Below are positions 1 to 36,464 of a stretch of 36,464 nucleotides of DNA, piece after piece. The stretch is from the IMG/VR virus record IMGVR_UViG_3300003690_003736, positions 1 to 36,464 of that record, one strand, 5' to 3'. Every line of letters begins with the position of its first letter. The first letter of the stretch is position 1. Source of the DNA: a virus. The notes under the pieces were generated by a model. The model saw only the letters and a program-made list of their open reading frames with translations, was not told where the DNA came from and searched no databases. A program made the translations under genes and the position numbers.

Positions 1-1110
1 TCATGCGCGCTGACCTCCCAGCCAGTAGAGGTTGGCGGACTGGCGGAAGAACGACATGGGGGCGTACTGTGCGGCGCTCGCCACCAGGTCGCCCTCGGCG
101 GCGATGGATGACTCGGCGTCGCCCTGCACCGTCACCGTACCGGTGCCAGCCTGGATGATCGCGCCCTCGATTTTCGCGCCCATGGGCAGGGCCGTGGTGC
201 CCGGCATGGTCACCGTGACGGCGGTGGCGGCGGTGAACCACAGCACCTTGCCGTTATCCGCCTCGCTGATCGTGTAGCTGGTGGCGCTGATCACCTCGAT
301 ATTGGCCCCGGTGCTGCCTCCACCACCGCCACCGGACCCGCCAGCAGAGGCCCACCAAACCGTTTCCGCCTGCTTGATCACGCTCACGGCGGTGCCGGCG
401 CCGGAGGTGACGATGGGGTCATCCGGGGCGACAACCGTATCGCCGCCCTCGCCGGCGGCGGTCACCGCGCCAGCACCGCCCTGGGCCAGGATTACGTTGA
501 AGCCGCCAGGAATCGCCGTGGTGGCGTTGTCCGGCAGGGTCACGGTCACGGGGTCGGCGGACGTGAACCAGAGCACTTTGCCATTGTCGGCGGCCGTCAG
601 GCTGTAGGCGGTGCCGGCCACCTCTTCGACCTTGAGGCCGGCGCCCCACAGGTTGCCGGCGCTGTCCAGGCGCAGCGGGGTGCGCTTCAGGGCTTTGCCG
701 CTGGTGCCGCTGAAGGCGGGCACCTCGCCGTCCACGCTCCCGGCAGCCCCGTTCACATCACCGGTGCCACCGACAACGTCGTACCCCTCGCCATTCCAGT
801 AGATGTGCAGATCCTCGTCCACCACCAGCACCGGCGACCCAAACGGCTCAATGTAGAGCCAGGCGTCGGAGTGATAGGCCGCGATGGTGTTGTCCTTGCC
901 GGCCCAGGTGCCGGTGGCGCCCACGGGCACGATATAAGCGTCGCCCTCTTCCGGGCTGCTGGGGGCGATGGACTGGGAGCGGGAAATCACCGAGCCACGG
1001 GCTACCTGCCCCATTACCAGCAGGTTGGTGTTCATGCCACGGCCCCAGCCCTTCTCGCGGGTTTCCCAGCCGTAGACGATGTTCGTTCCTGGAATCTGAA
1101 TGGCAGGCAT
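1..1110 (-). CDS. Tail-fibre/receptor-binding protein with DUF2793-like domain and duplicated C-terminal module
   Basis: Protein of 369 residues, last gene of the late operon. Residues about 33-112 resemble the DUF2793 domain of phage tail proteins (EEGDAYIVPVGATGTWAGK, then an aromatic-rich strand). Residues 161-256 and 271-367 are two copies of one beta-rich module sharing ADNGKVLWFT (174-183 and 284-293) and a final hydrophobic tryptophan motif (VWWASAG, LYWLGG). They are joined by a glycine-rich linker at 257-270. The start ATG follows a TGAGGT ribosome site that contains the stop codon of the upstream fibre gene, so the two are translationally coupled. The fibre role is inferred from position, domain and composition; the receptor is unknown. 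The gene ends exactly at the window edge with a proper stop. Confidence 0.75.
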   Translation of the reverse strand: MPAIQIPGTNIVYGWETREKGWGRGMNTNLLVMGQVARGSVISRSQSIAPSSPEEGDAYIVPVGATGTWAGKDNTIAAYHSDAWLYIEPFGSPVLVVDEDLHIYWNGEGYDVVGGTGDVNGAAGSVDGEVPAFSGTSGKALKRTPLRLDSAGNLWGAGLKVEEVAGTAYSLTAADNGKVLWFTSADPVTVTLPDNATTAIPGGFNVILAQGGAGAVTAAGEGGDTVVAPDDPIVTSGAGTAVSVIKQAETVWWASAGGSGGGGGGSTGANIEVISATSYTISEADNGKVLWFTAATAVTVTMPGTTALPMGAKIEGAIIQAGTGTVTVQGDAESSIAAEGDLVASAAQYAPMSFFRQSANLYWLGGQRA

Positions 1111-1118
1111 GGGTTACC

Positions 1119-2585
1119 TCAGTATTTGATGCAGGGGAGCAGGTTGTAGTTGGCAACGCGGGTTTCTTCACCGGTGCCGGCGGCGGCGGTGTCAACGAAC
1201 GAGGTGTAGCCATTGCCGACAGCGCGGTTATTGGGCTCGTTGCCTTCAAGAATGTTGTCGCCCACCGGCATGCCGTGGGTGTGCTCCGGCATCTGGTCGG
1301 CCTGGAACTCGCCGGGGGCGCGCTCGATGTCGGCGGGATCCAGTGCGCGGATGTGGGCCTTGCGGGTAATCAGGTCCGGCACCCGGAAGGTGGTGGAGCC
1401 GTTGCCGGAGCTGAAGCAGCCCCGCCGATCGGTCGTGCCGTCGCCCAGGTATTCCGCATCGGTGACCACCGTCCCGTAGGTCTGGGCCCAGTACCAGAGG
1501 CGCGGGTAGTCGGCGCGCAGCAGCTCGTCGTCGGTGCAGACCAGGCGGCCAGGAACGGCGGAGGTCGCGGCAAACCAATCAACCGCGCCCACGCCCTCCA
1601 GGTCCTCTTCGGACCAGGCGGCCCGGTCGATCAGCTCCGGGCGGTTCTCGAACTGGGTGCCAACACCGCCGCGCTCCAGCTGGGCTTCGCCGGCGTCCAG
1701 GTTCGTGTTCGAGATGATGCCGCAGTCAAAGGTCACCACCACGGCGACGCCGGTGGACAGGTCGCCGGGGTTCTCGATGGGCAGGCTGAGCTGGGTTAGC
1801 GTGTTGCTGGCGATGGAAACCGGGTCGCTGGCCGCAATGGTGACCAGGTCGCCGTCGAAGTCGTCTGCAGTCAAGCATTTGTACAGCGTCAGGAAGACGT
1901 TCATCGGTGAGCCGCTGTTCTGGCGCACCTTCGCCTGGAACACCACGTCATCGCCGCTGATGTTGGCGCCGTCGCCGGAGGGCATGCGCCACATGATCTC
2001 CGCCTCGGATTCGCTGCTGTCGGTGGTGACGTTGTCCAGCCGGGCGCAGACGCCGGTGTCGCCGAAGTTGGCGTCCAGATGGCGGTGGAAGGTGCCGGCC
2101 GTGGCTGAGCCCACCTGAGCAAACACACCCGCCAGCTCACCCAGGGACCAGCTGTCACGCACCGGGAAGTCCACGCCGGAGGACGCATGGCGTCGACCCT
2201 TGCACCCGCCATTGGTGAGCAGGTTCTTGGGGCCCGCGTCGGTGCCCAGCGCGCTCACCGCCGACTCCAGATCCTCGATGCGGCTTTCCAGGTTCACGAT
2301 GTTGTTCGCGACACCGCCGCGCTCCCACTGGAACACCCCGTCGGCGTCATAGGCCAAGATTTTGTAATCCTGGTTCGGGGTCAGCTCGAAGTCCGGCAGC
2401 AGCCCGTAGGCATCGGCGTAGAGGGTGTTCCCGAGGGAGACCGACAGATCCGTGCCTGCGTCGTACACATTGGCCGGGGTGTCGGTGTCGTCCTCGAAGA
2501 ACTCCAGGCGGCCCCCGGGGAGCAGATTCCCCTTCTTGTCGCGGAGCAGGTACCCGTTAATCGGGTTTTCCATGCGTGAGAGCAT
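1119..2585 (-). CDS. Tail fibre protein with N-terminal virion-attachment domain and C-terminal collar-like domain
   Basis: Protein of 488 residues. The first ~75 residues follow the pattern of podovirus fibre head-binding domains (GYLLRDKKGNLLPGG, then FFEDDTDTPANVYDAGTD). A middle region (about 120-310) looks like a carbohydrate-binding beta-sandwich. The C-terminal ~120 residues resemble a phage tail-collar domain: DRRGCFSSGNGSTTFRVPDL followed by MPEHTHGMP. The start at MLSRM is preceded by GGAGACC at good spacing; an in-frame ATG four codons later (2573) is the alternative. A terminator lies just upstream on the same strand, so this gene and its partner may be expressed by read-through or their own promoter. 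Role inferred from domain order and position. Confidence 0.8.
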   Translation of the reverse strand: MLSRMENPINGYLLRDKKGNLLPGGRLEFFEDDTDTPANVYDAGTDLSVSLGNTLYADAYGLLPDFELTPNQDYKILAYDADGVFQWERGGVANNIVNLESRIEDLESAVSALGTDAGPKNLLTNGGCKGRRHASSGVDFPVRDSWSLGELAGVFAQVGSATAGTFHRHLDANFGDTGVCARLDNVTTDSSESEAEIMWRMPSGDGANISGDDVVFQAKVRQNSGSPMNVFLTLYKCLTADDFDGDLVTIAASDPVSIASNTLTQLSLPIENPGDLSTGVAVVVTFDCGIISNTNLDAGEAQLERGGVGTQFENRPELIDRAAWSEEDLEGVGAVDWFAATSAVPGRLVCTDDELLRADYPRLWYWAQTYGTVVTDAEYLGDGTTDRRGCFSSGNGSTTFRVPDLITRKAHIRALDPADIERAPGEFQADQMPEHTHGMPVGDNILEGNEPNNRAVGNGYTSFVDTAAAGTGEETRVANYNLLPCIKY

Positions 2586-2605
2586 TTTTCAGGTCTCCAG
2601 AATCG

Positions 2606-2630
2606 AAAAAGCCCGCCGGGTGGCGGGCTG
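2606..2630 (-). terminator. Rho-independent terminator upstream of the fibre genes
   Basis: On the minus strand a GCCCGCC / GGCGGGC stem with a 3-base loop is followed by TTTTT. It sits after the ejection-protein and moron region and before the fibre genes. With an antiterminated late operon it would be read through. Confidence 0.7.
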
Positions 2631-2687
2631 TGCTGGTCGTGTGGTCGTGCGGTGGGCTTTCGGCCCCGGGTCTGATTCGGTTACTAT

Positions 2688-2713
2688 TTGACCGCTAAAG
2701 GGAATCCGATAAC
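2688..2713 (+). promoter_or_regulatory. Weak candidate promoter for the moron cassette
   Basis: TTGACC at 2688-2693 is a good -35 match. Downstream AT-rich candidates (GATAAC at 2708, 14-base spacer; TCAAAT at 2714, 20-base spacer) are both off the ideal spacing. An independent promoter is expected because the cassette opposes the late operon, but this assignment is tentative. Confidence 0.3.
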
Positions 2714-2732
2714 TCAAATAAGGGGAACGACA

Positions 2733-3083
2733 ATGAGAATTTTCGCTTTTGCCTTCTTTCTGCTCGCCTGCTCATCGGCTCAAGCTGCCTGCTATGGCTC
2801 AGGTAACTTCAAGAGCTGCTACGACAACAGCGGCAACAGCTACACCGTTCAGAAATTCGGCAATCAAACGGTAACCAGCGGCTACAACAGCAACACCGGC
2901 AGCTCCTGGTCTCAGAACTCCAGCACCTACGGCAACACCACCTACCAGAATGGCACCAGCTCTACAGGGGACTCCTGGAACCAAACCATTCAGGACTTCG
3001 GCAACGGCAGCACCTACCGCTCTGGCTCAGACAGCCAGGGCAACAGCTTCTCTCAGTCGTGCAACTCGTTCGGGTGTTACTGA
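2733..3083 (+). CDS. Secreted Asn/Ser/Gly-rich repeat protein (lysogenic-conversion candidate)
   Basis: Protein of 116 residues starting at the ATG preceded by AGGGGAACGACA; a longer in-frame start at 2688 has no good ribosome site. Residues 1-18 are a signal peptide (hydrophobic core FAFAFFLLA, cleavage likely at SAQA-AC). The mature part is four imperfect ~23-residue repeats, each beginning GN and carrying a G-S-S/S-W-Q type core and ending in an aromatic, and it is rich in Asn, Ser, Thr, Tyr and Gly. This is reminiscent of curlin-like or other solenoid beta repeats, but no family is certain. Its GC content is clearly lower than that of neighbouring genes. It is on the strand opposite to the late genes and begins a three-gene cassette. 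Function unknown; exported surface or periplasmic protein inferred. Confidence 0.75.
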   Translation: MRIFAFAFFLLACSSAQAACYGSGNFKSCYDNSGNSYTVQKFGNQTVTSGYNSNTGSSWSQNSSTYGNTTYQNGTSSTGDSWNQTIQDFGNGSTYRSGSDSQGNSFSQSCNSFGCY

Positions 3084-3088
3084 CGGCT

Positions 3089-3361
3089 ATGCGGGGCGCC
3101 GGCCCCGCTTTGCTTTCCATCGCCCTGCTGGTTGGATGCGGCGAATCCGAGCGGTGGGATGCCACCATCTATGAACTCGAAAACGGCCAGGAGCAAGCCG
3201 TGGACGGCGGATCCTTTCGGACGTTCGAGGATTGCCAGGCATCGGCGATCGGCTACCTGCGCGCTACCGGACAGGCCAAAACCGGCACCTACATCTGCGG
3301 CCTCAATTGCGAGTACAATCCCGCCTACGATACGAAGGTTTGCGAGACCACCCGACGATGA
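3089..3361 (+). CDS. Small lipoprotein of unknown function
   Basis: Protein of 90 residues starting 5 bases after the stop of the secreted repeat protein. The N-terminus has a hydrophobic segment ending in a lipobox (LLVGC), predicting signal peptidase II processing and lipid attachment. The mature domain has four further cysteines, including a TYICGLNCEYN segment that suggests disulfides, and an IYELENGQ...SFRTFEDC pattern seen in small proteins of many proteobacteria. No function is known to me. Its stop overlaps the next start (ATGA), so the cassette is translationally coupled. Confidence 0.7.
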   Translation: MRGAGPALLSIALLVGCGESERWDATIYELENGQEQAVDGGSFRTFEDCQASAIGYLRATGQAKTGTYICGLNCEYNPAYDTKVCETTRR

Positions 3362-3621
3362 CTGACTGGCCCGTTTATCTGCTGATGTTTACCGGCATTG
3401 CCATGGCTGTATCCATGTCGGCTTTCGCCGCGATGGTGATTGCCCGGGCCGTCCAAAACCGGCCGGAGCTGGCCGAGATTGACCCGCTCTCGCTTCGGAT
3501 TATCAGCAAACTCAGCGCATTCCTGTTCTTCTCCGGAACCGCTGCGACCCTGTTCCTATTCGCCTGCTGCCTGCTCCTGGCCGGCCTGGCCGCTCTCCGC
3601 GCTTTCGCCAGCATCGTTTAG
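3358..3621 (+). CDS. Two-helix membrane protein, end of moron cassette
   Basis: Protein of 87 residues whose ATG overlaps the stop of the lipoprotein gene (ATGA). Two transmembrane segments are visible: about residues 5-28 (YLLMFTGIAMAVSMSAFAAMV) and 55-80 (FLFFSGTAATLFLFACCLLL), with a charged loop (RAVQNRPELAEIDPLSLRI) between them. The 3' end overlaps the 3' end of the convergent ejection-protein gene by 66 bases. No family recognised. Context suggests it acts with the two exported proteins before it, perhaps in envelope modification or superinfection exclusion (inference). Confidence 0.65.
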   Translation: MTDWPVYLLMFTGIAMAVSMSAFAAMVIARAVQNRPELAEIDPLSLRIISKLSAFLFFSGTAATLFLFACCLLLAGLAALRAFASIV

Positions 3622-5874
3622 CCAGCCGGTGAGGCCAGCCGCTGTGATCGCGTCGCGGTCGCGCTTGGGCAGCGCGCCGTAATACCGCCGCCACCCTATG
3701 CTGTCTCGCAGCGCCCTTTCCGACTGGCGAACCACGCCGCGGCCGGCGTCAGATACGATATTGGCGACATGCCGCTGAAACTCCGGCGCCGCAAGCAGCT
3801 CGCTCGCCGCGCTGTTCAGCCGCCCAGCCTGCCGGCCACCTGCTGACATCGCGCTCGACGCAGCGCCGGCGGCCGCGCCAGGGCGCCCGCCAACGATGCC
3901 GCCCACAATCGGCAGCGCCCCGGCAATCTTGCGCACGATGGACTCACTGAGCTGGAAGCCCTGGTCGGCCGCCATCAGCCGGCCCGTGGCCACCATGTCC
4001 TCGTTGGCGCGCTTAATGGCACTGACGGCTTTGCCTAGATTGTCCACATCCCGTCGGGTTTGCTGGTCCATCTGGCCGAACAGCGCCCGTTTAGCCTGCG
4101 GGTTGCTGTTCAGCTCGTTGTACCAGCGGTTGAAACCAGCAATATCAAGACGACCATCCATGTTCTTCCGGTTGATGATTTTGTCGTAAACCATGGATGT
4201 AACCGCCTGTCGGCGGCGCCCCTCGGGGATTGCGTTCACGGCGTCCTCAAACTCCTTCACGCGCCCCTTGGATAGGTTGCCCATCCGGGTGCCGAACATC
4301 GCCGAGAATGACTTATCCAGGTTCTTCCCGAGCAGCTTCTGTGCGGTCTCCTGTGCCGCCTTCTTAACCCCGGTCGCCTCCATGGCAGCGGCATAATCCT
4401 CACCGATACCAATCTGGTCGGCGGCCTGGCGCTGCGTTTCTGATACAGTGCGGGCGTAATCGTCCAGCTCATAGCTGGCGGCATCACCAAAGCCGCCTTT
4501 GCCGCCCCGGGCGGCGTTCAGCTCCTTGCGCAGCCCCGTCAGGGCGGCCCAGGTCTTCGGTTTCGCCGTGTATTCAACCTGCCCGGTCTCACTGGTTCGC
4601 CGGTCAAGGAATCGCGGCATCAGGCGACGCTCAAAGGTGGACAGCTCTCGCGGATCTCCGCCCACTTCGCCCAGCCGGCTCAAAAGCTTGTCGGCGATAG
4701 GGGTCACATCCACCGGCGTGGCGGGCGCCACCGCCTCATCCACGCGGCCGTACAGGTCCTGCTCCACTTGGCGCGCACGGGCGATGTCTCCCTGCAGGTC
4801 GTCGGCCACGTTGATGTTCAGGGCGGCCGTATCTTCTGCGTCGGCCTGGCGGGACAGATCGTCCGCCTTCGCCGACAGGTCCTGGAGAAACTGACGGTAT
4901 CGAATCGCCAGCGGTGAGGCCGGGACAGATCGGGCCGTGCCGGCCAACTGCCGGAACGCCTGATTGCCAGAAAGAACCTCCGGCGGCACCGATTCGGGCG
5001 CAACGCCCAGCTCCTGAAATGACCGGGTCAGGTCAGGCTGTGGGCGCACCTCTTCAGCCACCGCCCGGGTTGCTCTCCGGCGCGCACCGCCGCCCAGAAT
5101 GCGGTCATTGCTGGCAGCCTCGACGCCGGCGGCAAGATCCTCAATACCGGCCGACGCCGGCGGCGCATCTGCACCACGGGCAGCCTGTGACCCGCGCACC
5201 GCCCGGGTGGCGGGCACCAGGGACGCAATGGCGTCAGGCATGGTGCTGCCGGCGGCATAAGCCATTGCCGCGGCTTTCGAGTTCGGGTCAGCACCGGCCG
5301 CTCGGGCAAGCTCGGCGCCCCCGGCGCCCATGAGTCCTTGCAGGGCCTCCCATCCACGGCCTGCCAGCTCCATGTTGCGGAGCGCCGCCTGCGCACCATT
5401 CATGCGCGGTTCGTATGACATGGCTCCGGCGATCCTCTCGACGTTCTCCGCGCCCTTCTCGGCGCCATCGGTGGCCGCCCCGTAGATGCCGCCGTAACCG
5501 CCAGCCACTTGGCCGGCGAGGCCGCCGCCAAGGGTCGCCAAGGCCTCGATGGCGGTGGCGGGTGGCGAGTTTTCGAGGAACCGCCGGAAGCCTTCGCCGA
5601 CGCTATCGGCGGACCCCACATCCATGGCCATATCAATGCCAGGGATGTATTTGCGGAGGGTGTCGGCGGCGGCCCCTAGCAATCCCTGGTCCTGCTCGGT
5701 AGCGGCGGTCGGCGGCCGGTCCTGCGCGCCGCCGGCGGCGGCCTGGGGCTGGCTGCCCTGCGGCGGGGCGGCCTGCATGCCCTGCTCCGCCTTCCGGATT
5801 GCGCTCTTGATCGCCTCCGGCGGGGTGCCGTCCGGGAACTCCAGCTCACCGAGGGTCGGGTGCTCCACGATCAT
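3556..5874 (-). CDS. Large internal virion/DNA ejection protein
   Basis: Protein of 772 residues. The N-terminus (HPTLGELEFPDGTPPEAIKS) carries the short motif commonly seen at the start of phage internal virion proteins, followed by a Gln/Ala/Pro-rich linker. The rest is Ala- and Arg-rich with long helical stretches, and there is a Gly/Ala-rich hydrophobic region near 95-140 and again near 645-680. It is the third and largest of three consecutive ejection-type genes, in the position of the P22 gp7-gp20-gp16 block, and overlaps the previous gene by four bases (ATGA). Role inferred from position, size and composition; no sequence-level family is certain. Its 3' end overlaps the opposing moron gene. 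Confidence 0.65.
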   Translation of the reverse strand: MIVEHPTLGELEFPDGTPPEAIKSAIRKAEQGMQAAPPQGSQPQAAAGGAQDRPPTAATEQDQGLLGAAADTLRKYIPGIDMAMDVGSADSVGEGFRRFLENSPPATAIEALATLGGGLAGQVAGGYGGIYGAATDGAEKGAENVERIAGAMSYEPRMNGAQAALRNMELAGRGWEALQGLMGAGGAELARAAGADPNSKAAAMAYAAGSTMPDAIASLVPATRAVRGSQAARGADAPPASAGIEDLAAGVEAASNDRILGGGARRRATRAVAEEVRPQPDLTRSFQELGVAPESVPPEVLSGNQAFRQLAGTARSVPASPLAIRYRQFLQDLSAKADDLSRQADAEDTAALNINVADDLQGDIARARQVEQDLYGRVDEAVAPATPVDVTPIADKLLSRLGEVGGDPRELSTFERRLMPRFLDRRTSETGQVEYTAKPKTWAALTGLRKELNAARGGKGGFGDAASYELDDYARTVSETQRQAADQIGIGEDYAAAMEATGVKKAAQETAQKLLGKNLDKSFSAMFGTRMGNLSKGRVKEFEDAVNAIPEGRRRQAVTSMVYDKIINRKNMDGRLDIAGFNRWYNELNSNPQAKRALFGQMDQQTRRDVDNLGKAVSAIKRANEDMVATGRLMAADQGFQLSESIVRKIAGALPIVGGIVGGRPGAAAGAASSAMSAGGRQAGRLNSAASELLAAPEFQRHVANIVSDAGRGVVRQSERALRDSIGWRRYYGALPKRDRDAITAAGLTGWLNDAGESAESGQAGQEQAAGE

Positions 5875-7070
5875 CGTACGGGCTCCAGTTCGCGGGTTTC
5901 AGGGTTGTAGCGCATGCGAGGTTGCCCGGTGGACTGATCATCTTGCGGGCGGGCCTCAGACTGAGACTGCCTGCCAGATTTGATCTGGATCAGCCGCCGC
6001 ATGGTCCTCACGCCAGCCAGCAGCTCTTCGGCTGAGGCCGTGGCAGGGTCCGGGATTGCATCGCGAATAATGCGCCATTCCGCATCGGTCATCTGCCCCA
6101 GGCCGGGCGGCTTGGCGGCGAACTTGAGGCGGGTAGCGTACTGCTTTAGCGCGATCGTGTTGGCGGCTCGCTCATCGTTGAGGTTGATGCCGGCCATTCG
6201 CATGGCGGCTACGCCCCGGTCCATCAGGTTGCCCGTGTAATACCCTTCGTCGGACGTTGCAATGGTCTCCATTTCATCCAGCATGCTGAGCGTGTTACCG
6301 GCCTGCTCCGACTGCTCCCTCTGTTCTTGCTGACTGCGGACGCCCGCGACAGCCTCGGCCGACTTGCGAGCGGCGTAAATGTCTGCCTCTGCATCAGCAT
6401 ATCGGCTTCGATCTGCATCGGAGACAGCGGCAGCTCCAGCCGGACCGACAACGCGCTCAAACGTGCCGGAGCGCGGGTTGAACACATAGGGGCGGTCGCC
6501 GTAATCGCGCGCCTGGAACTTGCCCTCCACTTTTTGGTCGGTCACCACCGTGCGCCCGTCGCGGGTCACATAGCCAAGGCGGCCATCATCAGTGCGGAAG
6601 GTGGACTGGACGTTGGTGTTCCCGGCACCAGCCATAGACGCCATCGCCGCGATGTTGCGGTACGCGTTCGGGTCGAACTGCTCCGGCAGCACCGCATCCT
6701 CTGGATCCATTTCGATGGCTCGCTGGCGGGCAGCTGCCCACCGCTGGTTCTGCTGTTCCGGGGGCAGCTGATCGAAGTCCTCACCCAGCGTGCGAAGGAA
6801 CAGCTGCGATTCATAGGCCGCCTGCTGCCGGTCCGCATCCGTCAGCTTCATGTCGCCCATCCGGGTCTTCTGCTGGGTCTGCTGGACTTGGTCATCCATG
6901 GTCAGCTCCGCAAGCCGGTTCTGCTGCCCCTGAGCCTCGTTGCGCAGCTGGGCGCCCTCCACCTCGATGGGCGCCATCATCTCGGCCAGCCGGTTGCGCT
7001 GGCGCCGCCCCTGGATCTGGGCCGCGTTGCCGTAGACCTGCCCGAGGTCGATCATTCGCATTTGAGCCAT
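5871..7070 (-). CDS. Internal virion/DNA ejection-type protein
   Basis: Protein of 399 residues, Gln-, Arg- and Glu-rich, with long predicted coiled-coil segments near residues 20-80 and 230-275. A small central beta-type segment (around 155-205: DDGRLGYVTRDGRTVV ... YVFNPRSGTFERV) interrupts the helices. The start is preceded by GGAGG overlapping the stop of the previous gene. It is placed between the gp7-like gene and the largest ejection protein, the equivalent of P22 gp20/gp16. The function as a DNA-transfer protein is inferred from synteny. Confidence 0.6.
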   Translation of the reverse strand: MAQMRMIDLGQVYGNAAQIQGRRQRNRLAEMMAPIEVEGAQLRNEAQGQQNRLAELTMDDQVQQTQQKTRMGDMKLTDADRQQAAYESQLFLRTLGEDFDQLPPEQQNQRWAAARQRAIEMDPEDAVLPEQFDPNAYRNIAAMASMAGAGNTNVQSTFRTDDGRLGYVTRDGRTVVTDQKVEGKFQARDYGDRPYVFNPRSGTFERVVGPAGAAAVSDADRSRYADAEADIYAARKSAEAVAGVRSQQEQREQSEQAGNTLSMLDEMETIATSDEGYYTGNLMDRGVAAMRMAGINLNDERAANTIALKQYATRLKFAAKPPGLGQMTDAEWRIIRDAIPDPATASAEELLAGVRTMRRLIQIKSGRQSQSEARPQDDQSTGQPRMRYNPETRELEPVR

Positions 7071-7073
7071 GGT

Positions 7074-7703
7074 TTATCCGCCTCCGCCGCCGAGCATGCT
7101 GTACAGCAGGGCGTTACTGCCGAACTGGTTCGCCACGTTGCCCATCTGGGTGTAATAGTTGGCCTGGTTGTTGCCCTGCCGCATGTACAGGTTCGCCAAA
7201 TTATTGACGCCCTGAGCCTGCTGGCCGACCTGTCCGCTCACCGAGTTGAAACCCATCTGCATGAGATTGGCGAGCTGGTTCTGCTGGTTGTTGTAGGCGT
7301 TCATGTCCCGGCTGTAGGCCGCCTGACCCTCTTGGGAGGCCATGCCCTGGGCGTAGCCGGTGAGGTCTTTCAGGGTGGCGCCTGACAGCAGGTTACCCCG
7401 GGCGGCCGCGCTGTTCTCCAGCACGTTCTGGCCTTGCTCCAGGCGGAATTGGTAGCCCGGATCGTTCACCAGATTCGCCAGGGTGTTGGCGTAGGTGGGC
7501 TGGTTGCCGATGTTGCCCTGGTAGTCGGTCAGGGCCTGCTCGCCGGCCTCGCGGTACGGGCGGTACAGGTTCGCGGCGCGGCGCATCTGCTCATACTGCA
7601 GGGCGATGGCGCGTTTGCTGGCTGCTTCCTGGGCGTCGGCGCCTTCGCTTGCGCCCCACGCAGAGGCGGCCGCGCCGAGACCGGCAGCTACCAATCCAAT
7701 CAT
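7074..7703 (-). CDS. DNA transfer protein, P22 gp7-like
   Basis: Protein of 209 residues using the ATG at 7703, which has an AGGA ribosome site overlapping the upstream gene's stop; a longer open frame to 7757 is not supported. The N-terminus is a hydrophobic Gly/Ala helix (IGLVAAGLGAAASAWGA) followed by an amphipathic helix (EAASKRAIALQYEQMRRAA), the usual design of podovirus ejection proteins of the gp7/gp14 type. The centre and C-terminus are strikingly Asn- and Gln-rich, and the protein ends in GGGGG. It lies right after the tail-hub gene. Family assignment rests on design and synteny. Confidence 0.65.
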   Translation of the reverse strand: MIGLVAAGLGAAASAWGASEGADAQEAASKRAIALQYEQMRRAANLYRPYREAGEQALTDYQGNIGNQPTYANTLANLVNDPGYQFRLEQGQNVLENSAAARGNLLSGATLKDLTGYAQGMASQEGQAAYSRDMNAYNNQQNQLANLMQMGFNSVSGQVGQQAQGVNNLANLYMRQGNNQANYYTQMGNVANQFGSNALLYSMLGGGGG

Positions 7704-7713
7704 GATCGTATCC

Positions 7714-7905
7714 TCACGGGGTTTCGAGGGCCTGAACGCGCTGTTCCAGGTCCTCAATGGCGGTTTGCTGGTCTTTCAGGGTTCGGCGTTGCACGTTGAC
7801 CAGGGCGGTCAGAGTGGCAATGAACTCGAACCAGACGGGGTCCATGTAGGCGTCCGGCTGGCTCTCCACCAGGGGCGCCCGCTGATCGGGGTTTTCAAGA
7901 GACAT
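7714..7905 (-). CDS. Small coiled-coil protein between gp10-like and ejection genes
   Basis: Protein of 63 residues. The first half has VWFEFIATLTALVNVQ and the C-terminal 25 residues (QRRTLKDQQTAIEDLEQRV) form a clear heptad coiled coil. It overlaps the end of the gp10-like gene by 11 bases, so expression is probably coupled. Similar small coiled-coil genes occur at this position in P22-like podoviruses, but no function is known. It could be a virion cofactor or assembly chaperone (inference). Confidence 0.6.
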   Translation of the reverse strand: MSLENPDQRAPLVESQPDAYMDPVWFEFIATLTALVNVQRRTLKDQQTAIEDLEQRVQALETP

Positions 7906-9325
7906 CGGCGTTCAGACCTATCACGGTGAAAGGGACGGGCTGCGTGATTCGGAAGTGCGCGGCCACTTGGCGGAACTGCCCGAGCCGGCGCCAGATCATG
8001 CGGATGGCAAAGGCGCCGTCGGTGCCCATCGGGCGCCACTTCTCTTCACCCCATTGGAAGCCGTTGTCACGGCTCAGGCGGAGCATGCAGTGCGGTTCGC
8101 GGGTCTCTTCCCCGCCACCCCACAGCAAGTCCCAGGCTTCGCCCCAGCCCGCCTCCTCAATGCGCGCCGTCTGCCCGGTTCGGCATAGCAATTCCAGCTT
8201 TGCGAGCCGGCGGCGCTGGTGGTTCTGGGGGTCGGTGACGTGGGGCGTGTAGAACTCCGCGAATTCCGGCGCCTGGGCGTGCGTCAGCTCCCAGACAATC
8301 CCGGCCTGGGCGTCACCCACCAGCGTCTTTCCGAATGCCACGGCGCTGAATGAGGCCCGGTGCCGGCCCTCCGCCTCATCGATCCCGCTGCGCTTCTCGA
8401 ACCAGATCGGCTCACCGAGGCGCTGGGATTCGGTGAGGTCGTAGCAAAACGTCCGGTCGTAAGCCGGGCTGCTCACCTCGTACACGGCGTGGCCGTCCAG
8501 GGTGTAGCAGAAGCCCTCCGCGTCCCGCCATTCGCTGGTGGCGGCCTCCACGTTGGCCGTGCTGATGCGCATGGGCTGGTAACCGGACATCGCCCGGAAT
8601 GAGCCGTCAGAGGCGTGGTAGAAGATGACGTTGTCCGTCTCGGCCACCGATGCCCGGGACCGCAGGCCCATGCGCTGGCCCGAACCGGGGATCGGCGAGA
8701 AGCCGGCCTCCGACGGGCGCCAGAACTCAGTGGTCTGGCTGCCGAACACCGTCGCAGTCTGGCCCCGGCCGTACACGGCGATCACCGGATCCGGCAGCAG
8801 CTCCGCCGTGGCGAAGTCCAAGCCGTTCCAGTTGGTGCCGTCGTACTGCTCGGACCAGCAGAATTTGCCCTGACTTTCGGCGTCCTCCACCACGAAGCGG
8901 CCGGCGACGAACGCCGAGGTGTAGGCCGTGGGGTACGCCTCATCGGTAATCGGGATCACTTCTTCGGTCAGGACGTTGAAGATGAAGCCCGCCTCGCCGG
9001 CGGCCAGGTGAATCTCGGTGCCGTTGGTGCTGATGCCCACCGGCCCAGACCCGTCGATGTAGGTGAACTCGTCCACCGTCAGGTCCGCGTTGACCCGGTA
9101 CAGCACCGGGCCGGCCACCACGTAAAGCAGGCCGCGCACTTCGATCATGCCGCGCACACGGCGGGAGCCGCCCACGCCGACGAACTCGCGCAGCCCCGGG
9201 CAGGACCGCAACACGTACTGGCTGCGGCCGCGCGGGGTGGCCTCCGGCTGCATGTTGATGACGTTCTCAACGCTCACCGTCCGCTCGGGATGGGCGTTGA
9301 ATGTCAGGCCGATGGGGAATTGCAT
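7895..9325 (-). CDS. Packaged-DNA stabilisation / tail hub protein, P22 gp10-like
   Basis: Protein of 476 residues, close to the 472 of P22 gp10, which plugs the portal-gp4 channel and carries the tail needle. Characteristic beta-rich motifs are visible: SRRVRGMIEVRGLLYVVAG, VFGSQTTEFWRPSEAG and MRLSR-like segments near the C-terminus (CMLRLSRDNGFQWGEEKW). The start ATG overlaps the stop of the gp4-like gene (TAATG). Position after portal, coat and gp4-like genes matches P22 order. The Phage_stabilise family call is from remembered family pattern, not a search. Confidence 0.85.
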   Translation of the reverse strand: MQFPIGLTFNAHPERTVSVENVINMQPEATPRGRSQYVLRSCPGLREFVGVGGSRRVRGMIEVRGLLYVVAGPVLYRVNADLTVDEFTYIDGSGPVGISTNGTEIHLAAGEAGFIFNVLTEEVIPITDEAYPTAYTSAFVAGRFVVEDAESQGKFCWSEQYDGTNWNGLDFATAELLPDPVIAVYGRGQTATVFGSQTTEFWRPSEAGFSPIPGSGQRMGLRSRASVAETDNVIFYHASDGSFRAMSGYQPMRISTANVEAATSEWRDAEGFCYTLDGHAVYEVSSPAYDRTFCYDLTESQRLGEPIWFEKRSGIDEAEGRHRASFSAVAFGKTLVGDAQAGIVWELTHAQAPEFAEFYTPHVTDPQNHQRRRLAKLELLCRTGQTARIEEAGWGEAWDLLWGGGEETREPHCMLRLSRDNGFQWGEEKWRPMGTDGAFAIRMIWRRLGQFRQVAAHFRITQPVPFTVIGLNADVS

Positions 9326-9663
9326 TAGTAGTCGGTCACCGGGATGTCGCGGGGATCGGAAGGCTGCGAGGACAGCGCGATCAGCTCACGCTCCGCCGCG
9401 GCGCCCCGGGCAAACACTTCCTGGCTGGACGCGCCGAAATCAGCGCTGACCTTGCCCGCCATGTAGTTGACCCAGGCGTCCTGGCAGCGCATCGGCACAT
9501 CGTCCAGCGGCCAATCAATCAGGCCCAGGTCCAACATGGAGGCGTGCGCACTGCGCATCGTCGCCACGATGTCCTGGGCCTCTTTGGCCTCCGGGCTTTC
9601 GTCCGGATCCAGAATGCCCAGGCGCTTCATCACGCGCTCGGCCAGTTCAGTCGGCGTCGGCAT
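9325..9663 (-). CDS. Head-completion/tail accessory factor, P22 gp4-like
   Basis: Protein of 112 residues, mostly helical, with the LGIL...IVATMRSAHASMLDLGLIDW and NYMAGKVSADFG pattern of portal-adaptor proteins. It is shorter than P22 gp4 (166 residues) and lacks the extra C-terminal part that carries lytic activity in gp4. It lies directly upstream of the gp10-like gene with stop/start overlap (TAATG), and overlaps the previous small gene by 17 bases. Role: closing the portal after packaging and providing the interface for the tail. Assigned by synteny and pattern. Confidence 0.65.
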   Translation of the reverse strand: MPTPTELAERVMKRLGILDPDESPEAKEAQDIVATMRSAHASMLDLGLIDWPLDDVPMRCQDAWVNYMAGKVSADFGASSQEVFARGAAAERELIALSSQPSDPRDIPVTDY

Positions 9664-9853
9664 TGGCCGGGGCCTTCTGCTTGGCGGGCGCTTTGGCCGG
9701 GGCCTTCTGCTTGGCCTCGGTCACCTCAAAAAAGCGGTTGCCGCGCAGCTTGCGCAGGCGTGGGCCGTCGTAATCCACGGCTTTGCCGGGCTCGAACGCC
9801 ACGCCGTCAAACTCCACGGCCTTGGATTCGCCCAGATAGGTGACTTTCGTCAT
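9647..9853 (-). CDS. Small protein between coat and adaptor genes, Lys/Ala/Pro-rich tail
   Basis: Protein of 68 residues with a good GGAGAAGG ribosome site. The first 45 residues form a compact basic domain (VTYLGESKAVEFDGVAFEPGK, then LRKLRGNRFFEV) similar to small phage proteins found next to capsid genes. The tail is KQKAPAKAPAKQKAPANADAD, generated by a 23-base direct repeat. Unknown function; possibly a decoration or head-joining accessory protein (inference). Confidence 0.6.
   Translation of the reverse strand: MTKVTYLGESKAVEFDGVAFEPGKAVDYDGPRLRKLRGNRFFEVTEAKQKAPAKAPAKQKAPANADAD
9663..9715. repeat. 23-base direct repeat inside coding DNA
   Basis: An identical 23-base unit (begins TTGGCCGGGGCC, ends TGCTTGGC) occurs at 9663-9685 and 9693-9715, a 30-base period. 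It encodes the repeated KAPAKQK-type tail of the small protein. Confidence 0.9.
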
Positions 9854-9868
9854 GTCCTTCTCCAGAAG

Positions 9869-9891
9869 AAAAAGGGCCCCGAAGGGCCCTG
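9869..9891 (-). terminator. Rho-independent terminator after the major capsid gene
   Basis: On the minus strand AGGGCCC - TTCG - GGGCCCT is followed by TTTTCTTCT. A stable TTCG tetraloop stem. Its place right after the coat gene suggests partial termination to raise capsid over downstream tail proteins. Confidence 0.85.
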
Positions 9892-9898
9892 GAAGGGT

Positions 9899-11002
9899 TT
9901 AAGCGTCGGCGACGCCGGCGACGTAGGTGGTCACCACGCCCCAGTCCTTGGCGTTCGCGGTGCCCTGGGCGTACTGCAGCTTCTCGACGCCGCGCATCTC
10001 CATGAAGCCCACGCCGTAGCGGAAGCCGTAGTCGTCTTCCTTGCGGGTGGTGGACTTGGTGCGCATGGCCCAGGCCGCCGCCAGCGCTTGCGCGCCGCAC
10101 AGGTAGCACGGAGCCACGTCGATGGCCGGGGTACCGGCACCAACGCCGGAGATGACGCCGATTTCCGGGATCTCGCGCACGATCACGCCATCCCAGTGAA
10201 TCGAGGTCGGGCCGCTGAACAGCGGGTTGTCCTTCCCGGCCTGCATGGCGTCGTTCCAGAACTTGTTGGTCACCATCCAGTTGCGCAGGTCGCGGAACGC
10301 CTTGGTGTTGACGAACATCACGAAGGTTTCCATGTCCTCGCCGTAGCGGAACGGGCGGATACCATCGCCGTTCACGGTCACCGCGTCCTGAGCGGTGCGC
10401 TTGGCCAGGGACACCAGGTCACCGGTCAGCTTGTCGTCGGTGGCGTCGATGTTCGCCAGAGATGCAGCGTGATCGCTCGCCACGAAGTTGCCGGCCGCAG
10501 CGCCGTACAGAACCCGGTCGCTGTTGCCGTCGTGCCAGGTGTTCTTCTGGCCGGTGGTTGCGGAGCCATAGGCCACGCCGTTGATGCTGCCCAGCGCGGT
10601 GATGATGTCGTTGCGCAGGTAGCGCATCTGCAGGTCGCGCAGGGCCACTTTGCCGGCGTTACGGATGTTGATCGGCGACGCCTGCTCTTCCTCGACGTTC
10701 ACCAGGGTGGCGTCACGCACCACACCCACACCAATGCGGTGACCGTCGTTCGGCAGGGCCTTCTCGTTGCCCACCAGGTCGGAAGAGCCGGTGTTCGGCC
10801 CGCCGCTGGAGTCCAGAGCGCCGACCAGAGGAATGGTGATCGCGTCACCACGCTTCTTGGTCAGGTCCTCTTTTACCTGGATGATGGCGTTTTCGTTGCT
10901 GCCCATGTACCGCTTGAAGCGGTTCGCGCGGATGTACTCGATGTGGGCTTTGTCGTCCCACTGTTTGACGCGGTTGGCAGTACTGATCGTAGTTTCAGCC
11001 AT
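9899..11002 (-). CDS. Major capsid protein, N4-gp56 (DUF4043) family
   Basis: Protein of 367 residues, typical size for an HK97-fold coat. The N-terminal pattern fits the N4-gp56 family: VKQWDDK, FKRYMGSNENAIIQVKEDL, KKRGDAITIPLVGAL, then GNEKALP and the VRDATLVN strand. The C-terminal part has CYLCGAQALAAAW and DYGFRYGVGFMEMRGVEKL, typical of this family. A good AGAGG ribosome site precedes the ATG. It follows the scaffold gene and is followed by a strong terminator. Combination of an N4-type coat with P22-type portal and gp10 is a mosaic arrangement. The gene is on the late operon and would be its most highly expressed product. Confidence 0.85.
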   Translation of the reverse strand: MAETTISTANRVKQWDDKAHIEYIRANRFKRYMGSNENAIIQVKEDLTKKRGDAITIPLVGALDSSGGPNTGSSDLVGNEKALPNDGHRIGVGVVRDATLVNVEEEQASPINIRNAGKVALRDLQMRYLRNDIITALGSINGVAYGSATTGQKNTWHDGNSDRVLYGAAAGNFVASDHAASLANIDATDDKLTGDLVSLAKRTAQDAVTVNGDGIRPFRYGEDMETFVMFVNTKAFRDLRNWMVTNKFWNDAMQAGKDNPLFSGPTSIHWDGVIVREIPEIGVISGVGAGTPAIDVAPCYLCGAQALAAAWAMRTKSTTRKEDDYGFRYGVGFMEMRGVEKLQYAQGTANAKDWGVVTTYVAGVADA

Positions 11003-11046
11003 GATAATTACCTCTCAGATTCGGAAAGCGGCCGGAGCCGCGCTGA

Positions 11047-11823
11047 TTACTTCAGGATCTCGTCGAGAGGGGTTGGGCCGGCGTAGTCGTCGGACGTGAG
11101 TCCACCTTTTGAGGATGTCGAAGCCAGGGACGGATCGATGGCCGCCTCTTTCTTCGCTTTCTTTTCCTGCTCCGCTTCGATCTCCTTGCGCAGCTTCGCC
11201 TCCACGTCTTTGCGCACTTCGGCTTCCATCTTGGCCTTGTACGAATCCACGTCTTTTATGGCCTCGTACTCGGCGGCTTTGCGGGCCGTTTCGTAGGCAA
11301 ATCGCGCGGGGTTGGCGCTTTTCTGCAGCTCGGTGCGGAGCGCGGGGTTTTCCTGGGCCATTTCCATGAACCGGGCCTCCATGTCGTCGTAGTCCTCGTG
11401 CTGGCTACGCATGAAGTCCTGGCTCAGCTCGACCTTTTGCTGGTACAGCCGGGCTTCGATCTGCTGCGACTGGTGCTGGGCGGCCTTCTCGGGATCTGCC
11501 CACCAATCCGGCGCCGGTTCCGGCTCCTTCTTGGATTCCAGGTCCTTCAAACGCTGTTCCAGCTCCTGACGCTTGCGCCGCTCATCGAGAACGGCTTTTT
11601 TGGTCCAGGGTTCATCCTCGGTGGTCTCGCTGGCTTTCGGTGACGGCGGCTCACTCGGATCGTCCGGGTCCTTTGGCTCGGCAGGGTCGGCCGGATCCTT
11701 GGGTTCAGGATCGGCAGGATCTTTCGGCTCAGGCTCCGGGTCATCGCCCGTGGTTTTGGGTTCCGGTTCAACCGGGTCCAATTCCTTGTCGCTCAGCATG
11801 TCTTCAAGACTCGTTTCGCTCAT
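11047..11823 (-). CDS. Capsid scaffolding protein
   Basis: Protein of 258 residues with start at MSETSLED, chosen because GGAGAGGG precedes it at ideal spacing; four extra codons upstream are open but have no ribosome site. Residues about 10-75 are an acidic Pro/Glu/Asp-rich disordered stretch with a degenerate DPADPEPK repeat. The middle and C-terminal half are highly charged helices with coiled-coil character (EVRKDVEAKLRKEIEAEQ). This is the usual design of phage scaffolds, and it lies immediately upstream of the coat gene. Internal core protein lost during maturation, by analogy. Confidence 0.75.
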   Translation of the reverse strand: MSETSLEDMLSDKELDPVEPEPKTTGDDPEPEPKDPADPEPKDPADPAEPKDPDDPSEPPSPKASETTEDEPWTKKAVLDERRKRQELEQRLKDLESKKEPEPAPDWWADPEKAAQHQSQQIEARLYQQKVELSQDFMRSQHEDYDDMEARFMEMAQENPALRTELQKSANPARFAYETARKAAEYEAIKDVDSYKAKMEAEVRKDVEAKLRKEIEAEQEKKAKKEAAIDPSLASTSSKGGLTSDDYAGPTPLDEILK

Positions 11824-11890
11824 TTCCCTCTCCATCGCGACCGTCTAGCGCGTCGTCCGCTTTCCGCCCGCTCCCCGGCGTCGGGGCACA

Positions 11891-11914
11891 AAAAAGCCCG
11901 CTCAGTGGCGGGCT
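11891..11914 (-). terminator. Rho-independent terminator after the portal gene
   Basis: On the minus strand GCCCGC - CACTGA - GCGGGC is followed by TTTTTTG. It separates portal from scaffold/coat, so scaffold and coat need read-through or a local promoter. Confidence 0.8.
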
Positions 11915-11942
11915 CAGTCGTGCAGGTGATCTGCTTAAATGT

Positions 11943-13793
11943 TTATGTTTGGGCGTTCTCGAGCCGCTTCTGGTCGGTCTCGATTCGGGTTTGCTCGATG
12001 TCGGCGGCGGTCTCTTCCACCTCCGCTTGGGTTTTCTGGATGTCGGCCTGCTTCTGGGCGAGCTCCAGTTGCGCCATCATCTGCTGCATTTGCTGCTGCA
12101 TCTGCTGGACCTGGGCCATCATCTGGGCTTGCTGCGGGTCACCCTTCAGCTTGTCCATGATCGCGTCTTTGTTGCGCAGGCTGGACAGCTGCAGGATCAG
12201 CTCGAACGGCACTTCCTGCGGGCCGTAGACCTTGGCCAGCTCAGTCATCACCTCGAACTGCTCCTGCTGGACGGTCAGGGTGTCCGGCGCTTCGTCGATG
12301 ATGATGTCCACGTCGATCTCGGCCACGTTGTTGCGCGTGGTGTACGGCTCATTCAGGCGCGGGTCCTGGATCTGGACCATTTGCTGCAGGGCCTGAGCGG
12401 CGCGTTCGTCGCCCTGCTCGGCTTGCTCCTGCAGCTGCTCGCCGATCGTCACCGGCTGGTTCAGGCCCACCCACTTCAGGTTGTCTTCGTCGTCAGTGAC
12501 CCGCACCCAGCGCTCTTCGTCCCAGAACTGCTTAATGCGCGACCAGATTTGCCGGTAGCACCGCTTCTTCCAGTGCCGGTGGGCGTCCATCAGCGGGCCG
12601 ATTTCCAGCTGGGCATTGTTCTGCAGGCTGCGGATGGCGCGGCCGCTCAGGTCCTGCTCATTGATGCCCTGGAGGATGTTCGAGGCGCCGCGGGCGTCCA
12701 TCTCCTGCTTGGCTTCCCGGAGCAGGTCGGCTTGGCCGGCGGCCAGGTCGGTATTCGACTGGATCTGGGCGCGGCCATCCGCCAGCGTGCCGGACGGGAA
12801 CTCCACAGCCCCGTCGGGCAGCTTGAGCTGTTCTGCCACCCTGCGGGCGTTCGGTACCGCACCCTGCTCGTACCAGAGCTGCCGGGTGGACAGCATGTGC
12901 AGCGCCTTGGACCGGCGGTGGTTGATCTCGTCTTGCAGGCCCAGCATCGAGTGCACCAGGCCGTACCGCTCGCCGTCCCGGGTGATGTAGCCGTGCACCA
13001 GCTCAATCGGGCACATCGGGTCGCCGTATTCGTCCACCAGCGGTGACGGCTTGGCGTCCATCAGGAACAGCTGATCGGTGAAGTGCGCGACGTGCCACAC
13101 GCCCTCATGGCGGAAGTAGTGCTGGCAGACCTTCACCCGCTTGCGCCGGCCGTCCACCCACTTCGGCTTGTCGTCGAACGTATCGCCGGCACTGCGCGAG
13201 GTTTGCAGCTCGGTGATCTGCTCCGCTTTCTTCGGGTACCGGCGCTTGGCGTCCGCCATGTCCATCCAGACGACGATGCCCAGGTAAGAGGCGTCGCTGA
13301 AATCGCGCTTGCGGCTGTACGGGTCGTAGTAGCAGCGGTCGAACGGGATGAAGTTGACCTCGATCTCCACCTGCCCGCGCTTCATCACCGGCTCGATGAT
13401 TGCGCCGGCGTAGCCCTCGACGATCAGGCCCTGCTCGAACACCTCGGACGCCACCTGATCGAACTCGGTGTTGTCAGCCACGTACCGCAGGGCATCGGTG
13501 ACCGCATCCGCCGCCTGCTCATGATCCTGCGTCCGGGGAAAGGCCCTCGGGTCGCTGCGCTGCTGGCGCTCCAGGCCCACCAAGAAATCGACCTTCGCCG
13601 GAATCTTCGGGATCACCAACGGCGCCTGCTTGCGACGCTTCAGCTCTTCCAGCTGCTCGCCGGTCCACTGCTTGAGGTCGCGATAGTCCCGGGCCTTCTC
13701 GGAGAGCGCCCGCGCCTCGTTCGTGGAATCCTCGAATTCCTCAAACTGAGTGCGCAGCTGCTCTACTGTCAGCTCGTTCACACGGTCTTCCAC
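11943..13793 (-). CDS. Portal protein, P22 gp1-like
   Basis: Protein of 616 residues. The N-terminal ~60 residues are helical, followed by PLVIPKIPAKVDFLVGLERQQR, a pattern of P22-type portals, and VEGYAGAIIEPVMKRGQVEIEVNFIPFDRCYYDP with the family's YYDP-type motif. The C-terminal 80 residues are Gln- and Met-rich coiled coil (QQMQQQMQQMMAQLELAQ), comparable to the helical barrel of P22 gp1. It is somewhat shorter than P22 gp1 (725). The first GTG (13793) has a GAGG upstream; a second GTG at 13781 overlaps the TerL stop as GTGA and is an equally good start. Forms the dodecameric DNA channel and terminase docking site. Confidence 0.88.
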   Translation of the reverse strand: MEDRVNELTVEQLRTQFEEFEDSTNEARALSEKARDYRDLKQWTGEQLEELKRRKQAPLVIPKIPAKVDFLVGLERQQRSDPRAFPRTQDHEQAADAVTDALRYVADNTEFDQVASEVFEQGLIVEGYAGAIIEPVMKRGQVEIEVNFIPFDRCYYDPYSRKRDFSDASYLGIVVWMDMADAKRRYPKKAEQITELQTSRSAGDTFDDKPKWVDGRRKRVKVCQHYFRHEGVWHVAHFTDQLFLMDAKPSPLVDEYGDPMCPIELVHGYITRDGERYGLVHSMLGLQDEINHRRSKALHMLSTRQLWYEQGAVPNARRVAEQLKLPDGAVEFPSGTLADGRAQIQSNTDLAAGQADLLREAKQEMDARGASNILQGINEQDLSGRAIRSLQNNAQLEIGPLMDAHRHWKKRCYRQIWSRIKQFWDEERWVRVTDDEDNLKWVGLNQPVTIGEQLQEQAEQGDERAAQALQQMVQIQDPRLNEPYTTRNNVAEIDVDIIIDEAPDTLTVQQEQFEVMTELAKVYGPQEVPFELILQLSSLRNKDAIMDKLKGDPQQAQMMAQVQQMQQQMQQMMAQLELAQKQADIQKTQAEVEETAADIEQTRIETDQKRLENAQT

Positions 13794-15058
13794 GATTCGT
13801 CGGCCTCAAAGTCGTCGTCGGTGTAGTCGTCCAGCGGATCCCGCACCGGTTCATCCGGCGTCATGTCGTAGCCCCGAAGGCCGGCGGAAATCATCGGCTC
13901 CAGCGCGTAGCGGATGGCATCGATGTAGTGGTTATTCAGGTCCACCGGGATCGGCAGGATGTCGCCGGACAGGCGGTCGATCTTGTAGGAGTAAAGCCTT
14001 GCCTCCCGCGCCGTCTCTTCGCAGCGCGGATGGATGATGATCTTGCGGTAGCTGCGCAGGTGCTGAATGCCGTCCTCGACACTGCCCTGGCGCTTCTTTA
14101 CGCCGACGACGATGGGCAGGCCGTGGCGCTTCAGGAAGCTGATGCTCTCCGGCCTGGCGTTGTCCGCCCTGACCGTGTGCTCATCGATACCCGGGATGCG
14201 CTCCTTCAGGAACGCCGGCGTGTCGTCCAGCTCCAGGCCCGTTTTGCCGCCCTCGTACTCAACCCACAGGCATTCGTCGTGAATCCAGCAGCGCACCGCG
14301 GCGGTCGGATCCTGGGCAAAGCCAAAGTCGAGGCCGTAATACGGGCCGTTCCACTTCTCGCCAGGGGTGAACTCCTCGATCTCCCACTTGCCGGCGAGGA
14401 TCTGGCTGTCGGTGCGCGTGACGCAGGCGCCCTCCCAGATGTGGGCGTAATAGTCCGGGTCACGGCGCAGGTCGTTCTTGCGCTCTTCCTCCAGCTCCGC
14501 CGGGAACCAGGGGTTGTCGTTGTAGTTGAGCTTGGTGATCCGGCTGTTCGGCGGCGGATCTAGGACAAACCGCTTGTTGGTTGGGCTGTCCTCATTCTCC
14601 GGGTTCCAGGTGAGCCAGATTTCAGAGCCCGGCGCCCGAATCGTCGGGATCAGATTCTTCCAGCTCTGCTCGGATACCGTCTCCGCCTCTTCCACCCAGC
14701 AAATATCCACGCCGCTGGTGGACTTGATCTGCTGGTAGTTGAGGCGCAGGCCCTTGAACAGGTATTCGGTGCCGTTGCGGCCCCGGATGTAGCTCTCGCC
14801 GATCTCGTAATGCTCAGCCAGCCACGGATAGCTACGGATGGCCGCCGCCACCTCGGCGTGCACCGAGTCCTTCAGGCTGTTCTGCAGCTCCCGGGCGCAC
14901 AGGATGCGCAGCGGCTCGGCGTAACCACGAATGGCCGTCATCAGCGCGAAGCCGAACGATTTGCCTGAGCCCCGGCCGCCATAGGCGCCACGGTAGCGCG
15001 CCGGGCCGGTGAACACCGGTATCAGCTTGGGTGGAAGCTCAACCCTTGCCGTTGTCAT
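13778..15058 (-). CDS. terL: Terminase large subunit (PBSX/Sf6-like)
   Basis: Packaging motor ATPase and nuclease, 426 residues from the ATG at 15058 (a TTG four codons upstream is also open). Visible motifs: Walker A GGRGSGKS at about 27-34; Walker B with catalytic acid DICWVEEAE at about 118-126; coupling motif LTWNP; nuclease acids in YGLDFGFAQD (Asp near 244), VRADNARPES (near 299) and a late HYIDAIRYAL. The sequence resembles PBSX-type terminases (Terminase_3 family), which usually pair with headful packaging, but the packaging mode cannot be read from here. It overlaps the small subunit gene by 20 bases and ends in overlap with the portal gene. Confidence 0.93.
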   Translation of the reverse strand: MTTARVELPPKLIPVFTGPARYRGAYGGRGSGKSFGFALMTAIRGYAEPLRILCARELQNSLKDSVHAEVAAAIRSYPWLAEHYEIGESYIRGRNGTEYLFKGLRLNYQQIKSTSGVDICWVEEAETVSEQSWKNLIPTIRAPGSEIWLTWNPENEDSPTNKRFVLDPPPNSRITKLNYNDNPWFPAELEEERKNDLRRDPDYYAHIWEGACVTRTDSQILAGKWEIEEFTPGEKWNGPYYGLDFGFAQDPTAAVRCWIHDECLWVEYEGGKTGLELDDTPAFLKERIPGIDEHTVRADNARPESISFLKRHGLPIVVGVKKRQGSVEDGIQHLRSYRKIIIHPRCEETAREARLYSYKIDRLSGDILPIPVDLNNHYIDAIRYALEPMISAGLRGYDMTPDEPVRDPLDDYTDDDFEADESWKTV

Positions 15059-15461
15059 TCGGGGCGACAATCTCGATGCGGGTCGGCTGCGGCGTCATGG
15101 AGCCGTCCGGACTGCTGTGGTCGATCATCTGGCGCGGGCTGTGCTTCTTCGGCGACATGCGTTCAGCGCCCCACTTGAGGGCATCCAGCACAACTCGGGC
15201 CGCCTGAGCATCAACCTCGCCAGAGATCACGGCGTGCCGCATATCCAGGGCTTCGTCGGCGTGCGCATAGCCGGCAGCCTCGCGCGCCACGTGATACTGC
15301 TCCGAAAACGCCTCATGCTTACCGTCCACGACCCATAGCAGAACGGTGGAGAGCGCCGGCATCTTCTCGTCGCGGCACACTGAGCGGAGCGATTCGCCAC
15401 CAGCCAGCCGGACGCAGATGTCGTCGCCCAGCTTCTTGGTGTACTTCGACGGCCGAGCCAT
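15039..15461 (-). CDS. terS: Terminase small subunit, Sf6 gp1-like
   Basis: Protein of 140 residues from the ATG at 15461, which has a GGAGGGT ribosome site and overlaps the stop of the previous gene (TAATG). The N-terminus (ARPSKYTKKLGDDICVRLA, GESLRSVCRDEKMPALSTVLLW) is the helix-turn-helix of the Sf6-type small terminase, followed by ARVVLDALKWGAERMSPKK, the oligomerisation segment. It recognises the packaging site and delivers DNA to TerL, whose gene overlaps its end. Confidence 0.9.
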   Translation of the reverse strand: MARPSKYTKKLGDDICVRLAGGESLRSVCRDEKMPALSTVLLWVVDGKHEAFSEQYHVAREAAGYAHADEALDMRHAVISGEVDAQAARVVLDALKWGAERMSPKKHSPRQMIDHSSPDGSMTPQPTRIEIVAPNDNGKG

Positions 15462-15796
15462 TACCGATACCCTCCACAGCCGCAATCTATGCTGTTCCAG
15501 CCGCGCTCGCGGTCCTCGACCTTCACCTGGACCGTAGCGGCCCGGGTCTCGCCGTTACCGGTGGCGCGGACAACCAGATCGTAGGTCCGGCAGGCTTGGC
15601 CGGTGTTCAGCGTGACAGTGATGCGTGAGCCGTCCTGGCTGTGGCCGGTGATCGGCATGTCGCCCTGTACGGTGTAGCTGTCCATGGTGGGCAGCAGCAG
15701 GGAGAAGTCGAACACCAGCGGCAGCACGTCGCCCTGCTCCTTCGTCACCCGGGTGGGGCGCACTTGGCCGCGGCTGTTTACGATGATGGTTCGCAT
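15461..15796 (-). CDS. Fibre-tail adaptor-like protein next to the terminase genes
   Basis: Protein of 111 residues. The pattern KEQGDVLPLVFDFSLLLP ... SRITVTLNTGQACRTYDLVVRATGNGETRAATVQVKV is an Ig-like beta sandwich like that of small phage proteins annotated as fibre-tail adaptors in podoviruses, often next to terminase. The C-terminus is Cys/Gly-rich (SIDCGCGGYR). The start overlaps the stop of the small membrane gene (TAATG) and its end overlaps the terS start. The virion role is inferred; no experimental knowledge of this homologue. Confidence 0.55.
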   Translation of the reverse strand: MRTIIVNSRGQVRPTRVTKEQGDVLPLVFDFSLLLPTMDSYTVQGDMPITGHSQDGSRITVTLNTGQACRTYDLVVRATGNGETRAATVQVKVEDRERGWNSIDCGCGGYR

Positions 15797-15939
15797 TACT
15801 CATCCACCTGCACAGGCGGCGTTTTCTCGATGATGATGGCGTCCATTTTGGGCATTACGCCGGCCAGTGCGATCAGCAGGGTGGCCAGTGCGACCAGCCC
15901 GCCGAGAATCCAGACGGCGCCGCGCACAAACGAATTCAT
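15796..15939 (-). CDS. Small single-helix membrane protein (holin-like), overlapping the coiled-coil frame
   Basis: Protein of 47 residues read in a different frame from the overlapping coiled-coil gene. One transmembrane helix (residues about 8-29, VWILGGLVALATLLIALAG) is followed by a short soluble tail ending TPPVQVDE. The stop overlaps the next gene's ATG (TAATG). The internal ATG has no clear ribosome site, and the helix is what one expects directly after the coiled coil of the upstream frame. It may therefore be the second half of one protein split by a frameshift, or be made by +1 slippage (see findings). Confidence 0.5.
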   Translation of the reverse strand: MNSFVRGAVWILGGLVALATLLIALAGVMPKMDAIIIEKTPPVQVDE

Positions 15940-16063
15940 GGATGCTGGCCTCCAGGTTGCCGACGCGATGAGGCAGGCGCTCCGAATCCAAGGCGTTCAC
16001 GCGGTGGCGAAGCGTATGCACTTCTTGCTCCACTGCGCCGAGCCTCGGGGGAATGCTGTCCAT
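15800..16063 (-). CDS. Coiled-coil small protein with out-of-frame tail (split holin-like gene?)
   Basis: Open frame of 87 residues starting at MDSIPPRLG, whose TGAGG ribosome site contains the previous gene's stop. Residues 1-42 form a coiled coil (VEQEVHTLRHRVNALDSER, then VGNLEASIHEF). From residue 43 the sequence becomes Arg-rich with no structure (CARRRLDSRRAGRTGH), the signature of a wrong reading frame, while the +1 frame encodes a clean transmembrane helix. Many phage lysis regions encode a coiled-coil plus C-terminal TM protein of this size. I therefore suspect a frameshift near 15930. Confidence 0.5.
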   Translation of the reverse strand: MDSIPPRLGAVEQEVHTLRHRVNALDSERLPHRVGNLEASIHEFVCARRRLDSRRAGRTGHPADRTGRRNAQNGRHHHRENAACAGG

Positions 16064-16073
16064 GTCGTATGCC

Positions 16074-16199
16074 TCATGTGTCATCCCGGAAACTTCTCCA
16101 CCACTGCCGAGCCAGATAGGCCAGCACAAGCCATGAAAATAAAATAATGATCGTTACCAGGACGGCTGCATGGGCCGTGTCCTGTGCGTATTTATTCAT
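16074..16199 (-). CDS. Very small membrane protein in the lysis region
   Basis: Protein of 41 residues beginning MNKYAQDT, with one transmembrane helix (AVLVTIIILFSWLVLAYLA) and a basic C-terminal tail (RQWWRSFRDD). The ATG lies two bases after the stop of the DUF2829 gene and its own stop is embedded in the ribosome site of the next gene. A longer open frame to 16259 runs back into DUF2829 and is not supported. Possibly a holin/antiholin-type or lysis accessory protein (inference from size and place). Confidence 0.5.
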   Translation of the reverse strand: MNKYAQDTAHAAVLVTIIILFSWLVLAYLARQWWRSFRDDT

Positions 16200-16201
16200 C
16201 G

Positions 16202-16456
16202 TCAGTCGACGATTGTTTGCCAGTCTTCCGCCAGCATGTCCGTCTGGCTGGCCAGCCACGGCACGCGGGACTTTGGCGCATCCGGGTTTTCCGTTTGCAG
16301 GCCGGTCGTGTCAATGAAGATGTAGGGGCTGGTCATCTTGCTGTGGTCGTCCGGGCGCTGAAGCTCAAGATGAATGCCTTTGCCATTCCAGCCGCTGCGG
16401 CACACCTTCTTGCCCTGCTTCAGGGCTTCGATTGCTTCACCAAAATTCATGGTCAT
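16202..16456 (-). CDS. DUF2829 domain protein
   Basis: Protein of 84 residues made almost wholly of the DUF2829 domain: MNFGEAIEALKQGKKVCRSGWNGKG at the start, SPYIFIDTTG in the middle and the diagnostic VPWLASQTDMLAEDWQ at the end. Widespread in phages and bacteria with no known function. An AAGGTGA ribosome site precedes the first of two in-frame ATGs (16456 and 16450). Lies between the spanins and the small membrane genes. Confidence 0.9.
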   Translation of the reverse strand: MTMNFGEAIEALKQGKKVCRSGWNGKGIHLELQRPDDHSKMTSPYIFIDTTGLQTENPDAPKSRVPWLASQTDMLAEDWQTIVD

Positions 16457-16474
16457 GTCAGTTCACCTTTATGG

Positions 16475-16723
16475 TTACTCAGCCGGCGCATTGGGTTCGG
16501 ATGTACTCTTGGAGTCCGAGGATTTGCGTTGTGGCGGTGCTGATTCGCTCTCGGAGACGCCAATAATCCCGTTCAGCGGCGTCAGTAAGTCTGGGGCCTC
16601 CTGCATCGTCCACGCCGGCGGAGCCGGGGGCGGAGGGCACTCCGGGGCACTCTGCCTGGAGGCGCAGCCGGCGACGGCCAGCAGCGACATCATCAGAAAG
16701 GCGATCGATCTCAGCCTGCGCAT
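16475..16723 (-). CDS. Rz1: Outer-membrane spanin lipoprotein Rz1, nested in Rz
   Basis: Protein of 82 residues encoded in an alternative frame within Rz. N-terminal signal LRSIAFLMMSLLAVAGC ends in a lipobox with the acylated Cys at position 20. The mature part begins with a Pro-rich stretch (ECPPPPAPPAW), typical for Rz1. The embedded arrangement is the same as lambda Rz/Rz1. It extends slightly beyond the Rz stop. Confidence 0.88.
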   Translation of the reverse strand: MRRLRSIAFLMMSLLAVAGCASRQSAPECPPPPAPPAWTMQEAPDLLTPLNGIIGVSESESAPPQRKSSDSKSTSEPNAPAE

Positions 16724-16964
16724 TGCTCAGCTCCTCGGTATAGCGGGCGTCCAGGGCCTCGACCTCAGCCTGGCGCTCCAGGGTGCGAGCCTGGGCGGCC
16801 TTGATCTTCTGCGCGGCGCTTTCGGCCAGCTCCTGGCGGTATTGGGCGATGCCCTCGCCGATCCGCCAGCCGTTGACCAGCCATCCGCCGGCAAAAGCGG
16901 CACCCAGCGCCACCAGCAAGGCGAGCGCCGGCGCCAGTTTCTTCAGCAGGGGGAGCCAGCTCAT
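16479..16964 (-). CDS. Rz: Inner-membrane spanin Rz
   Basis: Protein of 161 residues: one N-terminal transmembrane helix (about 8-32, LKKLAPALALLVALGAAFAG), then a periplasmic coiled coil (about 38-100) rich in Ala, Glu and Gln. This is the i-spanin design. It overlaps the holin gene by four bases (ATGA). The o-spanin Rz1 is encoded inside it in another frame and ends four bases beyond its stop. Together they fuse inner and outer membrane in the last step of lysis. Confidence 0.88.
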   Translation of the reverse strand: MSWLPLLKKLAPALALLVALGAAFAGGWLVNGWRIGEGIAQYRQELAESAAQKIKAAQARTLERQAEVEALDARYTEELSNAQAEIDRLSDDVAAGRRRLRLQAECPGVPSAPGSAGVDDAGGPRLTDAAERDYWRLRERISTATTQILGLQEYIRTQCAG

Positions 16965-17173
16965 TCCGGCTTATCCCGCTGCCACTGCCAGAACTTCACC
17001 ACCAGGGGCGGCAGCGCGAACAGGGTGGCGAACGCCGCGGCGGTGCCCGTCGGGATGTCCGGTGGAGCGAAGAACACCTTGATCACCACCAGGGTGGTCA
17101 GGGTCAGCCCCCACAGCGCCAGCAGAACCTTTGCCCAGCCGTTGCGCGCTATGAAGGCTCGGAAATCGCTCAT
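16961..17173 (-). CDS. Holin, two transmembrane helices
   Basis: Protein of 70 residues with two hydrophobic helices (about 14-35, WAKVLLALWGLTLTTLVVI, and 43-61, TAAAFATLFALPPLVVKFW), a short Pro-containing turn and a charged C-terminus (QWQRDKPE). It sits between endolysin and Rz with four-base overlaps on both sides (ATGA), the classic lysis-cassette position. Holin by context and topology. Confidence 0.75.
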   Translation of the reverse strand: MSDFRAFIARNGWAKVLLALWGLTLTTLVVIKVFFAPPDIPTGTAAAFATLFALPPLVVKFWQWQRDKPE

Positions 17174-17577
17174 ACCAGCTCGAAATGCACCAGATCATCG
17201 AAATTGTTGTCGTCGACCTGGGTGTCGCGGTCCCAGTCGCCGCCCCACCGCAGGCCGTGGGTCATCCGGCCTTCAGCCTTGAGCCGTGCGGCCGTGCCCA
17301 TCACGAAGCCAGCGAAATAGTGAAAGCGCTCCCGGTCCTGCCAGTTGATGGGATACGGCGCCACATCAACCGACTCGCTGGGCTCGCTGTTGTGCCGGCT
17401 GTTTGGCCAGCGGACCTGGCTCTTGCCCTGCTCCACCATGCGGTTCTGCGTCACGCGGTCGCGGTGACCGGTGATGATGGTGCAGTCGAAGTCTTTCACG
17501 ACCTCAGCCATCAGCACTTGCAGGTCGGCGTGGCAGGTCGCCAGACGATGTTTGCTGCGTTCGCTGAATTGGGGCAT
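17170..17577 (-). CDS. Endolysin, M15-type L-alanyl-D-glutamate peptidase
   Basis: Protein of 135 residues from the ATG at 17577; the frame is open to 17694 but that part overlaps two terminators. The M15 zinc-peptidase pattern is visible: SRHN...SESVDVAPYP with zinc ligands His62 and Asp71, and FDDLVHFEL with His131 near the C-terminus. Such enzymes (T5 endolysin type) cleave the peptide stem of peptidoglycan. No signal peptide or SAR helix, so release depends on the adjacent holin. First gene of the late operon. Confidence 0.9.
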   Translation of the reverse strand: MPQFSERSKHRLATCHADLQVLMAEVVKDFDCTIITGHRDRVTQNRMVEQGKSQVRWPNSRHNSEPSESVDVAPYPINWQDRERFHYFAGFVMGTAARLKAEGRMTHGLRWGGDWDRDTQVDDNNFDDLVHFELV

Positions 17578-17592
17578 GTCCAGGTCCAGAAT

Positions 17593-17616
17593 TAAAAAAG
17601 CCCGCTCAAGGCGGGC
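17593..17616 (-). terminator. Late-leader terminator 2
   Basis: On the minus strand GCCCGC - CTTGA - GCGGGC followed by TTTTTTAAT, between the late promoter and the endolysin start. Confidence 0.85.
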
Positions 17617-17656
17617 CGAAGGGTTCACCGTTTGCCGGTGGTTGGGGGTCCAGAAC

Positions 17657-17679
17657 GCAAAAAGCCCCAGCGCGGGGCT
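17657..17679 (-). terminator. Late-leader terminator 1
   Basis: On the minus strand AGCCCC - GCGCT - GGGGCT followed by TTTTTG, starting about 25 bases downstream of the predicted late transcript start. In the position of lambda tR'. Confidence 0.85.
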
Positions 17680-17711
17680 GAGGCTTAGAGGCAATTCTCG
17701 AATATGGCTCT

Positions 17712-17740
17712 TTTATACCCGTGGACTGCCGGGCAGTCAA
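17712..17740 (-). promoter_or_regulatory. Late promoter (PR'-like) with palindromic element in its spacer
   Basis: On the minus strand TTGACT (17740-17735), a 17-base spacer and TATAAA (17717-17712): a near-consensus sigma-70 promoter. A perfect inverted repeat GACTGCC-G-GGCAGTC covers 17724-17738, overlapping the -35 box and spacer. This is where Q-binding elements lie in lambda-type late promoters. Two terminators follow within 120 bases. It would drive lysis, packaging and structural genes. Confidence 0.8.
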
Positions 17741-17769
17741 CACCCGGCCAGTGGATTTTTGGTCACTGG

Positions 17770-18165
17770 TCAGGCGGCCATGGATAGCATCGCCGCCACC
17801 ATGTTGATGCCAATCTCCAGGCGCTTCACGGCGGTATCCCGATTGATCTTCAGGCGCCGCGCCAGCTCGCTCTTGCTGACGCACCGGTATTCGTCCGACG
17901 AGTCACCGTAGTAGGTCTTGAGCGTCTGGAACACCGGCTGATTGTTCACCCGGATGTGGTGCATGATGTGGGAGTCGAACGCCTCCAGGTCGCGGTCCTC
18001 CCAGGCTTGGACCGGGTAACCACTATCGTCCACGATCTGGCCCACCATGCGGTCAATCATGGGCCCCATCCAGCTTATCGCATCCTTGGGGCCCGGCCGC
18101 TGCCGGCGGCTCCAGATGCCCCATTGCTCCAATGCGAATTCCGCTTCCGCGTTGATGTACGCCAT
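17770..18165 (-). CDS. Q-like late antitermination protein
   Basis: Protein of 131 residues. The N-terminal ALEQWGIWSRRQ motif and the C-terminal helix-turn-helix KSELARRLKINRDTAVKRLEIG match the Phage_antitermQ pattern (phage 82/21-type Q). It is the last gene of the early PR operon and directly precedes the late promoter and the two leader terminators, as Q does in lambdoid phages. It would bind the spacer element and load on RNA polymerase paused near the promoter to read through terminators. Family call by pattern plus context. Confidence 0.75.
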   Translation of the reverse strand: MAYINAEAEFALEQWGIWSRRQRPGPKDAISWMGPMIDRMVGQIVDDSGYPVQAWEDRDLEAFDSHIMHHIRVNNQPVFQTLKTYYGDSSDEYRCVSKSELARRLKINRDTAVKRLEIGINMVAAMLSMAA

Positions 18166-18166
18166 A

Positions 18167-18367
18167 TCACCGCCCTCTCGCCTCGAAAATGCCCTGACAG
18201 TCCACGCAGCGGGTGACCCCGCCCAGTGCCCGCCGCCGCTCCGGTATCTGGTCCTCGCACTCCACGCAATGGGTCTCGGACGGGGTGGCGGGTCCGCCGC
18301 GTCCGGCCAGCGCTTGCGCCATCCGTTCCTCGATCAGCTCGCCTGCCAAGTCTGCTGCGTTAGCCAT
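18167..18367 (-). CDS. DksA/TraR-type zinc-finger protein
   Basis: Protein of 66 residues with a helical N-terminus (AADLAGELIEERMAQALA) and a C4 zinc finger, Cys34-x2-Cys37 and Cys54-x2-Cys57 (THCVECEDQIPERRRALGG, TRCVDCQGIFEARGR). This is the standard phage TraR/DksA-like design, about the size of F-plasmid TraR (73). Such proteins bind the RNA polymerase secondary channel and mimic ppGpp-DksA control. It is separated from the Q-like gene by one base. GGGAGAGG ribosome site. Confidence 0.9.
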   Translation of the reverse strand: MANAADLAGELIEERMAQALAGRGGPATPSETHCVECEDQIPERRRALGGVTRCVDCQGIFEARGR

Positions 18368-18740
18368 TTGCCTCTCCCAAATACGAATTGATCGTGTCCA
18401 TGGCCGCCTGGGCGCCTTTACACAGCGCCGTCATGTAGCCCTGCTCGGCCAGCCAGTTGAGCCAGTCCAGCTGCTCCCGACTGGTCGTGCTGCCCTTCTG
18501 CCGCTTCATTTCGATGGCCAGCCCATGGAAGCCCTGGGCCGGCACCGGCAGGAACAGGTCGGGGAACCCCGGGCGCAGGCCCTCGGCCTTCATTCGCGCC
18601 ATCTTCATGGCTCGCTGCTTCCCGCTGCCGGCCAGATGCGCGCCGTTGGGCACCGCTATCAGCCGGCCCTTCAGGCCCCGGTGGCTCAGGTCGAACCAGC
18701 GCACCACGGTGATCTGTTCCTGGCTCTCGCTGGGGATCAT
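18360..18740 (-). CDS. VRR-NUC domain nuclease
   Basis: Protein of 126 residues from the ATG at 18740, which overlaps the Ref-like gene's stop (ATGA); a TTG at 18749 is also open. The restriction-fold VRR-NUC pattern is clear: PNGAHLAGS, then GFPDLFLPVPAQGFHGLAIEMKRQKGSTTSREQ with acidic Asp61, Glu77 and Lys79 and the following Gln, and LAEQGYMTALCKG. Standalone phage VRR-NUC proteins are thought to act as junction-type or flap nucleases. Here it occupies the slot where lambdoid phages carry RusA/Rap. Confidence 0.88.
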   Translation of the reverse strand: MIPSESQEQITVVRWFDLSHRGLKGRLIAVPNGAHLAGSGKQRAMKMARMKAEGLRPGFPDLFLPVPAQGFHGLAIEMKRQKGSTTSREQLDWLNWLAEQGYMTALCKGAQAAMDTINSYLGEANG

Positions 18741-19108
18741 CGGTGCCAATCCTCAATCGCGGCCAGCACCTCAGCCGAACAGGGCAGCTCGCCCTTCATG
18801 CGCCGATAGTGCGCCACCAGCCCCGCAAATATCCGCTTCTCCATGCCCCGCCGGCCGATGTCCCTGGGTGAGCCGTAATACTCGGTGACGAACTGGGCGG
18901 TGTTTTTGTCGATCGATGCCTCATGCCGGTGGTGGCGCGGGCACAGTGGCAGGCAGAAATCCTGGCCGATCCAGACCTTCCGGTGCTTGCCGGTGGAGCC
19001 GACACAGTGGTGAATCTCCGCCGGCATACCGCAGCAGGCGCAGCCCTGGTCGCGGAGCCAGTCTTGCCAGCGCTTTTGGCGCGCGGTGGGTGCTTTGCCG
19101 CCTTGCAT
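18737..19108 (-). CDS. Ref-like RecA-dependent HNH nuclease
   Basis: Protein of 123 residues from the ATG at 19108 (GGGAGG ribosome site; TGATG overlap with the methyltransferase stop). Zinc/HNH pattern: CACC (23-26), EIHHC (31-35), FCLPLCPRHH (51-60), then SIDKNTAQFVTEYYGS, as in P1 Ref and the Ref family that cuts at RecA filaments. Lies within the nin-like recombination block next to NinB and VRR-NUC. Family from pattern. Confidence 0.75.
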   Translation of the reverse strand: MQGGKAPTARQKRWQDWLRDQGCACCGMPAEIHHCVGSTGKHRKVWIGQDFCLPLCPRHHRHEASIDKNTAQFVTEYYGSPRDIGRRGMEKRIFAGLVAHYRRMKGELPCSAEVLAAIEDWHR

Positions 19109-20811
19109 CAGGCCACCTCCCTGTCTGCCGTCAAGATCACCACCGAAACGGAGGCCCCTTTGAATTGGTTGCTGTACACGTCGGACCAGGCAAGGGAGCA
19201 CCCGGGCAGCTCCACCGACCCCCGGGCGCTCTCGGGCAGCACCGCTACCAAGCGGCCGCCCGGGGCCAGTAGCGCCGCCGCCCGCTCAAGGTGGGCCCGC
19301 CAACGACCTTCACTGAACGGCGGGTTCATCGCGATCCGGTCGTATTGACCCAGCGGGAGGATCAGAAAATCGTCACAGATGGCGTCGTAGCCCTTGGAGC
19401 GGAGAACCTGCCAGTGCAGCTGACTGACCTCCACGCACTGCACCTGGTCTCGTGGCAGAAAATCGGCTAGGCCGCCCATGCCGGCGCTAGGCTCCAGGAT
19501 CATGCCGCCAGGCCCCAGACCATCAAGCACACGCTCGGCAACGGCCTGCGCGATCTCCGCCGGGGTCGGGTAGAACTGGTGGGATTTCTGGTCCGGAATG
19601 GCCCCGGTGCAGATGATCTGATCCAGTACCTCCGTCGGCTCGTAGTCGAATTGCCAGTGGTCCTCGTCATCCGCCTTGGCGCCACCAATTGTCTCGATTA
19701 CCCGCACGGCCTCAGCCAGCGCATATTTGTCGGCGCGGTGGGCGTCGAAATCGAACCGGCGGGTGAGCCGTACAGGTCGAAACTTCGGTTCGTTGAAGCC
19801 TGGGTTCTCGACGCGTCGGTGCGCCTCTTTCAGGCCCGCCAACAGAGAAATCACCGAGAACGGTAGCGGGCGGTCGAACAGCTCAAAATCCTTGATCTTG
19901 CGCTGACGCTTAGGCTTGCGCCGGAACTCCGCCGGGATTGCTGCGGGGTACAGGTGGGCGAGAACTGAGTTGAGGCGCCAAGCCATGTCCGGGTGCACCT
20001 CGATATGAGCGGTGCCGACACCATTGTAAATGCGAATTCGGAATGCATTTCCGTCCACGCCCTGCCACTCGCCGTTGAACTGGCGGGCCACACCAATCAC
20101 CGAATCCGTGGCGCCGTACTTTGGTTCGTCGCGACCCATGAATTTGGCGATCACGCACCGCAGATCGTTGATCACGCCGCTCTGGCGGTAATCGATACCT
20201 CCGAAGCTGTTGATCACGTTCGGCAGGATCATTCGCTTGCCGAACCCTTGCGGCTGGTTCGTTACATGGGTTCGGCTCAGCGATTTGAAAATGCCGTCCA
20301 CTCGCTCAGCGAAGAACTGAGAGCGGCTTGCCAGCAATCCCTGCAGGGTTGACCGTACCGTGTCCTCCTCGAAGGCCGGCAGCGGCTCAACCTGCCAGCG
20401 CTCCACGCGGCCACGGCCAGCCTCGTGAGCCCAAACCTTCTTGCCCAGTGGGTTCTTGATCTGCTCAAACCAATCATCCCGGCGCGCCTGGGGCATGTAG
20501 TCGATCACGTCGGTCAGGCGCAGTGCCCGGTCCCAATACTGGGCCGTCAGGTGAGCCACGGCACCCTCCAGCCTGAATAGCTCGGCCACCGAGGTCGGGA
20601 TGGTGTGGCGCTGATCTGGAACGTTACCTTCGATGAAATGATGCAGAACGCTCTCATGCTCGGGCGCCTCCATTGCGGCGACCAGCGACTCAATGCGAGC
20701 CTTGGCGCCCTCGAACTCTCCAACCAGGCCATCCACCAGGTCGGCGGACATCGGAGCGAAAAACTCCTCGGCATTGACGATATGACTGTCTACTCGTTCG
20801 GCCAAACTCAT
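19108..20811 (-). CDS. DUF4942-type protein with C-terminal N6-adenine DNA methyltransferase domain
   Basis: Protein of 567 residues from MSLAERVD (ATGA overlap with ninB; GGGGGAAG ribosome site). The N-terminal ~370 residues match the pattern of DUF4942 proteins (LPNVINSFGGIDYRQSGVI-type region, FGKRMILP). The C-terminal ~180 residues are a class I SAM methyltransferase: motif I ILEPSAGMGGLADFL (about 438-452), acidic motif VEVSQ, and catalytic NPPF at 496-499, the signature of adenine-N6 enzymes. A FYPTPAEIAQAVAERV segment leads in. May protect phage DNA from restriction or mark the origin; target unknown. Confidence 0.85.
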   Translation of the reverse strand: MSLAERVDSHIVNAEEFFAPMSADLVDGLVGEFEGAKARIESLVAAMEAPEHESVLHHFIEGNVPDQRHTIPTSVAELFRLEGAVAHLTAQYWDRALRLTDVIDYMPQARRDDWFEQIKNPLGKKVWAHEAGRGRVERWQVEPLPAFEEDTVRSTLQGLLASRSQFFAERVDGIFKSLSRTHVTNQPQGFGKRMILPNVINSFGGIDYRQSGVINDLRCVIAKFMGRDEPKYGATDSVIGVARQFNGEWQGVDGNAFRIRIYNGVGTAHIEVHPDMAWRLNSVLAHLYPAAIPAEFRRKPKRQRKIKDFELFDRPLPFSVISLLAGLKEAHRRVENPGFNEPKFRPVRLTRRFDFDAHRADKYALAEAVRVIETIGGAKADDEDHWQFDYEPTEVLDQIICTGAIPDQKSHQFYPTPAEIAQAVAERVLDGLGPGGMILEPSAGMGGLADFLPRDQVQCVEVSQLHWQVLRSKGYDAICDDFLILPLGQYDRIAMNPPFSEGRWRAHLERAAALLAPGGRLVAVLPESARGSVELPGCSLAWSDVYSNQFKGASVSVVILTADREVA

Positions 20812-21227
20812 GCCACTTCCCCCATTTCCCGCATGATCTGCTGGTATTCGCTGTCCTCGGGCTTGGGTAGCAGGCACCCGTGGTCCACGCACCAGTTGTC
20901 GATCTGCGTCATGTAGTCGGTCATTTCGCCCTTATCCAGCTCGGTGGTGCTGCGCAGCTTGGTGATTTCGGTTTTGCCCACGGTCTTGGTTTCATGGCCC
21001 AGGAACTTGTGGCGCATCAGGTCGTGGGCATCGTCCTTGGTGAGCGTGTAGCCGCGCTCGGTGAAGTGGCTGGCCATCACGGTGAGCCACTGCCAGTACA
21101 GCGCGTTTTGCGAAAGCGTGCGGCTCGCCTTGGTGATCTTGACCCGCACCGGGAAATCCCGGCGCAGGAGCTCGGTCATCAGGTCGCCAAGCTGTTCCTT
21201 GGCAAACAGGGTGATCGTGTCAGCCAT
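20808..21227 (-). CDS. ninB: NinB-like recombination protein
   Basis: Protein of 139 residues from MADTITLF (GGAGGTGG ribosome site). Pattern of lambda NinB/Orf: ITKASRTLSQNALYWQWL, SHFTERGYTLTKDDAHDLMRHKFLG, RSTTELDKGEMTDYMTQID. Lambda NinB binds single-strand DNA-SSB and can replace RecFOR functions in Red recombination. Head of the recombination/nuclease block. Confidence 0.92.
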   Translation of the reverse strand: MADTITLFAKEQLGDLMTELLRRDFPVRVKITKASRTLSQNALYWQWLTVMASHFTERGYTLTKDDAHDLMRHKFLGHETKTVGKTEITKLRSTTELDKGEMTDYMTQIDNWCVDHGCLLPKPEDSEYQQIMREMGEVA

Positions 21228-21459
21228 GCACCACCTCCAGAATCTCCATGCCATGCGCCCGGTGTTTGGCCATGACGGTCATGCCCTGATCGCCGTTGAC
21301 GATGGCCTGGGGCCAGCCGGTCATTTTGGCCTGGAACTGGGCCTCTTCCAGGGCAGCGAGAGGGTCGGTGAATAGGGTTAGCGCCTGGCTCCGCCTTGGC
21401 TCAGGCTTGGCTCGGGGCGGCCTATTCGGACGGCATTGAGCCGAAACCATGGGGATCAC
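21220..21459 (-). CDS. Small hypothetical phage protein
   Basis: Protein of 79 residues. GTG at 21459 overlaps the previous stop (GTGA) with GGGAAG upstream; ATG at 21450 is the alternative. The C-terminal half (LAALEEAQFQAKMTGWPQAIVNG, MTVMAKHRAHGMEILEVV) looks like a small alpha/beta domain seen in phage hypothetical proteins. It ends within the NinB start region (8-base overlap). Function not known. Confidence 0.6.
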   Translation of the reverse strand: MIPMVSAQCRPNRPPRAKPEPRRSQALTLFTDPLAALEEAQFQAKMTGWPQAIVNGDQGMTVMAKHRAHGMEILEVVHG

Positions 21460-21698
21460 GATTTCTTCCCGCCTTGCATCGGCAGCAGTTGCGGCCGCTC
21501 ATTGCTCAGGAATCCGCTGTCGCGCTCCCGGTCCGTGACCTTCAGGAATTCCACCTCAACCTTGGCGCTATTGATGATGGTCTGAGCAACCTCAGAAATA
21601 GCCTTAGCCCGGTCCAGATCCATGGGCTCTTCCTGGTCAGACAGCGCCTCGATGGTGGCGAACAGGTGATTGCGCAGATCCTCGATGCGGTTTTTCAT
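21456..21698 (-). CDS. Conserved small helical phage protein
   Basis: Protein of 80 residues: MKNRIEDLRNHLFATIEAL, then PMDLDRAKAISEVAQTII and SAKVEVEFLKVT. I recognise this pattern as a widespread phage protein of unknown role located near replication genes. Helical throughout the first 55 residues. Start overlaps the HNH gene stop (ATGA). Confidence 0.75.
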   Translation of the reverse strand: MKNRIEDLRNHLFATIEALSDQEEPMDLDRAKAISEVAQTIINSAKVEVEFLKVTDRERDSGFLSNERPQLLPMQGGKKS

Positions 21699-22324
21699 GA
21701 TTCGGCCTCCTGGATTTTCCGGCGCAGCTTGCCCGCCGTTCTCATGGCGGCGCGAAGCTCTGGCGGATAACGATGGATGGAGTTACGGCGGGCGTTCTCG
21801 GCCCGGGTGATCAGTTCGAGATTCTCGGGGCGGATGTCGCGCTTGTTGCCGTTGCGGAACACAAGGACGTGTCCGGGCGGGACCTCTCCACCGGCTTCCT
21901 CCCACACCAAGTGGTGGACCATCCGGTAGTCGCGCGGTGTGCAGCCGGTGTCCGTGACCTTGCGCTGCAGGTAGCCGTCCTTGGTCAGGCGCTCATGGCC
22001 GACCGGGTTCCAGGTGTGCGGCCTCCGACCCTTCTTGAACTGGGTTTCCTTGGCGCGACCTCCGGCCTGCCAGCCCTTCTTGCCGGCGTTCCACGGGGTT
22101 TGCCCCGAGTGAAACCTGTGTTTTTCTCCAGCCTTCAGCAGATTGGTGCGGCCCGCCGCTTCGCTGGATAGAAACTCGGCGCTTTTCTTGAGACCCATGC
22201 CGTTAGCGCGGGCATAAACGGACCGGGCGGTGCGACCCAAATGCTTTGCTATGTCCTCTGCCAGCGTGTCCGGGTAGTTGTCGATCAGCCAGCGGTCTTC
22301 GGCGTCAGTCCAAAACTTTCTCAT
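21695..22324 (-). CDS. HNH endonuclease with N-terminal SANT-like DNA-binding domain
   Basis: Protein of 209 residues from the ATG at 22324, preceded by AAGGAGGCGGC. Residues 1-48 are a Myb/SANT-like helical domain (FWTDAEDRWLIDNYPD, RTARSVYARANGMGL). Residues about 70-105 are a NUMOD-like basic stretch (FHSGQTPWNAGKKGW). The HNH_3 core is RMVHHLVWEEAGGEVPPGHV followed by FRNGNKRDIRPENLELITRAEN (His137/138, Asn160, Asn168). Such genes behave as selfish homing-type elements, though it is fully integrated here by a stop/start overlap at both ends. Confidence 0.85.
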   Translation of the reverse strand: MRKFWTDAEDRWLIDNYPDTLAEDIAKHLGRTARSVYARANGMGLKKSAEFLSSEAAGRTNLLKAGEKHRFHSGQTPWNAGKKGWQAGGRAKETQFKKGRRPHTWNPVGHERLTKDGYLQRKVTDTGCTPRDYRMVHHLVWEEAGGEVPPGHVLVFRNGNKRDIRPENLELITRAENARRNSIHRYPPELRAAMRTAGKLRRKIQEAES

Positions 22325-22638
22325 GCCGCCTCCTTGCCTGACGGTGTCGGCAGCCCAACTTTGTGGACGTTCCGCCCCGTCACCGGGCACGGCGTCAGAT
22401 CCTCGGATTCCACCAGCCGGTGGGCCGCGATAAGCGAGTTGGTGCGCGCCGCCACGGTGGACGTTTCCAGGCCGGTGATCTGCGCGATCTGGCGACGGCT
22501 GACCCACCCGTCGGTGTGCTGGCCGGTGCGGATCAGCAGGGCGACTCCGGCAAGCACCTGTTTCTGCTGTCGGCCCAGGTCGGCGGTTTTGAGGGTGTCG
22601 TAGGCCATGAGGCTGGATTCGCGGACGGAGGTTTTCAT
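22321..22638 (-). CDS. Winged-helix DNA-binding protein
   Basis: Protein of 105 residues from the ATG at 22638 (GGAGGACGTGCA upstream). ADLGRQQKQVLAGVALL and WVSRRQIAQITGLETSTVAARTNSLIAAHRLVE are a helix-turn-helix and the beginning of a wing, followed by a CPVTGRNVHKVGLP wing strand. Comparable small wHTH proteins follow the helicase gene in many phages. Possible early regulator or replication accessory; not certain. Confidence 0.75.
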   Translation of the reverse strand: MKTSVRESSLMAYDTLKTADLGRQQKQVLAGVALLIRTGQHTDGWVSRRQIAQITGLETSTVAARTNSLIAAHRLVESEDLTPCPVTGRNVHKVGLPTPSGKEAA

Positions 22639-22802
22639 TGCACGTCCTCCACTTGGCAACTGATGGTCATGTTGCCGATACGCGAAGCCCCCATGAGGCG
22701 GCAGTCTTTCTGCGTTGTGGCAATCGTCAGCAGGTAGCCAAAAAACATGCCGACCACAAACCCGAGAGCCACGAGCAGAACCCATCCGTTTTCGGTCTTC
22801 AT
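22635..22802 (-). CDS. Short membrane-anchored protein
   Basis: Protein of 55 residues, too short for usual ORF cut-offs. One N-terminal transmembrane helix (NGWVLLVALGFVVGMFFGYLL) and a ~30-residue soluble tail with two cysteines (QKDCRLMG ... ISCQVEDVQ). GCGAGGTGGCG ribosome site; the stop overlaps the next start (ATGA). Unknown function; similar small TM genes sit after replication genes in other lambdoid phages. Confidence 0.7.
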   Translation of the reverse strand: MKTENGWVLLVALGFVVGMFFGYLLTIATTQKDCRLMGASRIGNMTISCQVEDVQ

Positions 22803-22835
22803 CTACGCCACCTCGCTCTTGCTGGTCAGTTTCAT
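22803..22835 (-). CDS. Ten-codon mini-ORF between helicase and membrane gene
   Basis: MKLTSKSEVA followed by TAG. Its ATG overlaps the helicase stop (ATGA), and its own end carries the ribosome site of the next gene (GAGGTGG). Probably a translational-coupling relay rather than a functional peptide. Confidence 0.3.
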   Translation of the reverse strand: MKLTSKSEVA

Positions 22836-24115
22836 GCGACCTCCCGGGACAGGTTGGCCACGGCCATGATTTCCGGTTGCCAGTACACGCGGACGGCGCC
22901 GGTCGGGCCGTGCCGGTTCTTCTCCACGCGCACCTCCATGATTCCCTTGTCCTGGGTGTGCTCGTTGTAGACCTCATCGCGGTACAGGGTCAGGATCTGG
23001 TCGGCCTCTTTCTCGACCTCGGAGCTGTCGCTGATGTCGCCCATGTGCGGGCGCTTGTCGGCCCGGTCCTCGACCTTCCGGCTGACCTGGGCCAGCGCCA
23101 CCACCGGGATATTCAGCTCGCGGGCGCAGTCCTTGAGGGCGCGAGTGATTTCGCCCACCTGCTGGTGTTTGGGCTGGGTAGGGTCGGCGGGCTTGATGCG
23201 CTGGATGTAATCGACGAACAACGCCTTGATCCCGTAGGCGTGCTTCCACTTCCGGGCTTGGCGCACAACGTCCGCCACGGTCGGCCCGCAGTTGTCGTTG
23301 ATCCAGATGTTGTTGCGGTCCTGGAGCTTCTTGACCGTCGCCGTGATCACCGCCCAATGGGCGTCGCTGATGTCGCTGGGGTTACGCATCCGGGCGGCGG
23401 CAAAGCGTCCCTCGCGGGAGATCAGGCGCTGGCCCACCTGGGTCACCGGCTGCTCGGTGGAGATCAGGCCGCAGGGGGCCTCGCTGTTCAGAATGAGGTT
23501 CAGCAGGAACGCCGTTTTGCCCATGGCCGGACGCGCCGCGATCACCACCAGATCGGAGTCATGCAGCCCGCCCAGCAGGTGATCCACGTCGACCAAACCG
23601 GTGGGGATGGATGCGATGTCGCCGGCCTGCCTCGCCTCCAGGTCGTTCACCACGGCGCGGAGCATTTCGGTGGTGCTGTACTCGTGGCTCTGACCGACCA
23701 TGCCCAGCTGCATGAGCGCGCTGGCCAGATTGTCGATAGCGGGCAAGCCCTCGGTGGCGATCCGCCCCTTGTACTCTTGGAGCAGGTTCTGGGCTTTCAC
23801 TAGACGGGCCTTGTCTCGCAGGATTTTGGCGTACTCCGGCACCATGGTGGCGGAGGGCGTGTTGCGGGCCATGTCACTCAGGGTCACCAGCCAGTTGCGG
23901 CCGGTGATGGATTCCAGGTGCTGGCCCACGGTCACCAGGTCCACCGGCTGGTGCTTCGCCACGGACAGGATGGCGTCGAACATTTCCCGGTGGTTCGGGT
24001 TCAAGAAGTCGTCAGTGGTCAGGTCCAGGTGCGCCAGGGCTTCCGGGTTCACCAGCAGCCCGCCGATGATGCCCTGCTCCGCTTCCTGGATATGGTTTCT
24101 CAGCATGTCGGTCAT
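22832..24115 (-). CDS. dnaB: Replicative DNA helicase, DnaB family
   Basis: Protein of 427 residues. N-terminal DnaB domain (EAEQGIIGGLLVNPEAL, FLNPNHREMFDAI), linker, then a RecA-fold ATPase: Walker A ARPAMGKT at 194-201, Walker B ALFVDYIQRI near 290, DnaB motif with VALAQVSRKVEDR and a C-terminal VEKNRHGPTGAVRVYW. Start overlaps the stop of the initiator gene (TGATG). It unwinds phage DNA after being placed by the O-like initiator; carrying its own helicase, the phage resembles P22 (gene 12) rather than lambda. Confidence 0.95.
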   Translation of the reverse strand: MTDMLRNHIQEAEQGIIGGLLVNPEALAHLDLTTDDFLNPNHREMFDAILSVAKHQPVDLVTVGQHLESITGRNWLVTLSDMARNTPSATMVPEYAKILRDKARLVKAQNLLQEYKGRIATEGLPAIDNLASALMQLGMVGQSHEYSTTEMLRAVVNDLEARQAGDIASIPTGLVDVDHLLGGLHDSDLVVIAARPAMGKTAFLLNLILNSEAPCGLISTEQPVTQVGQRLISREGRFAAARMRNPSDISDAHWAVITATVKKLQDRNNIWINDNCGPTVADVVRQARKWKHAYGIKALFVDYIQRIKPADPTQPKHQQVGEITRALKDCARELNIPVVALAQVSRKVEDRADKRPHMGDISDSSEVEKEADQILTLYRDEVYNEHTQDKGIMEVRVEKNRHGPTGAVRVYWQPEIMAVANLSREVA

Positions 24116-24927
24116 CAGAAATCTCCGTAGGGATTGGGCGGGGCCGGCTTGAAGCCGCCCCCGGGTTTCTTTTCAGCCCTGTCGCGGAACGCTTCGAGCT
24201 TGTCGCCGTTGCGGAAGATCAATTCGAGGCTGTTGTGCATTGCCCCCTCAGGGTTGTCGCCCATGTGGAACGACGACGATGCACAGCCGTCAATCGCGGT
24301 AATCAGGTCTTCCATGGGATAGTCATTCAGGCGGGCGATAATTTTCTTCCGGCGTTCGTCGGTCAGTTTGGTTCGGTTGGGCTGCTTTCCCATCACGGTT
24401 ACCCAGTGGTCGAAGACCTGACGAACCATTTCTTTCTGACGGTTCTCTGATGGTTCTACTGATGGGTCTATGGTGGGTTGGGTGACATGGGTGACACCCG
24501 TCTTTGCCCTGGGTGTCACCCCTCCCATGTCACCGGTGTCACCCGTCTCTACCTCTGGTGTCACCCGTGTCAATTTGTCACCCGTGTCATGGGCGTCACC
24601 CGTAGGGGTGTCACTGGCGTCACCGGTACGGGTGTCGTCAGCGTCACCCGTGGAAAGCTTTTCGACGGAAATCTTGTAGTGCCGAGTTGTTCCGGGTTTG
24701 CCTCCGTTGGGATTGGCCACCACGGACAGGTATCCATCATCCTGCAGTTGCTTTAAAACGCGCTTGCACTGTCGGTCGCTCAGGCTTGCCTTGACGGCCA
24801 CCTGGGCCACGGACGGGTGACAGGACAAGCCGTCATCATTGGCGTAGTCGCACATGACGATCAGCACCAGCTTTTGGCTGGCAGGCAGCGGCGTCATAAA
24901 TGCTTTCGACATCAGCCTTACGCTCAC
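24115..24927 (-). CDS. O-like replication initiator with internal repeat region
   Basis: Protein of 270 residues from the GTG at 24927, which overlaps the preceding 45-codon gene (GTGA) and has GGAGGG at good spacing; ATG at 24912 is the alternative. N-terminal winged helix (ASQKLVLIVMCDYANDDGL, LSDRQCKRVLKQLQDDGYL) as in phage initiators. Residues ~92-149 are a low-complexity Thr/Gly/Asp linker (TGDADDTRTGDASDTPTGDA) encoded by dyad repeats. The C-terminal 100 residues (WVTVMGKQPNRTKLTDERRK) match the helicase-loading domain found in such proteins. It lies directly upstream of dnaB, as expected for the partner. Confidence 0.85.
   Translation of the reverse strand: MSVRLMSKAFMTPLPASQKLVLIVMCDYANDDGLSCHPSVAQVAVKASLSDRQCKRVLKQLQDDGYLSVVANPNGGKPGTTRHYKISVEKLSTGDADDTRTGDASDTPTGDAHDTGDKLTRVTPEVETGDTGDMGGVTPRAKTGVTHVTQPTIDPSVEPSENRQKEMVRQVFDHWVTVMGKQPNRTKLTDERRKKIIARLNDYPMEDLITAIDGCASSSFHMGDNPEGAMHNSLELIFRNGDKLEAFRDRAEKKPGGGFKPAPPNPYGDF
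24481..24652. repeat. Cluster of ~10 dyad iterons inside the initiator gene (candidate origin)
   Basis: The 9-base dyad GGTGTCACC (or its complement GGTGACACC) occurs perfectly at 24490, 24512, 24535 and 24557, with one- or two-base variants at about 24526, 24575, 24592, 24607, 24616 and 24640. Lambda and P22-type origins are iterons within the initiator gene between its two domains, which is exactly where these lie. Confidence 0.65.
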
Positions 24928-25061
24928 TCCAGACCCTCCCTGATGTGCTTGAACAGCGTCCGGCGGGTCCGCTCGCAGGGCTTGGATGCCATGCGCTTTG
25001 CCGCATCTCTGGCGAGCCGCTGTGCTCTCTGGTGCTTCGTTTCGTCTTTCGGTATAGTCAT
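24924..25061 (-). CDS. Small basic protein upstream of the initiator gene
   Basis: Protein of 45 residues, Arg/Lys-rich and helical (DETKHQRAQRLARDAAKRMA, then CERTRRTLFKHIREGLE). GGTGGAG ribosome site; stop overlaps the initiator's GTG (GTGA). Too short for usual ORF cut-offs. Unknown function; a nucleic-acid-binding role is possible from the charge only. Confidence 0.65.
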   Translation of the reverse strand: MTIPKDETKHQRAQRLARDAAKRMASKPCERTRRTLFKHIREGLE

Positions 25062-25075
25062 CTCGAGTCTCCACC

Positions 25076-25111
25076 AAAGCCCCGGTTCCGCCTGCCAGCG
25101 CCGGGGCTTTT
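25076..25111 (+). terminator. Hairpin resembling a terminator upstream of the initiator operon part
   Basis: AAAGCCCCGG and CCGGGGCTTTT enclose a 15-base loop. The U-tract fits plus-strand transcripts; on the minus strand the same stem lies just before the ribosome site of the 45-residue gene, so it could also attenuate the PR transcript. Confidence 0.45.
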
Positions 25112-25202
25112 CATGTGTGGGCGGTAGCCCGCGAGCCTCACCACTGCGCAGGTGACGCGATTCCCGGTATGCTGAACGAGCGACCAGACAGCACCGGAGA
25201 AT

Positions 25203-25463
25203 TCAGTCATGCGTGAAATCGCTTTTAAGTGCCCTCAGTGCGGCCATAAGACCCTCAAGGCCACTCCCGACCCCGATAAGGAGACGCCCGTCGTCTGCGA
25301 CCGTTGTGGCAAAAAGACGCCCTACGGGGATCTCGTGAAGGACGTCGAGAAACAGGCGGCCAAAGCTTTCGAGGACCGGTTTCGGGACATCTTCAAGAAG
25401 TAGCTGGGCCTCGCTGAGGTAGGCGCGGAGCGGCGCTGTGTCGACCTGAAGGGTTACGTTCAT
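25203..25463 (-). CDS. Small ORF following the CII-like gene, antisense to the zinc-ribbon gene
   Basis: Open frame of 86 codons whose ATG overlaps the stop of the CII-like gene (ATGA) and has GGGGGTGA upstream. The first 23 residues (MNVTLQVDTAPLRAYLSEAQ) lie outside the opposing gene and look like a normal phage protein start. The rest overlaps the plus-strand zinc-ribbon gene completely. Either both strands code, or this frame is a coupled remnant. No family recognised. Confidence 0.45.
   Translation of the reverse strand: MNVTLQVDTAPLRAYLSEAQLLLEDVPKPVLESFGRLFLDVLHEIPVGRLFATTVADDGRLLIGVGSGLEGLMAALRALKSDFTHD
25209..25403 (+). CDS. Zinc-ribbon protein, ECs_2282-like
   Basis: Protein of 64 residues with two CxxC knuckles (FKCPQCGHKTLKA and VVCDRCGKKTPYGDLV) and a helical C-terminus (AAKAFEDRFRDIFKK). 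This is the pattern of the ECs_2282 family of putative zinc-binding proteins found in phages. GGAG ribosome site nine bases upstream. It is transcribed opposite to the PR operon and lies entirely within a minus-strand frame of 86 codons. Its promoter is not obvious. Confidence 0.7.
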   Translation: MREIAFKCPQCGHKTLKATPDPDKETPVVCDRCGKKTPYGDLVKDVEKQAAKAFEDRFRDIFKK

Positions 25464-25846
25464 GCGTCACCCCCAAACAGGCGCTCCGCACGCTCAGCAA
25501 TCTTTGCAAGCGCCTTGGTGGCGCCGATGTATTCCCGCTGGAGCTTCGCCCGTTCGTCCTCCGGCTCGAGCGGCTGCGGGCGGCTGTATCCGCATTCGTC
25601 AGCCATGAAGAACATGGCGGCGGACGAACCCTGCTCCCGGGCGCGGCGCATGATGAAAAGCATCTGTTCCAGGCCTAGCTTCTCGGCCTTGGCCGTATTG
25701 ATGCAGTCGGAAAGCCAGCGGCCCGCAGCTTGCGGGTCCGCTTCCGGCTTGAGCATCGCGCCCACCACCTTCGGCCCGCCCAGCATCAGGATGTCGGTGC
25801 GAAGCGCCTCGAAGATGTCTTCGTGAAAGAGGGTTGCCTGCTCCAT
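25460..25846 (-). CDS. CII-like regulatory protein (phage regulatory family)
   Basis: Protein of 128 residues. N-terminal FHEDIFEALRTDILMLGGPKVVGAMLKPEADPQAAGRWLSDCIN has a helix-turn-helix-like pattern (about 15-50), followed by a helical part ending LAKIAERAERLFGGDA. The pattern is that of small phage regulatory proteins at the CII position, after cro and before the initiator. AGGAGAGAG ribosome site. A 10-base direct repeat resembling CII sites lies just upstream. Assignment as lysogeny activator is by synteny and weak pattern. Confidence 0.6.
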   Translation of the reverse strand: MEQATLFHEDIFEALRTDILMLGGPKVVGAMLKPEADPQAAGRWLSDCINTAKAEKLGLEQMLFIMRRAREQGSSAAMFFMADECGYSRPQPLEPEDERAKLQREYIGATKALAKIAERAERLFGGDA

Positions 25847-25874
25847 CCGTCTCTCTCCTACTCGTTCCCACGCT

Positions 25875-25891
25875 GTCGGAAGGCGTCGGAA
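25875..25891 (+). promoter_or_regulatory. Direct repeat at the position of a PRE/CII site
   Basis: GTCGGAA occurs at 25875-25881 and 25885-25891, exactly ten bases apart, i.e. one helical turn. It lies between cro and the CII-like gene, where lambda has the CII-dependent promoter PRE (TTGC-N6-TTGC) pointing towards cI. An AT-rich CAAATAAAAA follows about 15 bases downstream as a possible -10 region. Confidence 0.45.
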
Positions 25892-25907
25892 ACCTGAATT
25901 CAGTCAA

Positions 25908-25940
25908 ATAAAAAGCGCCACACGGCTATGCAGCGCTTTC
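25908..25940 (-). terminator. tR1-like terminator overlapping the end of cro
   Basis: On the minus strand AAAGCGC and GCGCTTT flank a 14-base loop and are followed by TTATTTG. Located between cro and the CII-like gene, as tR1 in lambda. Confidence 0.65.
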
Positions 25941-26105
25941 TTGGTCGGCCTTGAGCTCGCCCTGGGTGAGGACCTGGATTTGGTACTGCCGGCCCTCGGG
26001 GACGCCCTCTTCCGGCCATTCGCGGACGGACTGGTAGCGGATTCCAAGGGCGTCTGCGGTCTGCTGAACACCACCGAAGAATTCGATGACCTCTGACTTC
26101 TTCAT
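25926..26105 (-). CDS. cro: Cro-type repressor
   Basis: Protein of 59 residues, close to P22 Cro (61). MKKSEVIEFFGGVQQTADAL and GIRYQSVREWPEEGVPEGR follow the P22 Cro pattern (KDVIDHFG..., ALGISDAAVSQW, IPEKDAYRLE). Ends in YQIQVLTQGELKADQ. AGGAGCC ribosome site. Divergent from cI across the operator region. It would bind the same operators and switch off cI and early transcription. Confidence 0.88.
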   Translation of the reverse strand: MKKSEVIEFFGGVQQTADALGIRYQSVREWPEEGVPEGRQYQIQVLTQGELKADQESAA

Positions 26106-26132
26106 GTCTGGCTCCTAAACGAATTACCGACT

Positions 26133-26162
26133 ATTAAGGCATACCTTAATGATAACCGTCAA
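26133..26162 (-). promoter_or_regulatory. Promoter PR (cro, CII-like and replication operon)
   Basis: On the minus strand TTGACG (26162-26157), 18-base spacer, CTTAAT (26138-26133). The -10 box lies in the operator at 26134-26149, so repressor binding would block it directly. Confidence 0.6.
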
Positions 26163-26197
26163 GCAGAATGAAGGCATGCCTTTAAGGTCTGCCTGTA
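26134..26197. promoter_or_regulatory. OR-like operator array between cro and cI
   Basis: Three copies of the operator: TTAAGGCATACCTTAA (26134-26149, perfect 6-base arms), TGAAGGCATGCCTTTA (26169-26184, contains the perfect palindrome AAGGCATGCCTT) and a degenerate TTAAGGTCTGCCTGTA (26182-26197). The first covers the PR -10; the other two precede the cI start. The same motif recurs downstream of cI. Confidence 0.85.
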
Positions 26198-26201
26198 CTA
26201 T
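26196..26201 (+). promoter_or_regulatory. Candidate PRM -10 giving a leaderless cI mRNA
   Basis: TACTAT, eight bases before the cI ATG and next to the degenerate operator. No clear -35 element. A start here would place the 5' end at or very near the ATG; no ribosome site exists upstream of the ATG. Confidence 0.4.
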
Positions 26202-26208
26202 TCCGGCC

Positions 26209-26898
26209 ATGAATGAATATGCAGATCGGGTGCGGCAACTGCTGGTTGCCAGGGGCGTGACGGATCGCGAAATGAAAAGCGAGCTGGCGGACGCCTGCGG
26301 CATCAAATACCAGTCGGTAAAGGGCTGGTTTGACGGCACCAGCAAAAGCATCACTGCCGTGAACCTCGCCAAGATCGCTCGGCGATGGAACGCCAACCTG
26401 GACTGGCTGATTACCGGTCAGGGGCAGATGCTTGGTGCCGCCCACCATATTGCCGAGCCCCAGGCGCCCTATGGCGACGACGTAAGCCCTGGCCCTTCTG
26501 TATCTGGCCAAATACCCATTATCAGCTACGTCCAGGCCGGCGAGTTCTGCGAAGCGGAAGATCCGTTCGAGCCGGGCATGGCTGACGAATGGTTGCCGTT
26601 CCGGCCGCCCGGCGCCGGCCCGCGCACCTATGCTCTGCGCGTCGATGGCGAAAGCAACTCACCACGAATCCGTAATGGCGAAATCGTCATTGTCGACCCT
26701 GACCGGACGCCGGATAGCGGCAAGTTCGTGGTGGCCAAGCGCCACAGCGACGCGAAGGTCACGCTGAAGCAGATCCAGTACAACGAAGGGGAGCCGTTCT
26801 TGAAGCCCGGCAACCCGGACTGGCCGGAGCCAATCATCAAGATAGACGGCGACTGGAGCGTCTGCGGCGTGGTGGTCGGCAAGTACGACCCGATGTAG
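26209..26898 (+). CDS. cI: CI-type repressor with LexA-like autoproteolysis domain
   Basis: Protein of 229 residues from MNEYADR (an earlier in-frame ATG at 26149 lies inside the operators). N-terminal helix-turn-helix (about 20-45: EMKSELADACGIKYQSVKGWF, then LAKIARRWNANLDWLITG). C-terminal peptidase S24 domain: cleavage site Ala110-Gly111 in SYVQAGEF, catalytic Ser149 in VDGESNSP, general-base Lys187 in VTLKQIQ. The RecA-stimulated self-cleavage therefore looks intact, so the prophage should be inducible by DNA damage. Flanked by operator arrays on both sides. Confidence 0.95.
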   Translation: MNEYADRVRQLLVARGVTDREMKSELADACGIKYQSVKGWFDGTSKSITAVNLAKIARRWNANLDWLITGQGQMLGAAHHIAEPQAPYGDDVSPGPSVSGQIPIISYVQAGEFCEAEDPFEPGMADEWLPFRPPGAGPRTYALRVDGESNSPRIRNGEIVIVDPDRTPDSGKFVVAKRHSDAKVTLKQIQYNEGEPFLKPGNPDWPEPIIKIDGDWSVCGVVVGKYDPM

Positions 26899-26917
26899 CG
26901 CCAGCCCAGACTGATCC

Positions 26918-26942
26918 GAGCCCGCCTTGCGCGGGCTTTTTT
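26918..26942 (+). terminator. Rho-independent terminator of cI
   Basis: GCCCGC - CTTGC - GCGGGC followed by TTTTTTG, 20 bases after the cI stop and just before the OL-like operators. Confidence 0.9.
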
Positions 26943-26974
26943 GTGCCCATCCGTGACCGACCAGTCACAAATAA

Positions 26975-27036
26975 TTGAGGAATGCCTTACTTTTTATTAA
27001 GGAATGCCTTTACACGCTTTTTAAGGTATGCCTTAA
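26975..27036. promoter_or_regulatory. OL-like operator array downstream of cI
   Basis: Three operator copies: TTGAGGAATGCCTTAC (26975-26990), TTAAGGAATGCCTTTA (26997-27012) and TTAAGGTATGCCTTAA (27021-27036), centres 22 and 24 bases apart. The last is the exact reverse complement of the operator over PR. Lambda-like double control by one repressor. Confidence 0.85.
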
Positions 27037-27037
27037 T
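27009..27037 (+). promoter_or_regulatory. Promoter PL
   Basis: TTTACA (27009-27014), 17-base spacer, CTTAAT (27032-27037). The -10 hexamer is the same CTTAAT, in the same place relative to the operator palindrome, as in PR. Confidence 0.65.
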
Positions 27038-27075
27038 GATCCCATCAACACGGACAACCCGCAGGGGAGCGAGAT

Positions 27076-27483
27076 ATGAACACAGCACTTTTGATTTACC
27101 TCTACATCGTCGCCGGCAACTTCGCATCGGCATTTGCGGCCGCAGCTTTCATCTTGGCTATTGGCTACTTCGTGCCGCTATCCGTGATGGGACTCTTTAG
27201 CAGCTTCGGCTCTGACACTCACTGGAGTGGCGACGAGTTGAGCCCAGAAAGCAAAGGCTTCATCGCGATGCGTCGGCACTTCAAGTCCGTCGTTATCGCC
27301 CTGGCGTTTCTTGGCTCCGTACCTGCCCTCTACCCCGACAAGGACGACGTGGCCTGGATTCTTGGTGGCGCTGCCGCTGTGCATGTTGCTCAGACAGAAG
27401 AGGCCAAAAAGCTGCCCGACAACCTGCTTAGGGCTGCCAACACCTTCTTGGAAGGTATCTCCGAAACCGAATCCGAACAGTAA
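27076..27483 (+). CDS. Membrane protein, first gene of the PL operon
   Basis: Protein of 135 residues with a GGGGAGCG ribosome site. Two or three hydrophobic segments: about 5-41 (LYIVAGNFASAFAAAAFILA, probably one long or two short helices), about 71-86 (VVIALAFLGSVPALY) and a weaker one at 92-103. The C-terminal ~30 residues are acidic (EGISETESEQ). No family recognised. In lambda this place is held by N; this protein does not look like an antiterminator. A superinfection-exclusion role is possible (inference from position and membrane nature). Confidence 0.7.
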   Translation: MNTALLIYLYIVAGNFASAFAAAAFILAIGYFVPLSVMGLFSSFGSDTHWSGDELSPESKGFIAMRRHFKSVVIALAFLGSVPALYPDKDDVAWILGGAAAVHVAQTEEAKKLPDNLLRAANTFLEGISETESEQ

Positions 27484-27506
27484 TCCGGCTTTTACGGGAG
27501 CGAACC

Positions 27507-27965
27507 ATGAACGCACATCAAGCCGCGAGCGATTGGGACTACCAAGATGCACTGCATCCGAAGCTGGCCGCCTACGAGGCGTGGTGCGAGGCGTATCTGG
27601 TGGAGGCGCTGAAGTCCGACGAGCTCGAAACCGCGTTCAGCGCGCAGGAGCATCTGGAACCCGAGTTCGATGCGCTGGTGCTGTTCCTGGCGTTCGGCGC
27701 CGCCGAGTTCCGGCCGCTGTGCCTGAGCGAGTTCCGCCGCCAGACGTTTGGCATGAGCCGCGACCAGCTGCTGGAAGCGCTGGCCGACGGCGAGATTGAC
27801 CCGGTGGAGATTGTGCGCCTCGCGGTGTTCGCGCCGGACGACGCTCGCCGGACCTGGGCGCCGCATGTTCGGCAGGCCATGGACACCTTCCACGATGCCG
27901 TGATGAAGGCCGCGCCGACATGGGGCTGGGTGGAGAACATTTTTGAGCGGAGGAACGAGCCATGA
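27507..27965 (+). CDS. Hypothetical early protein
   Basis: Protein of 152 residues, helical and acidic, Trp-rich (DWDYQDALHPKLAAYEAWCEAY-type N-terminus; MDTFHDAVMKAAPTWGWVEN near the end). CGGGAGCG ribosome site; its stop overlaps the next start (ATGA). No recognisable motif or family. Third-codon GC is high, like real genes of this genome, which supports coding. Confidence 0.7.
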   Translation: MNAHQAASDWDYQDALHPKLAAYEAWCEAYLVEALKSDELETAFSAQEHLEPEFDALVLFLAFGAAEFRPLCLSEFRRQTFGMSRDQLLEALADGEIDPVEIVRLAVFAPDDARRTWAPHVRQAMDTFHDAVMKAAPTWGWVENIFERRNEP

Positions 27966-28237
27966 ACAGCGATCAACTGCACAGCCTGACGGTGCTGGCC
28001 CACCAGGGATACCGGGCCGCGATTTCCTCGAACCACGATCTGGCCATGTTCTACCAGTGCCGCCTGGATGGCTGGTGGGAGTGCGCCCTCAGCGCAGGCG
28101 ACATGGATCTCGCCTGCGCAGCGTACCGGGCCGAATCCTGGGTTCGGGCGGCCAGAAGCCTGGTTGATGGTCAGCCATACGCGGTAACCGTCAACGGTGC
28201 CAACCTGATGTGGAGGGGCAGTCATGAGCGAGATTGA
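27962..28237 (+). CDS. Small hypothetical early protein
   Basis: Protein of 91 residues, GCGGAGGAACG ribosome site, ATGA overlap with the previous gene and 14-base overlap with the next. Contains VLAHQGYRAAISSNHDLAM and YQCRLDGWWECALSAGDMDLA. Not recognised. Confidence 0.6.
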   Translation: MNSDQLHSLTVLAHQGYRAAISSNHDLAMFYQCRLDGWWECALSAGDMDLACAAYRAESWVRAARSLVDGQPYAVTVNGANLMWRGSHERD

Positions 28238-28760
28238 TTGGAGCAAGGCGCCGGAGGGTGCGACGTACTGCGCACCGGAAGGCCTGAGTCGCGAGCCTCA
28301 GGTTTGCTGGTATCGCCGACATGAGGGCCGGTGGGAGTATTTTTCCCCCAATAGACGCGAATGGAGGCTGTCAGCCAACGGGCCGGAGTTTCATGACCGC
28401 CTTATACCCCGCCCCACCCAATGGCGCGGCCCCGAGGATGGCCTGCCGCCGGTCGGGACGGTGTGTGAGGCCGACGCTGACACGCGCCCCGGAGGTTATG
28501 AGCCCTGCTTGGTTGTGTGGCATGACCCGGCTCCCGATGATGATTGTCACCCTGTCTTGGCGTTGTTCAAGTCGCGACACGCAACCAAGTTTGATGAGCC
28601 CGAGTGGTGTAGTGATTTCCGCCCCCTCAAATCCGACAAGGATCGGGCTATCGATGCGGCTGTGGCGGCAACCATCCTGAAAGATGGCCCGCGCCTCCGA
28701 TTCGCCCTGTCTGACATCTACGACGCCGGCCTTCTCCGTCTGCCGGAGGAACAGTCATGA
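28224..28760 (+). CDS. Accessory phage protein with GLPPVGTVCE module
   Basis: Protein of 178 residues. N-terminal DWSKAPEGATYCAPEG and middle QWRGPEDGLPPVGTVCEAD followed by FRPLKSDKDRAIDAAVAATI are modules I know from many accessory proteins of lambdoid and Pseudomonas phages (early left region). Function unknown. GGAGGGGC ribosome site; ATGA overlap with the next gene. Confidence 0.7.
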   Translation: MSEIDWSKAPEGATYCAPEGLSREPQVCWYRRHEGRWEYFSPNRREWRLSANGPEFHDRLIPRPTQWRGPEDGLPPVGTVCEADADTRPGGYEPCLVVWHDPAPDDDCHPVLALFKSRHATKFDEPEWCSDFRPLKSDKDRAIDAAVAATILKDGPRLRFALSDIYDAGLLRLPEEQS

Positions 28761-29026
28761 GCGAGATTCTAGGACACGACGTAAACGGGCGCCCGCTGCG
28801 GGCGGGTGATCGGTTCGAGCGCCTGACGCCCAATGCCCGAAACCATTTTGGCTTGTTCGGTTGGGTGGTCGGCCCACCAGTCACCGGCGGAGATTTTCAG
28901 ACTGATTCCGGGTGGGGCCTGTTTTGCCATCAGGTCCGCCGCCTCGACGACCGCACCGACCACCAGCCCAGCGAATACACATTCGATTCACTGATGGGCA
29001 GCTTGAAAAGCGGGGTGCCGGCATGA
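28757..29026 (+). CDS. Small conserved phage protein with SH3-like start
   Basis: Protein of 89 residues. GHDVNGRPLRAGDRFERL and the following FGWVVGPPVTGG strand look like a small beta-barrel of a type often seen in early phage genes; the C-terminus ends in a short amphipathic segment. Start overlaps the previous stop (ATGA), and so does its end. Function unknown. Confidence 0.6.
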   Translation: MSEILGHDVNGRPLRAGDRFERLTPNARNHFGLFGWVVGPPVTGGDFQTDSGWGLFCHQVRRLDDRTDHQPSEYTFDSLMGSLKSGVPA

Positions 29027-29217
29027 GCCATTTCCTCGCAGCAACCGTAGCGGCCGCTGGCCTGATCCTCCTGCTCGGGCAGATCGGTAATGACGACTAC
29101 CGCACTGCCCTGGCTGAAGAGCGTGAGGCTTGCGCCATGGTCGCGGCGGGTCACTGGCCGCCAGAGACAGCAGAGGGCTACGACTGCCCGAAACGAGTAG
29201 CAAGGAGCGAGTTATGA
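29023..29217 (+). CDS. Small membrane-anchored protein
   Basis: Protein of 64 residues: N-terminal transmembrane helix (FLAATVAAAGLILLLGQIG) and a soluble tail with two cysteines (EREACAMVAAGHWP, YDCPKR). Coupled by ATGA overlaps on both sides. Not recognised. Confidence 0.6.
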   Translation: MSHFLAATVAAAGLILLLGQIGNDDYRTALAEEREACAMVAAGHWPPETAEGYDCPKRVARSEL

Positions 29218-29648
29218 GTGAGTTCAAGGGAACCAAGGGGCCGTGGCGCGCCGAGAAGGTTCATGGATGGAGTGGTGATCTCTGCATTACTGCTCCCGGC
29301 GAATCTACACCGATTCTCAAGGCCATCAAGCCCAAGCGCTATTTCACTGATTATCCGACCCGGATCGATGAAGACGGCGAAGAGTGGACGGTTTGCAGTA
29401 CTAGTGCTGCTAAGCAGGCAGGCAACTACGTGGCGACGCGAGAAATAGAAGAAGAGCTGGACGCTGTGGAGGCAGCAAATATGCACCTGGTGGCCGCCGC
29501 ACCGGATCTTCTGGAGGCGCTGGTCATGGTCCGTGACGCCGACGACGACAGCGGTAAAGACGGATTGCCGAGAATTCCGGGGGCGGCGCGCAGCAAGATT
29601 GATCGCGCCATCGCCAAAGCACTGAACACCAATACGACAGAGCGCTGA
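29214..29648 (+). CDS. Accessory phage protein of the KGPW...NMHLVAAAPDLLEAL type
   Basis: Protein of 144 residues, AAGGAGCGAG ribosome site. FKGTKGPWRAEKVHGWSGD at the start and ANMHLVAAAPDLLEALVMVR near the end form the common pattern of an abundant phage early protein family whose function is unknown. Last gene before a terminator. Confidence 0.75.
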   Translation: MSEFKGTKGPWRAEKVHGWSGDLCITAPGESTPILKAIKPKRYFTDYPTRIDEDGEEWTVCSTSAAKQAGNYVATREIEEELDAVEAANMHLVAAAPDLLEALVMVRDADDDSGKDGLPRIPGAARSKIDRAIAKALNTNTTER

Positions 29649-29659
29649 TCTGTTGTTTT

Positions 29660-29680
29660 GCGGGGTCCGCCCCGCCTTTT
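29660..29680 (+). terminator. Rho-independent terminator within the PL operon
   Basis: GCGGGG - TCCG - CCCCGC followed by CTTTT. It separates the accessory genes from the recombination module, so the latter needs read-through or its own promoter. Confidence 0.75.
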
Positions 29681-29697
29681 GTTCGATAGGAGGGCCC

Positions 29698-29781
29698 ATG
29701 AATCGCGATGACGATTGGCGCCAACAGCAAGACCACGAACAGGAAGAATGGGAGCAGGAACATGGCACTACGAATCACTAA
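29698..29781 (+). CDS. 27-residue acidic mini-protein upstream of the Sak4-like gene
   Basis: ATG with an excellent AGGAGGGCCC ribosome site; sequence rich in Asp, Glu, Gln, Trp and His (WRQQQDHEQEEWEQEHG). Its 3' end overlaps the start of the ATPase gene by 20 bases and carries that gene's ribosome site (GGGAGCAGG). It may be a coupling leader or a real small protein. Confidence 0.5.
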   Translation: MNRDDDWRQQQDHEQEEWEQEHGTTNH

Positions 29782-30661
29782 GGGCAGCGACCCGATCCAG
29801 GTTGAGCAGCTGACCGTCTGCGTCTACGCGCCCCCGGGTGTCGGCAAGACCTCGCTGGGCTTCTCCGCTGAGGCGCCGCTGCTGCTGGACTTCGACTCCG
29901 GCGCCTACCGGGCCGTAAACCGCCAGGACGCCGTACAGGTGTCCAGCTGGGAAGACGTGGCCGGCATCCATGCGGACGACCTGGCGCCCTACAAGACCGT
30001 GGTGGTAGACACCGCGGGCCGCGCCCTGGACGCCCTGGCCGCCGACATCATCCGGCGTAACCCGAAGATGGGCCGGGGCGGCGCTCTGACCCTGCAGGGC
30101 TTCGGGCAGCTCAAGAGCGAGTTTGTCGCCTGGACAAAGCTGCTGCGGTCCTTCGGCAAGGACGTGGTGCTGCTGGCTCACTCCGACGAGCAGCGCAGCG
30201 GTGACGAAATCGTGGAGCGCCTGGATGTTCAGGGCGGCTCCAAGAACGAAATCTACAAGTGCGCCGATGCGATGGGCCGCCTGAAGATCGTGGCTGGCGC
30301 CCGGGAGCTGAACTTCAACCCGACCGATACCGCCTTCGGCAAGAATCCGGCGCAGATGGGCGCCCTCAAGGTGCCTGACGCCAGCCAGAACGCGCACTTC
30401 CTGGCCGACGTGATCGCCGACATCAAAGAGAAGCTGAACCGGATGACCGAGGAGCAGCAGGAGATCCTCGACCTGATGGCGAAGTGGAACGATGCCGTGG
30501 CCGAAGCGGGCGACGCCGAAACCTTCACCGCCCTGGTGGCTGATGCTCAGGAAGAAGACGAGCGCGTGCGCGACCGGGTGAAGGGGCTGATCTGGAAGAC
30601 CGCTCAGGCCAAGGGCTTCACGTTCGACAAGGCGGCAGGCGAGTTCAAGGAGGCGGCATGA
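29762..30661 (+). CDS. Sak4-like RecA-fold ATPase (single-strand annealing recombinase)
   Basis: Protein of 299 residues from MALRITKG. Walker A APPGVGKT at 23-30, LLLDFDSGAYRA, Walker B KTVVVDTAGR at 78-87, then LTLQGFGQLKSEFVAW and DVVLLAHSDEQRSGDEIVERLDVQGGSK. This matches the phage nucleotide-binding protein family that includes Sak4, Rad51-like annealases that act with phage SSB. Consistent with this, a nuclease and an SSB follow. The C-terminal ~70 residues are a charged helical tail. Start overlaps the mini-gene; stop overlaps the nuclease start (ATGA). Confidence 0.8.
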   Translation: MALRITKGSDPIQVEQLTVCVYAPPGVGKTSLGFSAEAPLLLDFDSGAYRAVNRQDAVQVSSWEDVAGIHADDLAPYKTVVVDTAGRALDALAADIIRRNPKMGRGGALTLQGFGQLKSEFVAWTKLLRSFGKDVVLLAHSDEQRSGDEIVERLDVQGGSKNEIYKCADAMGRLKIVAGARELNFNPTDTAFGKNPAQMGALKVPDASQNAHFLADVIADIKEKLNRMTEEQQEILDLMAKWNDAVAEAGDAETFTALVADAQEEDERVRDRVKGLIWKTAQAKGFTFDKAAGEFKEAA

Positions 30662-31254
30662 GGGTTTCTGTCACCGACCTGGACCAGCTGCGCTACTACC
30701 AGAACAGCGACATGGAGCTGGGCGACCTGCTGGCGCGACTGCGCCGGGAGGCGCCGCCCACCCGGGCCATGGCGGCCGGCACCGCCTTTCACGACCTGCT
30801 GGAGCATAGCGCAGAGGTGGAGCTGGTCGACGTGGAGCACCAGGGCTTCCGCTTCGTGTTCGACCTGGACGCCGAGATCGCCATTCCGACGATGCGCGAA
30901 ATCAAGGTGGAGAAGGTGTACCGGGTGGGCAGCACCGACGTGACCCTGGTGGGCATGGTGGACGCCATCGAGGGCGGCGCGGGCTACGACCACAAGCTCA
31001 CCGCCCGCTTCGATGCGGAGCGCTACGCGAACGCGATTCAGTGGCGCGCCTACTGCGCCATCTTCGGCTGCCAGCGTTTCACCTACAACGTGTTCGTGGC
31101 GAAAGACGAAGGCGACCGAATTCTGGTGCGCAGCTTTGAGCCGCTGACGTTCTGGGCCTATCCGGGCCTGCGGCGGGATCTGATGACCAGCCTGCGGGAA
31201 TTCGTGGAATTCGCCCACAAACACCTGCCCGAGCGATTCGAGCAAGCAGCTTAA
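30658..31254 (+). CDS. PD-(D/E)XK recombination exonuclease
   Basis: Protein of 198 residues. Cas4/RecB-like nuclease pattern: GTAFHDLLEH (His45), VGMVDAIEG (Asp102) and YDHKLT (Asp111-x-Lys113), followed by QWRAYCAIFG, the QxxxY-like motif. Together with the annealase and SSB it forms a two-component recombination system analogous to lambda Exo/Beta. AAGGAGG ribosome site, ATGA overlap. Confidence 0.85.
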   Translation: MRVSVTDLDQLRYYQNSDMELGDLLARLRREAPPTRAMAAGTAFHDLLEHSAEVELVDVEHQGFRFVFDLDAEIAIPTMREIKVEKVYRVGSTDVTLVGMVDAIEGGAGYDHKLTARFDAERYANAIQWRAYCAIFGCQRFTYNVFVAKDEGDRILVRSFEPLTFWAYPGLRRDLMTSLREFVEFAHKHLPERFEQAA

Positions 31255-31255
31255 T

Positions 31256-31305
31256 CCGGCGCTCACCGGGGAGTGGCGGGCCTTACCCGCCCCCTTCGGG
31301 GGAAC
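31256..31305 (+). other. Hairpin-forming spacer between nuclease and HNH genes
   Basis: GGCGGGCCTTACCCGCC and CCCCCTTCGGGGG can each fold into a strong stem. No U-tract follows, so this is not a classical terminator; it may stabilise or attenuate the message. Confidence 0.4.
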
Positions 31306-31329
31306 TGACAACGGAGAGAGATCGAGTCT

Positions 31330-31815
31330 ATGCCGAATCATAAAGCTATCGCACGGCTACTCCTGCGCCGCCATGTAAATGATGAAACCGGATGCTGGGA
31401 GTGGCAGGGCTGCATTCAAGGCAACGGATATGGGCGCATAAGATTTAATGGACGGACCCAATACGTGCATCGACTTTCTTTTGAGGCCCACAAGGCGCCA
31501 ATTCCGGACGGGCTTGATGTTTGCCACACCTGCGATAACCGGCGCTGCTTCAACCCCGACCACCTTTTCGCCGGAACCCGCACGGACAACATGCGAGACG
31601 CGGTACGGAAGGGCAGGCAAGCGCGAGGCGAGACGATTTCCAGGCTGCACAGAGGTGAGCTGTCCAACTTCTCGAAGCTTAAGAGACCTCAGGTAGTCGC
31701 CATCCGCGCCCTAAGGAGTAAAGGGGCCACCACTAATGAGCTCGCGACCCTGGCAAACGTGAGCGCGGACAACATACGCCGCATTTTGCGGAACGATACC
31801 TGGAAGGAGGCATAA
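31330..31815 (+). CDS. HNH endonuclease with C-terminal helix-turn-helix (homing type)
   Basis: Protein of 161 residues. HNH_3 core: [65 protein letters not shown]. The C-terminal ~45 residues carry a small helix-turn-helix ([36 protein letters not shown]). The weak ribosome site, lower GC and isolated placement between nuclease and SSB suggest it is a later insertion into the recombination module. Freestanding homing endonuclease by family. Confidence 0.88.
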
Positions 31816-31818
31816 ATA

Positions 31819-32238
31819 ATGGCTCGAGGCGTTAATAAGGCAATTCTCATTGGCAATCTTTGCTCTGATCCAGAGTGCAGATTTATGCCCTCGGGAGGAG
31901 CCGTGACCAATTTCAGAATGGCGACCAGCGAACACTGGAAGGATCGGCAGACCGGCCAATCCAAAGAGAGGACAGAGTTCCACCGCTGCGTGGCCTTCAA
32001 CAAGCTCGGTGAGATCTGCGGCGAGTACCTGAAGCGCGGTTCGAAGGTGTACGTGGAGGGCTCGCTGCGCACCCGGAAGTGGCAGGGCCAGGATGGACAG
32101 GACCGCTTCACCACCGAGGTCGTGCTGAGCGAAATGCAGATGCTCGACGGGCGTGGTGGCCAGAGCCAGGAACCGGCCAACACCGGCCAGCAGTCCGCGC
32201 CGCCCGTGGATGATTTCGACGACTCGCTGCCGTTTTGA
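31819..32238 (+). CDS. ssb: Single-stranded DNA-binding protein
   Basis: Protein of 139 residues. OB-fold in residues 1-110: [63 protein letters not shown]. The disordered tail ends in DDSLPF, the acidic tip that recruits partners such as RecO, Exo I and PriA. AAGGAGG ribosome site three bases after the HNH stop. Phage-encoded SSBs of this type stimulate Sak4. Confidence 0.95.
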
Positions 32239-32248
32239 GGAGCCGCCC

Positions 32249-32542
32249 ATGATCCGCTACGCACTGCTACTGCTCCCCTGCTGCGCCCTGGCTGACCCGA
32301 CGCTCTACGTTCAGGGCGGGATGGGCTACCAGATCGGCATGGAAGAGAAGGCCATCATCCGGGGCCAGGAGTACCGCGCCGAGATTTACACCGCCCTGCC
32401 CGACTGGGTGGCCGACGTTCAGATCGGCGTGGAGTGCCGCAATTTCTACCTGCAGGGCCAGCACGTCAGCAGTGTGGAGACGGGCCAGGACCATGGGTTC
32501 AACGTCATCAGCGCCGGTTACCGGTGGGAATTTGAGTTTTAG
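32249..32542 (+). CDS. Small exported beta-rich protein
   Basis: Protein of 97 residues. Signal peptide MIRYALLLLPCCALA with cleavage before DP. The mature part alternates hydrophobic and polar residues (TLYVQGGMGYQIG, NFYLQGQHVSS, VISAGYRWEFEF) and ends in Phe, as outer-membrane beta-barrel strands do. It would be a very small barrel or part of one. Placed right after ssb in the early operon; lysogenic conversion or exclusion is possible (inference). Confidence 0.65.
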   Translation: MIRYALLLLPCCALADPTLYVQGGMGYQIGMEEKAIIRGQEYRAEIYTALPDWVADVQIGVECRNFYLQGQHVSSVETGQDHGFNVISAGYRWEFEF

Positions 32543-32551
32543 GAGATCGCA

Positions 32552-33904
32552 ATGACTGAGCAGCAGAGATTCGTGAAGAAGCCGGTGGAAATCAGCGCCA
32601 CCCAGTGGTTCCGGAACGGTGACCACCCGCTGGATCACCACCCCATGGACACCAAAAACCCCACCGATGAGGATCGGAAGCGCTATGACGACTATCTGGC
32701 GACCGAGGGCAAAGTAGTCCGCTACTACCGGCATCCGGAAGTGTCCGGAAAGGCGACCTGCCAGAAGTGCGGCAACGTGATGCACCGCCACGGTTGGATC
32801 GACACCCTGGAAGGTGGGCACATCGTCTGCCCCGGCGACTGGATCATTACCGGCGTCCAGGGCGAGCACTACCCCTGCAAGCCGGACATCTTCGAGGCGA
32901 CCTATCAGCCCGCCGGTGACCAGCATCCTGACGACGCCGCTGTGGACCGGTTCGCCACCGCGATGAAGGCCAAGCTGGCGAAGAAGCGGGCCGATGGCCG
33001 GGGCGGTTGGCAAACCGCATCCGAGGCCCACCTGTCCGCCCTGCTGCATGAGCACGTCGCCAAGGGCGATCCGGTGGACGTGGCCAACTTGGCGATGATG
33101 CTGCACCAGATCGGGCAGCGAGTTGCCGCCCTCTCCCATGCCGAGGGGGAGGCAGTAGGAGAAATCACGATTGACAAGCATGGTGATGCGCATTTCAGGG
33201 CCAGCCTAGGCTACCTAGACCTGGATCAAGGCACGTACGAACTCTACACCCACCCCGCGCCCCAGGTGGCAGAGGAGCATATTCCCGTCCCACGAGCGCT
33301 GGTTGAGCGTTGGGCTAATGTGGATGCGTTTCAGGCTCCGAAAGGCGCAGCAATGGAGCTGAAAACTATAGCCCAACAAATGCTTGTTAATTTTGATGCA
33401 AAGGCCCCGAAAACCGCGCCCCAGGTGGCGGTGCCGGAGCAGCGGGGGGAGGCGGTGGCTACCGTCAGAGATGAACGAGCCACTGTTGATCGTCTGAGCG
33501 TCGATGATTTGCGGCGCATTTGTATGCTGCCTGCGGGCACCAAGCTCTACACCCACTCCGCGCCCGCCGGGGAGCAACCTGTAAGCGATCCTGATGGGTT
33601 GGGTGCTGAGCGCGCCCGGCGCCTGGAGACGGCGACCGTGGCAAAGCTGCTGCTCAACGCCTGGGCGGAATCCGAGCCAGATCACCCGGTCACAAAGCAC
33701 CCGGCCTCCTACGCCGAGACCTTCACGGATATGGCCAAGGCCATGATGCCGCTGATGGCCGCCCCGGACGAGCGGGAGATAGCGGCGCGGGCGATTGAGC
33801 GAGCTGTCGGCGATTATTTCAAGGCGGAAGATGGACCACACAATTTGCACGACTACCTGCTGTGGAGAGTCAATCGTCTCCGCGCCGGGAAGGAGGGTGA
33901 GTAA
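32552..33904 (+). CDS. Mosaic early protein built of several phage accessory modules
   Basis: Protein of 450 residues with AGGAGATCG ribosome site. Residues 1-118: domain ending HIVCPGDWIITGVQGEHYPCKPDIF, with CQKC and HRHGW, known from phage early proteins. Residues ~150-200: ASEAHLSALLHEHVAKGDP followed by DVANLAMMLHQIG, a second common module. Residues ~210-350: two copies of an ead/Ea22-like unit (GEAVGEI...LYTHPAPQ and GEAVATV...LYTHSAPA). C-terminal helical ~100 residues. It looks like a fusion of usually separate genes. Function unknown. Confidence 0.75.
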   Translation: MTEQQRFVKKPVEISATQWFRNGDHPLDHHPMDTKNPTDEDRKRYDDYLATEGKVVRYYRHPEVSGKATCQKCGNVMHRHGWIDTLEGGHIVCPGDWIITGVQGEHYPCKPDIFEATYQPAGDQHPDDAAVDRFATAMKAKLAKKRADGRGGWQTASEAHLSALLHEHVAKGDPVDVANLAMMLHQIGQRVAALSHAEGEAVGEITIDKHGDAHFRASLGYLDLDQGTYELYTHPAPQVAEEHIPVPRALVERWANVDAFQAPKGAAMELKTIAQQMLVNFDAKAPKTAPQVAVPEQRGEAVATVRDERATVDRLSVDDLRRICMLPAGTKLYTHSAPAGEQPVSDPDGLGAERARRLETATVAKLLLNAWAESEPDHPVTKHPASYAETFTDMAKAMMPLMAAPDEREIAARAIERAVGDYFKAEDGPHNLHDYLLWRVNRLRAGKEGE

Positions 33905-34074
33905 TGATCATATTGGCCCCTGAAATTCTCGACCCGGAGGATATACCTCTTTGCCCACTTTGCGACCAGCCAATCTTGGATTGGCAGGAGGTAGAGGTCG
34001 CGGTGGCCGGCGGGTTGAAATGTTTGGCTCACGAGGACTGCATCGAAGAACTGGAGGAGCACCCCAATGAATGA
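33904..34074 (+). CDS. Small CxxC protein
   Basis: Protein of 56 residues, too short for usual ORF cut-offs; AAGGAGGGTG ribosome site, and the ATG overlaps the previous stop (TAATG). Contains PLCPLCDQPILDWQEVE and CLAHEDCIEEL, a treble-clef-like zinc knuckle. Overlaps the next start by eight bases. Unknown role. Confidence 0.7.
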   Translation: MIILAPEILDPEDIPLCPLCDQPILDWQEVEVAVAGGLKCLAHEDCIEELEEHPNE

Positions 34075-34258
34075 GCGCAAACCGATCCGCCGCAATGGCG
34101 ACGACATGGACCTGCCCCAGGGCAAAACCTGTGCCGACTGCGCACACTGCCGCCGCTGCTGCGCCATGTTCGGACACATCCCCGGGGACGAGGCTTGCGG
34201 TTGGAGCCCGTCGCGGTTCGTGCTCGCCGCACCGCCGGAGGTGGCTCATGACCTCTGA
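34067..34258 (+). CDS. Cys-rich zinc-binding phage protein
   Basis: Protein of 63 residues with six cysteines (TCADCAHCRRCCAMFGH, EACGWSPSRF). I recognise the LPxGKTCADCxHCxRC pattern as a widespread small phage family of unknown function. GGAGGAG ribosome site. Confidence 0.8.
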   Translation: MNERKPIRRNGDDMDLPQGKTCADCAHCRRCCAMFGHIPGDEACGWSPSRFVLAAPPEVAHDL

Positions 34259-34466
34259 GCGCACAGACCGCGAGCTGCTGGAGCTGAACGACGGCCAGCG
34301 CCTCGATTTCATTGTAGCTCGACCGCACCTGAGAATTGCGGGCAGCAACGACCGTGGCTGGTCAGTAATGGATTGCTCCAACGGCCTTACCTTCGTGGTC
34401 CGAAACCAGCCCACATTTCGGGCCGCTATCGACGCTGCCGCCATGGCAGAGGGAGGGGAGCAATGA
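34248..34466 (+). CDS. Small hypothetical early protein
   Basis: Protein of 72 residues, helical N-terminus (TDRELLELNDGQRLDFI) and a small beta domain (GWSVMDCSNGLTFVV). Overlaps the previous gene by 11 bases and the next by four (ATGA). Not recognised. Confidence 0.55.
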   Translation: MTSERTDRELLELNDGQRLDFIVARPHLRIAGSNDRGWSVMDCSNGLTFVVRNQPTFRAAIDAAAMAEGGEQ

Positions 34467-34897
34467 AGCCGCGCATTCACAAGAAGCTGAGCAAACGGGT
34501 CTACGAGATCGCCGGCGACCGGTTCGGCAAACCGTTCCACGACGAGGAGCCCATCGGAAGCCTCGCCTATGAGTTCAAAGGTTTCCCCAAATCCGAGGTC
34601 ACCGCCAAGGTTTTTAGGAATCACTGCAACGCGGTGGCAGACATACGGCGCTGCCTACTGGTTGGGGGAGGCCCCGACTGCTTTGGGGAGTGTGACGATC
34701 CTGAAACGCTTTACCAGGCCGCCAAGCGGGCGGTCCTTTTTGAGTTCGGCGAGATACCAGAGCACCCCGGTCCCGACGATGACAGGTTCATTGGATGGCC
34801 TGAATGGCCGCGCCGCCTCACAGGTAAAGAGGTCATCCGGCTGCTCAAGATCATGGCGGAGCCCCACCAGGGGCGTGGGGGTGGCGAGTGCGACTGA
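34463..34897 (+). CDS. Hypothetical early protein
   Basis: Protein of 144 residues, GGGAGGGG ribosome site. Polar with Trp/Pro-rich WPEWPRRLTGKEVIRLLKI near the C-terminus and a mid-region GGGPDCFGECDDPETLYQAA. No family recognised. Followed by the disrupted HNH/zinc region. Confidence 0.6.
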   Translation: MKPRIHKKLSKRVYEIAGDRFGKPFHDEEPIGSLAYEFKGFPKSEVTAKVFRNHCNAVADIRRCLLVGGGPDCFGECDDPETLYQAAKRAVLFEFGEIPEHPGPDDDRFIGWPEWPRRLTGKEVIRLLKIMAEPHQGRGGGECD

Positions 34898-35019
34898 CGA
34901 AAGCCGAGCGCCAGCAGGTGCACGACAAATTCGGCGGCCTCTGCGCCTATTGCGGCGGGGAGCGGCCAGTTCGCCATCTGCGCGAAATGCGGCCTGCTGC
35001 CCACGCCAGAAGGGCATGA
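34888..35019 (+). pseudogene. HNH nuclease remnant (N-terminal fragment only)
   Basis: From a GTG at 34888, the frame reads RLTKAERQQVHDKFGGLCAY-C-GG, which is the usual start of small phage HNH nucleases (first CxxC knuckle). It then runs for 18 unrelated residues into a stop, lacking the HNH residues and the second knuckle. This looks like a 3' deletion that joined the fragment to the downstream zinc gene. Confidence 0.6.
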
Positions 35020-35179
35020 CGGCTGCCTGGGCACCCTGCCCGAGGACGTCGTCATGAACGCCTGCTGCGGACACGGCAAGCGGCGAGCGGCGTACATCCA
35101 GTATTGGGACGGGACCGTGATTGAGGGTCCCGCAGCGATCGAGGAACAACGGAGGCTGAAATGCTCCAGCGAGAACTGA
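34976..35179 (+). pseudogene. Zinc-binding early protein lacking a normal start
   Basis: The frame reads ICAKCGLLPTPEGHDGCLG, then VVMNACCGHGKRRAAYIQYW and DGTVIEGPAAIEEQ. The HDGCLGTLP...MNACCGHG...AYxQxWDG pattern is a common small phage protein. No ATG, GTG or TTG precedes the conserved cysteines in frame; the only upstream candidates are ATT/ATC or frameshifting from the HNH remnant. The first ATG (35054) would drop the first knuckle. Probably broken by the same deletion. Ends 19 bases inside the excisionase gene. Confidence 0.55.
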
Positions 35180-35373
35180 TCAACATCGCCGAGTTCCAGC
35201 GGCGGGTCTGGGGCGAGAACGGCACCCCGCTCACGGCCCAGGCGATCCGCAACCAGCTCAAACGCGGCGACCTGCCCGGGCAACAGGTGGGTAAGCTCTG
35301 GTTTGTGGACTGGACTGCCTACCAGCGCCAGACTGGCGACGAACTGGTCGATGCCGTACTGAGGGCGAGCTGA
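35161..35373 (+). CDS. Putative excisionase / MerR-like helix-turn-helix protein
   Basis: Protein of 70 residues. NIAEFQRRVWG then LTAQAIRNQLKRGDLPGQQVGKLWFVDWTAY is a winged helix-turn-helix of the HTH_17/Xis type (basic recognition helix, GK-hairpin wing, WFVDW). CGGAGG ribosome site, and its stop overlaps the integrase ATG (TGATG), so it is made together with Int. Would bend attR DNA and direct excision. Assigned by fold pattern and position. Confidence 0.75.
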   Translation: MLQRELINIAEFQRRVWGENGTPLTAQAIRNQLKRGDLPGQQVGKLWFVDWTAYQRQTGDELVDAVLRAS

Positions 35374-36464
35374 TGGCGCCAAGGCCCAGGAAGAAGCGAA
35401 ACAGCGGATTGCCGCCGAATCTCTATGCGAACGGCCGGGCATTCAAGTACCGCCGGCCGGATACAGGGACATGGCACGGCATGGGCGTAGATCGCGCCAA
35501 GGCCGTCGCCGCGGCGAACCAGCTTAACGGCCTGCTTATGGCCGGCGGCGACCTGGTGGCGGACGTGATGGGCGATTCCGTGAGCCTCAACGGGTTTCTG
35601 GACTACTACGAGGCCCAGGTGCTGCCGCCCCGGGAGCTGGCCCAGGCCACGCTGGATTTGTACGCCGTGCGGTTCCGGCAGATCCGGGCGGCGCTGGGCG
35701 AGCGTGACATCGGGCAGATCACCATCGGCATGGTCTCGGCGTTCCTCGACAGCCTGACGCCGCGGGCGTCGAATCAGGCCCGTGCCATCCTGGCGGATCT
35801 GCTCAACCATGCGGCCGCAAAAGGTCTGGTGGCGGACAACCCCGCCGAGGCGACGATACCCAGGCCCGAGAAGAAGGCGCGGCGTCGGCATACCGTGGCC
35901 GGCGTCCAGGCGATCTATGCCGTGGCGGATCCCTGGATGCGGAATGCCATCGATCTGGCCCTGCTCACCGCCCAGCGCCGCGAGGACATTCTGGCGATGC
36001 GCTTCGATGACATCCGCGACGGTGCGCTGCATGTGGCCCAGCACAAGACGCGGCGCGCCAGTGATGCCGGCTGGATTCGGTTACCGATGACCCCGCAGCT
36101 GAAAGCCCTGGTGGCCCGCTGCCGGGATGACGTGCCCTCCCCGTTCCTGGTTCACCGCAAGCCGGAGCGCCGGGTAGCGAGCGGCCGCCATTGGACCCAG
36201 GTCGATACCCGCTATCTCACCCGGGCATTTAAAGCAGCCAGGGACGCCGCCAATCCCTACCCAGACTGGTCACCGGCCCAACAGCCGGGTTTCCATGAGC
36301 TGCGCGCCCTGAGCCTGCACCTGTACAAGAAAGCCGGGAAAGATGGGCAGAAACTGGCCGGGCACAGCACGCGGAAGATGACGAAGAACTACGAAGCGGA
36401 TCACGAAGAAGTGGTGTGGACCGAGGCCGTTGCCGACCTGGATTTGAGCCAGATCACCGGCTGA
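35373..36464 (+). CDS. int: Tyrosine-family phage integrase (lambda type)
   Basis: Protein of 363 residues. Basic arm-binding N-terminus (PRPRKKRNSGLPPNLYANG, YRRPDTGTWHGMG) as in lambda/HK022 Int; core-binding domain about 72-165; catalytic domain with Arg202 (TAQRREDIL), Lys225 (QHKT), His308-x2-Arg311 (FHELR), His331 (AGHST) and the nucleophile Tyr340 (KNYEADH). All six active residues are present, so it should be functional. Last gene of the PL operon; the stop codon is the end of the window, so attP lies immediately outside. Confidence 0.95.
   Translation: MAPRPRKKRNSGLPPNLYANGRAFKYRRPDTGTWHGMGVDRAKAVAAANQLNGLLMAGGDLVADVMGDSVSLNGFLDYYEAQVLPPRELAQATLDLYAVRFRQIRAALGERDIGQITIGMVSAFLDSLTPRASNQARAILADLLNHAAAKGLVADNPAEATIPRPEKKARRRHTVAGVQAIYAVADPWMRNAIDLALLTAQRREDILAMRFDDIRDGALHVAQHKTRRASDAGWIRLPMTPQLKALVARCRDDVPSPFLVHRKPERRVASGRHWTQVDTRYLTRAFKAARDAANPYPDWSPAQQPGFHELRALSLHLYKKAGKDGQKLAGHSTRKMTKNYEADHEEVVWTEAVADLDLSQITG

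Follow-up and report, generated by a model that had tools for sequence, protein, structure and literature searches.

The sites read by Q proteins vary widely, and the number of protomers that load, their orientation and the compatibility of loading with the departure of sigma from the -35 element are not settled. The present locus comes from a stretch of viral DNA of 36,464 nt (IMG/VR record IMGVR_UViG_3300003690_003736, analyzed over its full length and referred to below as the window), in which a perfect inverted repeat lies inside the promoter that follows a Q-like gene on the minus strand. An earlier note, made from the letters alone, had read this locus as Q-type late control, and that reading proved largely right: the locus probably serves a lambdoid temperate phage as its late-gene switch, working by Q-type antitermination with an inverted repeat as the loading site.

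Gene order and the Q-family protein

Read along the minus strand, the genes and signals come in the order VRR-NUC nuclease, DksA-like zinc-finger protein, Q, promoter, two terminators, endolysin, small membrane protein and Rz. The Q gene is the end of the early/nin region and stands directly 5' of the late promoter and the lysis genes, which is the placement of the lambda type. The wider gene set that accompanies the Q locus comprises an integrase, the S24 repressor, DnaB, NinB, VRR_NUC, the DksA-like protein, Q, the promoter, endolysin, Rz and terminase, and the nearest named phage is CBW1004C-Prop1. The genes that matter here are the following.

17770..18165, minus strand: gene for the Q-type antiterminator, 131 aa
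17170..17577, minus strand: endolysin gene, the first late gene, with its ATG at 17577 (phrog_465, E 5.9e-32)
16479..17173, minus strand: small membrane protein in a holin-like place, and Rz (Phage_lysis, E 2.8e-36; list of open reading frames), with an Rz1-like frame nested in this region
18167..18367, minus strand: DksA/TraR-type zinc-finger protein just 5' of Q (zf-dskA_traR, E 3e-7; phrog_54, E 8.8e-18)
26149-26895: CI-like S24 repressor gene

Judged by profile comparison, the 131-aa protein is a Q-family antiterminator of the phrog_79/QuuD kind, which upholds the earlier assignment of the gene directly upstream of the promoter as Q-like. It matches PHROG 79 (antitermination protein Q-like) with E 7.7e-7, as do all nine aligned members of its family (9/9; best E 9.2e-10), and QuuD of E. 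coli is itself a strong phrog_79 member. When the profile of the window family was aligned with a QuuD-type profile (hhalign), 110 columns were covered with the helix-turn-helix in register (93.8%, E 1.7e-7), so that the Q proteins of DLP12 in E. coli and of related phages belong to the same family as the window Q over this length. The earlier note had proposed a search against Phage_antitermQ, and this check fell short: PF06530 aligns over residues 11-130 of the window protein but scores 15 bits, below the curated cut-off of 26, while 8/9 aligned family members match it with E-values of 0.1 or less, the best being 2e-4. Neither the annotated phages and plasmids searched nor sequence searches of the PDB returned a close or credible relative, respectively.

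For the fold search, two AlphaFold2 models were used (mean pLDDT 69.6 and 74.5), and 21Q ranked first in the PDB for both (Foldseek probability 0.93-0.98, TM about 0.5-0.6), followed by sigma region 4 domains. The E-values of 0.13-0.4 are modest, hence the models support a 21Q-like fold but do not prove it; at the level of profiles, the alignment with 21Q-type proteins covers the N-terminal part only. The helix-turn-helix comprises residues S97-G119 (SKSELARRLKINRDTAVKRLEIG) of the protein encoded at 17770..18165 on the minus strand, and within it S97-K98 and T111-A112-x-K114-R115 are invariant in the window family. In 21Q, DNA is contacted by S93, K94 and by A124, T125, R127 and R128 (PMC6606751); in our own reading of the two proteins, as opposed to a computed alignment, the invariant residues look like the counterparts of these contacts.

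The zinc-finger gene at 18167-18367 also adjoins other Q alleles in two further contigs (L104, L111). Its place beside Q raises the question of whether a factor of the polymerase secondary channel is linked to the paused, Q-loading complex.

The late promoter, its inverted repeat and the leader

The promoter reads, from 17740 on the minus strand, 5'-TTGACTGCCCGGCAGTCCACGGGTATAAAA-3'. Positions are numbered with the -10 hexamer set at -12..-7, which places the putative start at 17705. All features below lie on the minus strand.

17735..17740, minus strand: -35 element TTGACT, kept in relatives
17712..17717, minus strand: -10 element TATAAA after a 17-bp spacer, TAYAAA in relatives
17724..17738, minus strand: inverted repeat GACTGCC-C-GGCAGTC, the putative Q binding element
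17724..17730, minus strand: right half-site GGCAGTC, -25..-19
17732..17738, minus strand: left half-site GACTGCC, -33..-27, overlapping the -35 element
17716..17719, minus strand: GGTA, -14..-11, invariant in relatives with a window-type promoter
17701..17706, minus strand: CATATT, -1..+5, candidate sigma-dependent pause element
17662..17686, minus strand: intrinsic terminator 1 (+20..+44), U-tailed hairpin, -16.3 kcal/mol
17599..17617, minus strand: intrinsic terminator 2 (+89..+107), U-tailed hairpin, -13.3 kcal/mol

The promoter TTGACT-N17-TATAAA is thus where the earlier note had described it (17740-17712), and a generic promoter scan missed it only because TATAAA ends in A. The inverted repeat across the -35 element and the spacer is likewise perfect (17738-17724; 7+1+7, from -33 to -19, centre -26), although the central G given for it earlier is the plus-strand form, and the minus strand reads C. 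For the window promoter taken by itself, 1% of spacer shuffles yield a perfect dyad of seven pairs at one centre or another. The palindrome is single-copy in the window, in which no further copy with up to two mismatches was found. Between the Q stop codon and the -35 element, CCAGTG-N10-CACTGG forms a further inverted repeat, accompanied by an A-tract (17748-17769, minus strand); L020-L023 share the A-tract and CCACTG but not the left arm, and the repeat may be an UP-like element.

Around the putative start, every ortholog promoter has the motif YAnnnT at -1..+5 (CATATT, TATGGT, CAGTAT, CAGATT, TAACGT), and its A and T are invariant across five otherwise different leader sequences. Sigma region 2 depends above all on these two bases. 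The two U-tailed hairpins described earlier before the endolysin gene were recovered at 17686-17662 and 17617-17599, and both are conserved in the relatives, so that the leader has the terminators of a lambda-type late operon.

Conservation of the dyad and its co-variation with Q

Scans yielded 22 relatives (numbered here with the prefix L), 21 of them from public viral contigs and the other from a genome contig. As examined, these 22 retain the layout of Q, promoter and terminators, with exceptions in detail in L017 and L020. A window-type promoter stands directly 3' of Q in L001-L016, L019 and L021-L023; L020 has an extra small gene between Q and promoter, and in L017 an interval of other DNA, about 390 bp long (4382-4790), separates Q from a late promoter that is itself altered, with a spacer of 18 bp and a dyad cut to GCC-G-GGC. 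The combination noted earlier, a dyad between -35 and -10 followed by tandem leader terminators, is conserved in relatives. The sole relative from a genome collection, L019 (JAUTCS010000085.1), comes from a MAG named Verrucomicrobiota; its contig is very similar to those of the phages in the group and may be misbinned. The pattern TTGACNGN7GTN5GGTAYAAAA, in which the core is free, occurs in 24 public contigs, 20 of which carry the window Q family just upstream, while in the other four a Q-family gene upstream was not found. When the spacing was left free, TTGACTGN5CAGT...TAYAAAA produced many chance matches in coding DNA, but those with proper spacing lie nearly all 3' of the window Q family. 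Among annotated phages, the leader DNA of the window has no counterpart.

The dyad takes the form GACTGCC-C-GGCAGTC in the window and L005, GACTGCC-C-GGCAGTT in L019, GACTGTT-C-AACGGTC in L020-L023 and GACTGAC-T-AACAGTC in L013. In L020-L023, the inner pairs CC/GG are thereby swapped jointly for TT/AA, while two inner pairs are lost in L011-L016. Summed over five promoter alleles, the centre at -26 retains 31 of 35 pairs, compared to 16 at most for any other centre. When the columns of the spacer were shuffled with the -35 element fixed, 31 pairs at any centre were reached about once in 100,000 shuffles, a figure that preserves the kinship of the alleles within columns and refers to five alleles of one family, not to five independent events. 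A chance origin of the dyad was rejected on this basis.

The core of the site also appears to follow the protein. Where the recognition helix starts with NRDTAV, GG is found at -25/-24 in a CCCGG core (window, L004, L005, L019), and where it starts with SRVTAI or SRNTAI, AA is found there in an ACTAA or TTCAA core (L011, L013, L020/L022), so that helix class and site core match in all seven distinct alleles (7/7). Helix and core switch within two separate close pairs, namely L005/L011, whose N-terminal parts are 84% identical, and L019/L022, with 88% identity; the promoters of L005 and L013 have nearly identical flanks, and their differences are concentrated in the core. A plain permutation test over the seven alleles gives 1/35, hence the co-variation is suggestive, but not strong alone. 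The codons for Ser and other helix residues differ between L011 and L013, which makes the recent transfer of one tract no simple explanation, and as helix and site are about 130 bp apart, the two could move jointly by recombination (linked exchange).

Outside this group, a different Q goes with a different spacer sequence in phages that share the endolysin and the leader terminator (L104/L111, L105). In L108 and L110, around 2300-3001, the same endolysin is found, while Q is replaced by an unrelated protein of about 197 aa, possibly another class of late regulator; a comparable promoter was not found in these two contigs. GIY-YIG-like genes lie between Q and endolysin in L093 (15063-15524) and L105 (about 317-840), with differing placement relative to the promoter.

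Proposed loading geometry, rival readings and known systems

The gene family, the promoter, the dyad with its conservation, the terminators and the co-variation of helix and core, all of them read from sequence, would fit the following course of events. The late promoter directly 3' of the Q gene would start constitutively, and RNA polymerase with sigma still bound would pause at the -10-like element just 3' of the start. Q would bind the spacer element by means of its C-terminal helix-turn-helix, with the engaging protomer held by the right half-site GGCAGTC (-25..-19), and its N-terminal part would be inserted as a nozzle at the RNA exit channel. Modified in this way, the polymerase would pass the two leader terminators and go on to transcribe the endolysin, Rz and head genes. 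As the element is an inverted repeat, a second protomer would most likely sit head-to-head on the left half-site, which would become free after sigma region 4 leaves the -35 element.

The role of the right half-site is well supported by the sequence comparisons, as it takes the place that the engaging protomer has in both solved systems and as its core co-varies with the recognition helix. In 21Q, subsite 1 at -25..-20 has a critical C at -21 (PMC6606751), and AlpA of Pseudomonas aeruginosa needs GGGACG at -25..-20 within the motif GGGACGN5GGTA (PMC7969949), to which it binds as a single molecule (PMC9371919). For the left half-site, support comes from symmetry and from the one in-step change in L020-L023 (GTT-C-AAC); since this arm lies partly within the -35 element, a role in Q binding is not separable from the -35 role, and its conservation has another possible cause. 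That a 21Q-like pair loads head-to-head, with the second protomer replacing sigma region 4 upstream, whereas it lies downstream in 21Q and is absent in AlpA, is put forward tentatively, as a proposal that falls somewhat short of an even chance.

The most serious rival, possible though doubtful, is that a single Q protomer uses the right half-site (together with GGTA) only, as AlpA does, and that the left arm is a plain -35 element, its match to the right arm being incidental or a consequence of sigma-region-4-like recognition by the helix-turn-helix of Q. The spacing of GGCAGT-N5-GGTA is that of the AlpA motif, the fold of Q resembles sigma region 4, itself a reader of TTGAC, and L011-L016 do without the inner dyad pairs, all of which speak for a single protomer; yet the dyad extends outside the -35 hexamer, its inner pairs change together in L020-L023, and the observed score was so rarely matched by shuffles in which the -35 element was fixed. 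That a degenerate 21Q-like direct repeat (-27..-20 and -19..-12) makes up the element, with the dyad as a by-product, is quite improbable. At the exact 21Q geometry, 20/40 positions match over the five alleles (P 0.02 in column shuffles), but over all geometries P is 0.32, compared to 5e-5 in three 21Q-type control promoters, which have no dyad (controls from phage 21, ST64T and other phages, with relatives in annotated Stx-carrying phages set aside). The spacer of the window family thus holds no direct-repeat element of period 8 above shuffles, its dyad signal is far stronger, and this rival was rejected; in geometry, the window family is distinct from the 21Q type.

Repressor operators typically lie between -35 and -10 and have perfect symmetry. 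The palindrome resembles them in both respects, and a CI-like S24 repressor is encoded in the window, so that it could be the operator of this repressor or of another dimeric regulator of the late promoter that is unrelated to Q. However, it has no second copy in the window, its core tracks the recognition helix of Q, and in phages with a different Q the spacer differs too; we rejected this reading, the least probable of those weighed.

Among the closest known systems is phage 21 (OL657228.1; PMC6606751), which shares the Q gene directly 5' of the late promoter, the leader terminator, a spacer element with an upstream subsite at -25..-20, the lysis genes further on and the best fold match, and whose -10-like pause element has a candidate counterpart in the window. 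The 21Q site, in contrast, consists of direct repeats, two in number and 8 bp apart, whose second protomer lies downstream, while in the window the symmetry is inverted, with its centre at -26 and its left arm extending into the -35 element, and the two proteins are similar at profile level only. AlpA shares the leader terminator and, if the candidate element acts as such, the pause, and GGCAGT-N5-GGTA of the window lies at the same coordinates as its motif, with GGTA at -14..-11 in both; it differs in having one half-site and one protomer, and the searches run detected no similarity to the window Q in sequence (no PDB sequence match) and no clear match in fold (probability 0.08-0.13). Among five enterobacterial QuuD-type examples inspected, no clear inverted-repeat promoter of the window type was seen 3' of Q.

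The earlier note had called an inverted repeat unusual beside the direct repeats of Q21, and it is indeed uncommon, but not unprecedented: GafZ of Caulobacter needs a near-perfect palindrome (ZBE) between -10 and -35 for antiterminator action, and mutation of its right half abolishes binding and function (PMC11150451). GafZ acts with GafY on a gene transfer agent and is reported to lack similarity to known antiterminators (PMC11150451). The present locus would place inverted-repeat antiterminator sites in phages proper as well. A search of the open literature returned no phage Q with such a site. Natural pairs of phages with nearly the same promoter, but with different recognition helices and 5-bp cores, make it possible to test directly by swaps both site specificity and whether two half-sites are needed. 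In CBW1004C-Prop1 (MZ188970.1), which has head and lysis genes related to those of the window, a diverged Q gene is followed by TTGACA-GTTCGAACCGGAATCGG-TAGAAA with GTTCGAAC centred at -25.5; both the Q sequence and the site differ from those of the window, and the dyad is just 4+4.

Follow-up and report, generated by a model that had tools for sequence, protein, structure and literature searches.

The window analysed here, a whole virus record of 36,464 bases, very probably contains a complete lambda-type immunity region in which one repressor would act on both OR and OL, Cro would compete with it, and self-cleavage would release it. The proposal that a single repressor controls PR and PL as in lambda gained strong support from relatives; across ten immunity types, OL co-varies with OR and with the DNA-binding domain of CI. 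The window appears to hold a new lambda-type switch, and the pattern of exchange across its family, an unusually clear view of how immunity specificity is swapped, seems the more interesting part.

Architecture of the immunity region

The layout of the region is that of lambda: cI and cro are divergent with operators in between, a second array of the same specificity covers PL beyond the other end of cI, PL leads into a recombination/early operon that ends near the integrase, and PR leads into replication genes. As annotated in the window, the PL side encodes, rightward, a small membrane protein, an AAA/Sak4-like annealing protein, SSB, and an integrase, and the PR side encodes, leftward beyond cro, an O-like replication protein and DnaB. 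The first gene of the PL operon (27076..27483, + strand) specifies a 135-residue membrane protein of phrog_3878, function unknown, and the same gene is first under PL in several immunity types. At the cII position, after cro, a gene (25460-25846, - strand) encodes a 128-residue protein of phrog_24214, which had no match in a Pfam scan; it is retained in L039, L045, and L046, whose types differ in cI and cro. At the DNA level, the nearest phage record aligns with no more than 17% of the left 25 kb, at 78% identity.

CI (26209..26898, + strand; 229 residues) has an N-terminal helix-turn-helix domain with recognition helix GIKYQSVKGW and an S24 self-cleaving C-domain (PF00717, E=2e-19), and it aligns with lambda CI (3bdn, E=1e-11), in the C-domain including the VQAG cleavage site. 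Cro (25926..26105, - strand; 59 residues), with recognition helix GIRYQSVREW, belongs to the P22_Cro family (PF14549, E=6e-20; 71.2 bits against a curated cut-off of 30.2; structure 1rzs, E=1e-6), and in this it resembles the c2/cro system of phage P22. The P22 operators are AT-rich with an AAG core, as are those of the window, and probably differ from them in half-site spacing. Within immunity types, the recognition segments of Cro and CI agreed to an extent reached in 1/200,000 permutations, or in 3/200,000 with an unselected local alignment, the Cro segments having been aligned by eye in one of these two tests. Cro therefore probably reads the same operator motif as CI.

The original prediction placed six sites of the form TTAAGG-N4-CCTTAA around cI, three between cro and cI and three after the cI terminator. 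All were found where expected, and they are the only sites with two mismatches or fewer in the 36-kb window; first-order Markov simulations of the window gave a mean of 0.18 such sites and a maximum of 2. OR1 (TTAAGGCATACCTTAA, 26134..26149; no mismatch) lies within PR and is followed by OR2 (TGAAGGCATGCCTTTA, 26169..26184; two mismatches) and OR3 (TTAAGGTCTGCCTGTA, 26182..26197; two mismatches), the last sharing 3 bp with OR2. On the far side of cI are OL3 (TTGAGGAATGCCTTAC, 26975..26990; two mismatches), OL2 (TTAAGGAATGCCTTTA, 26997..27012; one mismatch), and OL1 (TTAAGGTATGCCTTAA, 27021..27036; no mismatch), which lies within PL. The sites over PR and PL are, as was claimed, exact reverse complements, and hence both give TTAAGGTATGCCTTAA when read in the direction of their promoters. 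The distance between the arrays, put at approximately 0.9 kb, is 887 bp from the centre of OR1 to that of OL1.

By consensus scoring, PR (26133..26162, - strand) consists of a -35 element TTGACG (26157-26162), an 18-bp spacer, and a -10 element CTTAAT (26133-26138), an architecture that recurs in relatives, while PL (27009..27037, + strand) has TTTACA (27009-27014), a 17-bp spacer, and CTTAAT (27032-27037). Both promoters do carry the predicted common -10 hexamer at the same place relative to the operator, and this hexamer is made from an operator half-site; in nearly all immunity types, an operator lies inside the spacers of PL and PR. A likely -10 element for PRM, TACTAT (26196..26201, + strand), was recognized in the sequence 7 nt upstream of the cI ATG; its promoter score is weak and the -35 element of the candidate is poor by consensus scoring. 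The cI mRNA is predicted to be leaderless.

Downstream of cI, a terminator hairpin (GCCCGCCTTGCGCGGGC, 26920..26943, + strand) is followed by a T run and then by an inverted repeat, GTGAC-N6-GTCAC (26953..26968), which is the sole copy in the window and is kept in most types and in the distant phages L052 and L053. The sequence AAATAA comes next, and then OL; the distance from the start of the repeat to the end of OL is 88 bp in type A, the type of the window, and 78-81 bp in the other types. The repeat may be the site of another regulator. The spacer between GTGA and TCAC in the CRP consensus is N6; assignment as a CRP/Vfr site was rejected, as this spacer is N8 in the repeat. To the right of OL is a constant boundary (CATCAACACGGACAACCCGCAGGGG, 27043..27067, + strand), which includes a likely ribosome site, is found in 18 viral stretches, and marks where homology between types restarts.

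Ten immunity types with matched operators

Searches with CI identified 25 viral and four genome loci. Ten immunity types were distinguished (A, B, C, D, E, G, H, I, J, and K). Their CI DNA-binding domains are only 14-48% identical and mostly unrelated, and six of the types share 83-98% identity in the C-terminal domain of CI. The operators are TTAAGG-N4-CCTTAA in type A, ATGAG-N4-CTCAT in B, ATGTAC-N5-GTTCAT in C, AACAC-N5-GTGTT in D, TTAGC-N3-GCTAA in E, ATCAAC-N5-GTTGAT in G, a sequence around AGCATGCT in H, TAACC-GCC-GGTTA in I, ATGGG-N4-CCCAT in J (CBW1004C-Prop1), and TAAGCATGCTTA in K (Pseudomonas phage MPK9). The pairs of types with N-domains of 37-48% identity (B-J, C-G, and E-I) have equal half-site spacer lengths within each pair.

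A scan of relatives for co-variation of operator and repressor, proposed as a check with the original prediction, revealed agreement between OL and the OR of the same phage throughout the ten types. With the best 14-mer as the measure, and with OL picked by eye for J and K, the matching was perfect and none of 200,000 permutations was as good; for the other eight types, in which OL was set solely by the constant right flank, no pairing of OR with OL among the 40,320 possible attained the observed score except the true one. The similarity of OL followed the identity of the CI N-domain (Mantel r 0.86; 0/20,000 permutations) and much less that of the C-domain (r 0.26). Moreover, N-domains of types E and J keep the operators of their type on two different C-domains each (L012 and L052 for E; L050 and L053 for J). 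Co-variation of repressors with binding-site motifs has been described for cluster A mycobacteriophages (PMC6550527), and the diversity of CI is high among Stx phages (PMC8951638).

Within type A, L003, L004, and L005, the close relatives whose sequence extends far enough, all have the downstream array. They retain OR1, OR3, and all three OL sites, and their OR2 is a weaker match with three mismatches and an intact AAGG-N4-CCTT core (AAGGNNNNCCTT). In further relatives, an almost unchanged CI C-domain is combined with a different N-domain, Cro, and OR, and OL there carries that different operator. The claim of a new specificity was likewise supported: among 2.9 million viral contigs, paired arrays of this kind with a matching CI occurred only in the phage group of the window, to which the TTAAGG-N4-CCTTAA operator is accordingly taken to be confined, and double sites of type A outside this group comprised one tandem repeat and matches apparently due to chance. 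The end of an unrelated virus contig, L062 (12189-12434), carries a TTAAGG-like unit in tandem repeats.

The Pseudomonas phages MPK9, PSA04, and YA3 have the operator TAAGCATGCTTA with a matching OL, a CI N-domain 48% identical to that of the window (MPK9), and a 34/13 layout of OR; their half-site is different and their CI C-domain just 42% identical. An OR layout of 34-35/13 is thus common to types A and K, the 13-bp step of K having been read by eye. The left boundary, used as a search anchor for additional types, returned known contigs only. Type H (L039 and L045) has a short repressor of approximately 117 residues without the self-cleaving domain between the same flanking sequences, and to judge from this its induction must differ from that of the other types. 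A literature search, with most subscription journals outside its scope, provided no description of this phage group and no paper on CBW1004C-Prop1; to our knowledge, the ten matched sets of repressor, Cro, and operator are mostly undescribed. Each set combines the helices of repressor and Cro with the operators of OR and OL, and with half-site spacers of 3, 4, or 5 bp the sets offer a natural resource on protein-DNA recognition.

Probable operation of the switch and the distance between OL and OR

From these sequences we infer CI binding, autoregulation, RecA-triggered induction, and contact or looping between OL and OR. CI produced from PRM would bind six sites of one specificity, three in OR and three in OL, and thereby silence PR (cro and the replication genes, leftward) together with PL (the recombination genes, rightward), with contact between OL and OR made through CI oligomers. 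In lytic growth Cro, with a recognition helix like that of CI, would compete for the same sites, and following DNA damage RecA-triggered self-cleavage of CI at VQAG would free both promoters.

The region resembles that of phage lambda in its divergent PL and PR flanking cI, the trio of operators at either promoter (in type A), the S24 C-domain of CI with its VQAG cleavage site, and the probable leaderless mRNA from PRM; the cargo of relatives sits where lambda has rex. Unlike lambda, the window has an unrelated operator sequence, an OL-OR distance of 0.9 kb without rex-like cargo, and an OR spaced 35 and 13 bp with OR2 and OR3 overlapping. Lambda-like spacing, with three OR sites approximately 20-25 bp (two turns) apart, is not found in type A; it is 24/24 in types B and J and 24/23 in E and I. 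The two OR spacings add up to 48 bp in type A, as in B and J, and OR2 of type A appears displaced by about one turn, hence its overlap with OR3. Given the 3 bp shared by OR2 and OR3, two dimers probably cannot fill both at once, in which case control of PRM in type A should differ from that in lambda.

The operator sequences and repressor N-domains of HK022 and phiKO2 probably differ from those of the window. Like it, the HK022 CI and phiKO2 CB switches each have a single repressor gene and a short OL-OR distance (approximately 700 and 630 bp), and both, together with lambda repressor, were observed to loop in a loopometer study in which related lambda-type repressors looped at 0.63-2.3 kb (PMC8053113). 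By this analogy, and given the homology of its C-domain to that of lambda CI, OL-OR looping is plausible in the window. It is possible, though we favour it less, that the arrays are bound and act locally, OL merely repressing PL. OL comprises two sites in most types, three being confined to type A. Among relatives, 0.46 to 3.1 kb separate the cI ATG from OL (0.84 to 3.1 kb in type A alone), such that no constant spacing or helical phase is kept. The end of OL lies 145 bp beyond cI in L003, 894 bp in L004, and 2375 bp in L005, the longer distances in the latter two being due to inserted cargo genes. With the same operators at OL-OR distances of 0.9 to about 3.2 kb, type A constitutes a ready series for the study of looping.

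Exchange around a constant C-domain

Pairwise alignments between types delineated two replaced blocks, one from about the end of cro to about codon 90 of cI and the other comprising the OL core of 57-67 bp. Between them the C-domain, most cargo, and the flank preceding OL are homologous, and homology restarts at the first base after OL. For example, L004 (type A) and L009 (type D) share about 93% identity over cI positions 286-1437 and once more from position 1582 onward, and their cro-OR-N-domain segments and OL are unrelated. Lambdoid immunity regions are classically swapped as whole blocks, and OR and OL lie within 1-3 kb of each other; they might thus have been inherited as one contiguous block, their match saying little about function. 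This is very improbable: the homologous sequence between the replaced blocks means that OR and OL are not simply one travelling block, and a contiguous exchange was rejected on these alignments, which contradict it for several pairs. Likewise, the C-domain of the window is nearer to those of types B and C (98%) than to others of type A (86-91%). The joint exchange of the DNA-reading half of CI with both sets of its targets is therefore strong natural evidence of one switch. That the array beyond cI serves a different regulator (e.g., Cro only) or is a decayed duplicate of OR is highly improbable, for although Cro probably reads the same motif and the OL1 core is an exact reverse complement of OR1, a matching OL under a promoter is kept in ten operator types and tracks the CI N-domain.

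One repressor acting on both arrays is thus the preferred reading, and immunity specificity changes through two linked, non-adjacent exchanges around a constant domain. A single contig, L055, is mismatched, having CI and OR of type I with OL of type C. Its 920 bp upstream of OL are 100% identical to the matched type I contig L056, and a 540-bp piece of its cargo is 100% identical to the type C contig L028; an assembly chimera is therefore plausible, and L055 may also be a true OL-only recombinant.

More broadly, the family may represent a combinatorial form of immunity, in which a constant self-cleaving CI C-domain is joined to swappable cro-OR-N-domain cassettes, a separate OL cassette changes in step, and type A follows a different logic, a reading that we regard as evenly poised. 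The OL cassette, roughly 60-70 bp long, lies 1-3 kb from the cro-OR-N-domain cassette, with constant boundaries. A constant C-domain with interchangeable cassettes implies an induction module common to heteroimmune phages, which, if the combinatorial reading is true, could form mixed CI dimers in one cell; the overlapping OR2 and OR3 of type A would then be a switch logic unlike that of lambda. The paired exchanges raise two questions, viz., how matched OR and OL come to be replaced in concert, and whether double lysogens show interference between repressors that have the C-domain in common. An engineered hybrid of the lambda N-domain and the 186 C-domain, which also loops (PMC8053113), is a laboratory counterpart of the natural CI chimeras. 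Gifsy-1 and Gifsy-3 are similarly heteroimmune relatives with different operators and a common route of inactivation, both being inactivated by the same antirepressors; unlike CI of the window, their repressors are short and lack self-cleavage (PMC3121763).

The cargo slot at the position of rex, between cI and OL, is empty in the window and occupied in L004, L006-L015, L037, L046, L052, L053, L055, and L056. A PADLOC/Pfam scan of the cargo proteins assigned no function to most. Their contents include small CxxC proteins and coiled-coil membrane proteins, a PemK/MazF-like toxin in L055 and L056, and the candidate defence protein PDC-S42 in L052 and L053.
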